From: Bryobacterales bacterium
Lineage (GTDB): Bacteria > Acidobacteriota > Terriglobia > Bryobacterales > Bryobacteraceae
NCBI GenBank assembly: GCA_025463005.1
Contig: JAOAPR010000012.1
Location: forward strand, 62,001 to 126,000
Direction of reading: 5' to 3'
Length of the DNA stretch: 64,000 nt
In this document: positions 1 through 64,000 of the stretch, in pieces
Numbering within the stretch: the stretch's first letter is position 1
Layout of the letters: every line of letters begins with the position of its first letter
Program-made: the position numbers and the translations under genes
The notes under the pieces: generated by a model
Seen by the model: only the letters and a program-made list of their open reading frames with translations
Told to the model about the DNA's origin: nothing
Databases searched by the model: none

Positions 1-1337
1 CCATTTCCATGCCCGTTTCCGTTGCCGTGCCCATTCCCATTGCCATTGCCGTTACGGAATCCGTTTTCCCGGTAGCGTTTGGTTTTGTGCCAGCCCGGTC
101 CGGGAGACCCGGAAATGCGTCCGGAATAGTAGCGGATCAGAGCTCCGCAGATTGCCCCCGTGCTGGCGAAGAAGTTCACCAGGTTCAGCGGCACCAGATC
201 CACGGGGCGAGACTTGCCGTCCAGGAGCGCGGCGGCTCCCATCTCAAAGAACGTCGCCTGGCTCCCAAAGAGCTGGTAGCCGACCATCGCCAGGGCCACG
301 GCGAATATCGGCACCTGGTGCGCTTGCGGGCTGAACAATAGGACCAGCGACGCCAGCCATCCCAACACCAACACGGGGGCTGTCCAGTAGCAGGCCAGCA
401 CGAAAATAGCATCCAGCTTCTCGAACCGGCTCATGAATCGGCTGGACCACACTTCGCCGCCCAGGCGGTGCAGGCACTCGGTGTGTCCGATGGCCCATCG
501 AACGATCTGGCGCTTTCGCACCGGCCAGGATTCCGGCGCCTCCTCATAACACTCGGCGCGGTTGACGTACCCGATTTTCCAGCCGCTCGCGGCCATGCGG
601 AAGGTCAGGTCGGTGTCCTCCGTCAGCGAGTCGGCATTCCAGCCGCCGACGGCCTTGAGCGCGGTCGCGCGCACCCCGCCGACGGTTCCGCCGAACTGGG
701 GTGTCAGCCCCAGGTTGAAGCGCGCCTGTTGGCTGATCTGGTAACCGGCGGCTCGCTCCAATCCGAGCAGCGCTGAAAGCAGGCTGCTCCCGGTATTGTG
801 AGGAATCACCCGGCCCATCACGGCGCCGATTTCCGGATCGCAAAACGGCGTCACCAGCATCTTGAGCATGGCGCGGCCGGGAAAATAATCGGCATCGAAC
901 AACAGCAGAATGTCACCCTGAGCCTGGTTGGTGGCTTCTTTAAGAGCCGCGCCTTTCCCGCCTGCCCCGCGGACCCGATGAATCGGCTTGATGATGGGAT
1001 ATTGAGCCGCGAATTCGTCGATGATCTGGCCTGTCCGGTCGCTGGAGCGGTCGTTGATGGCCAGGATTTCCAGCCGGTCGCGGTCATAATCGCATTCCGC
1101 CAGCGCCTGCAGAATATCGGCCGCCACGCCCTCTTCGTTGTGCATGGGAACCAGCACGGAGATGCGCGGTGTCAGGAAGCCGGCCAGCTCGTTGGTATCG
1201 CGCGGGCGGCGGAGCGAAAGACGGTACAGCGTAAAACCGTAATGCCGCACGGCATAAAGCGTCAACACCACAACGGTAATTCCGAGGCACACCCTCGCCA
1301 CCAGAATCAGAATTGCCAATAAGTCCGCCTTCCCCAC
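1..1337 (-). CDS. Processive family 2 glycosyltransferase (BcsA-like), C-terminus cut by window edge
   Basis: This reading frame is open from about 1337 to the left edge, so the stop codon lies outside the window. After an N-terminal membrane segment comes a GT2 nucleotide-sugar domain beginning RISVLVPMHNEE. It has the DxD metal site (FDADY, about 885-900), the TEDTD acid motif and the QIVRW (QxxRW) motif near 500-515 that marks processive polysaccharide synthases. Three or more membrane helices follow. The tail turns into Asn-Gly/His-Gly dipeptides at 1-54. Such enzymes polymerise or transfer sugars from UDP- or GDP-sugars across the inner membrane. The start is uncertain: GTG at 1337 or TTG at 1319. 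Both overlap the end of the upstream membrane-protein gene, so translation is probably coupled. The sugar substrate is unknown. Confidence 0.85.
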   Translation of the reverse strand, partial: MGKADLLAILILVARVCLGITVVVLTLYAVRHYGFTLYRLSLRRPRDTNELAGFLTPRISVLVPMHNEEGVAADILQALAECDYDRDRLEILAINDRSSDRTGQIIDEFAAQYPIIKPIHRVRGAGGKGAALKEATNQAQGDILLLFDADYFPGRAMLKMLVTPFCDPEIGAVMGRVIPHNTGSSLLSALLGLERAAGYQISQQARFNLGLTPQFGGTVGGVRATALKAVGGWNADSLTEDTDLTFRMAASGWKIGYVNRAECYEEAPESWPVRKRQIVRWAIGHTECLHRLGGEVWSSRFMSRFEKLDAIFVLACYWTAPVLVLGWLASLVLLFSPQAHQVPIFAVALAMVGYQLFGSQATFFEMGAAALLDGKSRPVDLVPLNLVNFFASTGAICGALIRYYSGRISGSPGPGWHKTKRYRENGFRNGNGNGNGHGNGNGHGN

Positions 1338-2068
1338 ACCCGGAGACCGGCGACATGGGTGGATAAAGAGAAGAACACTACGACATAGAGGACATCGGCC
1401 AGCAACCCCAGAGTGAACCAAAGCAACGGCATAAACAGCAGACCGCTGTAGTGCAGCACGCCCAGGCAGAAAGCCAGCCGGATAGCCGACCATACGAAGC
1501 CGTAGGCTTGCATCAGGACGGCCCACATCAGACCGGGCCAAGCCTCGGGCTGCAGCATCACCAGCAGTCCGGCCGAAAACCACGGCAGCAGGAGCCACAC
1601 CAGAAGCTCCCCGCGCAGCCAGATCTGCGAGAACTCGGCCGAAGTAATCTCGGAGCCTGGCGCGAACACCATGACACCGGCGCCGAGCATCAGCAGTACC
1701 AGCAGGAACACGACAAAATTGCGCGCCAATTCCACACCCCGGTAGACCGCCAGAAGCGCCACCACCGCGCTTACGAACAGGATCGCCACTCGAATCGGCT
1801 GGCGATCCAAACGGAATGCCGTTGTGGTGACCACTTCGGCGGATCCGATGGGCTCAAACACGTCTACTTGCGTGGAACCTTCCAGGGGGATATTACACAG
1901 CCGCAGCAAAGCCGCCGAAATTTGATTGTGCCGGGCTAACAGGGGGGCACGGGCCCAATACACTAACGCCGTCAGAGCAATGGCGAACCCCAGGGCAGCC
2001 AGCAGGCGGCCCGTATTCAGGGGCAAAGAACGGATACTGCGATGCGGATAAATAGCAGTGCGCCGCAT
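1307..2068 (-). CDS. Polytopic membrane protein of unknown function, upstream partner of the GT2 gene
   Basis: This 253-residue protein has about six or seven hydrophobic segments and a roughly 60-residue extracytoplasmic stretch after the first helix. The last helices (GLLFMPLLWFTLG, LLADVLYVVVFFSL) loosely resemble the end of exosortase-type membrane proteins. However, the Cys/Arg/His motifs of exosortases are absent, so I do not assign that function. Its stop lies inside the start region of the GT2 glycosyltransferase, which points to one transcript and a shared role in exporting or anchoring a polysaccharide. It could be a scaffold for the synthase or an exosortase-associated membrane protein. 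Confidence 0.65.
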   Translation of the reverse strand: MRRTAIYPHRSIRSLPLNTGRLLAALGFAIALTALVYWARAPLLARHNQISAALLRLCNIPLEGSTQVDVFEPIGSAEVVTTTAFRLDRQPIRVAILFVSAVVALLAVYRGVELARNFVVFLLVLLMLGAGVMVFAPGSEITSAEFSQIWLRGELLVWLLLPWFSAGLLVMLQPEAWPGLMWAVLMQAYGFVWSAIRLAFCLGVLHYSGLLFMPLLWFTLGLLADVLYVVVFFSLSTHVAGLRVWGRRTYWQF

Positions 2069-2242
2069 GCGCGGACAATCCTCCGACAGGGCAACTTACC
2101 GAGCAAAAATCTACTGTTCGACTGCGGTAGTTAGTTGAGCGGTAAATGTAATAATACTCGGAACTCGGAAATGTTCCAAGTATTTCCTATCTTTCGTATA
2201 GGTCGCTTGCATCCCGGTGACGCCGGTGTAAAATCTTCATCA

Positions 2243-2392
2243 ATGGATGCGACCACGATTGTCCTACCGGCTGCGATCACTGCGCTTGCACTCATCGTCA
2301 TTCTGTTTGAAGAAACGCGCCACCGCCGCAGGCTGCGCCGGGTGGCGTCCATACGAAAAGCGCTGGATAGGGATCCCGTCTCCGCGGGGTAG
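2243..2392 (+). CDS. Small single-pass membrane protein (49 aa)
   Basis: A short reading frame starts with MDATTIVLPAAI. One hydrophobic helix (about residues 5-20) is followed by a strongly basic juxtamembrane stretch (RHRRRLRRVASIRK) with positive-inside topology. The same frame is open further upstream, but only the segment from ATG 2243 looks like protein. The shape fits a small inner-membrane peptide with the charged tail in the cytoplasm. No family is recognised and it could be a chance frame, although helix-plus-basic-tail is not random-looking. It lies between the divergent membrane-protein gene and tRNA-Ala. Confidence 0.4.
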   Translation: MDATTIVLPAAITALALIVILFEETRHRRRLRRVASIRKALDRDPVSAG

Positions 2393-2419
2393 GTCACGAC
2401 CAACAGTGCCAGGCGAGGC

Positions 2420-2495
2420 TGGTGGACGGCGTGGGACTTGAACCCACGACCCCCGCGTTGCGAACGCGGTGCTCTCCCAACTGAGCTAGCCGCCC
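2420..2495 (-). tRNA. tRNA-Ala (anticodon CGC)
   Basis: On the minus strand the sequence folds into a full cloverleaf of 76 nt with an encoded CCA (2422-2420). The acceptor stem GGGCGGC/GCCGTCC carries the G3:U70 wobble pair, the identity element of alanine tRNAs. The D-arm contains AGCTCAGTTGGGAGAGC, the anticodon arm is CCGCG-TTCGCAA-CGCGG, and the T-arm is GTGGG-TTCAAGT-CCCAC. The anticodon CGC reads the GCG codon. Confidence 0.97.
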
Positions 2496-2662
2496 ACTGG
2501 ATCTACGGTTCAGGATAACATGCGTCCTCCGCTTTAAACGTGATTGTCACATCGATCATGGAAGCGAATGTCTCCGCGCCGTGAGGCGGGCAAGCCCACC
2601 TTCCCACCTCGGAGGCACGGCCGGTTTCCAATTTTTTAACTTGCTCTGAAGACGAAATCGGT

Positions 2663-2682
2663 GGACACTCAAATTAGTGTCC
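2663..2682 (+). promoter_or_regulatory. Perfect 7-bp inverted repeat over the speA start codon
   Basis: GGACACT (2663-2669) and AGTGTCC (2676-2682) form a perfect dyad around a 6-nt AT-rich loop. The GTG start of speA (2677-2679) lies in the right arm. As RNA it would hold the start codon in a hairpin; as DNA it is a possible operator. Which of the two, if either, is inference. Confidence 0.5.
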
Positions 2683-4611
2683 TCCCCCAGATTCACCGAT
2701 AGTCCCGTTCGTGAGCCCGCCGATCGCTGGACCACCGCAGAGGCGGCAGAACTCTATGATGTAGCGAGTTGGGGCAAGGGCTACTTCTCGGTTGGCAAGA
2801 ATGGCAACCTGCTGGTCCATCCTGAGAAGGATCCCAGCCGCTCCATTGACCTCAAGGAACTGGTCGACAATCTCCAGCTCCGGGGCATTTCGCTGCCGAT
2901 CCTGATCCGCTTCGGCGGCATTCTGAAGCACCGCCTGGGTGAGATGCACCAGGCGTTCCAGAACGCCATCGCCGAACACGGCTACAAGAGCAAATACTGC
3001 TGCGTCTACCCGATCAAGGTCAACCAGCAGCGCCAAGTGGTGGAAGAGGTTTTCGAGTACGGCCGGCCGTACGAGTTCGGCCTGGAGGCCGGCTCGAAAC
3101 CTGAATTGCTGGCCGTGTTGGCCATCGCCGACAACCAGACCCCCATCATCTGTAACGGCTTCAAGGACGACGAGTACATCGAGATGGTGATGCTGGCGAA
3201 GAAAATCGGCCGCAACATCATCCCGGTGGTCGAAAAGTACACCGAGCTCGACCTGATCCTGAAGCATTCGCAGCGCGTGGGCGTGCGGCCGGTAATCGGG
3301 CTGCGCGTGAAGCTCGCCAGCCGCGGCTCGGGACGCTGGAAGTCTTCAGGCGGCTACCGTTCCAAGTTCGGCTTGACCGTCACCGAAGCGCTGCGAGCCT
3401 TAGAACAGCTCAAAGCGGTCCATATGGAAGATTGTTTGGAGCTGCTGCACTTCCACCTGGGCAGCCAGATCACAAATATCCGCCAGATCAAGGGCGCTGT
3501 CATGGAAGCGGCCCGCGTGTTTGTGGAACTGCACCGCGCCGGCGCCGGGCTGCGTTTTATGGACGTCGGCGGCGGCTTGGGCATCGATTACGACGGCTCG
3601 CAGACGGATTTCGAATCGAGCGTCAACTATACGCTGCAGGAATACGCCAACGACGTTGTTTATCACATCCAGAGCATCTGCGACGAATCCGAGGTGCCGC
3701 ACCCGATCATCGTTTCGGAAAGCGGCCGCGCGATCGCCGCATATCACAGCGCACTGGTGTTCAACGTCCTGGGCGTCACCGGGTTCAGCGACAGCGATTC
3801 CCTGCCGGAAATTCCGGACGATGTCGAGCAGCCGCTGATCGATCTCAAAGAAACGCTGCGAGGGCTTTCGAATAAGAACCTGCTCGAAAGCTTTCACGAC
3901 GCGCAGCAGGCCCTCGATTCCGCGCTGAATCTGTTCAGCCTGGGCTATCTGCCGTTGCAGCAGCGAAGCTGGGCCGAAAGCATCTACTGGCTGATCTGCC
4001 GGCGCATTCAGAAGCTCGCCAAGGAGCTGGATTATTTCCCCGAGGAGCTGGAAGGGCTGGACGGCCTGCTCTCGGACACCTACTTCTGCAATTTTTCGCT
4101 GTTCCAGAGTATGCCGGATAGCTGGGCGGTGAAACAGTTGTTCCCGATCATGCCGATCCACCGCCTGGAGGAGGAGCCCCGCCGCCCCGGAATCCTGGGC
4201 GATATTTCCTGCGATTCCGACGGCAAGGTAGACCAGTTCATCGACCGCCGGGATGTGAAGAAGACCCTGCTGCTGCATCCGTTCAATAGCGAACCCTACA
4301 TTCTGGGCGCATTTCTGGTCGGCGCGTACCAGGAAATCCTGGGCGATCTCCACAACCTGTTCGGCGATACCAATGCGGTGCACGTCCAGCTCGATCAGGA
4401 CGGCTCGGTGGTCCTGGAAGCCGTGATTCAGGGCGATACCGTAAGGGAAGTGCTCGATTACGTGCAATTCCAGTCCAAGACGCTGGTCGAGCAATTCCGG
4501 CGTGCGGTGGAAGCGGCCGTTCGCGACGGCAAAATCTCCTACGAGGAATCCGGCACGCTGTTGCGGTTCTACGAAGACGGCCTGAACGGCTACACCTACC
4601 TCGAACAGTAA
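2677..4611 (+). CDS. speA: Biosynthetic arginine decarboxylase
   Basis: This PLP enzyme converts arginine to agmatine, the first step of the agmatine route to putrescine and spermidine, in the cytoplasm. The 644 residues match the usual SpeA length. The alanine-racemase-like barrel carries the PLP lysine in VYPIKVNQQ (about Lys114). It also has GLEAGSKPEL, HFHLGSQ and DVGGGLGIDYDG, and the C-terminal beta domain with PLQQRSWAESIYW and TYFCNFSLFQS-type motifs. GTG 2677 is the only workable start, because a TAG stop lies in frame just upstream. The stop (TAA) shares its last base with the ATG of the following aminopeptidase gene (TAATG), so the two are probably co-translated. Confidence 0.96.
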   Translation: MSSPRFTDSPVREPADRWTTAEAAELYDVASWGKGYFSVGKNGNLLVHPEKDPSRSIDLKELVDNLQLRGISLPILIRFGGILKHRLGEMHQAFQNAIAEHGYKSKYCCVYPIKVNQQRQVVEEVFEYGRPYEFGLEAGSKPELLAVLAIADNQTPIICNGFKDDEYIEMVMLAKKIGRNIIPVVEKYTELDLILKHSQRVGVRPVIGLRVKLASRGSGRWKSSGGYRSKFGLTVTEALRALEQLKAVHMEDCLELLHFHLGSQITNIRQIKGAVMEAARVFVELHRAGAGLRFMDVGGGLGIDYDGSQTDFESSVNYTLQEYANDVVYHIQSICDESEVPHPIIVSESGRAIAAYHSALVFNVLGVTGFSDSDSLPEIPDDVEQPLIDLKETLRGLSNKNLLESFHDAQQALDSALNLFSLGYLPLQQRSWAESIYWLICRRIQKLAKELDYFPEELEGLDGLLSDTYFCNFSLFQSMPDSWAVKQLFPIMPIHRLEEEPRRPGILGDISCDSDGKVDQFIDRRDVKKTLLLHPFNSEPYILGAFLVGAYQEILGDLHNLFGDTNAVHVQLDQDGSVVLEAVIQGDTVREVLDYVQFQSKTLVEQFRRAVEAAVRDGKISYEESGTLLRFYEDGLNGYTYLEQ

Positions 4612-6419
4612 TGAATGCAGCAGTAATGCGGTGCGCCGTGGCGTGCTGGACGCTGCTCGCCGGCTCGCTACTCAGCCAAGCGCTACTGAGCCAGCCTTTC
4701 TATCTCTCGAACGATCCAATCCCGCAGAAACAGACGGTACAACTCACGATTGACCCGGCACGCGAGACTTTTGAAGGCTCCGTGTCGATCGACGTCCAAT
4801 TGCGAGCTCCCGCTTCCATCGTTTGGTTAAATGCGAAGAATCTGAAAATCGGTTCAGCGTTCATCGCTCAAGGCGAGATGGTGCGTCCTGCCCGCATTAT
4901 TCCAGGCTCTGACGAGCGTATCGGCATTGACCTGGGGCAGCCTCTTGCGGGTCTTGCAACCATCCGAATCGCCTACCAGGGCCGCCTGGATGACAAAGGT
5001 CTGGCCGGTCCCTACCGCCGTAAAGTGGATGGAGAGTGGTACGCCTTCACCACCTTTACTCCCATCGATGCCCGTCGCGCGTTTCCATGTTTCGACGAGC
5101 CGCACTTCAAGGCCCCTTGGGACATTTCGATCCGCGTCAAGCGCGAGCACAAGGCTTTTTCGAACGGCCGGGAAATTTCGGAAACAGAAGAACCAGGCGG
5201 CTGGAAGCTGGTGAAGTTCGCTACCACCGAGCCGCTTCCCGCCGAGGTTGTCGCCTTCGCTGTGGGACCGTTTGACGTGTATCAGGGCGAGTCTGCCGGC
5301 CATGGAACTCCGGTGCGGGTTATCACTGCCGAAGGCCACGCAGCCGAGGGCCGGGCCGCCGCCAAGGCCACCTCTGAGATCCTGCCGCGCCTGGAGGCTT
5401 ACACCGGAATCCCGTACGCCTTCGGCAAACTCGACCATCTTGCGCTGCCCGAGGGCGCCTTTGGAGCCGTGGAAAATCCCGGATTGATCACTTACCGGGA
5501 GCGCAATCTGCTGCTCGCTCCGAATGAAGAGACGGCGACCCGAACGCGCGCCATCCGTTCATTGCAGGCACACGAGATCGGTCACCAGTGGTTCGGCAAC
5601 CTGGTCACGCAGGCGACTTGGGAAGATGTTTGGCTGAGTGAAGGCTTCGCTACCTGGATCTCTTTAAAGATGATGGAGCAGGAGCAGCCTCCCGAGCGCG
5701 CACATTTTGCGGCGATCGCCGCGCGCGAGCGCATGATGGCCGTGGACAATCCTGCCCGCTCGCGCCCGGTTCGGGTCGCCGTGAACAGCCGGACGACGGC
5801 GCGCGACGTGTACAATCGCGTGGTCTATGACAAAGGCGCGGCGATTCTGCTGATGCTCGAAGGCTGGATGGGCGAGGATCGCTTTCGCGACGGGCTACAC
5901 GCTTACTTGACCGAGCATCGATTCGGAAATGCCACCACTCAGGACTTGGCGGTAGCGCTCAGCGCGGCCTCCGGACAAGACCCCTCACGCGTCCTGAATA
6001 CCTTTCTGAACACCACTGGTGTCCCCGAGCTGCGCGGTCAACTACTCTGTGTCCGCGATGCGGCTCCCCGATTGCGAGTAACCAAATCAAGCCCCGGTTC
6101 GGTGCCGGTATGTTGGCGAGCCGACCGCGTGGCTTCGTCATGCACCGTGCTCGAAGGACCCTCCACCGAGATCGCGCTGCCCACGGGAACCGCCTGCCCG
6201 GCATGGTTCTACTTGAATTCGGGCGGGACCGGGTATTATCGGACTCACTGGTACCAGGCGCCGCTACGGGCGCTGCCGGAACTTTCGGGCGCCGAGCGCC
6301 TGACACTGGCGTACGACCTGCGCGCGAGCAAGAATGCGTCGGCTCAGGCGGCTCTTGCGCGTCTGGCGTCGGACGCGGATCCGCAAATTGCTAGCGTGGC
6401 GCGGGAGGGACTAAAGTAG
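4611..6419 (+). CDS. Exported M1-family zinc aminopeptidase, short form
   Basis: This 602-residue gluzincin starts with a signal peptide and has the full M1 zinc site, HEIGH (321-325) with the third ligand Glu344 in WLSEGFATW. The exopeptidase motif reads GAVEN (usual GAMEN), and the catalytic Tyr is likely in NRVVYDKGAA. Family members remove N-terminal residues from peptides. Typical PepN proteins are about 850-880 residues; here the large helical C-terminal domain is missing and replaced by roughly 100 residues of low similarity. The ATG at 4611 overlaps the speA stop. The 3' end overlaps the convergent Asp-box gene by 29 bp. The signal peptide suggests a periplasmic or surface location. 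Confidence 0.9.
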   Translation: MNAAVMRCAVACWTLLAGSLLSQALLSQPFYLSNDPIPQKQTVQLTIDPARETFEGSVSIDVQLRAPASIVWLNAKNLKIGSAFIAQGEMVRPARIIPGSDERIGIDLGQPLAGLATIRIAYQGRLDDKGLAGPYRRKVDGEWYAFTTFTPIDARRAFPCFDEPHFKAPWDISIRVKREHKAFSNGREISETEEPGGWKLVKFATTEPLPAEVVAFAVGPFDVYQGESAGHGTPVRVITAEGHAAEGRAAAKATSEILPRLEAYTGIPYAFGKLDHLALPEGAFGAVENPGLITYRERNLLLAPNEETATRTRAIRSLQAHEIGHQWFGNLVTQATWEDVWLSEGFATWISLKMMEQEQPPERAHFAAIAARERMMAVDNPARSRPVRVAVNSRTTARDVYNRVVYDKGAAILLMLEGWMGEDRFRDGLHAYLTEHRFGNATTQDLAVALSAASGQDPSRVLNTFLNTTGVPELRGQLLCVRDAAPRLRVTKSSPGSVPVCWRADRVASSCTVLEGPSTEIALPTGTACPAWFYLNSGGTGYYRTHWYQAPLRALPELSGAERLTLAYDLRASKNASAQAALARLASDADPQIASVAREGLK

Positions 6420-7377
6420 CGATGCGGCCTTTCGTTCCGATCGCGAATCCGTTAATGGCGTTGTAGCCTTCCTCGCCGAATTTGATCCAGCTCCGGCCAT
6501 TATCGGAAGAGAAATCGGAACCGGAAGTCCCCGTGGCGATGCAGATACCCGCGGTGCGGCAGCTTAGACCCGACCGGTAGCCGCCTGGCGAGGAACCGGC
6601 CGGTCTGGTCCAGGTCTTGCCCCCGTCTTCAGTGATCGCGACGTTGCCGGCGGATTCGTCGGGTTTCATGTAGTCGCCGCCGACCGCGATGCCGTGCAGG
6701 GCGTCAGCGAATGCCAGCGAAAAAATGCCGGCGCTCGCCGAATCGTGGCGGATCGGCGTCTTCGCCACCGACCACGTTTTCCCGGCGTCGTCGGAATGAA
6801 AAACCCGCGCCCCACCGATGCCACCGGTTCCAAACCAGGCTTCCCGAGTTCCGTGCGTGAAGACGCAACTGCCGCTGGCCGCAAAGGCGCCCTCGTCCTT
6901 GTTTGCTTGCGGACCCTTAAGCGTCTGCCAGGTCGCGCCGTCGCTCGTAGTCAGGATTGTGAATCTGCCATCTACTGGATCGCCGACGATAATTCCGTGG
7001 GTCGGGTCCCAGAAACCTATACAGTCCCAGAAACCCTTCGGTTCGAGGTTGGTGGCGAGCAGAGTCCAACTCATGCCGCCGTCCGTCGTCTTGTAGATCC
7101 GCGATTTCGAACCCTCACCTGAGCTCAGCAGGAAAGCCGTGCGATCGCCGATAGTTTCGACGTCGCGAAAATCGAGATCCGCCACTCCCGGCGGACTCAC
7201 GGAACGCCAAGTGGCACCCAGATCCGTGGACCTAAGAACCGTGCCCTTGTCGCCGCTAACCCAGATGACCTGCCCGTTCGCGCTCACGCCGCGTAGATTG
7301 GCGGTTGTGCCGCTGGTAACCGGCGCCCAGGATTGCGCCGCAGCCGGCAAACTGATCGCGAAAAGCAATCTCCACAC
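6391..7377 (-). CDS. Secreted Asp-box (BNR/YCF48-like) beta-propeller protein
   Basis: The protein has 328 residues with a short signal peptide (WRLLFAISLPAAAQS). It contains at least five Asp-box turns of the form S/T-x-D-x-G-x-T/S-W: STDLGATW, TTDGGMSW, SDDAGKTW, TEDGGKTW and SSDNGRSW. These repeats build sialidase-like or YCF48-like propellers, which are often binding or assembly modules. No sialidase catalytic arginine triad or FRIP box is obvious, so enzymatic activity is not claimed. The GTG start at 7377 is followed at once by the signal sequence. It is divergent from ptrB, with about 30 bp between the starts. Confidence 0.8.
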   Translation of the reverse strand: MWRLLFAISLPAAAQSWAPVTSGTTANLRGVSANGQVIWVSGDKGTVLRSTDLGATWRSVSPPGVADLDFRDVETIGDRTAFLLSSGEGSKSRIYKTTDGGMSWTLLATNLEPKGFWDCIGFWDPTHGIIVGDPVDGRFTILTTSDGATWQTLKGPQANKDEGAFAASGSCVFTHGTREAWFGTGGIGGARVFHSDDAGKTWSVAKTPIRHDSASAGIFSLAFADALHGIAVGGDYMKPDESAGNVAITEDGGKTWTRPAGSSPGGYRSGLSCRTAGICIATGTSGSDFSSDNGRSWIKFGEEGYNAINGFAIGTKGRIATLVPPAPR

Positions 7378-7407
7378 GATTCACTCATTGTAGTCAACAC
7401 TAGAGTG

Positions 7408-9465
7408 ATGGACAGTCCGCCCGTCGCCCCACCTGTGGCCCCTCCCGTCGCAAAGATCGTGCCCGTTTCGACTACCTTGTTCGGCGATACCCGCACGGAT
7501 CCCTACGCCTGGATGCGCGATCGCAAGGATCCCGACACGATCAAATACCTGGAAGCCGAGAACGCCTATACCCGGGCGATGATGAAATCCACGGAAGCAC
7601 TGCAGTCGAAGCTTTACGCCGAGATGCTCGGCCGGATCAAGCAGACCGACCTCAGTGTGCCGATCAAGCGGGACGAGTATTTCTACTACACGCGCACCGA
7701 GGAAGGAAAGCAGTACGCGATTTACTGCCGTAAGAAAGTGTCTCCCGATTCAGTCGAAGAAATCCTGCTCGACGGAAACATCTTGGGCGAAGGCAAGCCC
7801 TACTTCCGGATCGGCAACTTCGCCGTGAGCCCGAACCACCGGCTGCTGGCCTATTCGGTCGATTTCGAAGGCGACGAGGCGTACACCATCCGCGTGATGG
7901 ACCTGGAGACTCGCGTCATGCTGGCCGATGAGATCCCCAATACATACTATTCGCTCGAATGGGCCAACGATAATCGGACATTTTTCTACACCACGCTCGA
8001 TACCGCCAAGCGTCCGCACCAGGTCTACCGCCACACGCTGGGCGAAAAAGAAAATCCGCTGATTTATCACGAAGAAGACCAGCGGTTCACACTGGATGTC
8101 GGGAAGACGTCCAGCCGCGACTACATTCTGATCAACATCGGCAGCTCTCTCACATCCGAGGTCCGCTATGTCAGTGCCGATCGCGCTTATGAGCCGTTCC
8201 AAACCGTGCTGCCCCGCGTCCAGGAGGTGGAATACGATCTCACGCATCACGGCGATTCGTTTTACATCCGCACCAACGACAACGCCAAGACGTTTCGCGT
8301 TGTGCGCGCCCCGGTCAGCGATCCATCGCGGCCGAACTGGCACGAATTCTTGCCCAAGCGCGATCGCATCACTGTCGAAAGCGTGCACGCCTTCCGCGAC
8401 TATCTGGTGATGGAGGAGCGCGACCGCGGCCTCAGCCAGATCCGGATTCACCATTTCCCCACCGGCCAGGTCCATTACATTGAGTTTCCGGAGCCCGTCT
8501 ATTCGGCCGATCTGGGACCAAATGCCGAATTCGACACCCGGCTCGTGCGCTTCCATTACACTTCGCTCGTAACGCCGACGTGCGTGTTCGACTACGAGAT
8601 GGAAACACGCCAGCGGGAACTCAAGAAGCAGCAGGAAGTGTTGGGCGGATACGACCCGAGCCAATATCAATCCGAGCGTGTATACGCCAAGGCTCCGGAC
8701 GGGACTGAAGTGCCCATCTCGATCGTGTACAAGAAAGGCTTCGAGCGCACCGGCGCTGCGCCCACGCTGCTCTACGGTTACGGCGCCTACGGTATCAGCA
8801 TCGATCCCACGTTCAGTTCGGACCGGCTCAGCCTGCTCGATCGCGGGATGGTGTGGGCGATCGCTCACATTCGGGGCGGCGGCGATCTCGGCAAGCCGTG
8901 GCACGAGGACGGCCGCATGCTGGTCAAGAAGAACACGTTCACCGATTTCATCGCGGCGGCGGAGCACCTGATCGCCGAAAAATATACTTCCCCCGATCGA
9001 CTGGCGATCATGGGCGGCAGCGCCGGCGGGCTCCTGATGGGCGCGGTCACCAATATGCGGCCGGATCTGTTCGCTTTGGTGGTTGCCAACGTGCCGTTCG
9101 TCGATGCCCTGAACACCGAGCTCGATGCCTCCCTTCCCTTGACCGTCGGCGAGTGGGAGGAGTGGGGCAATCCGAGCCAAAAAGAGTACTACGACTACAT
9201 CAAGTCCTACGCGCCCTATGAGAACGTCGAGGCCAAGGCGTACCCCAAAATCCTGGTCACGGCCGGCTTAAACGATCCGCGCGTCTCCTACTGGGAGCCC
9301 GCGAAATGGGTGGCGAAGCTGCGAGCGCTCAAGAAGGACAATTGCGTGTTGCTGCTCAAGACCCAGATGGGCAGCGGACACTTCGGAGCCTCCGGCCGGT
9401 ATGAGCGCTGGAAAGAAACGGCTTTCAACTACGCCTTCATACTCCACGCCCTGGGCCTCGAATAA
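7408..9465 (+). CDS. ptrB: Oligopeptidase B (serine peptidase S9A)
   Basis: This roughly 685-residue prolyl-oligopeptidase-family enzyme cleaves small peptides after basic residues. The N-terminus shows the DPYAWMRDR signature, followed by a seven-bladed propeller and an alpha/beta-hydrolase domain. The catalytic Ser is in GGSAGG (about Ser538), Asp in GLNDPRV (about 623) and His in GSGHFG (about 658). The start is ATG 7408 after a short intergenic region; further upstream the frame is open but overlaps the divergent gene. A Pro/Val/Ala repeat (PPVAPPVAPPVA) precedes the fold. No signal peptide is seen, so it is probably cytoplasmic. Confidence 0.93.
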   Translation: MDSPPVAPPVAPPVAKIVPVSTTLFGDTRTDPYAWMRDRKDPDTIKYLEAENAYTRAMMKSTEALQSKLYAEMLGRIKQTDLSVPIKRDEYFYYTRTEEGKQYAIYCRKKVSPDSVEEILLDGNILGEGKPYFRIGNFAVSPNHRLLAYSVDFEGDEAYTIRVMDLETRVMLADEIPNTYYSLEWANDNRTFFYTTLDTAKRPHQVYRHTLGEKENPLIYHEEDQRFTLDVGKTSSRDYILINIGSSLTSEVRYVSADRAYEPFQTVLPRVQEVEYDLTHHGDSFYIRTNDNAKTFRVVRAPVSDPSRPNWHEFLPKRDRITVESVHAFRDYLVMEERDRGLSQIRIHHFPTGQVHYIEFPEPVYSADLGPNAEFDTRLVRFHYTSLVTPTCVFDYEMETRQRELKKQQEVLGGYDPSQYQSERVYAKAPDGTEVPISIVYKKGFERTGAAPTLLYGYGAYGISIDPTFSSDRLSLLDRGMVWAIAHIRGGGDLGKPWHEDGRMLVKKNTFTDFIAAAEHLIAEKYTSPDRLAIMGGSAGGLLMGAVTNMRPDLFALVVANVPFVDALNTELDASLPLTVGEWEEWGNPSQKEYYDYIKSYAPYENVEAKAYPKILVTAGLNDPRVSYWEPAKWVAKLRALKKDNCVLLLKTQMGSGHFGASGRYERWKETAFNYAFILHALGLE

Positions 9466-9536
9466 GCGATCATAAAGTCAAAGAACTAAGTAAAGCCATT
9501 TAGGAACGCAACCGATCCTAATCGAAGGGAGGATTC

Positions 9537-10475
9537 ATGCGCTCGCTCAGGACCATTGCATTCATAACGTCTCTTTTTGCCGGGCCCGTCCTTTTCGCTC
9601 AGGCGCCCGCTCCAGACTGGAGATTCGCCCACCCCGGAGTCACGCTGGTCGGCGGCTTTCGCCTGAAGGCGATGCTGGACTCCCCGCTGGTGAACACTCT
9701 GATCGCGCAAGCCACCGCCAAGGATCCATCCACTGGAGCCATGATCGGGATGATGCGGGGCGCACTGGGCGGAGTTTCCGAGGTCCATTTCTCGGTACGC
9801 GATATGGGGAAGGGCAAGAATCCTGACGTCCTGGCGCTGGTGACCGGTGTGCTGGATGAAGCTGCTGCAGTCGCCATGACCCAGGGTAAAACCAGTGTCC
9901 GCCGCATTGATGCGAACACCCTCTTGCTAGGAGAGGGCGAATCGTTGGAAGACGCGGTCGCTCGCCTGAGCAAACCCGCGGTCGCACTGCAGTCCCGTGC
10001 GCTCGATCACAGCAAGGCTCTGGCGAATAACGATCTATGGATAGCCGGGTCGCTTCCGGCACTTCCCATGACCATTCCGTTGCTCGATTCACTGCGGGGG
10101 CTGGCGCTGGGGATCAGCGCACAGAGCGACCTCCGTATCGAGATCGCCCTCGAGACCGCCAGCCCGAAAATCGCAGAAGACCTGGTGAGCTCGGCGCGCC
10201 GTTCGCAGGTACAACAGCCGGGCCTCGGGGCGGCGCTGCAAACCGAAGTTGACGGCGCTACCGCGCACTTCCGGTTCGTGATGGAAGGGGATCAGGTGAT
10301 TCAGGCAGTGCAGCAGGCCATCGCTAACGGCGATAAGTCGCCGCTGGCCGGTCTTCTAGGTCAATCGCCGGCGCTCTCTGAGCCCACGGCGTCGTCCAAG
10401 CCGAAGCGCGACACCGTCATTGTCTACGGCCTGGAGGGCGGCCCGCGCGAATTCAAGACGACCGGGAAACCGTAA
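9537..10475 (+). CDS. Secreted protein of unknown function
   Basis: The protein has 312 residues with a clear signal peptide (MRSLRTIAFITSLFAGPVLFAQ). A good Shine-Dalgarno (GGGAGG) lies six bases upstream of the ATG. The mature part contains alternating hydrophobic and charged segments (VHFSVRD, DVLALVTG, ASVRRIDANTLLLGE-like) that resemble duplicated alpha/beta modules. There are no cysteines in recognisable patterns and no catalytic motif. I do not recognise the family. It stands alone between ptrB and the DUF3467 gene. Confidence 0.75.
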   Translation: MRSLRTIAFITSLFAGPVLFAQAPAPDWRFAHPGVTLVGGFRLKAMLDSPLVNTLIAQATAKDPSTGAMIGMMRGALGGVSEVHFSVRDMGKGKNPDVLALVTGVLDEAAAVAMTQGKTSVRRIDANTLLLGEGESLEDAVARLSKPAVALQSRALDHSKALANNDLWIAGSLPALPMTIPLLDSLRGLALGISAQSDLRIEIALETASPKIAEDLVSSARRSQVQQPGLGAALQTEVDGATAHFRFVMEGDQVIQAVQQAIANGDKSPLAGLLGQSPALSEPTASSKPKRDTVIVYGLEGGPREFKTTGKP

Positions 10476-10532
10476 ACGCATTCCGAGCATCGACAGCGAT
10501 GGAGCGGGTTTGGCGTAGTATGCTGAGAACGC

Positions 10533-10829
10533 ATGAACCCACAACCCGCGCCTCAGAAGATTCAACTGTCCAACACTGCCGACTACCGGGAAGCCTACGC
10601 CAACAGCGTCCAGGTTCGCGTGAGCCTGTGGGATTTTTTCCTGCTCTTTGGCACCATCAATCAGAATGCACCGGATAGCGTGTCGATACAGAATTACCAG
10701 GGAATTTTTCTAAGTCCCCAGCAGGCCAAGGCGCTGGCGAACGTTCTCAATCAGAACGTCAGCCAGTACGAAGCTACCTTCGGCGAAATCCGCCTGGAGC
10801 CGAAGCCGCCCGCCTCGTCCGTCCAGTAG
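10533..10829 (+). CDS. DUF3467-type small protein
   Basis: This 98-residue protein reads IQLSNTADYREAYANSVQVRVS followed by WDFFLLFG. This matches the DUF3467 pattern, in which a short beta sheet is followed by a helix (LSPQQAKALANVLNQNVSQYE). The function of the family is unknown. It is compact and has no signal peptide. The GT39 gene begins seven bases after its stop, so the two likely share a transcript. Confidence 0.75.
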   Translation: MNPQPAPQKIQLSNTADYREAYANSVQVRVSLWDFFLLFGTINQNAPDSVSIQNYQGIFLSPQQAKALANVLNQNVSQYEATFGEIRLEPKPPASSVQ

Positions 10830-10836
10830 GCCGGGA

Positions 10837-12309
10837 GTGTTTTCCCGTCGCGCGTCCCATCTGATCTTCTTTTCCGCGTTCGCCGCGCTGCTGGTGGCGA
10901 TGCACCTGCCGTTTCTCACGCTGCCATTCCATTGGGACGAGCTCGGGCAGTTTGTGCCGGCGGCGCTGGATCTGTATCGCGACGGCGCTTGGGTGCCGCA
11001 TTCCACGGCCCCGAATGTTCATCCGCCCGGGGTGATGCTGATTCTGGCGCTGGTCTGGAAAATATTCGGGTTTTCGATCCTCTCCGCGCGCTTGACGATG
11101 CTGGCGATTGCGGCGGTCGGAGTGTTTCTCTCGTTTCTGCTGGCCATCCGCTTGGCGCGCAAGGCGCCGGGTGCGCCGGCCTTCGCAGCGGTCGTCTTCC
11201 TGATGGTCGCGCCGCTTTTCTACACCCAGTCCATGCTGGTCCTGTTGGATATGCCCGCCATGACGTTAACGGTTCTGGCGCTCCTGCTGTTTTTCGACGA
11301 ACGCTACGCCGCTTGCGCTGCCGCCGCAACTGCGTTGGTCCTGGTAAAGGAAACCGCCATCACCACGCCTCTGGTTTTCGCGGCGTGGCTCTGGTTCCGC
11401 GAAAAACGTCACCGCGAGGCACTCTATTTCCTGGCGCCCGCGGCAGCCTTAGGTCTATGGCTGGTGGCCCTGCACCACGCGACCGGATACTGGCTGGGCA
11501 ACGATGAGTTCGCCCGATTCAACGTAGACCAATCGCTTAGATTCAGCCACATTGCCTACGCCATTGGTCGTCGTCTCTATATGTTCTTCCTTAGCGACGG
11601 CCACTTCCTTGGCACCGCGGCCCTGATCGCAGGATGGCGCTTCCTGCGCGGCAAGGAATGGAGGATCGCCGGGCTGGTGGCGGTTGCGCAGACGGCGGTG
11701 GTTACTCTGCTCGGGGGAGCCGTGCTCGATCGCTACATGCTGCCGGTGTTGCCGATCCTGTATGCGGCCTTCGCGGTGGCCGGATCGGCCTGGCCGCGAC
11801 CTGTGCGCCTGATCGCGCAGGCTGCCATGGTTACGCTTTTTGTAGTGGGATGGTTCTGGAACCCGCCGGTTCCCTTCCCGTACGAAAACAATCTCGCCAT
11901 GGTGGATTTTGTCCATCTTCAGCAAGAAGCGGCCGAGTATCTGGAGGACTACGCGAACGGCCAGCGTATCGCCAGTGCATGGCCGTTCACCGAGGCGGTG
12001 GTGAATCCCGAGTTCGGATATGTCCGTCGGCCGCTCAACCTGACAGTGCGAACGGGTGGCCTGCGCCTCGCTAACCTCGCCCAGTTGAACCCTAAGGATT
12101 TCGACGTGCTAGTGCTCTACTCGGCGGAGTGGTCAGTGAATCCGCGGCTGATGAAGATCAAACCGATTCGGTCGCTGATAAACGCGTTCCTCGATCCGAA
12201 TATCAATGCCACCAGCGATGAGATCCGCACTACATTGGGTTTTGTGCCAGCCCTGCGCTGGACCAGAGGCGGCCAGTGGATCGAAATGTACGTGCCCGCT
12301 ACCCCATAA
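10837..12309 (+). CDS. GT39/ArnT-like membrane glycosyltransferase
   Basis: This 490-residue polytopic protein has about ten membrane helices. After the first helix comes WDELGQFVPAA, the acidic DE motif in the first periplasmic loop of dolichyl-phosphate-mannose or undecaprenyl-phosphate-sugar glycosyltransferases (GT39/GT83 fold). NVHPPG follows, also typical of that loop. Such enzymes transfer a sugar from a lipid carrier to protein or lipid on the outer face of the inner membrane. Acceptor and donor cannot be read from sequence. The GTG start at 10837 has CGGGAG upstream. It converges on the sensor-kinase gene with nine bases between stops. Confidence 0.85.
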   Translation: MFSRRASHLIFFSAFAALLVAMHLPFLTLPFHWDELGQFVPAALDLYRDGAWVPHSTAPNVHPPGVMLILALVWKIFGFSILSARLTMLAIAAVGVFLSFLLAIRLARKAPGAPAFAAVVFLMVAPLFYTQSMLVLLDMPAMTLTVLALLLFFDERYAACAAAATALVLVKETAITTPLVFAAWLWFREKRHREALYFLAPAAALGLWLVALHHATGYWLGNDEFARFNVDQSLRFSHIAYAIGRRLYMFFLSDGHFLGTAALIAGWRFLRGKEWRIAGLVAVAQTAVVTLLGGAVLDRYMLPVLPILYAAFAVAGSAWPRPVRLIAQAAMVTLFVVGWFWNPPVPFPYENNLAMVDFVHLQQEAAEYLEDYANGQRIASAWPFTEAVVNPEFGYVRRPLNLTVRTGGLRLANLAQLNPKDFDVLVLYSAEWSVNPRLMKIKPIRSLINAFLDPNINATSDEIRTTLGFVPALRWTRGGQWIEMYVPATP

Positions 12310-12318
12310 CGGAGTGAT

Positions 12319-14103
12319 CTACTCCACCAGCGCCTCACGCACCTTCTCGATCAGCACCGCGAGTGTAAACGGTTTTGCCAGGACTCGCGCGCCAGCGGGA
12401 ACACGCTCTTGCCCGGTGTATCCGGAAATGAACAGGGTCTTCAGCCGAGGCGCGCCCTGCTGCATCCGGCGTGCGAGCTCCGGCCCGTTGATTCCGGGGA
12501 GCATCACGTCGGTGATCAGCAGATCGATCGCCTGGCCTTGTGCGGCAGACACCTGTGCCGCAGTCAGGGCCTCCTCCGCGCTGCCCGCCTCCAGAACGCG
12601 GTAACGCTCGCGCTGCAGGATTTTCCGGATCAGCTCGCGAATCCCGGTTTCGTCATCCACCACCAGAATCGTTGCGGGTTCGTCGCGGCGCGCCGCCGGA
12701 CGCACGATCGATGCGCCTTCCGGCTCTCCTTCCGGTTCAATATACGGCAAGTAAATCGTGAAGGTAGAACCCTGGCCCGGCTCGCTGGAAAAGGCGATGT
12801 CGCCTCCCCACTCATGAACTACGCTATAGGCCCGCGCCAAAGCGAGCCCCGCGGCTGCCGACGCCGGATCCCCGGACTTACTGAGTACTGGATCGAACAC
12901 GCCTGCCGCCGAGTCCGCTTCGTGAACATCGTCTTTAACGCTAATGCGAGCGTACTTGCCGGCGGCCAAGGCGGTAGGCGAGAGACGCTCCGCCACCGTC
13001 TCGACGTCCCACGCGATGGTGATCCGTGTCCGCTCCCTCGGGGTGCTTCTCCGGGGCCCCGCAATCACCGCGGCAAGCACCTCCCCCAACTGTCCCGGAT
13101 CCGCCATGGCCAGGATCGGCGCCCGGTTCACCGTCAGTTCTACGGCTACGCGTTCTCCCGCGGCCACGGTGATCGCCGATCGCAGATTCAGAATCGCATC
13201 GCCGATATTCACCTGCGAGGCCGGCTTGCCCTGCGACCGGGCGAACTCGGTCAGTTGTCCTGCAAGTCCTCCGATACGGCGCGCCGCATCCAGAATCTGG
13301 CCCGCTTCTTCGCGCAGAGGATCGCCGGCTTTCAGCCCCTGCATCAGCTCCTCGGCATACCCTGTCACGATCATCAGCGGGTTGTTCAAGTCGTGCGCCA
13401 GCCGCCCCGCGAAAGAATACAGCGCCTCGAAGCGTCCGGCCGAGAGAAGTTGCCGTTCGAGTTGCTTGCGCGACGTGATGTTGGTGATCACGCCGGTGAC
13501 GGAAGCGCCCGATACCCGGATCGTCTCGCGGCACCACACCGTTTGGCCGGCGGCCGAGGTGGCGCGATACTCGGCGCTGGCCTCGCCGCCCGCGCTCAGC
13601 ACGGCACGATATAACGCCATCGTCGCCGCGCGGTCTTCGGGATGGATGCGCTCTTCGAAAAACTCCCGGCGTCCGAGCCACTGCGACGAAGGATACCCCA
13701 GCATCGCTTCCGCGCCGCCCTGGACCGATCGGAACTGGAGCGTGGCGGTATCCGCCTGCCACACGATTGCGGGGATTTCTGAGGGAATGTTGGCGGGAAC
13801 AGCTCCAATCGACGGCGCCGTGGATCCAACAACGATCAGCGTCTCTGTCTGATCCTCATCGTGCAAAGCACGCATCGGGATCTCGGTGAACCCATGGGCC
13901 GGCAAGTCTTCGGTACGACTCCCGAATTTTGTTCGGAAAGCGCGGTTGGTCCAGACCACCGAGCGGTCCTTCGAAATGACGGCCAGCGGCACGGGCAGTG
14001 CGGCCGCGATTTCCCGGTAGTAGCCGAGTTCGCCCTCCAGCAAAGCCAGCAGACGCGCGACATCCTTGGCATGCCACTGGCGGAAGTCCGCGCGCTCTAT
14101 CAC
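12319..14103 (-). CDS. PAS-PAS-HisKA-(degenerate HATPase)-REC hybrid sensor protein
   Basis: The protein has 594 residues. A PAS domain at about 30-95 is followed by a PAS_3-type domain at 105-215 (IHPEDRAAT). The dimerisation box RLAHDLNNPL holds His237, and a GHKL-like region spans 330-455. A receiver domain at 475-594 has acidic pocket VVDDE, acceptor Asp532 (ITDVMLPG) and Lys in LAKPF. In the GHKL region the N-box lacks its Asn (EVLAAVIAGPRRS), G1 DxG reads SVKDDVHEAD, and G2 GTGLGL reads SAAAGLAL. The family needs these to bind ATP. The receiver looks intact, so the protein may be phosphorylated by, or be a phosphatase partner for, another kinase. No transmembrane segment is seen. Confidence 0.88.
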   Translation of the reverse strand: MIERADFRQWHAKDVARLLALLEGELGYYREIAAALPVPLAVISKDRSVVWTNRAFRTKFGSRTEDLPAHGFTEIPMRALHDEDQTETLIVVGSTAPSIGAVPANIPSEIPAIVWQADTATLQFRSVQGGAEAMLGYPSSQWLGRREFFEERIHPEDRAATMALYRAVLSAGGEASAEYRATSAAGQTVWCRETIRVSGASVTGVITNITSRKQLERQLLSAGRFEALYSFAGRLAHDLNNPLMIVTGYAEELMQGLKAGDPLREEAGQILDAARRIGGLAGQLTEFARSQGKPASQVNIGDAILNLRSAITVAAGERVAVELTVNRAPILAMADPGQLGEVLAAVIAGPRRSTPRERTRITIAWDVETVAERLSPTALAAGKYARISVKDDVHEADSAAGVFDPVLSKSGDPASAAAGLALARAYSVVHEWGGDIAFSSEPGQGSTFTIYLPYIEPEGEPEGASIVRPAARRDEPATILVVDDETGIRELIRKILQRERYRVLEAGSAEEALTAAQVSAAQGQAIDLLITDVMLPGINGPELARRMQQGAPRLKTLFISGYTGQERVPAGARVLAKPFTLAVLIEKVREALVE

Positions 14104-14194
14104 AGCTTAATTCTGAGGATTCAAACCGGAAACTAACAGCGTACGGGAGACTGTCTTGTCATAGTACCGCGGTCCAAATCGTTGGGCCACAGGT

Positions 14195-14221
14195 GCTAGT
14201 ACAATTCGACGCTAGTACAAT
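14195..14221. repeat. 11-bp direct repeat at the 3' end of glpX
   Basis: GCTAGTACAAT occurs at 14195-14205 and again at 14211-14221. The second copy contains the glpX stop codon (read on the minus strand as TTG TAC TAG). This looks like a small local duplication of the gene end. Confidence 0.6.
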
Positions 14222-15234
14222 CTCACTCCGCGGTTTCCGGGCTCACGGAACATGTGCACGGTATCGACGAACCGCACCTGCCGCGATGCGAAGGTCATGG
14301 CCAGCGTGTGGGTCCGGCAGCCGTCGCCGAAGAAACGCACGCCGTGCAGCAGGGCCCCGTCGGTGACGCCGCACGCTGCGAAGATGATCTGTTCGCCCGG
14401 CGCCAGGTCTTTTGCCGTGTACACGCGCTTCGAATCACGGATCCCCATTCGTTCTATGCGCTCTTCGAGTTCCTTGGTGTTGATCACCAGCCGGGCCACC
14501 ATCTCTCCCGAGAGACAGCGTAGCGCCGCCGCAGTCAACACGCCCTCCGGAGCGCCGCCTGTGCCGAACACGGCATGGACGCCCGCGCCGCGCACCGCCG
14601 CCGCGATTCCCGCGGAAAGATCGCCGTCCGGTATCAGGCGAATGCGCGCTCCCGCAGCCCGGATCTGTGCGATCAGCTCCTCGTGCCGCGGACGGTCGAG
14701 CACCATAATCACCAGGTCCTTCACGTTCCGGTCCAGGCAATGCGCGATGGCCTTGAGGTTGTATTTCACCGGGGCGTCGATATCCAGCGCATCGCGGCAC
14801 GCCGGACCAGCGATGATCTTCTGCATGTAGCAATCGGGCGCATGCAGCAACCCGCCTGGTTCAGACGCCGCCAGCACGCAAATCGAATTGGGCGTTCCCG
14901 TGGCGCACAGGTTGGTGCCTTCGAGCGGATCCACTGCGATGTCCACGCGCGGATACTGAACGCCGTCCGGGGCTTTCTTGCCGACCGCCTCGCCGATGTA
15001 CAGCATGGGAGCCTTGTCGCGCTCGCCTTCGCCGATCACGATATTGCCCGCCATGGAAATGCCCTCGAAGGCCTGCCGCATGGCGTGCACAGCGGCCTGG
15101 TCGGAAGCCTTGGCATCGCCTTGTCCCATGGTGCGGGTGGAAGCGATGGCCGCCTCCTCAACCACATGCACAAAATCGCCTAAGAGGTCTCGTTCGATGC
15201 TGACGGGCAGGGTTGCAAAGGTCGTGGCGCTCAT
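14212..15234 (-). CDS. glpX: Class II fructose-1,6-bisphosphatase
   Basis: GlpX hydrolyses fructose-1,6-bisphosphate to fructose-6-phosphate in gluconeogenesis, in the cytoplasm with a divalent metal. The sequence shows [11 protein letters not shown] (metal-site glutamates), [10 protein letters not shown] (the DPxxGT phosphatase signature) and [11 protein letters not shown], all family hallmarks. From ATG 15234 it is 340 residues, the normal length. An upstream TTG would add only eight unlikely residues (VRWAPPP), so the ATG is preferred. Its stop sits in a small direct repeat, 108 bp before the sensor-kinase start. Confidence 0.96.
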
Positions 15235-15297
15235 AGGTGGCGGTGCCCATCTTACCAAAGTATTTGCGGATTTACTTCGGTATTTCGGTTGCGGGAA

Positions 15298-16104
15298 TCA
15301 GTGGTCGGGACTCGGAATCTGGGCCACACTCCCGCCCATCCCGGCGTAGGTATCGCGAACCCGGATCACTTTGGAGCCTGCGAACGTGACGAAGGTCACC
15401 CGGCCCGGGGGGTCGCCGTACTGCCATGTCTCCTGCTCGTTGTCGTCCTTGGTTTCGCGGGTCTTGCGCAGGGGCCGGCCCAGGGCCATGATAACGGCCT
15501 CCCGATCCATCCCCTCGATCGCTTTCTTCTCTTTGATGGCCTGTTGGGTCTCGGGCGGCAGTGTGTCGATGTAATGCTCGGCGGCGCTGTGCTTTTCGAA
15601 ATCCAGCACCGGCGCCAGCATTTTTTTCACCTGCGCTGAAGTGACCTCGCCGATGGAATCCTTGAACTTGAGAACGATGGCCGTGCCGTTATTGGGCTGA
15701 TTTGCGGCCTGCGGATTGGACGGCCCCGTGGTCGCGCCGCCCATGCTGATCTGCACCCGGTCCCGCCAGGACCCCTTCTTCTTCATGCCGTCGTTCAACT
15801 GGAGCGTGATAGCGTCATCGTCGACGTCGACTTTGGTAACTTGCACCATGTCGCCCGCGCGTGCGGCCGGACCATCTTTGCGAACCGCTTCCTCCCACTT
15901 TTTCTGGTCCCAGCTTCCGTTCTCCTCGAACGGCAGCGCTTTGCGGGAGCGCGGCAGCATGATCTTTGCGGTTGCGTACTCGGAGGAGAGCCCGCGTACC
16001 AGTTCGACGCGTTGGTCCAGGCTCAGCTTCTTGGTATCGCCGTGCAGACTGGCTACCGCCAGGAAAGCCACTAAAACTCGCGGAGGTATGCGGGAAACAG
16101 CCAT
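15298..16104 (-). CDS. Exported protein of unknown function with SmpA/BamE-like C-terminus
   Basis: This 268-residue protein has an N-terminal signal (RVLVAFLAVASLHG). The middle contains beta-rich charged segments (VTKVDVDDDAITLQLND). The C-terminal part reads MDREAVIMALGRPLRK, then WQYGDPPGRVTFVTF and KVIRVRD. This helix-turn-strand layout resembles the SmpA/OmlA fold, where a Gly-x-Pro turn precedes a beta sheet. No lipobox cysteine is present. Function unknown. It starts directly downstream of the CPBP protease gene (start 16104, protease stop 16106), so the three genes from 17508 down to 15298 probably form one operon. Confidence 0.7.
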   Translation of the reverse strand: MAVSRIPPRVLVAFLAVASLHGDTKKLSLDQRVELVRGLSSEYATAKIMLPRSRKALPFEENGSWDQKKWEEAVRKDGPAARAGDMVQVTKVDVDDDAITLQLNDGMKKKGSWRDRVQISMGGATTGPSNPQAANQPNNGTAIVLKFKDSIGEVTSAQVKKMLAPVLDFEKHSAAEHYIDTLPPETQQAIKEKKAIEGMDREAVIMALGRPLRKTRETKDDNEQETWQYGDPPGRVTFVTFAGSKVIRVRDTYAGMGGSVAQIPSPDH

Positions 16105-16105
16105 A

Positions 16106-16942
16106 TCATCGCTCCGTTATTTCCACCTGCGGAATCAGTTTTCGGAGAGCAAAAAACAGCGCTACCGCGACACCTGTCGTGAGCACGCTGCCTTCCACAC
16201 CATAGCCTCCGCCGCTCCAGAGTACGCCCACGTTCCATTCCAGGGTGTACCCGGTCACCCCCATTGTAAACCCGCTAAGGTTGCTTCCGAGGAGCGGCAA
16301 AGCGACGTTCCAGCCGAAATGCAACCCTATGGGGAGCCACAGCGCGCCTGTGCGCCACACTGCGTACCCCAACAGGATCCCCCACGCCACGGTGTTGACG
16401 ATTGCCAGTGCCGACGCGTTCGGATTATTGGAATGCATCAGTCCGAAGATCACGCTGGTGGGGAGGATCGTCGAAAAGGGGCCCAGCGACCGGATCAGCA
16501 ACTGGAACGCGTACCCGCGGAAGAGCAGCTCTTCGCCCATCGCTCCGAAGAAAATCGCCACGCCGTCAAAGGCGAACGACGCCCAGGGATGCTCAACGGG
16601 GGCGGGCGCTGGTTGAAAGGTCGCCATTCTCAGCGCCACTGGAACCAGAACAACACACAGCACCGCCGTAACACCCGCCGCCAAGCCGGTTAGAAACTCG
16701 CGCCCGGAGGACGGGCTCCAGCCCAGCCCGACATCCGCCAGACGGCCGCGCTCGTAAATGCGGACCACCACGGCATTGGCTACCGCCGCAGCGGCAAACG
16801 TTGAGACGGTCGAGGTCACCACGATGCCAGCTAGGGGGAACAGGGCTACCGAAAAGAGGAGGAGGCCTATCCAGGCCAATAGGATGTACAATCCCACGCG
16901 GAGCATCAGCCCCTGCCTGTCGGGCAAAACCAGATCGTTCAT
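16106..16942 (-). CDS. CPBP-family intramembrane metalloprotease (Abi/CAAX-like)
   Basis: This polytopic protein of about 278 residues carries all three CPBP motifs inside the membrane: EELLFRGYAF (EExxxR), FGLMHSNN (FxxxH) and HFGWNVALP (HxxxN). Relatives cleave prenylated or small membrane proteins, or act in bacteriocin immunity; the substrate here is unknown. The ATG at 16942 overlaps the upstream gene's TGA in an ATGA quartet, so the frame upstream of it is not used. This fixes the start and indicates coupled translation. Confidence 0.88.
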   Translation of the reverse strand: MNDLVLPDRQGLMLRVGLYILLAWIGLLLFSVALFPLAGIVVTSTVSTFAAAAVANAVVVRIYERGRLADVGLGWSPSSGREFLTGLAAGVTAVLCVVLVPVALRMATFQPAPAPVEHPWASFAFDGVAIFFGAMGEELLFRGYAFQLLIRSLGPFSTILPTSVIFGLMHSNNPNASALAIVNTVAWGILLGYAVWRTGALWLPIGLHFGWNVALPLLGSNLSGFTMGVTGYTLEWNVGVLWSGGGYGVEGSVLTTGVAVALFFALRKLIPQVEITER

Positions 16943-17508
16943 CGATCCCCCCTGCGGGTAGCGGCCAGCGTAGCCCGCAGCACCAGGTAAAAAATAATAG
17001 ATGCCGTCAGCGCAATTCCTGTGCCGCGCAACGCCACCGTGGGAAGCCAGCCGGATCGCAGATAGAAGGCTGCCAGGAGGCCCAGGAATACCAGCCGAAC
17101 TACGCCTTTCGCCACGCTGGGCGAAAATTTTAGCGATATCCAGACCGCCGCCGTGCTGACGGCCAGAGAGAGCGTCAAGCCCAACGCGGCGCATTCGGCG
17201 AGCGAGCGCAAATCGGGCCCCACTACGATCCGGCCGGCGCGCGACACGTACACAGTGATCATCCCCAGCAGCAACATCGCGCCTGCGACCAGTTCGCCAT
17301 ACAACACTGAGACCACGACGCGCGCCAAGGCATTCTGAATTGAGGGCTTCGTCTCGAACTCCGCCGCAGCCACGGGCGCGGCGAAGACTACCCCCAGGCA
17401 GGCATATGCTCCGAGCATAACCGAGTCCAGGAAATCCCTACCCTTTTGCCATGGCAGAAATACCCCAAATACGGCAAGCAGAAGTAGGTAGACCGGCAGT
17501 GTCCGCAT
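16939..17508 (-). CDS. Membrane protein of unknown function
   Basis: From ATG 17508 this is 189 residues with five or six predicted helices and no catalytic motif I recognise. The choice of ATG 17508 rests on AAAGGGA four bases upstream and on the protein then beginning at once with a helix (RTLPVYLLLLAVFG). ATG 17574 or GTG 17628 would add 22-40 polar residues. Its TGA overlaps the start of the CPBP protease. The layout (two polytopic proteins, one with permease-like repeats, one a protease) recalls ABC-permease/CPBP pairs, but no ATPase gene is next to it. Confidence 0.6.
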   Translation of the reverse strand: MRTLPVYLLLLAVFGVFLPWQKGRDFLDSVMLGAYACLGVVFAAPVAAAEFETKPSIQNALARVVVSVLYGELVAGAMLLLGMITVYVSRAGRIVVGPDLRSLAECAALGLTLSLAVSTAAVWISLKFSPSVAKGVVRLVFLGLLAAFYLRSGWLPTVALRGTGIALTASIIFYLVLRATLAATRRGDR

Positions 17509-17613
17509 CCCGTCCCTTTGGAATCCTAACCGTCGGCGCAGATGGGACGCCTCCTCTGCCAATTCCACCCTCATTTGCCAAATCCCGTCCAGACATGGTA
17601 CCAATCGACAAGA

Positions 17614-17658
17614 CCCTAAAGGAGTCACCTTACGGGGTGTTAGGGCTATTTTCCCTAA
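17614..17658 (+). promoter_or_regulatory. Alternative hairpins in the leader before the PilZ gene
   Basis: CCCTAA (17614-17619) can pair with TTAGGG (17640-17645), reinforced by CACC (17626-17629) with GGTG (17636-17639). The same TTAGGG can instead pair with a second CCCTAA at 17653-17658 across a 7-nt loop. The bulge of the first hairpin contains AGGAGT. A 19-codon frame begins at GTG 17637. Mutually exclusive stems suggest a switch, but none of the known c-di-GMP riboswitch cores is visible. Confidence 0.35.
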
Positions 17659-17708
17659 GCCGGAGCGCTAATCGACCGCCGCCGGCTGTCCGATAACACC
17701 AGTAGATT

Positions 17709-18092
17709 ATGTTAGATCGCCGAGTCGAGCCGAGAATGCTGTGTGCGGATCTGGTCGATATTGAGTGGAAAGATCCCAATGGACGGACCCGCCGCGGTGT
17801 TGCCAACCTTGAGGATATTTCCCTCTCCGGGGCTTGTTTGCAGGTAGATAGACCGGTTCCGCTCGGTACCGCGCTCCACATCACCTATCCGAATGGCGAG
17901 CTCACCGGAAAAGTAAAATACTGTGTGTTCCGTGAAATCGGCTATTTCCTGGGGATCGAATTCAACGATGGCTGCCGCTGGTCACAGCGCAGCTTCCGCC
18001 CGCAGCACCTGCTGGACCCGCGCCGCCTGGTGACCCGAAGCGTGAATCGGATCAAGAGCGAAAACGAAACTCCTCCTCCGTCCATCCATTAA
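17709..18092 (+). CDS. PilZ-domain protein (c-di-GMP receptor)
   Basis: This 127-residue single-domain protein has both c-di-GMP-binding motifs: the N-terminal RRVEPR (RxxxR) and, about 30 residues on, EDISLSGACL (D/NxSxxG). The rest forms the usual beta barrel with a basic C-terminal extension (RRLVTRSVNRIKSE). Such proteins change activity of envelope or motility partners when c-di-GMP rises. The exosortase gene follows, but about 100 bp away, so co-regulation is only possible. HD-GYP and GGDEF-like proteins elsewhere in the window fit an active c-di-GMP network. Confidence 0.9.
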   Translation: MLDRRVEPRMLCADLVDIEWKDPNGRTRRGVANLEDISLSGACLQVDRPVPLGTALHITYPNGELTGKVKYCVFREIGYFLGIEFNDGCRWSQRSFRPQHLLDPRRLVTRSVNRIKSENETPPPSIH

Positions 18093-18199
18093 CTCAGGGC
18101 CCGTTTCGAGCCTCCCAGTCACGTGACCAGGGGTCTTGGTACTGGACCCAAGGGGCGTTTCCCGTGCCGCTGCCACGCGGTATGCTGTATCTGAAGCAT

Positions 18200-19108
18200 A
18201 TGGCTACTGTCGCGGACAAATTGCCTGAGCAGGTTCCCACCAAGGTCCGGACGATACCGTGGAGTGCCGTCGCCTGGTTCGGGATCCTGTTGATCGCGGT
18301 TTATTTCCCGATCCTGAAAAGGCTGGTTGCCCAGTGGAGCTCAGATGACGACGTGAGCCACGGGTTTTTCGTCCCCTTGGTCGCGGGTTACATCGCCTGG
18401 CAACGCCGGGACGCGCTCCTCAGCATCGAATGGAAGCCGGCTTGGTGGGGCATCGGAATTCTGGTTTGGGCCGGTTTGCAGGCTTACCTGGGAATGCTGG
18501 GAGCGGAATTGTTCCTCCAGCGCACGGCCTTTTTGCTGTCGCTGCTGGGGATGCTGCTGATCCTGGGCGGGACAGGGCTGGTCCGGGAACTGTTGTTCCC
18601 GTTGCTGCTGCTGCCGTTCATGATTCCGCTTCCGACAGTGGTTTACAATCAGATCACTTTTCCGTTGCAGTTGTTCGCAAGCGCGGTAGCAGAGAAGTCT
18701 TTGGAACTATTGAATATCCCCGTGCTGCGCGACGGAAATATCCTGGAACTGGCGAGTCAGAAACTCTCCGTCGCTGAGGCCTGCAGCGGTATTCGCAGCT
18801 TGCTCTCGCTGTCGTTCCTCTCTCTGGTATACGCCTATTTTTTCGACCGCAAGGTCTGGATGCGGTGGGTTTTGCTGATCGCCACCATCCCCATCGCAAT
18901 TATCGCCAACTCCGCCCGGGTGACCCTCACGGGTGTGTTCAGCGAGATTAATCCGTCGCTGGCGGAAGGATTCTTCCACGAAGCGGAAGGATGGGTGATC
19001 TTCGTGGTAGCCCTCACGATTCTAGTGATCTTCCACCTGCTGCTGAACTGGGTGTACCGCAAATGGCGCCCCGAACCCAGCGTGCCAAAGGAGCAAAGTC
19101 TTGCTTAA
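18200..19108 (+). CDS. Exosortase
   Basis: This membrane transpeptidase-like protein sorts substrates carrying a C-terminal PEP-CTERM or related signal. About eight helices are seen, with the three catalytic positions in place: Cys195 in AEACSGIR, Arg240 in ANSARV, and His260 in GFFHEAEGW. From ATG 18200 the protein is 302 residues, normal for the family; a GTG at 18164 is a longer alternative. The EpsI gene overlaps its 3' end by eight bases. No protein in the window ends with a recognisable PEP-CTERM tail, so substrates must lie elsewhere. Confidence 0.93.
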   Translation: MATVADKLPEQVPTKVRTIPWSAVAWFGILLIAVYFPILKRLVAQWSSDDDVSHGFFVPLVAGYIAWQRRDALLSIEWKPAWWGIGILVWAGLQAYLGMLGAELFLQRTAFLLSLLGMLLILGGTGLVRELLFPLLLLPFMIPLPTVVYNQITFPLQLFASAVAEKSLELLNIPVLRDGNILELASQKLSVAEACSGIRSLLSLSFLSLVYAYFFDRKVWMRWVLLIATIPIAIIANSARVTLTGVFSEINPSLAEGFFHEAEGWVIFVVALTILVIFHLLLNWVYRKWRPEPSVPKEQSLA

Positions 19109-19775
19109 ATTCCTGAAATCTCCGGCCGCTCGAATCGTCACAGCCCTCCTGCTGGTTCAGGCCGCTCTGCTCTATAGCGCCGTCCGTCCCGAATTGATTC
19201 CCCCCAGCCGGTCCCTGGAAGAAATGCCCGGCACGCTGGGGTCCTGGCAACTGGTTCAGACCGGCGTAATCGAGCAGGAAGTGCTGGATGTTCTGAAGGC
19301 AGACGATATTCTGAACCGTGTGTACTGCAATTCGGCGTCCCCGGAGTGCGCGAAGTCCGGACGGGATGCCGCTAGCCTGTTCGTGGCAGGCTTTCGCTCC
19401 CAGCGCACCGGCAAGACGCCCCACTCGCCCAAGAATTGCTTGCCAGGTTCGGGATGGGTGCCCCTTTCCTCGGGGGAACTCCCGATTGACGTTGGACTCG
19501 CTGCCCCTATTTCGGTCAATCGATACGTAATCGCTTACGGGAGCCAGCGGAGCATGGTGTTGTATTGGTACCAATCCCGGGATCGGGTTGTCGCCAATGA
19601 GTACAAGGCCAAGTTCTGGGTGATGGCCGACGCGATTCGCCTGAATCGCACGGACACGGCGCTGGTCCGGGTGATCGTTCCGGTGGTGAATCGGGACGAA
19701 GCGCAAGCCCAGGCGCTCGCTACCGACTTCGTGAAATCGTTCTATTCGACCTTGCTCAATTACCTGCCCAGCTAA
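19101..19775 (+). CDS. epsI: EpsI-family exosortase-associated protein (DUF3485)
   Basis: This 224-residue protein has an N-terminal membrane anchor (AARIVTALLLVQAALLYSAV) and the EpsI core, with KTPHSPKNCLPGSGW and ending in a YWYQSRDRVVANEYKAK-type strand. EpsI proteins accompany exosortases in exopolysaccharide loci; their biochemical role is unclear. The TTG start at 19101 lies inside the exosortase reading frame, so the two are translationally coupled. Confidence 0.9.
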   Translation: MLKFLKSPAARIVTALLLVQAALLYSAVRPELIPPSRSLEEMPGTLGSWQLVQTGVIEQEVLDVLKADDILNRVYCNSASPECAKSGRDAASLFVAGFRSQRTGKTPHSPKNCLPGSGWVPLSSGELPIDVGLAAPISVNRYVIAYGSQRSMVLYWYQSRDRVVANEYKAKFWVMADAIRLNRTDTALVRVIVPVVNRDEAQAQALATDFVKSFYSTLLNYLPS

Positions 19776-19792
19776 AGCAGGTTGTGAGTGGT

Positions 19793-21181
19793 ATGTATTT
19801 CCAGCAGTTCTATCTCGCGTGCCTTTCGCACGCGTCCTACATGCTCGGCTCGGAGGGCGTGGCCTGCGTGGTCGATCCCCAACGCGATGTCGGCATCTAC
19901 CTGGACGAAGCGCGCGCGCACGGCCTAAAAGTCGAGCACATCATTGAAACGCACCTCCATGCCGATTTCGTCAGCGGCCATCGTGAGCTGGCCGAACGCA
20001 CGGGAGCGAAAATCTACCTGGGCGCTTTAGCCGGCGCCACATTTCCGCACATCCCGGTTCGCGATTGCGACGAAATTCGTTTCGGCCGCGTCATTCTGCG
20101 CTTTCTCGAGACGCCAGGCCACACCGTAGAGAGCGTATCCATTGCCGTGACAGACCTGGATCGCGGTGACAAGCCTTTCGCGGTGCTCACCGGAGATACC
20201 CTGTTCATCGGCGATGTGGGCCGGCCCGATCTGGCGCCCAATCTGACTCCGCAGGACTTGGCCGGAATGCTGTTCGATTCGCTCCACAACAAGTTGCTTC
20301 CCCTGGGCGACGATGTCGAAGTTTATCCGGCCCATGGCGCGGGTTCGCTGTGCGGAAAACAGATGCGTCCCGAGCGGCAGTCCACTATCGGCAAGGAGCG
20401 GGCGCTGAATTACGCGCTGCGGCCGCGCACCAAGGAGGAATTCGTGCGCCTGCTGACCGCCGATCTGCCCGAGCGCCCGAGCTATTTCGCGCTGGACGCC
20501 GAACTAAATCGCGCCGGCGTGCCCGCAGTGGCCGAACTCCCGCCGCTAAAGCTTCTGGATGCCGGCGAATTTGCCGCGCTCCAGCAAGCCGCGGCGATAG
20601 TTCTCGATACCCGCCCCACCCGCGAGTTTTGCGCGGGCCATATTCCCGGGGCGGTTCACATCGCCCTTTCCGGCCAGTATGCTTCGTGGGCCGCGACGCT
20701 CCTGGGGCTCGACCACGACATTCTGCTCATCGCCGAGGATCAGGAAACGCTGGAGGAGTCACGTTTACGTCTGGCCCGTGTAGGCATTGAACGCGTCACG
20801 GGCGCGTTAAGGGACGGAATGGCTGGCTGGGCCGCCGCGCAGCGCCCTATGGCGCAAATCGGACACGTATCCGCCGAGGAACTGGCCAAATTACGCGACG
20901 AGGTTCAGATTCTCGATGTCCGCCGCCAAGCTGAATGGGATGAGGGACACATCGATGGTGCGTCGCTCGTACCACTGCATCAGCTTTCGTCGAGACTCGG
21001 CGAGTTCGACCCATCGCGACCGGTGGCGGTTCATTGCAAGGGTGGGTATCGCAGCGCGATTGCCTGCAGCTTGGTCCAGCGGGCCGGGTTCGAGCAGGTG
21101 ATGAATCTGACCGGGGGTTTCGATGCTTGGCGCGCGTGCGGTTTGCCCGAGGTCAGTACCGGAGTTCAATCGTCGAATTAA
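19793..21181 (+). CDS. Persulfide-dioxygenase-like MBL fold protein fused to two rhodanese domains
   Basis: This protein has about 462 residues from ATG 19793 (a GTG three codons earlier is possible). The metallo-beta-lactamase domain has THLHADFVSGH (about 53-63), TPGHTVES and GDTLFIGDVGRPDL, the mononuclear-iron persulfide dioxygenase pattern. Two rhodanese domains follow. The first (about 265-345) lacks the catalytic cysteine, with ILLIAEDQ at that position; the second (about 365-455) keeps it in VAVHCKGGYRS. Fusions of this kind oxidise or shuttle sulfane sulfur. Only the last domain should transfer sulfur; the first may be structural. Confidence 0.9.
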   Translation: MYFQQFYLACLSHASYMLGSEGVACVVDPQRDVGIYLDEARAHGLKVEHIIETHLHADFVSGHRELAERTGAKIYLGALAGATFPHIPVRDCDEIRFGRVILRFLETPGHTVESVSIAVTDLDRGDKPFAVLTGDTLFIGDVGRPDLAPNLTPQDLAGMLFDSLHNKLLPLGDDVEVYPAHGAGSLCGKQMRPERQSTIGKERALNYALRPRTKEEFVRLLTADLPERPSYFALDAELNRAGVPAVAELPPLKLLDAGEFAALQQAAAIVLDTRPTREFCAGHIPGAVHIALSGQYASWAATLLGLDHDILLIAEDQETLEESRLRLARVGIERVTGALRDGMAGWAAAQRPMAQIGHVSAEELAKLRDEVQILDVRRQAEWDEGHIDGASLVPLHQLSSRLGEFDPSRPVAVHCKGGYRSAIACSLVQRAGFEQVMNLTGGFDAWRACGLPEVSTGVQSSN

Positions 21182-21184
21182 TAA

Positions 21185-21225
21185 GTGTCGAGAAGTGTCT
21201 CGACACGGCACGCAAGAGTGCGTGC
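21185..21225. terminator. Two adjacent perfect hairpins between convergent genes
   Basis: GTGTCGAG/CTCGACAC (21185-21192 with 21199-21206, loop AAGTGT) is followed after one base by GCACGCA/TGCGTGC (21208-21214 with 21219-21225, loop AGAG). They sit just after the MBL-rhodanese stop, between it and the convergent pgsA stop. There is no U-tract, so they may act as transcription blocks in both directions or as 3' protective structures. Confidence 0.5.
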
Positions 21226-21293
21226 GCCACGGATGCCACCCCGACTTCCCTGATTTGTTGATGGCGCCGCGCTCCGTTTTGCGCGGAATGAAA

Positions 21294-21953
21294 TTATTGC
21301 TGGGCCGTCGCGCTACTGCGGGCCATGGCTGCTGCGGCCGCCCGTTTTTTCTGCCGTTCGAACCGCAGCAGTTCACGGCGGCGGCGCAGTTTGACTCCTT
21401 CGTCCACTTTGCGCCAGAACTTCCCGAAGTAGGCAGCCGCGGAAGCGAATCCGAATATCACCACGCCCCACATCGCGAACTGCCCATATGCAGCCAGTTG
21501 GGGCCAGCGGATGCCCCCGATGACCAGTGCGATCGCCGTCACCTGCGTCACCATCTTGGTTTTTCCCAAGTCGCTGGCCCGGATAGTGTAACCGGAGGAC
21601 GCGGCAATGGACCGCAGCCCGGTCACCGCGAATTCCCGGCCGATAATCAGAATCACCATCCATGCCGGCACGCGCTGAATCGACACCAGGGACACAAGAG
21701 CGGCTGAAATCAGCAGCTTGTCGGCAATTGGATCGAGCAGTGTGCCGACGGTGGTCACCTGTCTCCAGCGCCGGGCAAGGTACCCGTCGATCAGATCAGT
21801 CGCCGCCGCGGTCAAGAAGATCCCGAGCGCGAACAGTTCCCGCGATACCGGGATGAGCCGCAGCCAATTGAGTCCGTCCTCTGCCAGCAGAGCGGCCACC
21901 AGCAGCGGAACGAAAAAGATCCGCAGCAACGTCAATAAGTTCGGCAGATTCAT
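21294..21953 (-). CDS. pgsA: CDP-diacylglycerol-glycerol-3-phosphate 3-phosphatidyltransferase
   Basis: This enzyme makes phosphatidylglycerolphosphate from CDP-diacylglycerol and glycerol-3-phosphate at the inner membrane. The 219-residue protein begins NLPNLLTLLRIFFVPLLV, the usual first helix. It holds the CDP-alcohol phosphotransferase motif DGYLARRW...GTLLDPIADK (D-x2-DG-x2-AR-x8-G-x3-D-x3-D). A basic C-terminal tail (RRRRELLRFERQKKR) of about 35 residues extends beyond the usual end. The related CdsA/phosphatidylserine paths are not in the window. Confidence 0.92.
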   Translation of the reverse strand: MNLPNLLTLLRIFFVPLLVAALLAEDGLNWLRLIPVSRELFALGIFLTAAATDLIDGYLARRWRQVTTVGTLLDPIADKLLISAALVSLVSIQRVPAWMVILIIGREFAVTGLRSIAASSGYTIRASDLGKTKMVTQVTAIALVIGGIRWPQLAAYGQFAMWGVVIFGFASAAAYFGKFWRKVDEGVKLRRRRELLRFERQKKRAAAAAMARSSATAQQ

Positions 21954-22023
21954 CCGATGTTTACGATAATACCCCGGTACCCTGGCTCTTTGCCCGCTGC
22001 GATCTAGCCTAGCCCAGCCCCCG

Positions 22024-23742
22024 ATGTATACTAATCCAATACCCGGTCTCGGAGGTCGGGTTCACGTGAGATTGCTTCTCGCTATTTGTGTGTTCGTTAT
22101 TCCCGCGATTTCGATCGCGCAGCCCAAAATCTACCAGCGCCGTATCGCCAATTCCGCGAGCTTCGCCGCCGCCGGTCTGCCTGCGGGCGGTATCGCGCGG
22201 GGCTCGATCTTTTCGATCATCGGCGAGAACTTGGGACCTGCGGGGCTTATCATCGCCAACAACTATCCTGTCGGGACAACATTATCGGGAGTGTCGATCA
22301 CGGTCACGCGCGGCCAGACCACGGTGGATGCTCTGCCTATCGCGATTGCAAACAACGGCGGCGTGGTCAACGCCATCATGCCGTCCAATGCGCCCCTGGG
22401 TCCGGTATCGGTCCAGGTTACCTACAATTCGATCAAGAGCAATCCTGTGCCTGCCACGATCGTGAACAGCAGCTTCGGCATTTATGCGGCGAACGCCGGC
22501 GGTTTCGGTCCCGGAATCTTGCAAAATTTCGTCTCAGCTGCAAGCACGCCGATCAACACGCTGACTCAGCCCGCCAAACCTGGACAAGCCGTGGTGCTAT
22601 GGGGAACTGGCCTGGGGCCCATAACCGGCCCAGACAACGTTACGCCCCCGGCCGGCAACTTGCCGACACCTGTGAAGATTTTCGTCGGAGGTGTTTCCGC
22701 TCAGGTCTCCTACAGCGGGCGAGCCCCTGGGTACGCAGGCTCGGATGTGCTGGTTTTTTCCGTTCCAAGCAACGCTCCGCTGGGCTGCTGGGTTCCTGTT
22801 TACGTGTTTACGGACAATGCCATTACCAGCAATGTCGTCACTATGGCGATCACTGCGGACGGCTCACCGTGCGCCTCTTCGGATACGTCACACGCGCTCT
22901 CCCAGACCTTTGCCACGGGCGGAAGGTTCGGACTCGTGCAACTATTCCGCTCCAGCATTCGTGAGGACATCGGCACCTCGCGCACGTACGACGTGGTCAC
23001 GGACGGAGTACAGATAGACCTGCGTTCGGAAAGCGCCGGCCTGTTTTCCTACAATCCCGCGTTTTCGCTGCCTCCTCCAGGAGCCTGCACCGTTTACACC
23101 GTCGCGGGAAATGTTCTCGACAGGGATCCCGTGCCCGGCGTAACGCCCACGGGAGCCTACTTGAAGGGAGGGACCTCCATCACAGTGTCGGGACAGGCGG
23201 GAGGCGCGAAAATCGTCACGCCATCCAGGAACCCACAGTCCTATTCGCAGCTGGGGTCTAAGATCACGGGATCGGCTTTGGCCGACACGACCATGCTGTC
23301 CCCCGGAAACTATACCGTTACGACCACTGCCGGAGCCGATGTAGGCGGCTTCACGACTTCCGTAACTGTTCCATCTCCGCTCACCTGGACCAATCGGGAT
23401 CAGATCAGCCCGATCATCAGGACGCAAGGCTTGACCGTTAGTTGGAGCGGCGTGACCGATGGTCAAGTGGTCTTCGTTACGGGCGGCGTGACCGATGTCC
23501 CGACGAATTCCTCCGGTGTGTTCTATTGCGTTGCCCCGGCCGGCGCCACTAGCTTTACTGTGCCGCCTGAAATCCTGGCGGCGATTCCGGCCACGCGCTC
23601 ACTCACGCTGCAATCGCGAAGCCTCGTCTATTTGGGTATGGCACCGGGCGCCGGCTCGGCGGCAACGTTCACAGCCCAAGGCATCGCGACAGGTATTGCT
23701 ATGCCGGTTTATATGAGCGGTAAGACCGTAATTTTTAAGTAG
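22024..23742 (+). CDS. Secreted TIGR03437-domain protein (Solibacter type)
   Basis: This 572-residue exported protein has its signal around residues 16-33. The first 280 residues match the TIGR03437 Solibacter pattern: RIANSASFAAAGLPAGGIARGSIFSIIGENLGP-type start (a NSASF/APGxxxxxxG block), PIAIANNGGVVNAIMPSNAPLG, FGPGILQNF, PGQAVVLWGTGLGP and VPSNAPLGCWVPVYV. The rest (280-572) is an Ig-like, Gly/Thr-rich region. The domain is thought to be a surface or extracellular adhesive module; function unproven. The next gene begins 9 bp after its stop, so the two form a unit. Confidence 0.88.
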   Translation: MYTNPIPGLGGRVHVRLLLAICVFVIPAISIAQPKIYQRRIANSASFAAAGLPAGGIARGSIFSIIGENLGPAGLIIANNYPVGTTLSGVSITVTRGQTTVDALPIAIANNGGVVNAIMPSNAPLGPVSVQVTYNSIKSNPVPATIVNSSFGIYAANAGGFGPGILQNFVSAASTPINTLTQPAKPGQAVVLWGTGLGPITGPDNVTPPAGNLPTPVKIFVGGVSAQVSYSGRAPGYAGSDVLVFSVPSNAPLGCWVPVYVFTDNAITSNVVTMAITADGSPCASSDTSHALSQTFATGGRFGLVQLFRSSIREDIGTSRTYDVVTDGVQIDLRSESAGLFSYNPAFSLPPPGACTVYTVAGNVLDRDPVPGVTPTGAYLKGGTSITVSGQAGGAKIVTPSRNPQSYSQLGSKITGSALADTTMLSPGNYTVTTTAGADVGGFTTSVTVPSPLTWTNRDQISPIIRTQGLTVSWSGVTDGQVVFVTGGVTDVPTNSSGVFYCVAPAGATSFTVPPEILAAIPATRSLTLQSRSLVYLGMAPGAGSAATFTAQGIATGIAMPVYMSGKTVIFK

Positions 23743-23751
23743 GAGATCGTC

Positions 23752-24951
23752 ATGAAAAATAAGCTTCTGCTATTTATTGCACTTGCGGTCATCAGCGGGA
23801 TCATTCCGTGTCACGCGCAGTCCAATCCAACTGCCGGCCTGCCACTCCCGCCACCCGACGACTTCCCGGATATCCCCTCTCCGGACGATCCTCCGCCGAT
23901 GTTTGATGACTTTCCACCTCCCCTTACTCCAGATGAATTCGATTTCCCGGATCCCTGGGACATTCCCTTCCCCGGGCCCTTCGATATACCCGATATTCCT
24001 GATTTACCCGATCCGTTCTCTTCTCCGAGTGATTTCGACTTGGAGCTCCCGGTCTTAGGCCATTCCCCCGTTGCGTTTACTCCCGAGCCCCTGCCACTAC
24101 CATTCTTTCCGTCTTTCGCCGGAACCAACGGAACCACTTCCCAAGTCAGGGCTTGCGACCCGGCCCGGGATACACGGATCTTCTTGCCGGACCAGCGTGG
24201 TCAGGTAGACGTGCTCGGCACCTGCCCTCAGCGGAACTTGCGGACGATTCCGCTTCACTTCCAGCCAAACGGAGTTCGTGCCGACCGGGCCGGCGCCGTG
24301 CTGATTGTCACCAGCCTTGATTCTCCCGAGGTCGCGATTATCGATGCTGAAACCTATACGGTCAGCTATGTAAGTCTTAGCTCATCATTTGGCGATATCT
24401 TCGCGAGTTCGGTCGCGTTCTCCGCAGACGGCTCGCTAGCCTATATTGCCAACCACTCGGCATCCAAACCCTTTGTGGCGATATTCGATATGGCATCGAG
24501 AAGAGTGACTACTACGCTGACCGGAATTGGGCCATTTCCCTCCAAGGTCGCGGTTTCCCCGGATGGGACGATGTTGTGGGTTTCCTGCCGGGGCGATGGC
24601 ACTCTTCATGTATTTGACACCCGGACCAACGCTAAAATAGCGATGTTCAACGTGATCAGGCCGCTGGGGATCACCTTTAATCCGACCGGTACTCGTGCCT
24701 TTGTGGCTGCCGCTAACGATTTCGCTCCAGGAACTATCGAAGTGTTCGACGCAGAGAAGCTTACCCGGATCACTTCCATACCCACAGGTTTTGTGCCCCA
24801 AACCATCCTGATCTCGCCCACCGGAAGGCACGGGTTCGTGAACAATCTAAATTCGAGTTTCATCACGCAATTCGATCCAGTGCGGCTCACGTTTGTCCGG
24901 AATATCAACACCAAGGCTGCGGTCTCGGGTATGGGTTTTATCAGGCGATAA
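23752..24951 (+). CDS. Secreted YVTN-type beta-propeller protein with a Pro/Asp-rich N-terminal region
   Basis: The protein has 399 residues with a signal peptide (LLFIALAVISGIIPCHAQ). Residues 25-115 form a low-complexity region built of P, D, F and S (DDFPDIPSPDDPPP, PFDIPDIPDLPDPF). Beyond it lie four to six propeller blades with motifs such as VAISPDGT-like VAVSPDGTMLWVSC, VFDTRTN and FNPTGTRAFVAA. This is the YVTN/surface-layer propeller architecture. It probably acts at the cell surface with the TIGR03437 protein encoded just upstream. No enzyme motif. Confidence 0.82.
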   Translation: MKNKLLLFIALAVISGIIPCHAQSNPTAGLPLPPPDDFPDIPSPDDPPPMFDDFPPPLTPDEFDFPDPWDIPFPGPFDIPDIPDLPDPFSSPSDFDLELPVLGHSPVAFTPEPLPLPFFPSFAGTNGTTSQVRACDPARDTRIFLPDQRGQVDVLGTCPQRNLRTIPLHFQPNGVRADRAGAVLIVTSLDSPEVAIIDAETYTVSYVSLSSSFGDIFASSVAFSADGSLAYIANHSASKPFVAIFDMASRRVTTTLTGIGPFPSKVAVSPDGTMLWVSCRGDGTLHVFDTRTNAKIAMFNVIRPLGITFNPTGTRAFVAAANDFAPGTIEVFDAEKLTRITSIPTGFVPQTILISPTGRHGFVNNLNSSFITQFDPVRLTFVRNINTKAAVSGMGFIRR

Positions 24952-24966
24952 GCGGCGCCTGCCTGC

Positions 24967-26265
24967 TTACGGTCGTACAGCGTAACGCCGCAGCCGTCGC
25001 CGGATGGACGCCGGGGCGACTGCGTCCACGTAACAATACTCGTCATCGTATCGCGTCGCGAGGACACGGGCATGTTCGTGCAAGATATGTAACGGCGCGC
25101 CCTCGCCCACCGGGAAGCGGAACGCGCACTCCGCCAGCGGATCGACGGCTAACGTCTGGTCGATTTTTTGGAGCAGCTCTTCGAATCCTTCGCCGGTTGC
25201 CGCTGAGATGGCCACCGCTCCCGCCGGCTGATGCTCGGGATCGCCCAAAATGCGCCGCGCCAGCGCCGCCGTGTCCGGCTTTCCGGGAACCAGGTCAATT
25301 TTGTTGAGCACCAGAATCTGCGGCGTCTCTCCGGCGCCAATCTCGTTCAGCGTGGTGAGAACGTGTGCCGTCTGCTCCTCGGCGGCGGGGGAGCTGGCAT
25401 CGACGACGTGCAGCAGCAGCTCTGACTCGACCACTTCTTCAAGCGTGGCGCGAAACGCGCGGATCAACGTGATCGGCAGATTGCGAATGAACCCGACCGT
25501 ATCGCTCACCAGGACGTGACGCTTGGACGGCAGCACGATGTGCCGGACCGTGGGATCCAGGGTAGCGAACATTTTCGCGTCTGCCAGAACGCCGGCCCCG
25601 GTCAGCCGGTTGAACAGCGTTGATTTGCCGGCATTGGTGTAGCCCACCAGGGCCAGGGTCGCCAGAGGAACCACCTGCCTCTGCTGCCGCTGCGTGGTCC
25701 TCCCGCCGCGCACACGCTCGAGGCCGTGCTCAATGGCCTGAATGCGCTGATGAATCCGCCGCCGGTCGGTTTCGAGCTTGGTTTCTCCCGGCCCGCGCGT
25801 GCCGATGCCGCCGCCCAGCCTCGACATCGCAGCACCGTGGCCGGTCAGTCGGGGCAGCAGATAATTTAACTGCGCCAGCTCGACCTGCAACTGGCCTTCG
25901 CGGGTTCGCGCGCGCCTGGCGAAGATGTCCAGAATAAGCTGCGTCCGGTCGAGGACCTTCACATCCAGCGCACGCTCTAAATTACGCTGCTGTGTGGGAG
26001 TGAGCTCCTGGTCGAAGACCACTACCGACGCATCATGAAAGTGAACCTGGGTCTTGAGCTCGTCGACTTTGCCCGAGCCGATCAGGGTGGCGGCGTCGGC
26101 GCGAGCCCTCGTCTGGATGGAGCGATCGGCCACGCTTGCGCCGGCGGTGGCGGCCAGGACCGCCAACTCCTCAAGGGATTCTTCCGCGCTGATCAACGAG
26201 GCTTTGGAACGCGCGTTCCGCCCGCTCAGCTTCAGCCCCACCAATAGCGCGATTTCCGTGGACAA
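24967..26265 (-). CDS. hflX: Ribosome-associated GTPase HflX
   Basis: The protein has 432 residues. The N-terminal HflX domain has SGKVDEL and [16 protein letters not shown] (about 60-100). The linker [19 protein letters not shown] is diagnostic, and the GTPase domain shows G1 GYTNAGKS, G3 DTVGFI and G4 NKID. HflX binds the 50S subunit and splits or rescues stalled 70S ribosomes under stress. It lies 15 bp behind hfq, the conserved hfq-hflX pairing. Start ATG 26265. Confidence 0.95.
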
Positions 26266-26280
26266 ACTACTGTTTCCCGG

Positions 26281-26565
26281 CTAGCTGGTCGGCTCGGCAG
26301 GAGCGCCCGGAGCAGCATGCGAACCGACCGCGGCGCTGGAATGCGCGGTGGAATGGAACGGCCGCGAAACTACCACGGTAGAGATCGCGTGCTTGAAAAT
26401 GAGCTGCTCCTGATTGTTGGTTTCCAGTACGACCGAGTATTTATCGAAACTCTTGATCTTGCCCGAGAGTTTCACACCGCTCATCAGATAGATCGTAAGG
26501 AAGGTCTTGTCTTTGCGCGCGTTGTTTAGAAATGCTTCTTGTATGTTTTGCGCTTGTTTTTCCAT
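26281..26565 (-). CDS. hfq: RNA chaperone Hfq
   Basis: This 94-residue protein carries the Sm1 and Sm2 motifs of Hfq: [20 protein letters not shown] and, after it, [19 protein letters not shown] (the YKHAI-type motif is FKHAI). N-terminal [13 protein letters not shown] matches the start helix. The C-terminal tail is Ala/Ser/Pro-rich. Hfq pairs small RNAs with mRNAs as a hexamer. The Shine-Dalgarno AAAGGAG is well spaced. A terminator-like hairpin with a U7 tract ends 20 bp before the ATG (see the leader). hflX follows. Confidence 0.96.
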
Positions 26566-26629
26566 GGGAGCTGCTCCTTTAGCCTAAAAAAAGCCCCCAC
26601 GGGACTCGGCTGAGCCGCCCCGCGCGGGC
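26566..26629 (-). terminator. Intrinsic terminator abutting the hfq Shine-Dalgarno
   Basis: On the minus strand CCCGCG-type arms (26619-26629) pair with 26593-26603: ten of eleven positions match (GCCCGCGCGGG with CCCGTGGGGGC). A second small stem (CGGC/GCCG) sits in the loop. Seven uridines follow (26592-26586), then AGGCTAAAGGAG. The GGAG of the ribosome site can itself pair with CTCC just before ATG. The structure ends transcripts of the radical-SAM gene and also sits in any hfq read-through leader. Confidence 0.65.
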
Positions 26630-26653
26630 GAAGGTGCATCGGTCCGTTTCCCA

Positions 26654-27727
26654 TCATAACGCGGAATCGCGAGCCGCGCCTTCACCAGTCTCAATCTGCA
26701 CGAGTTCGCCGCGCGCCTGTGAGAGCAGTGTTCTGGGCAGCTTCCGGCTATAAATCAAACGCTCTACCATGGGCATGGCGCGCCGGACCCACTTTCCGTG
26801 GACCAGCAGGCTGGCGGCTACCAGCAGCGGATGCGGAAGCGGCGTGGAGCAGCGCGCGCACATATCGATCTCGGCCGCACGGCCCTGGGCGTGGGCCCGG
26901 CGTAGCCGCCGCATTTCGTCCGAATTGAAAATCTCCTCGAGCGGCTGCTCCCGCAGATCGCCCACCGGATCGCCATCCAGCGCGTAACTCTGGCAGCAGG
27001 GAAACACGCGCCCGTCGTGTTTCACGTACATCGCCCCGCGCCACAAATAGTGGCAGCGACGCTCAAGAATTGTTGCGCGCGTCGATTTTTCCGGCTGCAC
27101 CAGATTCGTTTCGTCTTCCTTGACGCGGACCTGGTCCACGCCCTCAATCTGGCTCCAGAAGCTCCGGAACGCGTCCACTTCGTGCGCGTTGCCCGGCATG
27201 CGCACCATCTGGACCACGATCTGCAAGTTCGATCCGCGGGCATGTTTCATGCGGCAGAACCGGACGAAGTTATCGCGAACCTTCTCGAAGCGTGCGCCCT
27301 TGCGATAGTGCTCGAAAGTTTCTTTCGAAGCACCGTCGAAGCTCAGCGTGATGTGCTGCAGGCGGGAATCAAGCAGGCGCTTCGCCATGGCTTCATCCAG
27401 AAACGTGCCATTGGTCGAAAGTAGCGTGGCGACGCCGTGCCGCTGGCAGAACTCGATGCGGTCGAAAATCTTGCGATCCATGAAGGGCTCGCCCAAGCCG
27501 ATCAGCATCATATGCTCGCCGGTGCGGGCCGCGCCCTCCACCAGACGCTCGAAGATCTGGTCGGTCATGTCTTCTTTGGGCTGCTTATGGGTCTCGCGGG
27601 GGCACATAGGGCAGTAGAGGTTGCACTTCGCCGTGGTTTCGACGATGTACTCCACCGGCAGCGCGGACACGCTCTCGGCGCCCCGCAGGTAGCTCCATAG
27701 AATTTTGGCGCGATTGGTCCAGCGCAT
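26654..27727 (-). CDS. Radical SAM/SPASM-domain enzyme
   Basis: This 357-residue protein has the radical S-adenosylmethionine cluster motif CNLYCPMC (about 34-41). GLGEP and LSTNGT motifs follow, along with LSFDGASKE. A C-terminal SPASM-like region contains CCQSYAL and MCARCSTP for auxiliary iron-sulfur clusters. Relatives modify peptides, tRNA or sugars; the substrate here is unknown and no partner peptide gene is visible nearby. About 100 bp separate it from hfq, bridged by a terminator. The two upstream genes are divergent. Confidence 0.88.
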   Translation of the reverse strand: MRWTNRAKILWSYLRGAESVSALPVEYIVETTAKCNLYCPMCPRETHKQPKEDMTDQIFERLVEGAARTGEHMMLIGLGEPFMDRKIFDRIEFCQRHGVATLLSTNGTFLDEAMAKRLLDSRLQHITLSFDGASKETFEHYRKGARFEKVRDNFVRFCRMKHARGSNLQIVVQMVRMPGNAHEVDAFRSFWSQIEGVDQVRVKEDETNLVQPEKSTRATILERRCHYLWRGAMYVKHDGRVFPCCQSYALDGDPVGDLREQPLEEIFNSDEMRRLRRAHAQGRAAEIDMCARCSTPLPHPLLVAASLLVHGKWVRRAMPMVERLIYSRKLPRTLLSQARGELVQIETGEGAARDSAL

Positions 27728-27801
27728 GTGACAGTGCCGGACACCATCTTCTCATGGGGCCGAACATAACGGCTCCAGAAGTCGACTGAGCCATGCGACT
27801 C

Positions 27802-27819
27802 TATATACGGTATATACGG
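27802..27819. repeat. Tandem 9-bp repeat upstream of the TIGR01777 epimerase
   Basis: TATATACGG is repeated head to tail (27802-27810, 27811-27819), seven bases before the epimerase ATG. Because it is AT-rich in a GC-rich setting it may overlap a promoter element or operator; no protein is assigned. Confidence 0.4.
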
Positions 27820-27826
27820 TACCGGA

Positions 27827-28672
27827 ATGAACGTTGCCATCACCGGAGCCTCAGGATTTATAGGACGCGCCGTCGCCGGGCATCTTCGGAACTGCGGTCA
27901 TATCGTCCGAGCTGTCTCTCTGCGCGGGGCGCTCGCGCCGGATGTACTGGCCGGATCGAATGCCGTCGTCCATTTGGCGGGCGAGCCGGTTGCCCAGCGC
28001 TGGACGGCAGACACGCGCGACAAAATCCTGCGCAGCCGTGTGGAGGGAACGCGGGCCCTGGTGGGGGCCATGCGCGCGCAGCCGCCGCAGGTGCTGATCA
28101 GCGCTTCGGCGGTGGGATACTACGGCTCGCGGGGCGACGAGATCCTCACTGAATCGGCGCCGGCCGCGGACGATTTCCTGAGCAAGGTCGCCGCGGCGTG
28201 GGAGCAAGAAGCGCAAGCCGCCGAGCCTCTGGGCGTCCGTGTCGTGCGGCTGCGCATCGGCGTTGTCCTGGGACCAAAGGGTGGCGCTCTGGCGAAGATG
28301 CTTCTTCCATTCCGGCTGGGCGTAGGCGGCCGCCTCGGCAGCGGACAGCAGTGGATGTCGTGGATTCACATCGACGACCTCATCGCACTGATCGCGTTTC
28401 TGATGAAGGAATCCACCGTTCGTGGGGCGTTCAATGCTACCTCTCCGTTCCCGGTGACCAATCGCGAATTCACCAGGGCTGTAGCCCACGTCGTACATCG
28501 CCCGGCGATCTTCCCGGTACCCGAGTTCGCGTTGAAATTGATGTTCGGCGACATGTCCCAGGTGATGCTGGCCAGCCAGCGGGCCATTCCCGATGCCGCA
28601 CAGCGCGCGGGCTTTGTTTTTGAGCATCCGGACATCTTCGCCGCACTCGCTCAGATTGTTCGCGGCGCGTGA
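27827..28672 (+). CDS. TIGR01777-family NAD(P)-binding epimerase (SulA/YfcH-like)
   Basis: This 281-residue Rossmann protein starts MNVAITGASGFIGRAV, with the GxxGxxG dinucleotide site. It continues with NAVVHLAGEPVAQRW and the family signature SASAVGYYG, then WEQEAQAAEPLGVRVVRLRIGVVLGP. It ends with the PAIFPVPEFALKLMFGDMSQVMLASQR region typical of TIGR01777. The physiological substrate of the family is not established. It is followed 12 bp later by the NHL protein gene, so an operon is likely. Confidence 0.92.
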   Translation: MNVAITGASGFIGRAVAGHLRNCGHIVRAVSLRGALAPDVLAGSNAVVHLAGEPVAQRWTADTRDKILRSRVEGTRALVGAMRAQPPQVLISASAVGYYGSRGDEILTESAPAADDFLSKVAAAWEQEAQAAEPLGVRVVRLRIGVVLGPKGGALAKMLLPFRLGVGGRLGSGQQWMSWIHIDDLIALIAFLMKESTVRGAFNATSPFPVTNREFTRAVAHVVHRPAIFPVPEFALKLMFGDMSQVMLASQRAIPDAAQRAGFVFEHPDIFAALAQIVRGA

Positions 28673-28684
28673 TAGAGTCTACTC

Positions 28685-29566
28685 ATGTTCGGGATCAGAG
28701 TTTTCGCCATCCTCTCTGTCCTGTGCGTTGCGACGCGGGCCCAGGACGCGTCTCGGCTGCCTTTGGAGCAAGTCCCGGTGAACTCCGTGGCGACCGTTTC
28801 ATCGGTCGCGATGGACCGAAGCGGAACCATCTATGTCCTGCAACGGGGTGAGAAGGCCGATCCGGTGATCGCCGTGAACAAAGAAGGCCAGACCCTGCGT
28901 TCCTGGGGCAAGGGCATGTTCACCGTGCCGCACAGCGTGCGCGTGGATGCGGACGGCAACGTGTGGACCGTGGACGCCGGCAGCTCCGTGATCCTGAAGT
29001 TCACGCCGGAAGGGAAAAAGCTGCAGGAGATTTCGGTGGGCGAAATGGCCGTCGGCGACAAGTGCGCTTTCCCGACTCTGTGCGGTACCACCGACATCAC
29101 GTTCGGTCCCAACGGACGGCTGTTCATCTCCGATGGCTACGGCAACGCGCGCATTCTGGAATACACCGCTGGCGGCAAGCGCGTGAAGATGTGGGGCAGC
29201 GCCGGAACCGGGCCGGGGCAGTTTCAAATCCCGCATGGGATCGCCTACCAGGGGAACACTCTCTACGTCGCCGATCGGGGAAACTCGCGCGTCCAGCGCT
29301 TCGACCTGGACGGACGCTATCTGGGCGAGTGGACCAACCTGGGTCGTCCGTTTGCGCTGAAAGTAAGCGGCGGCGCGCTGTGGGTTTCGACCATGTTCAT
29401 GAAACCCACCATACTTAAAGTCGAACTGACGACAGGAAAGATTCTGGGTCAGATCGAATCACCGGGGCCGCATTCGATCGACGTGAGCGAATCAGGAGAG
29501 CTGGCCGCGAGCGGCTGTTGCGGCGGATCCAACCCGAACGGCTTTTCGTGGTTTAAAACGCGCTAG
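28685..29566 (+). CDS. Exported NHL-repeat beta-propeller protein
   Basis: This 293-residue protein has a signal peptide (VFAILSVLCVATRAQ). It carries NHL-type strands such as VPHSVRVDADGNVWTVDAGS and FQIPHGIAYQGNTLYVADRGNSRVQRFD, characteristic of peptidyl-alpha-hydroxyglycine alpha-amidating-lyase-like and other six-bladed propellers. Two Cys pairs (KCAFPTLC, GCC) could form disulfides. Catalytic residues are not claimed. Its TAG stop shares the CTAG tetranucleotide with the stop of the convergent cobalamin gene. Confidence 0.82.
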   Translation: MFGIRVFAILSVLCVATRAQDASRLPLEQVPVNSVATVSSVAMDRSGTIYVLQRGEKADPVIAVNKEGQTLRSWGKGMFTVPHSVRVDADGNVWTVDAGSSVILKFTPEGKKLQEISVGEMAVGDKCAFPTLCGTTDITFGPNGRLFISDGYGNARILEYTAGGKRVKMWGSAGTGPGQFQIPHGIAYQGNTLYVADRGNSRVQRFDLDGRYLGEWTNLGRPFALKVSGGALWVSTMFMKPTILKVELTTGKILGQIESPGPHSIDVSESGELAASGCCGGSNPNGFSWFKTR

Positions 29567-30195
29567 TCTTTTTGACCCGACGCGCTGCGGTTGGGCTCCC
29601 ACAACACTTCAGGAACGCCCATAACGTGGCTCGCCCAGCGGCTCCATACGAACAGCGCATCGCTCAGCCGGTTCAGGTATCGGACCGCGTCGGGCGGCGT
29701 TTCCTCCACCCGCGCGAGCGCCACGGTCAATCGCTCCGCACGCCGGCAGATGGTCCGCGCGGCGTGCAGCTCGGCATTGAGCCTGGTTCCTCCCGGCAGC
29801 ACGAAACTACGCAGCGCGGGGAGTTCCTCATTCATCGCGTCGATCTCGCGCTCCAGTTGTTCGATCTCCGCCGGCGTGATGCGAGCCTGCTTCGGATGGA
29901 GGTCCTTCGGTAACGTCGCGAGCTGAGAGCCAAGATTGAACAGCTCATGCTGCACCCTGCGAAGAATATCCGCGAGCTTATCCAGCCGCGAGGCGCGGGC
30001 GGCTTCTTCACTGCATGTCACGCAAGCGAGCCCGATAAAGGCATTCAACTCGTCCACAGTGCCGTAAGCCTCGATCCGCGGGGAATCTTTTGGGACTCGT
30101 TGCCCACCGGCCAGGGCGGTTTCGCCCTTATCGCCGCCCTTGGTGTAGATCCGGTTGAGCGCGATTCGCGGGTCGTTGAAGGTCCGTTCCGGCAC
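29563..30195 (-). CDS. PduO-type cob(I)alamin adenosyltransferase
   Basis: This 210-residue enzyme attaches the adenosyl group of ATP to reduced cobalamin. Motifs are IYTKGGDKGETAL (ATP site, PduO-type), YGTVDELNAFIG and, near the end, AVRYLNRLSDALFVWSRWA with the conserved Arg/Asp-rich helix. PduO-type enzymes are about 190-210 residues. It is adjacent to the NHL propeller on the opposite strand and to the TauE-like exporter; no other cobalamin gene is in the window, so it serves salvage. Confidence 0.9.
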   Translation of the reverse strand: MPERTFNDPRIALNRIYTKGGDKGETALAGGQRVPKDSPRIEAYGTVDELNAFIGLACVTCSEEAARASRLDKLADILRRVQHELFNLGSQLATLPKDLHPKQARITPAEIEQLEREIDAMNEELPALRSFVLPGGTRLNAELHAARTICRRAERLTVALARVEETPPDAVRYLNRLSDALFVWSRWASHVMGVPEVLWEPNRSASGQKD

Positions 30196-30236
30196 GCTTC
30201 CATGTTATCGGGTTACCTGCGTTAGGATGGGGGGTT

Positions 30237-30998
30237 CTGAACAGCATCTCGCCCTTCTCATGGATCACCCTGCTCGTCGCCGCTACAGCGGCCGGTGTCG
30301 CCAACGCTTTGGCAGGCGGCGGCACCTTTCTGATTTTTCCAGCGCTGGTATTCGCGGGAGTGGATCCCATCATGGCGAACGCCACTTCCTCAGTCATCAC
30401 GCTGCCGGGCGGAATTGCGTCTGCCCTGGTGTACCGGCGCCCGGTGACCGGCAAGCTGTTTTGGACGCTGGTACTGATCAGCGTGGCCGGCGGTGTGATC
30501 GGCAGCCAGTTGCTGCTGCACACGCCCACTGAGCGATTCGCCAAAGTTGTTCCGTATCTGATGATCGGAGCGGCGCTAGTGTTCACCTTTTCGGATCAGC
30601 TCCGACGCTTCGCCCGAGCCCACTCGTCCGGCGGAGTTCATACCGGGCTGCTCTACCTCGGCACGCTCGCGATCGCGATCTATGGAGGCTACTTCGGCGC
30701 GGGAATGGGTGTGCTGATGATCGTTTTATTCCTGATCGCCGCCCACATCGACGTGCAGGAATCGGCGGGATTACGCATGTGGTGCGCCACCGGGGTGAAC
30801 ACGCTCGCGGTGACCGCTTTTATCATCAAGGGAATCGTGGTGTGGCGCGTCGCGATCCCGATGCTCATCTGCACCCTTATCGGCGGTTACTGGGGCGCCC
30901 ACGCGGTGCGGCGGCTGACAGCGGAGACCGCGCGACGGGCAGTGCTGGTGTTCGCATGGACCATGAGCTTGTGGCTGCTGGTGCGTTCCTGGCAATAG
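30237..30998 (+). CDS. TauE/SafE-family membrane exporter, probable CTG start
   Basis: This polytopic protein (about 253 residues if started at 30237) has the paired NALAGGGTFLIFPAL and YGGYFGAGMGVLMIV motifs of sulfite/anion exporters. The first helix (WITLLVAATAAGVANALAGGG) is in frame upstream of TTG 30309. No ATG, GTG or TTG precedes it, so the likely start is CTG 30237 behind AGGATGGGGGG. From the TTG, the first helix would be lost. The substrate is unknown (sulfite, sulfoacetate or other organic anions in the family). Cut this entry's start with care. Confidence 0.82.
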   Translation: MNSISPFSWITLLVAATAAGVANALAGGGTFLIFPALVFAGVDPIMANATSSVITLPGGIASALVYRRPVTGKLFWTLVLISVAGGVIGSQLLLHTPTERFAKVVPYLMIGAALVFTFSDQLRRFARAHSSGGVHTGLLYLGTLAIAIYGGYFGAGMGVLMIVLFLIAAHIDVQESAGLRMWCATGVNTLAVTAFIIKGIVVWRVAIPMLICTLIGGYWGAHAVRRLTAETARRAVLVFAWTMSLWLLVRSWQ

Positions 30999-31007
30999 AA
31001 TCGCGAC

Positions 31008-31808
31008 TTACTCGACAATTCGCGAATCGGCCTGAAATTTCTTGTAGTCGCGATAGGTGATATCCAGCTCCTCGCGCAGCTTGCGGAGGTACGCCACGCG
31101 CGCGTCGGCCCGAACGCTGATGTGCGCCGGAAGCCAGACCTCTTCGTTCACGCGGACCTGGTCGAAATTCAAGACACTCCCCGGCGCCAGCCGCACCAGT
31201 CCGAAGCCGAACGAAATCGGATTGATCACTTCCACCTCGGCCTTCACCCATTGATAGTCCGCCTGGTCCACCCAGATCTTGCCGCGCAGTTTCGTAAGTA
31301 TGTCCGCGCGCTTCAATTTTGGTTTGTAGCCGGGCTTGGGCTGGGCGGCGATAATCCACACCGGGCGACCGCCGATCTGGTCGGTGCCCGCCAGGGTCAG
31401 ATCGAAAGCCTCCGGCACCTCGCGCAGGTAGCGGCGCTGCTCGATGCGATCCTGGTCCTGTTTGGCTTTGTCGGACACAGATTCGCGCTGCCGCTTGGCC
31501 GACTCTTTGTCCAGATTTTCCTGTTCCTTGCGGGCTTCCTTTTCGGGCAGGGATTTGTCGTCGCGCTCCACCAGCTTTCCGTAAGGACGGCCAGCCAGGA
31601 CCATGAACTCGTAAGTCTGGATTTCTTTGGACGCTAAGTTGCCGCTGCGGCCGTAGCGGCGTTCCTCGACGCGTTCCAGGAATGTGTAGTTTTTGAAACG
31701 CTCGAAGTTATATGCATCGCGATCCACCGAGCGCCGGATGATTTCGGTCGCATCCTGAGCGCTTACCAGGAAAACGGCGCTGAGCGCCAGAAGAACTACT
31801 TTCGCCAC
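31008..31808 (-). CDS. Exported LolA/LppX-like protein of unknown function
   Basis: The protein has 266 residues with a short signal (VVLLALSAVFLVSAQ). The mature part starts DATEIIRRSVDRD, then a highly charged helical insertion (KEARKEQENLDKESAKRQRE). It then shows LAGTDQIGGRPVWIIAAQPKPGYK and KIWVDQADYQWVKAEVEV, a beta-sheet pattern like outer-membrane lipoprotein-sorting proteins (LolA-like fold). Such folds bind acyl chains or lipids. No lipobox is present. It is convergent with the TauE-like gene (9 bp apart) and follows the histidine kinase gene with 10 bp between. Confidence 0.7.
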   Translation of the reverse strand: MAKVVLLALSAVFLVSAQDATEIIRRSVDRDAYNFERFKNYTFLERVEERRYGRSGNLASKEIQTYEFMVLAGRPYGKLVERDDKSLPEKEARKEQENLDKESAKRQRESVSDKAKQDQDRIEQRRYLREVPEAFDLTLAGTDQIGGRPVWIIAAQPKPGYKPKLKRADILTKLRGKIWVDQADYQWVKAEVEVINPISFGFGLVRLAPGSVLNFDQVRVNEEVWLPAHISVRADARVAYLRKLREELDITYRDYKKFQADSRIVE

Positions 31809-31818
31809 GCTTCAATTA

Positions 31819-32466
31819 TTACGCGCGCGCCGGAATAGCCTGCGGTCTCGACGGAAGAGTAATGGTAAATTCCGCGCCGAGCGTGTCGCTTCGATTGGCC
31901 GCGCGCACGCAGCCGCCATCCTGCTTCACGATGGTCTCGACGATGTGCAGCCCCAGGCCGCTTGAGCCGGTGGAGACGTGCGGCAGGAACAGATGCTCCA
32001 GAACGCCTTGAGCGATCCCGGACCCTTCGTCGCGCACCACGATTTCGATTTGCCCGTCCGTCTTGCAGGCGCGGACATAAATCGTCCCACCGTCGGGCAT
32101 GGCGTGCATAGCGTTCAGGAAGAGATTAATCAACACCCGCTCCCAGGCCCAGTGTCCGCCGAGCTGAATTCCGGGTTCCACCTCGCACACAAAGCTGATG
32201 TCGGGCCCGCGGCCGGCGGCCACGGAATCCTCGACGAATGCGATGGCGTTGGCCAGGATCTGTTCGAATGGCGTGCCCGCGCCGGTGCCAGCCTGAAGCC
32301 CGGCGGCGATGTTTTTTCCCCGTTCGACGCTGCGCAAAATCGCGGCGGAGAGCTTGGTGTAGCGGGGGTCGCCCGAAAGAAGGTCGGCCGCGTCCACCAG
32401 CGTCTGGAACACGTTGTTGAGGTCGTGCACCAGGCCCGATAGCGTCAGGTCGTCTCGAGTGTTCAT
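31819..32466 (-). CDS. Small soluble histidine kinase
   Basis: From ATG 32466 the protein is 215 residues with no sensor or membrane domain. The H-box GLVHDLNNVFQTL (His14) is followed by a complete GHKL domain: N-box NLFLNAMHAM, G1 VRDEGSGIAQG and G2 STGSSGLGLHIVE. It should autophosphorylate and pass phosphate to a response regulator. The start is fixed because its ATG overlaps the aroA stop in an ATGA quartet. The HD-GYP response regulator, starting 120 bp upstream of aroA on the other strand, is a plausible partner. Confidence 0.86.
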   Translation of the reverse strand: MNTRDDLTLSGLVHDLNNVFQTLVDAADLLSGDPRYTKLSAAILRSVERGKNIAAGLQAGTGAGTPFEQILANAIAFVEDSVAAGRGPDISFVCEVEPGIQLGGHWAWERVLINLFLNAMHAMPDGGTIYVRACKTDGQIEIVVRDEGSGIAQGVLEHLFLPHVSTGSSGLGLHIVETIVKQDGGCVRAANRSDTLGAEFTITLPSRPQAIPARA

Positions 32467-33752
32467 TTTTGGGCGATCTGTCGCAGTGTAGCGAAAAATT
32501 CGGGAAAAGACACGTTTGCCGATTCCGCCCCTTCGATCGCGCATGGCCCGTCGGCTGCCAGCGCCGCCACCGCGAAGGCCATGGCGATGCGATGATCCCC
32601 AGCCGAATCGATCTCCCCGGCATGAAAAGTCTGGCCCCCGGGAACGTGAAAACCCTCCGGGTTGGTCTCGATTTTCACGCCCATTTTCCGAAAACCGGCC
32701 TCAATAGTGGCGATGCGATCGGTTTCCTTGATGCGGAGTTCGCCGGCATCGCGGACGGTAAGGCCGTTGCGGCTAGCGGCCCCCAGGACGGCCAAGGCCG
32801 GAATCTCGTCGATCAGCGCCGCAGTCATGGTTCCTTCGATAACGCCACCCTCTATCACCCCGCCCGAGACCGGCGAGGACTGCACTCGAAGGTCGCCGAT
32901 CAGCTCGCCTCCCACCTGGTGAACTTCGAGTACCTTGATCTGCGCGCCCATCGAAACCAGAAAATCGAGCAATCCGGAACGGGTCGGGTTCAGGCCAACG
33001 CCGTGGATCACCAGGCTGGCTTCCTTGACCATCAGCGCCGCGACCAGGAAGAAGCAGGCTGAGGAGAGATCGCCCGGCGCCACCAGCTCGCGCCCGGTGA
33101 GTCGCGCGCCGCCGTGCAAGCGAATGGTCCGTTTCTCGATTTCGATCTCCGCCCCGAACTCCTTGAGGGCGATTTCGGTGTGATCGCGCGTGCGGACCGG
33201 CTCGCGCACGATCGTATCGCCCTGTGCGAACAGGCCCGCCAGCAGAATGCAGCTCTTGACCTGCGCGCTGGCCATGGGAAGGTGATAATCGATGCCATGC
33301 AGCGGGCGGCCGTGAATGGTGAGCGGAGGAAACTTTTGGTCCCGGGCTTCAATCGAGCCGCCCATCTCAGTGAGCGGGCCGATGATGCGAGCCATGGGTC
33401 GTCGTGAGAGCGACTCATCGCCCCCGATCCGCGAGGTAAAGGGCTGCGCGGCGAGAATCCCGGAGAGCATGCGGATGGTGGAGCCCGAGTTACCTGCGTC
33501 GAGCAGCGCAGCAGGTTCCTGCAGCGGCCCCCCTTCGATCGATATGGACCCCTCCTGCCGCTCGATCTTCGCCCCCAGCGCAGCCATACAGGCCAGCGTC
33601 GATTGGCAGTCCGCGCCAGTGGAGTAGTTGGCAATGGTGCTACGCCCCTTAGCGATGGAGGCCAGCATTCCATAGCGGTGGGAAATGGATTTATCGCCGG
33701 GCAGCGTAATGATTCCTTCGAGGGCTCGCGCCGGGGAGACGATTTCGCGCAT
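32463..33752 (-). CDS. aroA: 3-phosphoshikimate 1-carboxyvinyltransferase (EPSP synthase)
   Basis: EPSP synthase joins shikimate-3-phosphate and phosphoenolpyruvate in the chorismate pathway. The 429 residues show PGDKSISHR (substrate Lys/Ser), LDAGNSGSTIRML (class signature) and RIKETDRI near the C-terminus. HRIAMAFA closes the fold. Start ATG 33752. The final TGA overlaps the ATG of the histidine-kinase gene, an unusual partner for aroA. aroB lies 17 kb away in this window. Confidence 0.97.
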   Translation of the reverse strand: MREIVSPARALEGIITLPGDKSISHRYGMLASIAKGRSTIANYSTGADCQSTLACMAALGAKIERQEGSISIEGGPLQEPAALLDAGNSGSTIRMLSGILAAQPFTSRIGGDESLSRRPMARIIGPLTEMGGSIEARDQKFPPLTIHGRPLHGIDYHLPMASAQVKSCILLAGLFAQGDTIVREPVRTRDHTEIALKEFGAEIEIEKRTIRLHGGARLTGRELVAPGDLSSACFFLVAALMVKEASLVIHGVGLNPTRSGLLDFLVSMGAQIKVLEVHQVGGELIGDLRVQSSPVSGGVIEGGVIEGTMTAALIDEIPALAVLGAASRNGLTVRDAGELRIKETDRIATIEAGFRKMGVKIETNPEGFHVPGGQTFHAGEIDSAGDHRIAMAFAVAALAADGPCAIEGAESANVSFPEFFATLRQIAQK

Positions 33753-33871
33753 GAAGTACTAGTGTAAATGGGGACGAGCCGTCCCGCCGGCCGAATCGGG
33801 CCTTAGTACCTACTCCGTACTTCCCCCTAATTGTTTGGAACGTTTCCGCCGATAGATCCAGAAGTTAGAGG

Positions 33872-34990
33872 GTGCTCGTGTCGGCGCACACGAAATTCGA
33901 GATCAGCAGCGCGTTACGACTGCGGCCCGAGCCGCAGGCTCCACGTTTTGAGAGCTCGCCTTTAGACCCCGCCTACGTTCCAACGATTCTGATCGTGGAT
34001 GATATCGATCTGAACCGGCGCTTGCTCCGCGGAATTCTGAAAGCCATGCCTTACCGGATTCTGGAAGCCAAGCGGCCATCCGTAGCCTTTTCCGTGCTCG
34101 ACACCGAAAAAGTGGACTTGATCGTGATCGACCTGGTGCTGCCCGAGATGAGCGGGATGGAATTCTGCCAGATGGTCAAGTCCGACCGCCGCACCCAGTT
34201 GATCCCGATCCTGATGCTGACCAGCATCCAGGGCATCGAGAATGAGGTCGCGGGTCTGGAATCGGGGGCCGATGATTTTCTGCTTAAGCCGCTGCGGCCG
34301 GCGCTGGTGCGCACCCGGGTGCGAACCATGCTGCGCAACAAAGCGCTGGTGGATTCGCTGGAGGAAGCCGAGAGCATTCTGTTCGCGCTAGCCCAATCGG
34401 TCGAGCACCGCGACCGCTACACAGGATTGCACTGCGAGCGGCTAGCCAGTTATAGCATCGAGCTGGCGCACACCCTGGGATTGCCCAAACAGGAGCAACT
34501 GGCGCTATTCCGCGGCGGGTACCTGCACGACATCGGAAAGATCAGCATCCCCGACGCAATCCTGTTCAAGCGCGGGCTGCTGACAGAAGAAGAATGGGAA
34601 ATCATGCGGCAGCACACCATCCGCGGCGAACAGATTTGCCGCCCGATGAAGACGCTGGCGCCCGTGCTGCCGATAATTCGCAGTCATCATGAGCGCTGGG
34701 ATGGAAGCGGTTATCCCGACGGTCTGGCGGGCGAAGAAATTCCGCTGCTGGCACGGATCCTGCAAGTCGCCGACATTTACGATGCCTTGACCACAGCGCG
34801 GCCTTATAAACCGGCCTTTTCGCACGATCGCGCCGTAGCGATCATGCTGGAGGAAGCCCGCAGGGGATGGCGCGATCCGGAGCTGGTCCCTCTGTTCGCT
34901 GAAGTTGTCAGGCGGCACGGGGAAATCGAGCCGGCCGAATTGAGCATCCAGCAGTCGCTCGAATCAATGCGCCGGGAACTGGCGGAGTAA
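33872..34990 (+). CDS. Response regulator with HD-GYP c-di-GMP phosphodiesterase domain
   Basis: The protein has 372 residues. The receiver domain (about 36-155) has VDDIDLN, acceptor Asp in IVIDLVLPEMSG and Lys in LLKPLRP. The HD-GYP domain (about 170-350) holds HDIGK, HTIRGEQIC and HHERWDGSGYPDGL, the metal and GYP motifs for hydrolysing c-di-GMP to GMP. So phosphorylation should lower c-di-GMP. The start is GTG 33872, or GTG 33878 two codons on. The promoter region is shared with divergent aroA-HK. Confidence 0.93.
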   Translation: MLVSAHTKFEISSALRLRPEPQAPRFESSPLDPAYVPTILIVDDIDLNRRLLRGILKAMPYRILEAKRPSVAFSVLDTEKVDLIVIDLVLPEMSGMEFCQMVKSDRRTQLIPILMLTSIQGIENEVAGLESGADDFLLKPLRPALVRTRVRTMLRNKALVDSLEEAESILFALAQSVEHRDRYTGLHCERLASYSIELAHTLGLPKQEQLALFRGGYLHDIGKISIPDAILFKRGLLTEEEWEIMRQHTIRGEQICRPMKTLAPVLPIIRSHHERWDGSGYPDGLAGEEIPLLARILQVADIYDALTTARPYKPAFSHDRAVAIMLEEARRGWRDPELVPLFAEVVRRHGEIEPAELSIQQSLESMRRELAE

Positions 34991-34993
34991 AGG

Positions 34994-35977
34994 TCAGGGA
35001 ACCAGCACCGCAGCACCGTCGATCCGGTCGTTCTTAAGCGCCAGCAAGGCTTCGTTGGCCTGCTCCAGTCGAAAAACCGTAACCCTCGGCCGCAGCCCAA
35101 TCTCGCTCACCAACTGAAGGAAATCGCGCGCATCGGCGCGGGTCACGTTGGTGACGCTGCGAATCTGCCGCTCACCCCACAGCAAAGTGTCGTAGTCGAA
35201 TTCAGGAATGCGATCCAGATGGATAGCGTTGATCGCCACCACGCCGCCCTTGCGGAGGCTGGCGAGCGCCGCAATGACCACGTCGCCGCTGGGAGCAAAA
35301 GTGATCGCGCGATCGAGCCGCGCCGGGGGATGGTCGAGCTCCGATCCGACCCAATCGGCGCCCAGCGACTCGGCCAGCTTGCGATGCGATTCGCCGCGCG
35401 TCGATACGTAGGCCCGGCAGCCCCAGGCGCGCAGCACGGGAAGCACAAGGTGCGCCGATGCTCCGAATCCAAAGAGGCCCACGCGTTCGCCGCGCTGGAC
35501 GCCTGCTACACGCAAGCTGCGGAATCCGATGACTCCGGCGCATAATAGCGGCGCGGCTTGCAGATCCTCAAGCCCGGCGGGCAGCGGAATCGCGAAATCC
35601 GAACGCACCACGGCGTACTCGGCGTAGCCGCCGTCCACGGTGTATCCGGCAAAGGCCGGCGCATCGCACAGATTCTCCTCTCCGCGGCGGCAGAACTCGC
35701 AGGTTCCGTCGATACCCGCCATCCATGTCACTCCATAACGGCTGTTCTTAGGTAGATCACCCTCCACGAGCTCACCGACAATCTGGTGGCCCGGTATGAC
35801 GTGATCGCGCAGGGGTTTCAACTCGCCTTCGACGATGTGCAGATCCGTTCGGCACACGCCGCAGGCGCGGACACGAAGCAGGACTTGACCAGGAGCAGGA
35901 ACGGGCCGGGGAACATCGCGAATTTCGAGCGGCCGGGAAGCGATGCTGGCGGGAGCCGTTAAAACCGCCGCTTTCAT
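34994..35977 (-). CDS. Zinc-dependent alcohol dehydrogenase (MDR family)
   Basis: This 327-residue medium-chain dehydrogenase has the catalytic zinc ligands Cys in GVCRTDLH and His/Glu in VIPGHQIVGELVEG. The structural zinc lobe reads GIDGTCEFCRRGEENLC, in which the first of the usual four cysteines is replaced by Asp. The Rossmann segment GERVGLFGFGASAHL binds NAD(P). Substrate is a primary or secondary alcohol, not determinable here. Its start lies two bases after the stop of the small upstream gene, so both are one transcript. It is convergent with the HD-GYP gene. Confidence 0.9.
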   Translation of the reverse strand: MKAAVLTAPASIASRPLEIRDVPRPVPAPGQVLLRVRACGVCRTDLHIVEGELKPLRDHVIPGHQIVGELVEGDLPKNSRYGVTWMAGIDGTCEFCRRGEENLCDAPAFAGYTVDGGYAEYAVVRSDFAIPLPAGLEDLQAAPLLCAGVIGFRSLRVAGVQRGERVGLFGFGASAHLVLPVLRAWGCRAYVSTRGESHRKLAESLGADWVGSELDHPPARLDRAITFAPSGDVVIAALASLRKGGVVAINAIHLDRIPEFDYDTLLWGERQIRSVTNVTRADARDFLQLVSEIGLRPRVTVFRLEQANEALLALKNDRIDGAAVLVP

Positions 35978-35979
35978 AT

Positions 35980-36246
35980 TCAGTCACCAGCTTCAGGCTT
36001 TCGCTTGAGCTCGGTCATGACGCTCGAGACCAGTTCCTTGGCGTCAGTGATGCATTTATCGATCAACTGGACATCCATCGCAGGCTTGCCCGGCTGGCGC
36101 GCGCTCTGGCAATAGACCCCGTGCTGGCCCACCAGCACCAAGGCGTCGGTGAGCAGATCGAGCGTGACCGCCAGACGCCCTCGCTCCACCCCCATGCGGA
36201 ATTCGTGCTCATCGAGGGAGTCGCGGCGGTCGTCGAAGACGGACAT
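35980..36246 (-). CDS. Small helical protein of unknown function
   Basis: This 88-residue protein (SVFDDRRDSLDEHEFRMGVERGRL) is mostly charged and helical with no cysteine motif or signal. Its stop is two bases from the alcohol dehydrogenase ATG. It may act in a complex with, or regulate, the dehydrogenase, but this is only contextual. Family not recognised. Confidence 0.6.
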   Translation of the reverse strand: MSVFDDRRDSLDEHEFRMGVERGRLAVTLDLLTDALVLVGQHGVYCQSARQPGKPAMDVQLIDKCITDAKELVSSVMTELKRKPEAGD

Positions 36247-36309
36247 GGCTTCATGTTACTTGTTTTCGAGAGATGTCTCGGGAGCAAAACGCACTAGGGA
36301 AACAAGAGA

Positions 36310-37113
36310 ATGGGCTTGCACAGGCTCCATCGGATCCTACGAAAACTGTGGCTGATCGCTGTATCGGACCTGATGAATCCCGACAAGCTCCGTTACGTGC
36401 TGAATGCCGCAGGCCACGGTCCCGGCATTCTTACTTACCGGATGCGAGGCGGCATATCCGTTGCGCTCCGCGAGGGAACCACCGATTCCAAAGTGTTCGA
36501 CGAGATTTTTCTGGAACGGGCGTACGCGCCATGCGTTGCGGCATTGCCCGATGATCTCGGCCCGGTCACCTTGATTGATCTGGGGGCGAATATTGGATTG
36601 AGCGTGCTCTACCTGGCCCGGGAGCTTGCAGTGGGTGAGATCATCGCGGTGGAGCCCGATCCGGATAACTTCCGGATGCTCGCGGAGAACATGCGAAGAG
36701 CCCGGTTCGCGGGCCGCTGTACAACTGTTCGCGCGTTCGCCGGAGCTGAACACGGCTTCGCAGAGCTGCATGACTCGGGAAACGGAGCTTGGGGAATGCG
36801 CATGGGATCGCTGTCAGACACGGGAACTCCGGTCCTGCCGCTACACGAAATCGCCGGTATAGCGAAGACCACCGCGCCGATAGTTCTCAAGTGCGATATC
36901 GAAGGCGCGGAGCGGCGGCTATTCCTGCGTATTCGCGACTGGGAGCACCTGATCCACTACATTTTCCTCGAGCTCCACACCGAGTTTCTCTCGATTCAGG
37001 AGATGCTCGCATGTGTGGAATCGTCTGGTTTTGAATGGACGATTCATGGGACCCCGCTTCCGGGGGCCAGCATTGTGGTTTTATTGCTGGAACGCGGTGA
37101 GAGACGCGCTTAG
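36310..37113 (+). CDS. FkbM-family SAM-dependent methyltransferase
   Basis: This 267-residue protein has the Rossmann methyltransferase core: TLIDLGANIGLSVLYLA (SAM motif I, GxN variant), IIAVEPDPDNFRML (acidic end of strand 2) and VLKCDIEGAE, the FkbM signature. FkbM proteins methylate hydroxyl groups of natural products or surface sugars. The last four bases (TTAG, 37110-37113) also hold the TAA stop of the convergent giant propeller gene. Start ATG 36310. Confidence 0.9.
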   Translation: MGLHRLHRILRKLWLIAVSDLMNPDKLRYVLNAAGHGPGILTYRMRGGISVALREGTTDSKVFDEIFLERAYAPCVAALPDDLGPVTLIDLGANIGLSVLYLARELAVGEIIAVEPDPDNFRMLAENMRRARFAGRCTTVRAFAGAEHGFAELHDSGNGAWGMRMGSLSDTGTPVLPLHEIAGIAKTTAPIVLKCDIEGAERRLFLRIRDWEHLIHYIFLELHTEFLSIQEMLACVESSGFEWTIHGTPLPGASIVVLLLERGERRA

Positions 37114-38840
37114 GGCACCGTCCATGTCCCGCGAGCAACCCAACCGGAGCTCGCGTTCGGTTCGAGAGCCTGGAGGTAGATGGTTTTCGGTCCGCTGAAC
37201 GCCGGCGATTTAAACACCAGATTGATAGTCAACGAGACAGAGTTGCCGGACGTATTCATGACAGTAAAACCGACCGCACACTGGCTATTTTGCAGCGTCG
37301 CGGCGGATCCAACTCCTTTGGTGCTGAGGCTGACGCCGGCGTTGTCATAAAGTCCGATGGTGGACGCGGTGCGGTTATACAGCAGGTAGCACGCGTTGGA
37401 CACATTCGCCGGCGACCCCGCAGTGACCAGCAGGTTCATACCGATGATGTTTAGATCCAGCGCCGAATCGGACACCGTGAAAACAAAATTTGGAGATGGG
37501 CCCGAGCCCGACCCCGGGTTGACTGAGTCGGCTGTCGGGGCTCCGCCGGTCACGGTCCAGGTTCCCACGGTGACCCAGCCGGAATTTGTGCTAGTCTCCG
37601 CCGCGTAGAGATAAGCGTTCTTGGGGCCGAAAAAAGCGGCGTTGAAGGTCACGTCGACGGTGATCACCAGCACGGTGGTCCCGGCAACTACCGTCGAGTT
37701 AGCGCCGCGCAGCGTGCATTGATGATTCGAGACCACCGTGGACGAGCCTGGAACCAGTGGAGCCGCCCCATTAGCGGCGATGTCGTACGCCAGCGAGATG
37801 GTGTTCTGCGTGCGGTCATAGACCAGGCTGCACGCGTTGTTGTTGTCGAAGGTTGAAGCGAACAGCATCGCTACGGCTAGCACGTATCCGGAACCGCCTT
37901 GATCGGAAACGGTGAAGCTGAAGCGTTGCCCGGGCCCGGAACCGGCTGCGGGAATCACGGAGTTCGCCGCAGGAATTCCGCCCGCGGCCACGAAGTACGT
38001 GCCTCGCTGCACCCAGCCCGTGTTCAGCGCTCCCTCTGACGCATACATGTAAATGTTTTTGAGTCCGCCGAACGCCCCCTTAAACGTCACCGCAACGGTT
38101 ACGATCTGGGACAGGCCGGAAGGGCTCGCCGAAACGACACCGACAGCGCACTGGCTGTTTTGAAGGACGGTTGTGGAACCCACTGGCTTCGAGCCGGACC
38201 CCAGCGCGTCATCCGACAGTAGAGTGATCGAAGCCGCATTGCGATCGTAGACGATGTAGCAGGAATTGGGAAAGCTCACCGAGGTGTTGAACAAGATCGC
38301 CATGGCCGCTAAATTCGAGGCGTTTTGTGTATCGGAGTATACAAACGTGAAGGTCTGGCCGGCGCCGCTGCTGGCATTGGGAGACACCGAGTCGGCCGAT
38401 GGGGTGGGCGCTGGAACAGAGGCGCTCCAGCTCCCTCTCGCCAGGAAGCCGGTGTTGGTGTTCGCATCGGCAGCATATAGATAAACCGTCTTATTGCCTG
38501 CAAAATTCGGCTGGAACGTGAGCGAAATGGTGAGCGTGAGGTTCGTCCCAGCGAGGGTGGCCGAGCTGCCCGACCCATTGAGTGTGCACTGGCTGTTTTG
38601 CAGACTGCCGCCTCCAGGGTTGATTGAGCCCCCACCGGTGGAAGGGTCGTCATTCGCCAGGGTGAACAGATTCGTGGCCGGACTATAGGTGACATAGCAG
38701 GCAAAGTTGAGAGAGGCGGTGGTATTCACAAGCAGGGCGACGATGGTGAGGCTGAGGGCGCCGGCCGGATGCGAGTATTGAGCCGTGAACGTGACGGTGT
38801 TCCCGCTCCCGGAGGATGGCGAGACCGAGTTCGCGGCGGG
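37110..38840 (-). repeat. Four tandem domain repeats at the C-terminus of the SBBP protein
   Basis: Four copies of about 430 bp encode homologous but diverged domains. Conserved points per copy are the SVSP/SVNP turn, a central aromatic-Cys motif (CYVTY, CYIVY, CSLVY, CYLLY), a second Cys in SQC/HQC, and WVxRGTW or equivalent at the end. Confidence 0.7.
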
Positions 38841-40883
38841 AAGCTGCGGCGGCGGAGCCGTTACGCCGAATCGCGCCACCCATCCGGTGCTGCCGCCCAC
38901 GTTGAAAGACTGGATTGCGCCCTGCGTGGGGAGATCCGAAGAGCCGGTCTGGCCACCAATGAACATGTTTCCAGAGGCATCGACCGCGACGGCATTCGCC
39001 TGATCGGAGCCGGTGCCTCCATACATGGTGGAAAACGTGAGTCCGTTGCCGGAGGGGTTGAGCCTGGAGATGAAGGCGTCGTACAACCCCTTGAATCCGG
39101 CTTGAACACCGCCGACTACTGGGAATCCAGCCGAGGAAGTATAGCCGGCCACGTACGCGTTTCCGGCGGAATCGATCGCGATGCCGCCGGCCCAGTCGAA
39201 ACTGGAGCTTCCGAGGTAGGTGCTGTAAACGCTGGCGCTTCCCGCAGGGTTCAGCTTGGTCACGAAGGCGTCCTGCACTCCGTTGAAGCTGGTTTGGAAC
39301 GCTCCGGCGGTGATGGGGAAATTGGCCGAGTTCGTAACTCCCGCGACATAGGCCGAACCAGACGAATCGACGACTAGCGCGTTCGCCTGCTCCGGAGAGC
39401 CTGCCTGTCCACCATTGCCTCCTAAATAAGTGCTGTAGACAAGCGATGCCGGGCTGGTCGAGATCTTCGTGATGAACGCGTCCTGGCTGCCCGCATTAAC
39501 GGCCTGGAAGGGTGCGGCCAACGGAAAATTCACCGAGAACGTGCCGCCGGCCACATAAATCATCCCGGATGCATCCACGGCGACGCCGCCGGCGTGCTCG
39601 TCGTTGGCGCCGCCCAGGAAGCTGCTGAAGGTGATCGCACCGGCGGAAGTGAGTCTCGTGACGAACGCATCCGTCTTGCCGCCGAACCCGGGTTGCACCG
39701 GATTTAATAGCGGGAAATCGGCGGATTGCGTGTCGCCAGCGATATAAGCGTTACCCGACGTATCGATGACGATGGCAGTGGCCGCATCGTAGCTGGAACC
39801 GCCCAGATAGGTGCTGTAAACCAACAGGTTTCCGACGGCATTCAGCTTCACCACGAACCCGTCCCGCGTCCCGCCTAACGACGAGCGAATGGCCGACACC
39901 AGCGGAAAGTCGGTGGAGGCGGTGGAGCCGGCGAGATAGATCTGCCCCGAAGTGTCGACCGCGATGGCCGCCGCGCGATCATCGCCGCGCCCGCCAATAT
40001 AGGTGGCGTAGAGGAGCGTATTGCCCGCGGCGTTCAGTTTGAACACAAACGCATCCACGCCACCGTGGTTCACTGCCTGAATGGCGTTCGAGACCGGAAA
40101 GTCGATGGCCTCCGTCCAGCCAGCCGCGTACAGATTGCCGGAGGCGTCCACAACCAGGGCGGTGATGTCGCTCATGGCGGTTCCGCCCAAGTAAGTGGAA
40201 TAGGAAATAACGGGATCGATGATCAAAGGCCGGGTGATGTCGTAATCGCCCAGGTCGAACGCTACTATGCTCCCGCTCAGGATGCGATATTTCGCGTCAA
40301 CCCCGTGCCGAACGCCGCGTGACTCCTGATATGCCACGGGCGCTTGTTCGCGCAACTCGATCGCGCCTGCGAGGACCACCAGATCGCCACCGGCGTCGAC
40401 GAATACGCGGTCCACGCCTGGATATTCCAGGCGAATCTGGTTCGGATCGGCTCCGGGCGCGACCAGGAATTCCGATTTGATCTTCGAATTGAGGTGGGGA
40501 TCGCTTCCGGTATATGTCATGTCGATCCCGGGATACAGCCCGCGGTAGATGATGCCGCGATATGTCGGAAGGCTGGTTTGCCAAGCGGCGGGATCGCTGC
40601 CAATCAGGAAATTAGCATGCGCAGCCATCGCATCCACCGCCTCGATGGCGACGCTCGGGTTCGCGCCGGCGAAGCGCACGCGGATCTGCGTCCCGTGAAT
40701 CTGGAAGACCGCGGAGTCAATGGCGAATCCGGCGCGCAACTCGGGCGTTTGCGCGATATAGCGAAATGAGGGATCGGCCTGGCCGGAGTTTGGGATGAAG
40801 AATGTGGGAAGCGAGCGTTCGTTGTTAGCAGCGAAAGCCGTAAAGCCCTCTGACAGGAATAGCAAAATGACGGTATACCGCAT
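37110..40883 (-). CDS. Giant secreted SBBP beta-propeller protein with four C-terminal repeat domains
   Basis: The protein has 1257 residues with a signal peptide. An N-terminal domain of about 200 residues (YRGIIYRGLYPGIDMTYTGS) is followed by at least eight SBBP repeats of about 50 residues (residues about 225-680) with YSTYLGG and DAFVTKLNPAG. The C-terminal 575 residues are four tandem domains of about 143 residues. Each begins with a S-V-x-P-x2-GSG motif and holds CY/S-x2-Y, NSQC/NHQC and a final YxxAxExxxNSGWVxRGT segment. The two Cys per domain may form a disulfide. No enzyme signature. Likely an adhesin or surface binding protein. Confidence 0.85.
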   Translation of the reverse strand: MRYTVILLFLSEGFTAFAANNERSLPTFFIPNSGQADPSFRYIAQTPELRAGFAIDSAVFQIHGTQIRVRFAGANPSVAIEAVDAMAAHANFLIGSDPAAWQTSLPTYRGIIYRGLYPGIDMTYTGSDPHLNSKIKSEFLVAPGADPNQIRLEYPGVDRVFVDAGGDLVVLAGAIELREQAPVAYQESRGVRHGVDAKYRILSGSIVAFDLGDYDITRPLIIDPVISYSTYLGGTAMSDITALVVDASGNLYAAGWTEAIDFPVSNAIQAVNHGGVDAFVFKLNAAGNTLLYATYIGGRGDDRAAAIAVDTSGQIYLAGSTASTDFPLVSAIRSSLGGTRDGFVVKLNAVGNLLVYSTYLGGSSYDAATAIVIDTSGNAYIAGDTQSADFPLLNPVQPGFGGKTDAFVTRLTSAGAITFSSFLGGANDEHAGGVAVDASGMIYVAGGTFSVNFPLAAPFQAVNAGSQDAFITKISTSPASLVYSTYLGGNGGQAGSPEQANALVVDSSGSAYVAGVTNSANFPITAGAFQTSFNGVQDAFVTKLNPAGSASVYSTYLGSSSFDWAGGIAIDSAGNAYVAGYTSSAGFPVVGGVQAGFKGLYDAFISRLNPSGNGLTFSTMYGGTGSDQANAVAVDASGNMFIGGQTGSSDLPTQGAIQSFNVGGSTGWVARFGVTAPPPQLPAANSVSPSSGSGNTVTFTAQYSHPAGALSLTIVALLVNTTASLNFACYVTYSPATNLFTLANDDPSTGGGSINPGGGSLQNSQCTLNGSGSSATLAGTNLTLTISLTFQPNFAGNKTVYLYAADANTNTGFLARGSWSASVPAPTPSADSVSPNASSGAGQTFTFVYSDTQNASNLAAMAILFNTSVSFPNSCYIVYDRNAASITLLSDDALGSGSKPVGSTTVLQNSQCAVGVVSASPSGLSQIVTVAVTFKGAFGGLKNIYMYASEGALNTGWVQRGTYFVAAGGIPAANSVIPAAGSGPGQRFSFTVSDQGGSGYVLAVAMLFASTFDNNNACSLVYDRTQNTISLAYDIAANGAAPLVPGSSTVVSNHQCTLRGANSTVVAGTTVLVITVDVTFNAAFFGPKNAYLYAAETSTNSGWVTVGTWTVTGGAPTADSVNPGSGSGPSPNFVFTVSDSALDLNIIGMNLLVTAGSPANVSNACYLLYNRTASTIGLYDNAGVSLSTKGVGSAATLQNSQCAVGFTVMNTSGNSVSLTINLVFKSPAFSGPKTIYLQALEPNASSGWVARGTWTVP

Positions 40884-40938
40884 TGGTTCTCACAGGAACG
40901 TTCGGCGAAAGGCAGGGGATCTTGCATAGACTGCAATT

Positions 40939-40956
40939 CGGGCAGGGGTATGCCCG
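40939..40956 (-). terminator. Short hairpin after the ThiF-type gene
   Basis: CGGGCA (40939-40944) and TGCCCG (40951-40956) form a perfect 6-bp stem with a 6-nt loop, directly after the ThiF-type stop at 40961 and 55 bp before the next minus-strand gene. There is no U-tract, so it is a weak terminator call. Confidence 0.35.
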
Positions 40957-40960
40957 GTCT

Positions 40961-41983
40961 TCACATTCCGACGTAGCGGGCGTAGAGGCTGCGCGCGATC
41001 GCTGGGTCGGTAGTGCCTTTGATGATGGCGCGGCCATCCGGAAAAACTGTGAGCTCGTAGGGATCGATGCTGGCCCGGACCGCGAAGTCGTTGGCGCGAA
41101 CAGTCGCAAGCGGCCCCAGGCGGCGGGCCAGATCGGCCAGATCTACGGGACGAAAACGCTCATGAATCTGAACTGCGTTGCGGCCGCACAAGCTGATGGG
41201 CGCGCGGCGCTGCCCCGTAAGGTGGACGAAGTCACGTTGCACGCAGCAGGGGCAATCAGGATCGCGGGCGGGCGGCGAGGTTTGGCGGACTTCCCCTGTC
41301 CATACATCAACAGTGGTCAATCGCGCCGCGACTCCCTCCGGGCCGAGCGCGAGCAGCTTCAGAGCATCGCCTGCCGCGAGCGCAGCGATGGCGGCGGTGA
41401 CAGGAGCCAGCACGCCCTCGGTTTCGCAGGTCGGCTGAATGCCGGACGGAGGCTCGGGGTAGACGCACCGGAGGCAAGCCGTGCGTCTGGGCACAATCGC
41501 CAGCTTCAGCCCGTAGCTGCCCACGGCCGCGGCGTAGATCCACGGGATTCCGGAGCTCACGGCATAGTCGTTTATCAGGAATCGCGCTTCGAAATTATCG
41601 GTTCCGTCGACTATGAGTCCGACGCCTTCGAACAAATCGTCGATATTGGCTGGTGTGAGATCGGCTACTAGCGGCTCAACAGCGACTTCCGAGTTTACAC
41701 GCGACAAGCGGCGGGCGGCGGCGACAGCTTTGGGCAGGCCCTCGGCGGCGTCGGATTCCTCAAAGAGAAATTGTCGCTGCAGGTTGCTCCACTCTACGAA
41801 ATCCCGGTCGATGATGCGAAGGCGGCCGACACCCGCACGCACCAGGATCTCCGCCTGTACGGTGCCGAGAGCGCCACAGCCCACGATGGCCACAGAGGCC
41901 GCCCCGATCCGCCTCTGGCCGTCGAGACCTAAGGGCGCGAAGCGGCTCTGGCGGGAGTAACGCGACTCCGTAGGATACGTCAT
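40961..41983 (-). CDS. ThiF/MoeB/HesA-type adenylyltransferase
   Basis: This 340-residue E1-like enzyme adenylates the C-terminal Gly-Gly of a ubiquitin-fold sulfur carrier (ThiS/MoaD). It shows VAIVGCGALGTVQAE (nucleotide loop), IDRDFVEWSNLQRQFLF (conserved D...N-x2-RQ) and zinc ligands CLRC and CPCC. The last 70 residues (LCGRNAVQIHERF, VFPDGRAIIKGT) match the extra C-terminal domain seen in Bacillus-type ThiF/MoeB. No ThiS or MoaD gene lies nearby, so the carrier is unknown. It is divergent from the outer-membrane assembly operon with 44-90 bp between starts. Confidence 0.88.
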   Translation of the reverse strand: MTYPTESRYSRQSRFAPLGLDGQRRIGAASVAIVGCGALGTVQAEILVRAGVGRLRIIDRDFVEWSNLQRQFLFEESDAAEGLPKAVAAARRLSRVNSEVAVEPLVADLTPANIDDLFEGVGLIVDGTDNFEARFLINDYAVSSGIPWIYAAAVGSYGLKLAIVPRRTACLRCVYPEPPSGIQPTCETEGVLAPVTAAIAALAAGDALKLLALGPEGVAARLTTVDVWTGEVRQTSPPARDPDCPCCVQRDFVHLTGQRRAPISLCGRNAVQIHERFRPVDLADLARRLGPLATVRANDFAVRASIDPYELTVFPDGRAIIKGTTDPAIARSLYARYVGM

Positions 41984-42027
41984 AGAAATAGCGTGCCGGT
42001 ATTGTTCCCCCAGCGCCTAGGTCGCTG

Positions 42028-45000
42028 TTGACCATCATGATAACAACGGTGCGTGCGTTATCATTGGGAAACGTGCGATTGCGGATGCTTGTCGCGCTGT
42101 TTGCCGGCTTGTCTCCCGCGTTCGGCCAGGACACGCCCACGGCCCGCTGGGAAGGGCGGCCGATCTCGCGCATCGAATTCGACCCGCCTCAGCAGCCTCT
42201 GACTTTGGAGGAGCTGAACCGTCTTCTTCCCTTCAAAGAGGGGAGCTCGCTCACCATGGCGGAGGTGCGCCAGGCGATTCAGAAACTCTACTCCACCGGC
42301 CGTTATTCCGATGTGTCGATCGACGCGAGCCAAATCGATACAGGCCAGGACGGCACCAGCGTAGCGCTACGGATCTCGACGCAACTGAATTACTTCATCA
42401 GCGGCGTAAATGTCGCGGGCGAAAACGAGCCTCCCAATCGCAACCAGTTGATTACGGCTTCGAAACTGGAGCTGGGCGCGCTGTTTGTGGAATCGGACCT
42501 GGATCAGGCCGTCGCCAACATGCAAGAGAAGCTGCGCGCGAATGGTCTGTACAACGCGACCATCCAAAACCGCGTGGACCGGCGTCCGGAGACGGAAGAG
42601 GCGAACGTGTATTTCGAGCTCGACCCTAAAACACGCGCTCATTTCGACGGCGCCGAGCTGGCGGGCGACATTAACCGACCGAAGGAATCCGTCCTTCGGG
42701 CCACAGGCTGGCATCGTGGCCTGGGCCCCATCTGGCTTCCGGGATGGTGGGAAGTGACTGAAAACCGCGTCCAGACCGGCCTTGAACGCCTCCGCAAGGA
42801 TTTCCAAAAGGGGGACCGTCTGGAAGCGAAGGTCACCCTGGACAAGCTGGATTATCACTCTCCCAGCAACACAGTCACGCCCTATCTGACGATTGACAGC
42901 GGTCCCATCGTCGAGGTGCGCACCACGGGAACAAAGCTCTCTGCAAGCCGGCTGCGGGAGCTGGTCCCGATTTATCAGGAACGCTCGGTGGACCGGAGTC
43001 TGCTGGTGGAGGGTCAGCGCAACCTGGTGGAATATCTCCGCTCCCAGGGCTATTTTGACGCGCAGGTCGATTTCACGTGGAACGATCCGGAGCCCAGCCG
43101 CTCGCTGATCGAGTACGACATCATGCGCGGCGACCGGCACAAGCTGAAACGCATCGAGATCACCGGAAATCGTTATTTTGATGCCGCAACCTTGCGCGAG
43201 CGGATGTACCTGCAGCCGGCCAGTCTGCTGCGGCGGCGTTATGGCCGCTATTCGGAACGGCTGCTGCAGCAGGATGAACAAAACATCGCGGATCTATACC
43301 GGGCCAATGGATTTTCTGACGTAATGGTGACGCACAAGGTCGAGGACGATTACGGCGGCGAGCGCGGCAGCCTGGTGGTGGAGATTCAGGTGAATGAGGG
43401 CCCACAGTGGCTGGTGAATCAGCTGGTGATCGAGGGCATCCCGATGGAAGAGGCGGAGTATCTGCGATCGACCTTGCGGTCTACCGAAGGGCAGCCCTAC
43501 AGCGCCGCCAATATAGCGGCCGATCGGGACACGGTTCTGGGCTACTACTACAACAATGGCTATCCCGACGCGCAATTTGAGAGCAGCCAGGATCCTGCAC
43601 CCGTCCAAAACCGCGTGAACCTTCGCTATGTCGTCGCTTTGGGGGTGCGCCAGTATGTACGAGGCACCCTGGTGCGCGGCCTGGAAACGACCAACCCGCC
43701 GCTGGTGGCCAGCCGGATCTCGCTGGCACCCGGCGACCCGATTTCGCAAAGCCGCATCGCTCAGAGCCAGCAGAGGTTGTACGACCTTGGGATCTTCTCC
43801 AAAGTGCAGACGGCTCTCCAAAATCCAGAGGGCAAGGAAGAACGCAAGTACGTCCTGTTCCATCTGGACGAAGCGCGCAAGTACTCGTTCAACTTCGGCG
43901 TGGGCGCGGAGATCGCGCGCATAGGGGGCGGCACCACCTCGCTCGATTATCCGGCGGGTACCACCGGCTTCAGCCCACGCTTGTCCGTAGGCGTCAGCCG
44001 GATTAATTTTATGGGGCTGGGCCACACGGTGAGCTTGCAGACCGTGGCTTCCACTCTGCGCCGGCGAGCACTGTTCAATTACGTCGCGCCGCAATTCAAG
44101 GGGCATGAAAGCCTGGCCCTGACGTTTTCTGCTCTGTTTGACGATTCGCGCGACGTACGAACGTTCTCTGCACGGCGCTGGGAGGGATCCGTGCAGCTGG
44201 CCCAGAAGGTCTCGCGAGCCAACACGCTCCAGTACCGCTACACATTCCGGCGGGTGACGCTGGATCCTAACTCGCTCAAGATCACGCCGCAATTGATCCC
44301 TCTGCTGTCGCAACCCGTGCGTGTGGGGCTGATCGGCGGTTCCTTCATTCAGGATCGCAGGGACGATCCGGTTAACTCACACCGCGGGATGCTCAATACG
44401 GTCGATTTGGCCTATGCCTGGAAGGGGTTCGCCTCGGAGACGGACTTCACCCGGCTGCTGTTGCGCAACGCGACCTACCATCCGCTCGGGCGCGAGATCG
44501 TGATTGCGCGCTCTCTCCAGGTCGGGTATATCCAGCGGTGGGGCGGACTGCCTGACATTCCGCTCTCGGAGCGGTTTTTTTCAGGCGGCGCCTCCACCCA
44601 TCGAGCCTTTCCGGATAATCAGGCCGGACCGCGCGACCTGATCACTGGCTTCCCGATCGGCGGCAAAGCACTGCTGTTCCATTCCACCGAGCTGAGATTT
44701 CCCCTGATTGGCGATAACATCGGCGGCGTACTCTTCCATGACATGGGCAACGTCTATTCGGACGTAACTTCGATCAGCTTTCGCTTCCACCAGCGAAACC
44801 TGCAAGACTTTGACTATATGGTGCATGGCATCGGCTTCGGAATCCGTGTCCGGACGCCGGTGGGCCCTATCCGGGGCGATTTCAGCTTCAGCCCGAACGC
44901 GCCGCGATTTTTCGGGTTCAACGGCACCCGGGACGATCTGTTGAAAGTGCCTCCGACGCAGCCTCTGTGCTCGCTGCAGACTCCGTCGCCGATGTGCTCG

Positions 45001-45054
45001 AATCAGCGCATCAGTTGGTTTCAGTTCCATTTTTCTCTGGGGCAGACGTTCTAA
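42028..45054 (+). CDS. BamA/TamA-like outer-membrane protein with POTRA domains
   Basis: This protein has 1008 residues from TTG 42028; a GTG at 42073 just before the signal peptide (RLRMLVALFAGLSPAFGQ) is a likelier start. Several POTRA domains follow (EFDPPQQPLTLEELNRLLPFKEG, RIEITGNRYFDAATLRERM, LVIEGIPMEEAEYLRSTL). The last 350 residues form the 16-strand Omp85 barrel with the GGSFIQDRRDDPVNSHRG motif and end in F. Omp85 proteins insert beta-barrel or translocate proteins. Because SurA-like and TamB genes follow within 10 bp, the TamA role is favoured over BamA. Confidence 0.9.
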   Translation: MTIMITTVRALSLGNVRLRMLVALFAGLSPAFGQDTPTARWEGRPISRIEFDPPQQPLTLEELNRLLPFKEGSSLTMAEVRQAIQKLYSTGRYSDVSIDASQIDTGQDGTSVALRISTQLNYFISGVNVAGENEPPNRNQLITASKLELGALFVESDLDQAVANMQEKLRANGLYNATIQNRVDRRPETEEANVYFELDPKTRAHFDGAELAGDINRPKESVLRATGWHRGLGPIWLPGWWEVTENRVQTGLERLRKDFQKGDRLEAKVTLDKLDYHSPSNTVTPYLTIDSGPIVEVRTTGTKLSASRLRELVPIYQERSVDRSLLVEGQRNLVEYLRSQGYFDAQVDFTWNDPEPSRSLIEYDIMRGDRHKLKRIEITGNRYFDAATLRERMYLQPASLLRRRYGRYSERLLQQDEQNIADLYRANGFSDVMVTHKVEDDYGGERGSLVVEIQVNEGPQWLVNQLVIEGIPMEEAEYLRSTLRSTEGQPYSAANIAADRDTVLGYYYNNGYPDAQFESSQDPAPVQNRVNLRYVVALGVRQYVRGTLVRGLETTNPPLVASRISLAPGDPISQSRIAQSQQRLYDLGIFSKVQTALQNPEGKEERKYVLFHLDEARKYSFNFGVGAEIARIGGGTTSLDYPAGTTGFSPRLSVGVSRINFMGLGHTVSLQTVASTLRRRALFNYVAPQFKGHESLALTFSALFDDSRDVRTFSARRWEGSVQLAQKVSRANTLQYRYTFRRVTLDPNSLKITPQLIPLLSQPVRVGLIGGSFIQDRRDDPVNSHRGMLNTVDLAYAWKGFASETDFTRLLLRNATYHPLGREIVIARSLQVGYIQRWGGLPDIPLSERFFSGGASTHRAFPDNQAGPRDLITGFPIGGKALLFHSTELRFPLIGDNIGGVLFHDMGNVYSDVTSISFRFHQRNLQDFDYMVHGIGFGIRVRTPVGPIRGDFSFSPNAPRFFGFNGTRDDLLKVPPTQPLCSLQTPSPMCSNQRISWFQFHFSLGQTF

Positions 45055-45057
45055 AGT

Positions 45058-45684
45058 ATGCTCGCCCGTGCTTTGGTCGCGGCAGGATTGATTTTGGGCT
45101 GGGCCAAGGCCGAGACGCTGGACCGCATCGCCGTAAGCGTGGGCCAGGACGTGATCACGGAAAGCCAGGTGCTACTGGATCTGCGGGTGGCGGCGTTCCT
45201 GGAACACAAGCCGGTGGACTTGAGCGGCGCGGCCAAGCGCCAATCTGCGCAGCGTCTGGTGGATCAGCTCCTGATCCTGCGGGAAGCTGTGGATAGCCAC
45301 GTGACCCTGCCTGCGACCGAAGCGGCCGCCGGCCTGGTGGCGCCGTATGCAGCCGAGACCGGTTATAAAACCGACCTGGTTCGCTACGGAATTTCGGTAC
45401 AAGACCTGGCGGCGCATCTGCTGGCGGGACTACGCACGCTGACCTTTACCGATTTGCGGTTCCGGCCCGACGTCCAGGTTTCGCCCGCCGACGTTCGCAA
45501 CTACTACGACGGGCTGGCGCGGCAGCCTGGTTCGGCCGCGGCGCCGCTGCCTTCGTTTGAAGAAAGCCGTGAGCAGATTGAGAAGCTCCTCCTGGAACAG
45601 CGGGTGCTCGAGGCTCTGGACAAGTGGCTGGCTACGGTCCGTAACGCGGCACGCATCCGCTATCGCGACAAGGCATTTGAATGA
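45058..45684 (+). CDS. SurA-N-like periplasmic chaperone without PPIase domain
   Basis: This 208-residue protein has a signal peptide (ARALVAAGLILGWAKAE). The fold starts TLDRIAVSVGQDVITESQVLLDL, the classic beginning of SurA/PpiD-type chaperones, with RQSAQRLVDQLLILREA helices. SurA has one or two parvulin domains; here none is present and the protein ends after the helical core. It begins three bases after the Omp85 stop and ends 10 bp before tamB, so it likely hands substrates to that assembly pair. Confidence 0.78.
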   Translation: MLARALVAAGLILGWAKAETLDRIAVSVGQDVITESQVLLDLRVAAFLEHKPVDLSGAAKRQSAQRLVDQLLILREAVDSHVTLPATEAAAGLVAPYAAETGYKTDLVRYGISVQDLAAHLLAGLRTLTFTDLRFRPDVQVSPADVRNYYDGLARQPGSAAAPLPSFEESREQIEKLLLEQRVLEALDKWLATVRNAARIRYRDKAFE

Positions 45685-45694
45685 GGCGCTTTGA

Positions 45695-48600
45695 ATGAAG
45701 CGATTGACACGCATCGCGCTTTGGACGCTGGCGAGCCTGACCGCGCTTCTGCTTCTGACGACTGTTGCCGGCGTGCTGATCGTCCGCAGCGATCGCTTTC
45801 ACCAATACATCCAGCGTCGCATCGTGGAAGAGGCGGAACGCGCCACGGGCGGACGGGTGGAGCTGGGAGGCTTTTCGCTCGACCCGCGGAATCTTACAGC
45901 CCAGGTCCAAGGGTTCGTACTCCACGGCAAAGAATCGCCGGCCGAGCCGCCGATGTTACAGATAGGCTCGGCGACTCTGGGCCTGCGAATTATTTCCGTG
46001 CTGGAGAAAAAGATCGATCTTGCCTCATTCCGCGTCGAGCGGCCGCAGGCGTATTTTGTGGTCTATGCTGACGGTTCGACGAATTTTCCCGGCCCGCGCG
46101 CGAGGCCCGGCAAGGTTTGGTCGGAAGAACTGCTGAACCTGAAGATCGGGACTTATGACATCGTCGACGGCCTGGTGGAATACGACGGCCGCCGGGTTCC
46201 GTTGCACTTGAAGGGCGAGCACCTGCGTGCCCGGATGAGCTACGAAGCGCAAACGCCGTCTTACCGCGGCGAAGTATCGACGGACAGCTTGCAGGTATGG
46301 CCGGAAGGATATGGACCGATTCCTGCCAGCCTGAGCGCCACGTTTGCGATCGAAAAATCGCGTCTCGTATTTCCGCGCGTTCATGTGGCGACCAAAGAGT
46401 CCTCGGCCGATCTGAGCGGGACGCTCGACGATCCGAAGGCGCCGCACGGAACTTTTTCGATGAAAGGCAACGTGGCTGTGCGGGAGGCGGTGAGCATATT
46501 TCGCCTGCCGATTGAGCCAGCGGGATCTGCGTCTTTCGACGGCCAGGTTACGCTTGCTTTCGCGGAGCCGTTCACGTCCAGCATGCGCGGCAGGGTGATC
46601 GCGCGGGGCTTGGGCTACACGCAAGATCGTCTGAAGATCCGGGCTGCGGACGTGCGGGGGGATCTGCAGATTACGCCCGATCGCTTGACGTTACGGCAGA
46701 TGACCGCGCAAGTAATGGGCGCGAACGTGGCCGGCGAGGCGGATCTGCAGCATGGGCGGCAATTTCACGTGGAAGGAACCATCGAAGGCTTGGGCCTGCG
46801 CGAGGCGGCGGCCACGCTGACGGACCGGCCCGTAGCGTGGAGCGGCACGATGGCGGGCACCTTCGCCGCGGGTGCGACGCTGGGCCAACCCGATACGATG
46901 GCTCGCGCGAGCCTGAGCATCGCTCCGGCTGCCAGCGGGGCGACTCCTGCTAGCGGAGCACCTGTAGAAGGTCACCTGGATGTCGCTTACGATCAAGCTG
47001 CCGGTACCCTGGCGCTGGCATCGTCTTACTTCGCCACTCCCGCCACGCGCGTGGAGGTTTCCGGAACGCTCGGAAAAATGCTGCAGGTGCGGCTGCGGTC
47101 GACGGATTTGAACGATCTGCTGCCGGCGCTGGCCATGACGGAGACGAATCCGCCATCCGAGATTCCGCTCAAGCTGCGCAACGGCAACGCGACCGCGGAA
47201 GGGTCCGTAACCGGGCCGTTAGACAATCCGCGGTTCACGGGTCCGGTGACGGTCAGCAACGGAGAAATCCAGGGGCACGGATTCGACCGGTTCAGCGGCG
47301 AGATCGATGCTACGCGGGCCGAAATCAGCGCAACGAAGTTCGCACTTTCCCGTGGGGCGACAACAGTATCCGGCTCGGCCCGTCTCACGGCTCGTGAGGG
47401 AACTTTCGACGACGCAGGGGTCACGGGGCAGCTCGAGCTGCGCAATGCTTCGGTCGGCGAACTGGCGCGGGAGCTGGGCAGCACGGTAGAGATCATGGGG
47501 ACGGGCTCCGCGAGCGTTCGGCTGGCGGGATCGCTCCGGCGGCCGGAGGCGGCGCTGACACTCGATATCCAGCGGCCTGCGGCCTTTGGCGAGCAGGTCG
47601 ATCGAGTGCGTGCTGACGCAAACTACCGCCCTGGAGAGCTAGATATCACCAATGGCATCGCCAATGACGGGATGTCCGAGCTGCGATTCAGCGGGAACTA
47701 CCGGCATCCGGAGGGCAATCTGAAATCGGGCGAGGCAAGCTTCGACGTGATCGCACAGAACGTGACGGCGTCGCGCATCGAACATGTCGCCAAGATGTCT
47801 CCGCCGGTGGACGCTCTGCTGGGCGGACGGCTGCGCGGTAGCGGCCGGATTGCGAACGGGAGCTTCGAGCTTACGGCCGCGACTGTAGATCTCACCGGGC
47901 AGCGCATTACCGTAGATGGCGAGCCCATTGGCGACCTGACCGTCACGGCCGAGACGAAAGGCACCGAGATGACGGTGCGGGCGGGCGGCAATATTCGGGA
48001 CTCCGTAGTGGAGGCAAGCGGCAAATGGCGGCTGGAGGGAGATGCCCCGGGCCAAGCCGACGTGCGGTTCTCGCGCATGAGCATCGCCTCCGTGCGCGAC
48101 CTGATGATGCTTGGACGCACGCAGGATCGTCCACCCGAGCCGCCCTTCGAAGGGTTCTTTGAAGGCGGTGCTACGGTCACGCTGCCGTTGCGAAAACTGG
48201 ACGCCTTTCGCGCCAAGGTGACGCTGGAGACGGTTCAGATCAATCCGCGGCCCGGCCAGGTGCAGCGGCTCGGCATGCAGCAGCAGGATATGGTTCTGAA
48301 GAACAGCCAACCGCTGGTGGTGGACGTCACGAACGACCGGGCGCAGCTCAGCGCAGCCGAATTTACCGGGCGCGAGACGAACATCGCGGTGGAAGGCGTG
48401 ATTCCGTTCCGTGGAAATGCCGGAGCGGATTTCTCCTTGCGCGGAAATATCAACCTTGTGATTCTTCAACTCGTCAACCCGGATCTGGTGGCCAAGGGGA
48501 ACGCGAACCTGCAAATGTCGATTCGGGGAAACTTGCAGGATCCCAACGTGAATGGCCGCTTGGAGTTGAGCAAGACGTCTTTGAGCTACAGCGATCTGCC

Positions 48601-49732
48601 GTATGTGGTGGACAATGCCGAGGGGTCGGTCGCATTCGACCGGAACCGCGCCACGATCGAAAAGCTGACGGCGGAGACAGGCGGCGGGACAATTAATTTC
48701 ACCGGAAGCCTGGACTTCGGCGGTCTGGAATCCGGGACTGCGCTGGTGTATCGGCTCCAAGCCGACGCGCGGCGAGTGCGGGTTCGCCTGCCGCAGGATC
48801 TGAGTACCACTTTCGATGCGAACTTAAGGCTGACCGGAGCCTCGGACGCGAGTACCATTTCGGGCACTGTGACCCTCAACCGCGCTTCGTTCAATCCACG
48901 CAGCGACTTGGGTAACTTGCTCGCGCAGGCTTCCGCGCCGGCGTCCGTGCCCACCGCGCCCAACGAGTATCTGCTGGGCATGCGGTTCGATGTGCATATC
49001 GAAAGCGCTTCGACCTTCCAGGTTGAGACCTCGCTGACGCGCGACGTGGAGGCGGAGGTGGATCTGCGGCTGCGCGGCTCACCGGTTCGACCCGTGCTCC
49101 TGGGCACGGTTTCGATCAACCAGGGCGAAGTGCAGGTATTCGGGACCCGGTACACCATCAATCGCGGCGATATCCGATTCCTGAACCCTGTGAAGATTGA
49201 GCCGACCGTCGACATGGATCTGGAGACCAAGTTGAGGGGCGTAACGGTAAACGTGACCCTCGCGGGACCGCCGGGCAATCTTAAGATGAACTGGAGCTCG
49301 GATCCGCCGCTTCAACAGTCAGAGATCATCGCCTTGCTGGCGACCGGGCGGGACCCGTCGCTGGTGCTGAACCAGGCGGCTCCGGGTGTTGCCTCGGGCG
49401 GGGCGAGCAGCTTCGCCGCGGCCGGCACGGGCCTGGTAGGGCAGGCCCTCAACGCCCAGCTCTCCAGCAAGTTTCAGCGATTCTTCGGGGCTACCCGCGT
49501 AAAGATCGATCCGACGCTGACCGGCGTCGATAACCTCCCGCAAGCGCGCCTGACGTGGGAGCAGCAGGTTTCGAAGGACATCACGCTAACCTACATAACG
49601 AACCTGAACCGCACGCAGGAGCAACTGATCCAGGTGCAGTGGGACTTGGATAAGAATTGGTCGGCCATTGCAGTGCGGGATCCCAACGGTCTGTTCGGGA
49701 TCGATTTTCAGTTCCGGAAAAGATTTAAGTAG
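45695..49732 (+). CDS. tamB: Translocation and assembly module protein TamB
   Basis: This 1345-residue protein is anchored by one N-terminal helix (ALWTLASLTALLLLTTVAGVLIV) and continues as a very long beta-helical/taco repeat across the periplasm (DUF748/AsmA-like). It ends with the DUF490 C-terminal domain, whose last 200 residues show LLATGRDPSLVL and end FQFRKRFK. TamB-type bridges move phospholipids or beta-barrel proteins between membranes. The gene is third in the operon after an Omp85 and a SurA-like gene. It is convergent with ubiE with two bases between stops. Confidence 0.92.
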   Translation: MKRLTRIALWTLASLTALLLLTTVAGVLIVRSDRFHQYIQRRIVEEAERATGGRVELGGFSLDPRNLTAQVQGFVLHGKESPAEPPMLQIGSATLGLRIISVLEKKIDLASFRVERPQAYFVVYADGSTNFPGPRARPGKVWSEELLNLKIGTYDIVDGLVEYDGRRVPLHLKGEHLRARMSYEAQTPSYRGEVSTDSLQVWPEGYGPIPASLSATFAIEKSRLVFPRVHVATKESSADLSGTLDDPKAPHGTFSMKGNVAVREAVSIFRLPIEPAGSASFDGQVTLAFAEPFTSSMRGRVIARGLGYTQDRLKIRAADVRGDLQITPDRLTLRQMTAQVMGANVAGEADLQHGRQFHVEGTIEGLGLREAAATLTDRPVAWSGTMAGTFAAGATLGQPDTMARASLSIAPAASGATPASGAPVEGHLDVAYDQAAGTLALASSYFATPATRVEVSGTLGKMLQVRLRSTDLNDLLPALAMTETNPPSEIPLKLRNGNATAEGSVTGPLDNPRFTGPVTVSNGEIQGHGFDRFSGEIDATRAEISATKFALSRGATTVSGSARLTAREGTFDDAGVTGQLELRNASVGELARELGSTVEIMGTGSASVRLAGSLRRPEAALTLDIQRPAAFGEQVDRVRADANYRPGELDITNGIANDGMSELRFSGNYRHPEGNLKSGEASFDVIAQNVTASRIEHVAKMSPPVDALLGGRLRGSGRIANGSFELTAATVDLTGQRITVDGEPIGDLTVTAETKGTEMTVRAGGNIRDSVVEASGKWRLEGDAPGQADVRFSRMSIASVRDLMMLGRTQDRPPEPPFEGFFEGGATVTLPLRKLDAFRAKVTLETVQINPRPGQVQRLGMQQQDMVLKNSQPLVVDVTNDRAQLSAAEFTGRETNIAVEGVIPFRGNAGADFSLRGNINLVILQLVNPDLVAKGNANLQMSIRGNLQDPNVNGRLELSKTSLSYSDLPYVVDNAEGSVAFDRNRATIEKLTAETGGGTINFTGSLDFGGLESGTALVYRLQADARRVRVRLPQDLSTTFDANLRLTGASDASTISGTVTLNRASFNPRSDLGNLLAQASAPASVPTAPNEYLLGMRFDVHIESASTFQVETSLTRDVEAEVDLRLRGSPVRPVLLGTVSINQGEVQVFGTRYTINRGDIRFLNPVKIEPTVDMDLETKLRGVTVNVTLAGPPGNLKMNWSSDPPLQQSEIIALLATGRDPSLVLNQAAPGVASGGASSFAAAGTGLVGQALNAQLSSKFQRFFGATRVKIDPTLTGVDNLPQARLTWEQQVSKDITLTYITNLNRTQEQLIQVQWDLDKNWSAIAVRDPNGLFGIDFQFRKRFK

Positions 49733-49734
49733 AT

Positions 49735-50493
49735 CTATTTGCGGCCCAGGTGCAGGGCTACCGCGCCTCCGGTCATGCGCTCGAATTCGACGCTTGAAAA
49801 GCCGGCACGACGCATGTCCTGAGCGAGCTGTTCGGCGCCAGGAAATTTACGGATCGATTCTGGAAGGTACGAGTAGGCATCCTGAGAGCCCGAGATGATT
49901 CCTCCGATCCGCGGAAGCACGCGTGTGGAAAAGAATCCGTACATCGCCCTGAACGCGCGGTTGGAGGGCTGCGAGAATTCGAGAATCGCGGCCGTCCCGC
50001 CGGGCTTCAGCACGCGCAACATTTCTTCCAGGCCGGTTTGGTAATTCGCCAGGTTGCGAAACCCGAACGCGACCGTAATCAGATCGAGCGAGGCGTCCGC
50101 CAACGGAAGCAAGAGCGCATCGGCTTCGAATACGGGTGTGCGGAAACCGCGGGCGGCACTTTTATGACGAGCCTCGATTTTGCGGCGAGCCTCGAGCAGC
50201 ATGGGATGGCAGAAATCGCTCGCCAGTAAGGGGCGGCGCGCCCGAGCCTCCAATGCCAGCAGCACGTCGCCTGTTCCACAGCACAGGTCGAGCACGCGGG
50301 CATCCGGACGATCCAGGATATCCGCGACGCGCGCTACCGTGCGGGCTCGCCAGCGCTTGTCGAGATTGAACGACAGCAGATGGTTCAGCAGGTCATAGCG
50401 CGGGGCGATTCGGCCGAACATCCCGCGAACCCACTGGGCGGCCGCTTGTTCATTGACGGCGCCCTGCGGTGTGGTGCCGGTGGCGCGGGTCAT
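49735..50493 (-). CDS. ubiE: Demethylmenaquinone/ubiquinone methyltransferase
   Basis: This protein has about 252 residues. Class I methyltransferase motifs are VLDLCCGTGDVLLAL (SAM site) and LASDFCHPML. The UbiE signatures MFGRIAPRYDLLNHLLSFNLDKRWR and DLITVAFGFRNL are both present, as is YSYLPESIRKFPGAEQLA. It performs the C-methylation step in menaquinone synthesis. The start is ATG 50493, which overlaps the aroB TGA (ATGA); the longer upstream frame belongs to aroB in another phase. Chorismate from aroB also feeds menaquinone. Confidence 0.95.
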   Translation of the reverse strand: MTRATGTTPQGAVNEQAAAQWVRGMFGRIAPRYDLLNHLLSFNLDKRWRARTVARVADILDRPDARVLDLCCGTGDVLLALEARARRPLLASDFCHPMLLEARRKIEARHKSAARGFRTPVFEADALLLPLADASLDLITVAFGFRNLANYQTGLEEMLRVLKPGGTAAILEFSQPSNRAFRAMYGFFSTRVLPRIGGIISGSQDAYSYLPESIRKFPGAEQLAQDMRRAGFSSVEFERMTGGAVALHLGRK

Positions 50494-51563
50494 CGCAGAG
50501 CCGCTTGAATCGATTCCAGCACCAGGCGATCCTCGACGCCGGAAACAATGGCGACGTCGCCGATTTTCGTCGGAAGCACGAAGTGAACCTGACCTTGAAC
50601 CGTTTTCTTGTCGCTGCGCAGGCGGGCAGCGAGGTGGCCCGCTTCGATGCCGTCGAACTGTGGAATGGGACCGTACTTGGCGACGACGCTGTGGATGGAC
50701 GCGGCCTCGGAAGCGCCCAGACGCTCCGTTTTTTCCGCCAGGATGGTGGCGGCGCGCATTCCCCACGCAATCGCTTCGCCATGCAGGAAACGTTCGTAGC
50801 GCGTTTCGGCCTCGAGCGCATGGCCGAAGGTGTGGCCGAAGTTGAGGATGCGCCTGAGATCGCCCTCGCGCTCGTCGGCGGTGACCACCTCGGCCTTGAT
50901 GCGTACAGCCGCTGATATGATGCGTTCGAGCGTGGCGGGCTCCTGGGCAAGCACGGCGGACGCGCACTGATCCATCACCCCGAACAGCTCGGCATCCCGG
51001 ATCACGCCACATTTCACAATTTCGTAGAGCCCAGCCCGGTACTCGCGCGCGGGCAGGGTTCGGAGAACCTCGGGATCGATGAGCACCGCGAGGGGCTGAT
51101 GAAAGCTGCCCAGCAGGTTCTTGCCCGATACCAGATTGACTCCGGTTTTACCGCCCACCGCGGCGTCTACCTGCGCCAATAAGGTCGTAGGCGCCTGAAT
51201 CACGGGGATGCCGCGCATGAAAACCGCTGCAAGGAATCCGGCGACGTCGCCCACGATGCCCCCGCCGAAGGCTATCACTACGCTCGACCGGTCGCCGCCC
51301 GCTTCGATCATCTGCTCCGCTAGAGCTTCCAGTTGGGACAGACGCTTGTTCGGCTCGCCGCCCGGAAAAAACAAGACTTTGTGCCGGCGGTCTCCGAGGG
51401 CGCGTTCGACGATGGCGCCATGTAACGTCCAGACATCCGCGGTAGTGACGACAAACGTGATGCCGGAGCGGGGCGGGAGAAAATCAGCCACGCGGGATAG
51501 CGAGCCGCGCTCGACGATAGCGTCATAGGCTCGCTGCGGCGTTTCCACGCGAAAGCTGGGCAT
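50490..51563 (-). CDS. aroB: 3-dehydroquinate synthase
   Basis: This enzyme converts DAHP to 3-dehydroquinate with NAD and zinc. The 357 residues include GGGIVGDVAGFLA, PTTLLAQVDAAVGGKTGVN, the zinc ligands in GLYEIVKCGVI and LNFGHTFGHALE, and HGEAIAWGM. ATG 51563 (MPSFRVETPQ) is chosen because the next ATG up (51581) would overlap the divergent exchanger start at 51580. It is translationally coupled to ubiE downstream. Confidence 0.95.
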   Translation of the reverse strand: MPSFRVETPQRAYDAIVERGSLSRVADFLPPRSGITFVVTTADVWTLHGAIVERALGDRRHKVLFFPGGEPNKRLSQLEALAEQMIEAGGDRSSVVIAFGGGIVGDVAGFLAAVFMRGIPVIQAPTTLLAQVDAAVGGKTGVNLVSGKNLLGSFHQPLAVLIDPEVLRTLPAREYRAGLYEIVKCGVIRDAELFGVMDQCASAVLAQEPATLERIISAAVRIKAEVVTADEREGDLRRILNFGHTFGHALEAETRYERFLHGEAIAWGMRAATILAEKTERLGASEAASIHSVVAKYGPIPQFDGIEAGHLAARLRSDKKTVQGQVHFVLPTKIGDVAIVSGVEDRLVLESIQAALR

Positions 51564-51579
51564 ATACGTTCGTTGTACC

Positions 51580-52776
51580 ATGGGCCTGTTGACTCCGCGG
51601 AAAACTCCTTCGTTCTTCCTTTTACTGTTGTTGGTGGCGCCCCTGGCGGAGACCCATCCGTCCACGGTCCTGTGGGCCGGACCGGCTATTCTGATTGCCG
51701 CGATTGCCATCGCATGGGCGGCGGAGTCGGCACAGTTCTTTATCGCGCAAGGGTTCGCGCTGGCGATTCTGGCGTGGCTGCAAACCTTGCCGGAGTTCGC
51801 GGTGGAAGCCGTGCTGGCCTGGCATCAGCAGGTGCAGTTTCTTCTGGCGAACCTCACCGGCGCGCTGCGGTTGCTGACGGGTTTCGGGTGGCCTGTGATC
51901 TACTTCACCGCCGCGATGGTCCAGCGCCGGCGCGGAGGGCCGCCGATAAAGTTCATCCAGCTGGAGGAGCACCATGCAGTGGAAGTAGTGGGCCTGGCCG
52001 CCCCGCTGTTGTACGTCGGCGTAATTGCGTGGAAGGCATCGCTGAGCATCTACGACGGAGTGGTGCTGATCCTGTTGTACACGGCGTACCTGTTAATTCT
52101 TAGCCGGATGCCGCCGGAGGATCCAGAGACCATCGAAGATCTGGAGGCGATTCCGCGCAAAATCGTCACCTCGCCGCGCGCGCGGCGGATCACGCTCATC
52201 ATCGGGCTTTTTCTGTTCGGCGGGGTCCTGATCTACGTCGCCGCGGAGCCGTTTCTGGCCAGCCTGCTGGCTCTTTCTGCCGCGGTCGGCATCCCGGCGT
52301 TCGTCTTCATCCAATGGGTAGCGCCCGTAGTGTCCGAGTTTCCGGAGATGGCGTCCACTTTCTATTGGGCGCGATCGGTAAACCGCGCGCCGATGGCCCT
52401 GATGAACATGGTCTCCAGCAACATCAACCAGTGGACGCTTCTCACTGCGATGCTGCCGATCGTACTCTCAATCAGCATCGGCAGCCCGACACCAATCCTG
52501 TTCGACCAGGAACAGCGGATCGAGCTATTGCTGACCCTGGGGCAGGCGGTGGTCGGCATGATATTTCTGATGAACATGCGGCTCACCTGGTATGAGGCGA
52601 CCGTCATGTTCGCGTTCTTCTGGCTCCCGTTCGTTAATTCATCCTGGGCGAAACCGGTCGCCATGCTGTATTTCGCGTGGGCTGGCCTGGAGGTGGGTCG
52701 CATGATCGCAGGGCGGCGTAAGGTACTGGCGCCGACGCACTTCGCGCGGATCTGGAAAGAGCATATCGTCCGATAG
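51580..52776 (+). CDS. CaCA-superfamily cation/calcium antiporter
   Basis: This 398-residue protein has about ten helices and two alpha-repeat motifs: TLPEFAVEAVLAWHQQ (with LANLTGALRLL) and VVSEFPEMASTFYWARS (with MVSSNINQWTLL). These acidic and Asn residues bind the cation in Na+/Ca2+ and related exchangers. A cytosolic loop between the halves contains PEDPETIEDLE. The start lies 16 bp from the divergent aroB ATG. No gating or calcium-binding regulatory domain is seen. Ion specificity cannot be assigned. Confidence 0.85.
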   Translation: MGLLTPRKTPSFFLLLLLVAPLAETHPSTVLWAGPAILIAAIAIAWAAESAQFFIAQGFALAILAWLQTLPEFAVEAVLAWHQQVQFLLANLTGALRLLTGFGWPVIYFTAAMVQRRRGGPPIKFIQLEEHHAVEVVGLAAPLLYVGVIAWKASLSIYDGVVLILLYTAYLLILSRMPPEDPETIEDLEAIPRKIVTSPRARRITLIIGLFLFGGVLIYVAAEPFLASLLALSAAVGIPAFVFIQWVAPVVSEFPEMASTFYWARSVNRAPMALMNMVSSNINQWTLLTAMLPIVLSISIGSPTPILFDQEQRIELLLTLGQAVVGMIFLMNMRLTWYEATVMFAFFWLPFVNSSWAKPVAMLYFAWAGLEVGRMIAGRRKVLAPTHFARIWKEHIVR

Positions 52777-52803
52777 TGTAGGCGGGCGAAGCATGCCTCG
52801 CCC

Positions 52804-53388
52804 CTACAACGACAGTTTCTGCTCGAGATCCTGCTTCACGCGAGGCCATTCCGAATCGAGAATGCTGAAGTAGACGGTGTCGCGAAGGCGGCCGCTCCAG
52901 GTGATCAGGTGCTGCCGCAGCGTGCCTTCTTCGGTGGCGCCAATCCGGCGGATCGCGTTACGGGAGCGCTGGTTCAGGGCGTCGGTCTTGAGCTCGACGC
53001 GAATGCAACCCAGAGTCTCAAAGGCGTGACGAAGCATCAGGTACTTGGCTTCGGTATTGACGGCGGTGCGCCGCCAGGGTGCGGCGATCCACGTTGAGCC
53101 GATTTCGACACGCCGGTTCGCGGCGTCGATGTTCATGTAACGTGTGCTCCCCACCACCTGCCCGGAAGGGGCATGAACCGTCGCGAACGGCAACGCCGTA
53201 CCCGCGGCCTGGGCGTCCAGCGCAGTTTGAATGTAGGCGGCCATGTCCTTCGGCGTGGCCACGCGATACGGGATCAGCTCCCAAAGCTCGGGGTCGAGCC
53301 CTATTGCGCACAACGCAGCATGGTGCGTTTGGGCTAATGGTTCGAGACGTACGTGGCGGCCTGCGAGGGTAACAGGATGGATGATCAA
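52804..53388 (-). CDS. RimJ/RimL-type GNAT N-acetyltransferase
   Basis: This 194-residue single-domain acetyltransferase begins LAGRHVRLEPLAQTHHA. It has GSTRYMNIDAANRRVEIGSTW and ALNQRSRNAIRRIGATEEGTLRQ, the acetyl-CoA pantetheine loop and the Asn/Arg-rich motif. Targets in this subfamily are ribosomal protein N-termini or small amines. It is convergent with the antiporter gene (27 bp between) and lies 12 bp downstream of the dienelactone hydrolase stop, so both minus-strand genes may be co-transcribed. Confidence 0.9.
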   Translation of the reverse strand: MIIHPVTLAGRHVRLEPLAQTHHAALCAIGLDPELWELIPYRVATPKDMAAYIQTALDAQAAGTALPFATVHAPSGQVVGSTRYMNIDAANRRVEIGSTWIAAPWRRTAVNTEAKYLMLRHAFETLGCIRVELKTDALNQRSRNAIRRIGATEEGTLRQHLITWSGRLRDTVYFSILDSEWPRVKQDLEQKLSL

Positions 53389-53400
53389 ACGCCGTATTTT

Positions 53401-54267
53401 CTAAACACCGTACTTCTTAAACCAGGCCAGCATTTTCTTCCAGGCGTCCTGCGCGTCGTCCTGCTTGTAGCTGGGGCGGTAGTCGGCGTTGAAGCCGTGC
53501 TGAGCCTCCGGATACACGTTGATCTGTGACTCGTCGCCGACCACCTTGAGAGCCCCGCGCATGCGCTCGATCGATTCCAGGGGGATGCCCGTATCCTTGC
53601 CGCCGTAGAAGCCAATTACCGGCGCCTTGAATCCGCCGGCATAGTCCAGCGGGTTTTTCGGCGTCATGGCGTTCTTATCGCCTTCCAGACGGCCGTACCA
53701 AGCGGCGCCAGCGTTGAGCTTGGGATTGTGCGCCGAATACATCCACACGATGCGGCCACCCCAGCAGAACCCGGTAATGGCCAGCCGGTCGGCGCTTCCG
53801 CCGTTCTTGACCGCCCAGGCGGCGGTAGAATCCAGATCGCTCATCACCTGGCTATCGGGCACCTTGGAGACCACAGTGTTGATGATCTCCTGAATGTTTT
53901 CGATCTTCGATACGTCGCCCTGGCGCGCGAACAGCTCGGTGGCGACGGCCATGTAACCGGACTTGGCAAGACGGCGGCACAGATCCTTGATGTGTTCGTG
54001 AACTCCGAAGATCTCCTGCACCACCAGAACCGTGGGGAACCGGCCGCCGCCGCTGGGGCGAGCGCGGTAGGCGGGAACCATTTTCCCGTCAGCCATCGGG
54101 ATTTGAACCTCGCCGGCCGTGAGGCCTTTGGTATCGGTGGTGATGGTTTGTGCGCCGACCGGGCGCACCGCCAGCGCAAAGCCGACTGCCAGCTTGCTCA
54201 CCAGAAAATCGCGGCGATTTTGGGGGAGAATGTCGGGCAGAAGGCTCTTCAGATCAGAAGTGCTCAT
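53401..54267 (-). CDS. Exported dienelactone-hydrolase-family protein
   Basis: From ATG 54267 the protein is 288 residues. A twin-arginine-like N-terminus ([19 protein letters not shown]) points to Tat export. The alpha/beta-hydrolase core has the DLH catalytic Cys in GFCWGG, Asp in YGGKDTGIP and His in EAQHGF, so the family triad Cys-Asp-His is intact. [21 protein letters not shown] is also diagnostic. The physiological ester is unknown. A GTG-type extension to 54306 exists but adds only 13 unlikely residues. Confidence 0.9.
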
Positions 54268-54320
54268 GGCGCTATTGTACTTTAGAGGGAACGTTTCAAA
54301 TCCCACGGTATCATGGATGT

Positions 54321-55337
54321 TTGGGAGCGCAGCAGTCTCAAAAGACCCGATGGGTCATCCTTATCCTCATCAACCTGGCGTCGCTTGCAGGGCTAGTCTG
54401 GGCGCTTCGCGACGTCAGTTTGAGCGACCTTACAGACGATCTGGCCACCATTGATTACGTGTGGGTGGCGGTGGCGGTCGCCATCGAACTGAGCGTATAT
54501 CTTTGGCAGGCAGTACGTTGGCAGTTGGTGTTGCGCCCGGTGGTCTCATTGAGTTTCCGGCAGGGCGCGCGGGCGATATACGTCGGGCTCTTCTCGAGCG
54601 AGGTTCTGCCATTCCGCGGAGGCGAAGCAGTGCGCTGCTTCCTGGTAAGCCGTTGGACTCAATTGCCTTTTTCCGTCTCGATGGCCAGCGTGCTCATCGA
54701 ACGCGTGTTCGACGGAATGTGGTTGTGGCTCGGGCTCTGGCTGTCGTTGAAGTATGTCGAATTGCCGAGGCGGTTGGGGTACGTGAACGACGGACTCGGC
54801 GTGTTCGTGCTGGGGGGAGCCGTGCTACTGGGTTTGGCGCTATTTCGGCCGCGCCCCCCGCGAACCGCGCTTTCCCGACCGGGTTGGCGGCATCACCTGG
54901 CGGTGCTGATGGACGATCTCGCGCTGATCGGCCACTCCCGCTATCTCTACTTCGCGCTCCTGCAGAGCGTGCCCTATCTTCTCTTGCAGGTGATCCCGAT
55001 CTGGGCTGCGTTCCGAGCCTACGGCTTCGACCTCGGGCTTGGCGCGGCTTTTGCCCTGATGTTGATCCTTCGGCTCTCGAGCATTATTCCTCAGGCCCCG
55101 GTGAACCTGGGTCTATTCCAGATTCTGACCAAACAGTTCCTGGAGAGGGCTTACCACGTCGATCCTTCGGAGGCGGCCCGGTTTTCGCTGGTTTTGTGGG
55201 GCGTGATCAAATTGATGCCGTTGATCGCAGGATTCATTGCATTCGCGATCACCGGCGCCAAAATGGGCGAACTGAGGAAAGCCGGCGCGCCCGAAGGTCA
55301 GTCCGGAGGAGCGGTGGCTCCGGTGATCTCCCTATAA
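54321..55337 (+). CDS. Lysylphosphatidylglycerol-synthase-like membrane protein (LPG_synthase_TM type)
   Basis: This protein has about 338 residues and six to eight helices. [20 protein letters not shown] and [12 protein letters not shown] are the hallmark motifs of the AglD/UPF0104 flippase-like domain. The frame is open upstream but lies opposite the divergent hydrolase; TTG 54321 is the best start. The catalytic acyltransferase domain of full LPG synthase is missing, as in glycan-linked members of the family. It overlaps the convergent glycosyltransferase gene by 40 bp. Confidence 0.82.
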
Positions 55338-56338
55338 ACCTCCCAGGTTTTGGTAAGCGCCGAATCCCAGGAAAACTGCAGGGCGCGCTCGCGCCCGCGA
55401 CGGGCGAGGTCCTCGCACAAACCTTCCTCCGACGCAAGAAGTACAAGCGCGGCGGCGATCTCCTCTGGATCCTCCGGATTCACCAGCAGAGCCGCGTCCC
55501 CTGCAACCTCCGGCAGGGCTGAGCGGCGCGAGGTGATCACTGGAACGGAGTTCGCCATCGCGTCCAGCACCGGCATCCCGAAGCCTTCATCAAGCGATGG
55601 GAAGGCGAAGATGCGGGCGCGGCGATAGAGCGCCTCCAGCTCGATCTGCGTAACATACCCAAGGACGTCGATATCGCTCTTGCGCGGGCTGCTCTCAACC
55701 GCATGGAGCTCTTCCGCGGCACCGAAGCCGTCGGCTGCGCCTGCCAGCACCAGGCGCCATGAGGCAGGCATGCGTTCGAAGGCGCGGACCAGCCTCGCGA
55801 CGTTCTTACGCCGCTGGATTGCGCCCACGAAGAGCACCAGGTTCTCGCGCAGCGCCGTTGGACCTTCGGACGGAACTCGAACGCCGTGCGGGATCACGCG
55901 GATACGGGAAGATTCCACGCCCAGGAATTCTTCGATCTGTTGGGCGGTAAAACGCGAGACCGCAATCATCAAATCGGTGCGGCGCGCTGCTTGGCGAGCC
56001 TGTTGAGCGAAGCGCGCGCGGAATTCGGGCGTCGAATACTCGCCGGTGATGACAAATAGATCGTGGAACGTGGTCACCGTACAACGAGCGGGCGCGTCCA
56101 CGCGCTGGTTCAGAGCATGAAACAGGTCGGCCCTGGGAGCGCCGCGCAGGATTCGGCGAGCGGTATTCCCGGGTAGGGGATCGCGGAAAGAGCGCAAGAA
56201 GCGATGAGGACGGTAACAGAACTGGAACCGATCCTTGGGATGGGAGCGCGCAAGACCGAACAGGACTTCTCGGGAATAGACCCCAACACCGGACAGATTC
56301 CGATCCAGGCTGTAGGTGGCGTCGAGCGCGATTTGCAC
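55298..56338 (-). CDS. GT4-type glycosyltransferase (GT-B fold)
   Basis: This protein has about 346 residues from GTG 56338 (VQIALDATYSL); the frame upstream is open to 56431 but unconvincing. The N-terminal half contains GVGVYSREVLFGLA and TTFHDLF. The C-terminal half has LVLFVGAIQRRKNVARLVRAF and the EX7E-type FPSLDEGFGMPVLDAMANSVPVITS, which binds the nucleotide sugar. Expected role is envelope or capsule polysaccharide assembly; the sugar is unknown. It neighbours the LPG-like membrane protein gene. Confidence 0.87.
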   Translation of the reverse strand: MQIALDATYSLDRNLSGVGVYSREVLFGLARSHPKDRFQFCYRPHRFLRSFRDPLPGNTARRILRGAPRADLFHALNQRVDAPARCTVTTFHDLFVITGEYSTPEFRARFAQQARQAARRTDLMIAVSRFTAQQIEEFLGVESSRIRVIPHGVRVPSEGPTALRENLVLFVGAIQRRKNVARLVRAFERMPASWRLVLAGAADGFGAAEELHAVESSPRKSDIDVLGYVTQIELEALYRRARIFAFPSLDEGFGMPVLDAMANSVPVITSRRSALPEVAGDAALLVNPEDPEEIAAALVLLASEEGLCEDLARRGRERALQFSWDSALTKTWEVYREITGATAPPD

Positions 56339-56455
56339 TTTCTGCCATGATCGCACTCGTTCACACTGCGCCCGCAAAACGGAGCCTGGGTCGCGAGCTC
56401 GAACGCAACCGCGGGTTCGCGAATTCAGCACCGCGACCGGCCCTTTGCGGGCTTC

Positions 56456-57367
56456 CTAAATAACAGCAGCGGCGTGACGGGCGATTGGACGCAGATTGAG
56501 GATGGCCTGTTCGAGCAGAGCATCTAATGAAACAGGATGCCGGGGATCGAACACAGCCGCGCCAAACGCGATCGCGTAGTCGTTGTGAAAACGCGCCCGG
56601 ATTTCTTCAACCGGCTCGGCCTCGGTATCAAATACCAGCAGACCGAACCGCGAGCGGCCTAACCTCGCCACCAGAGCGGCGGGACCCGCCAGCCTGCGGA
56701 GACTGTCAGCGGCCTCGACCAGCGCCAGATCCCGGCGATGTGCATCATGAGGACGTGCACCGTCGTCCAGACCATCCGGCTCGGCCACCAGGATCATCAT
56801 TCTCTGCCTGAGCCGGTCAGCCAGCAGGCAGTCGCGATTCGCCAACGTCAGGAACGCGGGACGCGTCAGCAGACCGGTCAGTTGATCCGTCATGGAAGTA
56901 GCCCGCGAGGCTGCCAGAAGACGATGCCGCTCCAGCGCGTTGCGGATGGCTCGCGCCAGAGGCGCACAGTCCACCTCTTGCTTGAGTAGGAAATCCTGAG
57001 CGCCGTCGCGGACCAGCCGTTCAGCCAGGGAGGTCGCGGAAGATTCTACTAAGAGGATGACCGGAACATTGGGGGCGGCTACATGGACCCGGCGGAAGGT
57101 TTCGGCGCCCTGGCTATCTGGGAGATCCGGATCAAGCAAGAGGATATCCATGGCCTCGGTCGCCAGGATGGCCGCGGTATCGGCCCAGGTGGACGCGTGA
57201 GACGCCTCCACATGAACCCAGTCGCTCCAGTAGCGGGCGCCGTCGAGGTCGGTCAGGACGTCGCGAAGGAAGAGGGTCTCTTCGGTTCCGGATTCGGCCA
57301 GCAGGACACGCAAGGTCACGTGAAGAGATAGTGGGCCGAGGAGCCCGACAGTCTCACAAAACCGCAT
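56456..57367 (-). CDS. Receiver domain fused to a degenerate GGDEF domain
   Basis: The protein has 303 residues. The receiver domain (about 20-140) has acceptor Asp79 in LLLDPDLPD and Lys129 in DFLLKQ. A GGDEF-like domain (about 160-303) starts properly with MTDQLTGLLTRPAF. Its active site reads RLGRSRF (235-241) in place of RxGGDEF, and the metal Asp positions are altered (VAEPDGLDDG). It should not make c-di-GMP but could bind GTP or another ligand. It lies 18 bp downstream of the sigma54 activator gene and is probably in its operon. Confidence 0.8.
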   Translation of the reverse strand: MRFCETVGLLGPLSLHVTLRVLLAESGTEETLFLRDVLTDLDGARYWSDWVHVEASHASTWADTAAILATEAMDILLLDPDLPDSQGAETFRRVHVAAPNVPVILLVESSATSLAERLVRDGAQDFLLKQEVDCAPLARAIRNALERHRLLAASRATSMTDQLTGLLTRPAFLTLANRDCLLADRLRQRMMILVAEPDGLDDGARPHDAHRRDLALVEAADSLRRLAGPAALVARLGRSRFGLLVFDTEAEPVEEIRARFHNDYAIAFGAAVFDPRHPVSLDALLEQAILNLRPIARHAAAVI

Positions 57368-57385
57368 GCGCGAAACTACGCTGCT

Positions 57386-58420
57386 TTAACTGTCGAGTTG
57401 ATACTCTTTCAGCTTCCGGTACAGGGTGGTGCGGCCGATTCCGAGAAGGTGCGCGGCCACGGAACGGTCTCCCTTGGTGTATTCGAGCGCGTTCACGATA
57501 GCGCGGCGTTCCAGTTCGAGCAGCGGGACCACGACCGGAGCATTTTGAATCGCCAGGGGGGCGGCTGCGGACGAATCCTGAGAGCCATCGTTCCCCACCG
57601 GGGCGGTGAACTGGGTGCCGGCCGCCGCCATGAGGTACTGAGCTTTCTTCTCAGTGAGGAAATTACGCAGGTTCGAGGGTAGATCTCCCAGATGCAGCAA
57701 GGGGCCGGAGTTGATGGCCGCCATGTGCTGCACGCAGTTTTCGAGCTCGCGTACGTTGCCCGGCCAGTCGTAGGAAAGCAGGACTTCCATGGCTTCGGCC
57801 GTGATGTTGTAATTTCCGCCAACGCGGGTTAGGAAATGGTTGATCAGCGCGGGAATATCTTCTTTGCGCTCGCGCAGAGGGGCTAGACGGATGTTGATGA
57901 CATTCAGGCGGAAATAAAGATCGCGGCGGAAGTTGCCCTTTTCCACTTCCTTCGCCAGATCGCGATTGGTGGCCGCGATGATCCTGAAATCCGAACGCCT
58001 GGTGGTCAGCGACCCTACCGGACGGAATTCCTTCTCCTGCAAAACCCTGAGCAGCTTGGCCTGCAGGTCCAGGGGCAGCTCGCCGATTTCGTCGAAGAAC
58101 GCGGTCCCCCCGTTGGCCGCTTCGATCAGGCCAACCTTGGTGTTGGCAGCGCCCGTAAATGCCCCCTTGACGTGCCCGAACAGTTCGCTCTCCATGAGCG
58201 GGCCGACCATGGAGGAGCAGTCAATGGTTACAAAGGCCTCCTTTGATACGGTCATGGCATGGATGGCGCGGGCGACAACTTCCTTGCCCGTGCCGGTCTC
58301 GCCGAGCAGCAGCGCCGGCCAGCGACATTTGCCGAGTTTGTCGATAAGCCGGAGAACCTGGCGTGTGCGCGGCGATTGTCCTACCAGGACGTGACGGGTT
58401 TCATCTAGTTGAGCTTGCAT
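57386..58420 (-). CDS. Sigma54-dependent enhancer-binding protein without receiver domain
   Basis: This 344-residue AAA+ activator has Walker A GETGTGKE, the sigma54-contacting GAFTGA loop, Walker B FFDEIGELPLD and the arginine-finger region FRRDLYFRLNV. A Fis-type helix-turn-helix (AAHLLGIGRTTLYRKLKEY) ends the protein. There is no receiver or other sensory domain, so control must come from a partner or expression; the receiver-GGDEF protein next door is a candidate. SD GGGAG lies eight bases before the ATG. Confidence 0.95.
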   Translation of the reverse strand: MQAQLDETRHVLVGQSPRTRQVLRLIDKLGKCRWPALLLGETGTGKEVVARAIHAMTVSKEAFVTIDCSSMVGPLMESELFGHVKGAFTGAANTKVGLIEAANGGTAFFDEIGELPLDLQAKLLRVLQEKEFRPVGSLTTRRSDFRIIAATNRDLAKEVEKGNFRRDLYFRLNVINIRLAPLRERKEDIPALINHFLTRVGGNYNITAEAMEVLLSYDWPGNVRELENCVQHMAAINSGPLLHLGDLPSNLRNFLTEKKAQYLMAAAGTQFTAPVGNDGSQDSSAAAPLAIQNAPVVVPLLELERRAIVNALEYTKGDRSVAAHLLGIGRTTLYRKLKEYQLDS

Positions 58421-58519
58421 CGTTGCTCCCGGACAAAAAGTGGGCCTTCAATGTGTAGTGTGCGATTCAAAGATAAACTCTACAGCCGAATTGAATACTT
58501 CTCTAGACCCTCCTTCAGA

Positions 58520-58592
58520 GGTTAGGGGTAGGTATATGGGGGGTAGGTAGGACCCCACTTGGGGGGTAGTGAGCCGGATGCGAGCCGGATGC
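58520..58592 (+). repeat. G-rich tract with hairpin and tandem 11-bp repeat
   Basis: The plus strand carries GG (58520-58521), GGGG (58525-58528), GG (58531-58532), GGGGGG (58538-58543), GG and GG, then CCCC-ACTT-GGGG (58553-58564). GAGCCGGATGC is then repeated twice in tandem (58571-58581, 58582-58592). It lies between the rlpA stop and the sigma54 activator start. It could form a G-quadruplex on the plus strand or end rlpA transcripts; not tested. Confidence 0.5.
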
Positions 58593-58602
58593 TCGACCTA
58601 TC

Positions 58603-59298
58603 CTATTCTTTAACGACCATTGCCTGGCCGGTTGTCTTCTCCACCTCGGCGGCCAGGGCGGTAGCTGCTTGAAAGGTGAGGGCGTGCCCAACCAGCACTC
58701 GCCAGAGTGCGCGATCGCCCTGACGCTCGACCACTCTCGCATCGGAATAGAGGAGCGTGTCCCGAAAGGTTTCGGCGCGCGAGGAATCGGAGAAGGCGCC
58801 GACCTGGACCGCATACCCGGCCACGGGGGTTTGCGGATTATCTTCTAAGGCTTTCACTGGAGGCGGATTCACGGGAGGGTTGATTACGATCAATCGCACT
58901 CGCGCGGTTCCAGTGCGCACGATGTCGAGCTCGCGAGCGGCGGCCATGGACAAGTCAATAATGCGGCCGCGGACGAAGGGTCCACGGTCGGTGATGCGGA
59001 CATCGACCTGCTTCCCGTTCGAAAGATTCGTGACTTCGACCCAGGTCTGAAAGGGCAGAGCGGGATGCGCGGCAGTCAGCTTTTCCATATCGAATATTTC
59101 GCCGGATGCGCTGGGGCGGCCATGATAGGGGACGCCGTACCAACTGGCGATTCCAGTTTCAGTGGAACCGATCCGCGCGGGCGGAGCGGGGAGCCGCGCA
59201 GCGGTGTGCCGGGCGCAACCGCTGACGAGTAGCATCAGCGCGAGCGCACATATAAGCGCGATGCGCGTGCGAGCCGCGTAAACAAGCCCTCGGAGCAC
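58603..59298 (-). CDS. rlpA: RlpA-family lipoprotein (DPBB plus SPOR domain)
   Basis: From GTG 59298 this protein has about 231 residues. The signal (ALICALALMLLVSGC) ends in a lipobox, so it is a lipoprotein. The double-psi beta barrel shows GIASWYGVPYHGRPSASGE and WVEVTNLSNGKQVDVRITDRG, the RlpA lytic-transglycosylase core. Its C-terminal SPOR domain (AGYAVQVGAFSDSSRAETF) binds denuded septal peptidoglycan. A longer frame to 59415 is rejected because it overlaps the mini-gene promoter. Confidence 0.9.
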   Translation of the reverse strand: MLRGLVYAARTRIALICALALMLLVSGCARHTAARLPAPPARIGSTETGIASWYGVPYHGRPSASGEIFDMEKLTAAHPALPFQTWVEVTNLSNGKQVDVRITDRGPFVRGRIIDLSMAAARELDIVRTGTARVRLIVINPPVNPPPVKALEDNPQTPVAGYAVQVGAFSDSSRAETFRDTLLYSDARVVERQGDRALWRVLVGHALTFQAATALAAEVEKTTGQAMVVKE

Positions 59299-59394
59299 TA
59301 AAACAATTCTACTCGAGCTCGTTTTATCGATTCCATGCCGATGAAGAGTCCTTCGAGGTCGGTCCACACCGGTCCCGCGCGGTTCATTTTTTTC

Positions 59395-59423
59395 TTGACT
59401 TTCCAGGGATTCCACCTTATAAA
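59395..59423 (+). promoter_or_regulatory. Near-consensus sigma70 promoter of the mini-gene
   Basis: TTGACT (59395-59400) and TATAAA (59418-59423) are separated by exactly 17 bases. Each hexamer matches the sigma70 consensus at five of six positions. Transcription would begin near 59430, leaving a leader of about 57 nt to the ATG at 59487. It points away from rlpA and towards the K-rich mini-gene. Confidence 0.75.
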
Positions 59424-59486
59424 GGGGACACGACGCGCTCTCTCGGAAGAGTAGCGCTTAATCTGATGTAAAGGGAGAATCACTCG

Positions 59487-59552
59487 ATGAAGAACGCAAC
59501 GAAGAAGAAAGCTGCTGCGAAGAAAAAGGCTGCTCCGAAGAAAAAGAAGTAG
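59487..59552 (+). CDS. 21-codon lysine/alanine-rich mini-gene
   Basis: ATG at 59487 with AAGGGAG ten bases upstream (59471-59477) opens a 21-codon frame ending in TAG. It begins MKNATKKK and contains 11 Lys and 6 Ala in K3A3K3A2PK4 order, like the C-terminal tails of histone-H1-type bacterial proteins. No partner gene shares its strand: rlpA and galU run the other way on both sides. With its own promoter and terminator it is a self-contained unit of about 190 nt. A bias toward AAG/AAA codons alone could make a chance frame of this kind, but the SD, promoter and terminator argue for a real product, peptide or RNA. Confidence 0.65.
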   Translation: MKNATKKKAAAKKKAAPKKKK

Positions 59553-59587
59553 CCAGAGCAGCTCGCTTAGTTTCGAGTTTAACCAAT

Positions 59588-59620
59588 CGGCCCCGAGAAA
59601 TCGGGGCCGGTTTTGTTTTT
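59588..59620 (+). terminator. Intrinsic terminator of the mini-gene
   Basis: CGGCCCCGA and TCGGGGCCG pair over nine bases around a GAAA tetraloop, followed by TTTTGTTTTT. The hairpin starts 36 bases after the mini-gene stop. On the opposite strand the base tract is not U-rich, so it serves the plus strand. Confidence 0.88.
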
Positions 59621-59704
59621 AGAGGAAGCCGTTCAATCGCTGCGCAACACCGTTCAACTGCGCTCTTACGCATTTCGCAGCGTTGCGCGAAACACCACGC
59701 CCGC

Positions 59705-60589
59705 TTATAGCTGAAGCGATTTCAGGTAGGCGCGAAACTCTTCCCCGAGGTCGTAACGCTTCAGCGCGAATTCCACCGTGGCCTTCAGGAAGCCGAGCTT
59801 ATCGCCCGCGTCATAGCGCGTGCCTTCGAATCGATAGCCGTAGATCGGACGACTGCGAAGCGCGTGCTTCAGACCGTCGGTAAGTTGGAGCTCTCCGCCG
59901 CTGCCCGGCTCGATGGTCTCCAGAGAATGGAACACTTCCGGCGTGAGTACATAGCGTCCGATGATGGCCAGATTCGAGGGGGCGTCCTGGGGCTTGGGCT
60001 TCTCCACCAGGTTGCGGATCCGGTACAGACGATCGCGTCCCCCGTTGTGACCCACCGGCTCGGCGTCCACCACACCGTAGGCCGAAATGTTTTCCCGGGG
60101 AACTTCCATTAGGGCGAGCACGGGAGCACCGTAGAACTCGTACACATCCAGTAACTGTCGTAAGGCGGGAACCTCAGCGTCGATCACGTCATCGGACAAA
60201 ATCACGGCGAACGGTTCGTCGCCCACCAGCTCGCGCGCCCGCAGAACGGCATGCCCGAGGCCCAGCGCTTCCTTTTGCCGCACGTAGGCGACGTTGATCA
60301 TGTCGGAGACGGCCCGTACGGTAGCCAGCAGATCCTTCTTATTGCGGGTTTCGAGCAAATGCTCCAGCTCGAAGCTGACATCGAAGTGATCCTCGATCGC
60401 AGTCTTACCGCGGCCGGTAACGATGATGATGTTCTGGACTCCGGAGTGAATGGCCTCTTCGACCCCGTACTGGATCAACGGCTTATCCACCAAGGGAAGC
60501 ATTTCTTTGGGCTGGGCCTTGGTGGCGGGAAGAAAGCGGGTACCAAGTCCGGCGGCGGGGAAGACAGCTTTACGAACCTTTACGCTCAT
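59705..60589 (-). CDS. galU: UTP-glucose-1-phosphate uridylyltransferase
   Basis: GalU makes UDP-glucose from UTP and glucose-1-phosphate, the donor for the glycosyltransferases encoded in this window. The 294 residues include AVFPAAGLGTRFLPATKAQPKEMLP (uridylyltransferase loop), DKPLIQYGVEEA and DDVIDAEVP. The C-terminal part (LVEKPKPQDAPSNLAIIGRYVL) is typical of GalU. Start ATG 60589; a TTG codon lies immediately before it. Confidence 0.96.
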   Translation of the reverse strand: MSVKVRKAVFPAAGLGTRFLPATKAQPKEMLPLVDKPLIQYGVEEAIHSGVQNIIIVTGRGKTAIEDHFDVSFELEHLLETRNKKDLLATVRAVSDMINVAYVRQKEALGLGHAVLRARELVGDEPFAVILSDDVIDAEVPALRQLLDVYEFYGAPVLALMEVPRENISAYGVVDAEPVGHNGGRDRLYRIRNLVEKPKPQDAPSNLAIIGRYVLTPEVFHSLETIEPGSGGELQLTDGLKHALRSRPIYGYRFEGTRYDAGDKLGFLKATVEFALKRYDLGEEFRAYLKSLQL

Positions 60590-60696
60590 CAATTACTCAT
60601 TCTAGCGGTTGGCCCTTGCCGCCCGTCGCGTGACGAATTGACTGCATAGAAAGTTTTGATTGGATCGCATAGCGTGGCCGGTCTTACGCTCGTACT

Positions 60697-62085
60697 ATGC
60701 GCCCGGACGACACTCCGTCGGACAGCACCGACGTTTCGCTCCTGCGCCGCGTAAGCCGGATTGTTAACTCCGCGCTATCGCTGGACGAAATGCTGGGTCA
60801 GATCGTGGGGCTGACCGCGCAAGTGTGCGCCTGCGATGCGTGCATCGTGTACCTTCTGGAATCGGCGACGGGCGATTTCGTCCTGCGCGCCTCCCAGGTG
60901 CCGCACCCGCGCATCGGCAACCTGAGGATGCAGTTCGGCGAGGGAGTCACGGGATGGGTGGCCCAGCACCAATTGCCGGTCGCGCTGACTTCAAAGGCGT
61001 TTGCAGATTCACGATTCAAGCCCATCGCCGGCCTGGTGGAGGACACCTACCATGCCTTCCTCTCGGTTCCGGTCGTGACCCGGGGCAAGGCGATCGGCGT
61101 GATCAACGTGCACCATCGGGATCCCCATGAACACAGCGAAGACGAGATCGCTGCCGTAACGTTTATCGGCGAGCAGACCGGCAGCGCGCTCAGCAAGATT
61201 CTGCTGGAAGACGAAAACGCGCGGCTGGCGGAACGCGATCAGGAGCTCGAGCGGCAGCGGGCGTACCTGGAGACCGAAGTGGCCCGAAGGACTGCCGAGC
61301 TGCAGGCGACCAATGAAGAGTTGCGGGCCGCCAAAGAAAAAGCGGAGGAGGTGGCGCAGCTGAAAGGCGAATTCCTCGCCAACATGAGTCACGAGCTGCG
61401 GACGCCGCTGAACGGCATAATCGGCATGACCGAGGCGGTGCTGGACACCGAGCTGACCCCGGAGCAGCGGGAATTCCTCACCATCGCGAAGGCATCGGCC
61501 GATTTGCTCCTTAAAATCATCAATGACGTACTGGACTTTTCCAAGCTGGACGCGCGCAAAGTCCCCCTGAACCGCATCGGGTTCAATCTCGAGCACACGT
61601 TCGAGCAGACGGTGAGGTCCCTTTCGTTTCTGGCGGCGCAAAAAGGGATCGAGTTGCGCTATGAGATCGAACCGAACGTTCCGGCAGCTCTGGTGGGGGA
61701 TCCCAGGGCGCTGTCCCAGGTGCTGATCAACCTGATCGGCAATGCAATCAAATTCACGGATCAGGGTGAGGTGAAGGTTACCATTCGAACGGAGTTGGAG
61801 GAGGGGGCGCAGGTTCTACTGCACGTTTCTGTCGCCGATACCGGCATCGGAATCCCCGCGGCCAAACAGGCCAGCGTCTTTGACGCGTTCGTGCAGGCTG
61901 ATGGATCCAGCACCCGGCGTCATGGCGGAACGGGCCTGGGTCTGGCGATTTGCGCCAACCTGGTTAAGCTGATGGGCGGCCGGATCTGGGTGGAGAGCCG
62001 TGAGGGAAACGGCAGCACGTTCCACTTCACCGCCGAACTCGGCCGGGCTTCTGTCACGCAGACCGGGGCGGCGGAAATCGGCTAG
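60697..62085 (+). CDS. GAF-domain histidine kinase
   Basis: The protein has 462 residues. GAF domain (about 25-165) with [13 protein letters not shown], then a coiled coil (about 170-225). The phosphoacceptor box [15 protein letters not shown] places His at 232. The catalytic domain is complete: [42 protein letters not shown]. No transmembrane helix, so it is a cytoplasmic kinase sensing a small ligand through GAF. The cognate regulator is not next to it. Confidence 0.93.
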
Positions 62086-62087
62086 GC

Positions 62088-62531
62088 TTACTTCAGCAGG
62101 TCCACGATTTCCCGCAGCTCTTTGCGCACGGTTTCGAGCACCGGTGACGGAATGTCGAAAAACCCCGTTTGAACGGGCTTGGCCGAGGCCTGCCTACCGG
62201 AAGACCTTCTCGGGGCGTCTACCGAAGCCGGCGCTGCCGGTTCGCTGTTCTTAGGCCGGGTGTCCAGAAACTTCCGGGCGCCCTCGATGGTGTAGCGCTT
62301 GTCATAGAGCAGGCGCTTGATCTCGAGCACCAGCTCGACGTCCTTGCGGCGGTAGAGACGGTGTCCGGTTCCGGATTTTTTTGGATCCAGCGCGGAAAAT
62401 TCCGTTTCCCAGAAACGCAGAACATACGGTTTGATGGCGGCGAGACGCGCAACCTCCCCGATACGAAAATATAGTTTGTCCGGAATCTCGTCCGGTGTGA
62501 TGGCCATCGGCGCGATTTTAGGCTCGCTCAT
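62088..62531 (-). CDS. MerR-family transcriptional regulator
   Basis: This 147-residue protein has a winged helix-turn-helix (YFRIGEVARLAAIKPYVLRFW) and wing (GHRLYRRKDVELVLEIKRLLYDKRYTIEGARKFL) in standard MerR order. The tail (about 85-147) is Pro/Ala-rich with no metal-binding cysteines, so it is not a metal sensor of the classic type. An internal ATG at residue 9 (MAITPDEIP) would give a shorter protein. It is divergent from rlmB with 18 bp between starts and convergent with the GAF kinase. Confidence 0.9.
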   Translation of the reverse strand: MSEPKIAPMAITPDEIPDKLYFRIGEVARLAAIKPYVLRFWETEFSALDPKKSGTGHRLYRRKDVELVLEIKRLLYDKRYTIEGARKFLDTRPKNSEPAAPASVDAPRRSSGRQASAKPVQTGFFDIPSPVLETVRKELREIVDLLK

Positions 62532-62549
62532 GAGAGTACCCTTATTCTA

Positions 62550-63278
62550 ATGTCCCCGCTGGCAGGAATCCATCCCGTCCGGGAGGCACTTCGGGCCGGA
62601 CTTCCGTTGGACCGCGTGCTGGTAGTTAAGGGCGCGGCGGGTCCACGTCTTCAGGAACTGATCGACCTGTGCCGCGAGCGCGGGATCCCGGTGCGCTTCG
62701 AGCCGCGCGCGCAATTGGACCGGGCGGCGGGCAGCGCCGCGCATCAAGGCGTGGTGGCGTTCGGCGCGGCGGAGCGTTACGCGTCGCTGGAACAAACCAC
62801 CGCGGGCCGAGGGCTGCACGTGGTCCTGGACGGCGTGGAAGATCCGCACAACTTGGGAGCAATCGCGCGCACGGCACACGCCGCGGGTGCGGCAGCGATC
62901 GTGATTCCGGAACGTCGCGCGGCAGGGCTGACCGAAACCGTCGCCCGCACGGCTGCCGGGGCGCTGGCCTATCTTCCCGTCGTCCGCGTGACCAACATCA
63001 GCCGCGCGCTCGAAGAACTGAAAGAGCGCGGGTACTGGATTTACGGTCTCGACGAGCGCGGCGACCAACCCTACGACCGCGTGGAATTCACCGCGCCCAC
63101 GGCGATCGTCCTGGGGGGCGAGGGACGGGGGCTGCATCAGACGGTGGCGCGCCATTGCGATGCTTTGGTTTCGATTCCCATGGCGGGTGGTCCCACCGGT
63201 GGCGTTGCGTCTTTGAACGTCAGCGTGGCCGCGGGCGTGGTGCTATTCGAGTGGCGAAGACGGCAATCGCGTGAATAA
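62550..63278 (+). CDS. rlmB: 23S rRNA 2'-O-methyltransferase, RlmB/TrmH type
   Basis: This 242-residue SPOUT methyltransferase has an N-terminal substrate-binding L30-like domain (SPLAGIHPVREALRAGLPLDRVLV). Its knot motifs are GVEDPHNLGAIARTAHAAGA (motif 1), IVLGGEGRG (motif 2) and IPMAGGPTGGVASLNVSVAAG (motif 3). RlmB methylates G2251 of 23S rRNA in E. coli. The assignment to RlmB over other TrmH relatives rests on length and the N-terminal domain. Confidence 0.92.
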   Translation: MSPLAGIHPVREALRAGLPLDRVLVVKGAAGPRLQELIDLCRERGIPVRFEPRAQLDRAAGSAAHQGVVAFGAAERYASLEQTTAGRGLHVVLDGVEDPHNLGAIARTAHAAGAAAIVIPERRAAGLTETVARTAAGALAYLPVVRVTNISRALEELKERGYWIYGLDERGDQPYDRVEFTAPTAIVLGGEGRGLHQTVARHCDALVSIPMAGGPTGGVASLNVSVAAGVVLFEWRRRQSRE

Positions 63279-63346
63279 GTTAGAAGTCGACATGAGCGCG
63301 TCGCCCACGCCACAGGGGCGCTGTTATATACTCGTCGCAGGTTGTC

Positions 63347-63634
63347 ATGGATACGCGCTTAGGCGACGTCATTGATGATTTTTGTATCAAGTGCCGCCGC
63401 TTGACTAACCATTCCGTCGTGTCCATCCTGAACGGGTTTGCAGCCAAGGTGCGCTGCCGCACCTGTTACAGCGATCACGATTACCGTAATGAGCAGGCTC
63501 CGCCCTCGAAGAAAGATCTGAAAAAAGCCGCGCTGTTTAATGAAGTCCTCTCGGGCGTGGCCCCAGTCGCGGCAGAGGAAGCCGAGGGAGCGAAGAAGGT
63601 CGCCAAGAAGCCGGGCAAGCCGGCGGAAGCCTAG
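63347..63634 (+). CDS. Zinc-ribbon protein with Lys-rich tail
   Basis: The 95 residues start MDTRLGDVIDDF and hold CIKC and CRTC pairs 21 residues apart, a zinc ribbon. The C-terminal third is KP/KK-rich (KKVAKKPGKPAEA) after an acidic stretch (AEEAEGAKK). Small proteins of this type often bind nucleic acid or RNA polymerase; no assignment is made. The TAG stop shares the CTAG tetranucleotide with the convergent gene. Confidence 0.7.
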   Translation: MDTRLGDVIDDFCIKCRRLTNHSVVSILNGFAAKVRCRTCYSDHDYRNEQAPPSKKDLKKAALFNEVLSGVAPVAAEEAEGAKKVAKKPGKPAEA

Positions 63635-64000
63635 TTTTTCCGCAGCTCTTTTTCCAGATCTCGCAAGACCTTCGAGCGCTCTTCGCCTGACAGGTCGTGC
63701 TGCAGTCGTCGCAACGCCACGCCGATCACGTCGCGGTGGTGCAGTTTCGAGCCGATGTGCTCAGACGCAGTAAGTTGCAGCCAGAGGTCGTGCAGCCGGT
63801 CCAGATCCTCCGGCCACAGACGCGGCGGATGCGGGCCCAGGTTCACAAAAACGGACTCCCGATCCGGGCTGATCACTTCGAGCGAAAACGGATGGCGAGG
63901 GGGCGGCAGTTTTTCCCACGCCTGGCCGATCTGATGCGCCAGTTCCTCGGAAGTCATGCGCGAGCTGACACCGGTGACCAGGCGCGAGGCTTGCAGGCTG
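63631..64000 (-). CDS. C-terminal part of a protein continuing beyond the window
   Basis: The frame is open from the edge (ASRLVTGVSSR) through ATG 63957 to the TAG stop. The visible 120 residues include LPPPRHPFSLEVISPDRESVFVNLGPH and a RLWPEDLDRLHDLWLQL helix. Since protein-like sequence continues upstream of the ATG, it is more likely the end of a larger gene than a 108-residue protein. No family assigned. Confidence 0.6.
   Translation of the reverse strand, partial: SLQASRLVTGVSSRMTSEELAHQIGQAWEKLPPPRHPFSLEVISPDRESVFVNLGPHPPRLWPEDLDRLHDLWLQLTASEHIGSKLHHRDVIGVALRRLQHDLSGEERSKVLRDLEKELRKN

Follow-up and report, generated by a model that had tools for sequence, protein, structure and literature searches.

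The window, the whole stretch of 64,000 nucleotides that was analysed, carries a small transcription unit on its plus strand between two genes of the minus strand. The preliminary description of this DNA had proposed a complete unit here, composed of TTGACT-17 bp-TATAAA, an AAGGGAG Shine-Dalgarno sequence, a 21-codon frame with 11 Lys and 6 Ala, and a 9-bp GC stem with a GAAA loop. Direct reading finds every one of these elements in its place. The features of the locus are the following.

58603-59298, minus strand: RlpA-like gene with the domains DPBB and SPOR (Pfam), which flanks the unit
59387..59394, plus strand: T-tract (the tract proper is 59387-59393), a possible UP-like element directly upstream of the -35 hexamer; direct reading
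59395..59400, plus strand: -35 hexamer TTGACT; direct reading, TTGAC in 112/112 distinct copies
59418..59423, plus strand: -10 hexamer TATAAA after a 17-bp spacer; TA[TC]A in 112 relatives
59435..59457, plus strand: 5' hairpin near the predicted transcript start; fold of the window and pair counts over 46 relatives
59471..59477, plus strand: Shine-Dalgarno sequence AAGGGAG within the wider conserved motif GGGAGAAT; direct reading and alignment of relatives
59487..59552, plus strand: 21-codon frame MKNATKKKAAAKKKAAPKKKK, from the ATG at 59487 to TAG, with 11 K and 6 A; codon test
59585..59620, plus strand: intrinsic terminator, a 9-bp GC stem CGGCCCCGA-GAAA-TCGGGGCCG with a T-rich tail; direct reading and terminator scan
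59705-60586, minus strand: GalU-like gene, NTP_transferase (Pfam), which flanks the unit and is convergent with it

The 5' hairpin and the T-tract are additions to the elements named in the preliminary description. The frame begins 9 nt 3' of the Shine-Dalgarno sequence and ends after its 21 codons, with no attached folded domain of the AlgP or PhaF type. The predicted transcript folds better than its dinucleotide shuffles (z -2.85; 1 of 200 shuffles is equally good). The promoter scan left TTGACT-17-TATAAA unlisted because it accepts only second hexamers that end in T. The terminator scan found four terminator-like sites in the 5 kb around the locus where 4.9 are expected, and the site by itself therefore proves nothing. 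The GGGAGAAT motif occurs at three sites in the window against 2.0 expected, so it is not over-represented. Chance occurrence of the unit is nevertheless rejected by its conservation in the genus and the family and by the promoter of 112/112 copies.

Conservation and spread of the unit

The labels f and g used below denote families and genera arbitrarily; f1 is the family of the source genome, and f11 is, at a guess, Acidobacteriaceae. The class is Terriglobia, a name taken from the record titles.

A 261-base stretch of the locus matches 22 of the 23 genomes of the genus, its own included, at E <= 2.2e-28 over most of its length. The sole miss, G002, is a 65% complete genome. The first 30 loci (22 from the genus and eight from other genera of the family) all have the frame, the same promoter and Shine-Dalgarno sequence, and a GC stem after the frame. 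The frame-breaking changes in close relatives that the preliminary description had named as evidence against a gene are absent, the frame being whole in 22/22 genus loci.

A first covariance model, which extends from the promoter through codon 5, matches 171 of the 200 genomes of the order in which it was searched (170/180 in f1, 1/2 in f2 and 0/18 in f3). The match is a single one in all but four of the 171 genomes. Ten of the 180 f1 genomes have no match to this model, and three of the matches, in genus g8, are weak. Among the 30 loci with the highest scores, 29 have an intact frame and one is cut by a contig end; the frame is also present in 17/17 further chosen loci of f1 and f2, low-scoring ones included.

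A larger set of copies was assembled by searching the contigs for a pattern of Shine-Dalgarno sequence and start codon. At least 118 stretches match, of which 109 are Lys-rich frames (five of those listed are cut by the end of the locus) and nine are unrelated frames. Most of the 80 record titles among the matches listed read Bryobacterales, Bryobacteraceae, Acidobacteria or Terriglobia. One record titled Bordetella parapertussis (L071, CALQCC020000009.1) also carries the unit, and its title looks wrong. The pattern matches listed and the first 30 loci, filtered for a Lys/Ala-rich frame, gave 134 copies with full upstream sequence, 112 of them distinct. These 112 copies, which are phylogenetically non-independent, were picked by DNA similarity or by the pattern and never by the promoter. 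Because of the filter, the presence of the frame is no evidence in this set, whereas the promoter and the terminator are.

The sequence TTGAC-17/18-TA[TC]A is found in all 112 distinct copies, with a spacer of 17 in 111 and of 18 in one, and in 111 of them at least five of the 10 nt preceding TTGAC are T. A terminator-like site lies downstream in 106/111 copies (one copy was dropped as it has no downstream sequence), compared with 3/110 upstream control stretches. The five misses are L030, L034, L101 and L135, which have long frames, and L118, which has a 20-residue frame. In L014, L016 and L017, the second arm of the terminator and the T-tail are duplicated once directly downstream.

The 5' hairpin can be followed through 46 relatives, in which 92.6% of the cells are paired and 38 cells are changed on both sides, as against 11.7 after shuffling. 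Its covariation score is 0.424, compared with 0.230 for shuffled and at most 0.138 for slid alignments. Five pairs have a change on both sides, a count reached by 63/500 shuffles. The covariation test is biased towards this structure, which had been drawn from the alignment under test. The sequence GGAGAA is invariant in 46/46 (alignment A1).

The surroundings of the unit vary. At least 75/112 loci have RlpA upstream in divergent orientation and 62 the NtrC-like gene, while at least 16/112 have GalU downstream, some loci being short on one side. RlpA is missing near most copies of the MKSAT type, and in 35 distinct f11 loci the surrounding sequence, to a distance of about 1.5 kb, contains none of the three genes. 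The unit is autonomous and its neighbours differ, so they give no function. Assignment of a function from them was rejected, as RlpA is the commonest neighbour but there is no constant partner across lineages. The earlier claim of a self-contained gene is supported.

Two weak matches of the first model in f11 proved to be real, with frames of 16 and 14 residues and the same parts. A second model, built from 13 f11 units, has matches at E <= 1 in 175 of the 299 class genomes searched, a figure that includes many weak matches. Since it matches the f1 genomes at the place of the first model, the f1 and f11 sets are homologous. Thirty-eight distinct frame-bearing f11 units carry frames of 12-24 residues (MATKKAAKK..., MATKKKAKKKKH) that have no R or acids; L281, also of f11, has 32 residues and contains R. 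The frame is intact in 30/30 top f11 loci.

Among 39 loci of other families and divergent genera that were read, 26 have a Lys-rich frame (17/19 and 9/20) and 13 have none. Examples are MAKKPAKKAAKKKK in f4, MAAKKKAKKKR and MKKAKKKKKR in f6, and MKCATKKAAKKKPAGKKKGK in f8; Lys-rich frames also occur in f10, f12, f14, f15 and f16. R occurs in copies from f6, f10, f14 and f15 and in a single copy from f8. The frame has been read in 11 of the 16 sampled families of the class (f1, f2, f4, f6, f8, f10, f11, f12, f14, f15 and f16). The 175 genomes that the second model matches at E <= 1, out of 299 of the class, include none from f3 or f7, the single matches in f5 (E 0.91) and f9 (E 0.69) are not convincing, and f13 has one match at E 0.01.

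Outside the class, the R2 model gives 11 weak matches in a sample of the phylum, with E from 3.5e-5 to 0.084. Ten of these were read (all except G471); a Lys-rich frame is present in four (f84 twice, f18 and f35) and absent in six. As R2 includes 18 nt of the frame start, these matches are suggestive only. The loci L310 and L311 (f84) and L317 (f18) have Lys-rich frames of 26-39 residues behind TTGAC/TATA-like sites, and they may possibly be either deep relatives or cases of convergence.

The peptide and selection on its frame

Variation in the genus copies falls mostly at third codon positions, as the preliminary description had anticipated for a translated frame: the variable columns number 4, 2 and 16 of 20 at the first, second and third positions. 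In 18 genus copies of 21 codons, 65 of the 87 changes are synonymous and 22 non-synonymous, the ratio possible from the consensus being 36:144. The third-position variation and the synonymous excess indicate selection on the amino-acid sequence in these 18 copies. The peptide is very likely translated and under selection.

The 112 peptides contain 2877 residues, of which 1324 are K, 911 A and 225 P. There is no R and a single acidic residue in the whole set, and C, W and H are absent; L191, which lies outside the set, contains an R. Of the 104 peptides with 28 residues or fewer, 95 hold 10-11 K, though 61 different sequences occur. The peptide starts with MKNAT in 67 of the 112 and with MKSAT in 23. 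The predicted peptides are conserved in composition, and the order of their residues is free.

The length is mostly 10-28 residues in the copies read and ranges from about 10 to 120 overall, some lineages having forms of 36-120 residues under the same promoter. Six loci (L030, L034, L092, L101, L131 and L135) have frames of 64-120 residues with AAAPAKK/APVK repeats behind the same Shine-Dalgarno sequence and, where tested, the same promoter. In these long repeat forms, the scan found a terminator in L131 and missed it in L030, L034, L101 and L135. They may represent the micro-peptide grown into an H1-like repeat protein. In L203-L208 (g33 of f1) there is a second Lys/Ala frame, MATKKA... of 25-97 residues, with GGGAGAAT. 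Its upstream region, AAACATTTTT...CATAATG, differs from that of the main unit, and three genomes with this frame (G077, G078 and G094) also hold the MKNAT unit.

Neither a hydrophobic stretch nor anything resembling a signal sequence is present in the 21-residue peptide. There is no Pfam family for the 21- and 87-residue forms and no NCBIfam family for four peptide forms, although models of low-complexity sequence are poor. A sequence search of the PDB gave no match, but a query of this length makes it a weak test. The one candidate for a longer paralogue that a search of the source genome yielded (E 0.18, 28% identity, with an internal stop) was not accepted.

The preliminary description had likened the peptide to a histone-H1-type tail. 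Its Lys/Ala/Pro composition agrees with this, and the likeness to the tails of larger nucleoid proteins is one of composition only. Histone-H1-like proteins of bacteria include Hc1/Hc2 and BpH1, as well as AlgP and PhaF, whose C-terminal domains share with the peptides the richness in Lys, Ala and Pro and the near absence of acidic residues. The number of repeats is variable in both the histone-H1-like proteins and the long forms described here. The 352-residue AlgP consists of a 124-residue helical N-terminal domain and a 154-residue region of KPAA repeats, the peptides of which bind DNA in vitro; AlgP is located on polyphosphate granules and PhaF on PHA granules (PMC9239181). The unit differs from AlgP in encoding a stand-alone tail, mostly of 10-28 residues and lacking the KPAA order, with a promoter and terminator of its own. 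The comparison would thus concern the way of working and not family membership.

Loci that keep the unit without the frame

Thirteen distant loci keep the unit but lack the frame, in support of the earlier suggestion that the product may be the RNA itself. All belong to f11 (eight to g122, four to g114 and one to g95). The TTGAC-17-TATA promoter after a T-rich stretch, the GGGAG motif and the terminator stem are kept in 13/13, with short T-runs, and the 5' hairpin is kept in 12/13, the exception being L288.

In g114, ACGCAACC stands at the start in place of the ATGGCAACC of frame-bearing relatives. The four loci differ in length by single bases, an argument against a hidden frame shared by all of them. 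Compared in bins of 20 nt, these four loci have an identity of 0.64-0.96 within the unit, with the peak of 0.96 around the former start codon. The values are 0.04-0.49 over the 80 nt that precede the unit and 0.27-0.47 over the 80 nt that follow it, and they rise again farther out. In g122, the identity inside the unit (6 of the 8 loci) is 0.18-0.80 and less even than in g114. In two g122 loci, L285 and L286, ACG is followed by an apparent relic of the frame, GCGAAAAAG, which in L285 contains a stop, and frame decay there may therefore be recent. Several frameless loci of g122 and g114 hold other ATG or GTG frames, some of which run through the terminator; they are judged unrelated because they lie away from the Shine-Dalgarno sequence and are not shared among the loci. 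AGGCAA motifs recur between the Shine-Dalgarno sequence and the terminator in the f11 units L212-L232 and L279-L294, and many of the frameless loci contain several of them.

A bias in the frame-bearing copies concerns the same part of the RNA. The codon of Ala4, a position left free by the search pattern, is GCA in 103/112 f1 copies, compared with 63/799 later Ala codons; the final C of codon 3 is partly forced by the pattern. Together with the conservation of the frameless g114 loci, this bias points to a constraint on the RNA of its own across the Shine-Dalgarno sequence and the first codons. The needs of translation initiation could account for the codon bias; they leave the conservation in the frameless g114 loci unexplained. 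A separate role of the RNA is a real possibility, if a slightly less than even one.

No Rfam covariance model reaches its gathering score at 59000-60000 of the window or in 20 related loci. The best matches by E, all below threshold, are BjrC68 on L274 (26.6 bits of 39) and sX6 on the window segment (20.4 of 40). The Acido-1 RNA motif (RF01686) is a non-coding RNA candidate of Acidobacteria (PMC2864571); it has no match in the window at 59000-60000 (E up to 10) or in the 20 related loci (E up to 1). In the portion of the open-licence PMC literature covered, no paper that apparently treats this gene was found.

Possible functions of the peptide and its RNA

By combining the observations above, it is possible to describe how the unit might work. 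The near-consensus promoter, of the sigma-70 type and with a T-tract upstream, would drive the synthesis of an RNA of about 190 nt, which opens with the hairpin and closes at the intrinsic terminator. The good Shine-Dalgarno sequence would direct its translation into a disordered Lys/Ala/Pro peptide nearly free of arginine and acidic residues. The good promoter, hairpin, Shine-Dalgarno sequence and terminator suggest a compact unit for a plentiful product. As the peptide consists almost entirely of K, A, P, T and N, the best reading is that it binds polyanions by electrostatic attraction, comparably with the H1-like tails of AlgP and PhaF, and such binding is more likely than not. The peptide would most likely work by its charge, as a minimal polycation similar to a histone H1 tail, on DNA, RNA or polyphosphate. 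The RNA from the 5' hairpin through the Shine-Dalgarno sequence and the first codons would probably have a second, regulatory role, and this role would be what survives where the frame was lost. The explanation that we moderately favour is thus an autonomous small transcription unit for a peptide acting by charge, with a probable second role for its RNA. The peptides of 10-12 residues count against it, as they are very short for compaction of a chromosome. The preliminary interpretation as a whole is partly supported.

It is also conceivable, if rather unlikely, that the peptide alone matters and that the RNA is purely its messenger. The hairpin would then stabilize the 5' end of the mRNA, the conserved start of the frame would aid initiation, and the frameless copies would be remnants. 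This agrees with the excess of synonymous over non-synonymous changes (65 vs 22), with the frame kept in 30/30 top f11 loci and in the f1 and f2 loci read, and with the relic in L285/L286 and the short T-runs of the frameless copies. It is difficult to reconcile with the frameless g114 unit, which is conserved with sharp edges and best at the former start codon, and in which the one-base length differences argue against a hidden frame; nor does it account for TTGAC-17-TATA in 13/13 frameless loci. A second role of the RNA is itself opposed by the possibility that the conserved first codons serve translation initiation, and also by the unevenness of g122, the L285/L286 relic, the short T-runs and the partly forced C of codon 3. 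The opposite extreme, a regulatory RNA in which the frame is incidental, would fit the frameless relatives, the conserved GGGAGAAT and GCAAC stretches and the GCA bias at Ala4. It is made quite improbable by the third-position variation, the synonymous excess and the length differences in whole codons, and by the absence of R and the one acidic residue in 2877 residues while the nucleotides vary.

The peptide could instead be a micro-protein with one specific site on the ribosome or RNA polymerase, comparable to the small ribosome-associated proteins bTHX and bL37. Its size, charge and good promoter, and the single match in each of the 171 matched genomes except four, would suit such a role, but the order of residues is unconserved, the length varies from 10 to 120, most copies have no aromatic anchor and the PDB sequence search (a weak test with so short a query) gave no match, which leaves this proposal improbable. 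A type I toxin or a secreted antimicrobial peptide would likewise be small and cationic with its own promoter; since the peptide has no hydrophobic stretch or signal-like sequence and nearly every genome of the family has one chromosomal copy, this function is highly improbable. A short Lys-rich frame followed by a terminator also resembles an attenuator leader that senses Lys codons for a neighbouring gene. However, the next gene in the window is the GalU-like gene, convergent and on the minus strand, so that no co-directional gene is present, and the neighbours vary among lineages; such a leader is extremely improbable.

The favoured dual reading, as peptide and RNA, has parallels in SgrS/SgrT and RNAIII, which are dual-function small RNAs. 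Like these, the unit would specify a short, independently transcribed RNA with a terminator, a small frame, constraint beyond coding, and loss of the frame in some lineages; in the four g114 loci the unit is constrained without the frame, as is expected of such an RNA. The unit differs from SgrS/SgrT and RNAIII in that it is the frame that most lineages have retained, and in having no known target or base-pairing region. We tentatively propose that the unit is an old dual-function RNA of Acidobacteriota, which would serve as a regulatory RNA and at the same time as the mRNA of what may be the smallest family of stand-alone polycations resembling histone tails, and that some lineages dropped the peptide (g114, g122) or grew it into an H1-like repeat protein (64-120 residues).

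The gene is present in 170/180 genomes of the family, as a rule in one copy, and is undescribed in the family libraries searched. Its peptides go down to 10 residues, and charge is their most conserved property. The range from 10 to 120 residues under one promoter may offer a natural series for the polycation need of the chromosome or of a polyphosphate store, and the loci in which the frame was lost and the RNA kept would be a natural experiment that separates the function of the peptide from that of the RNA.
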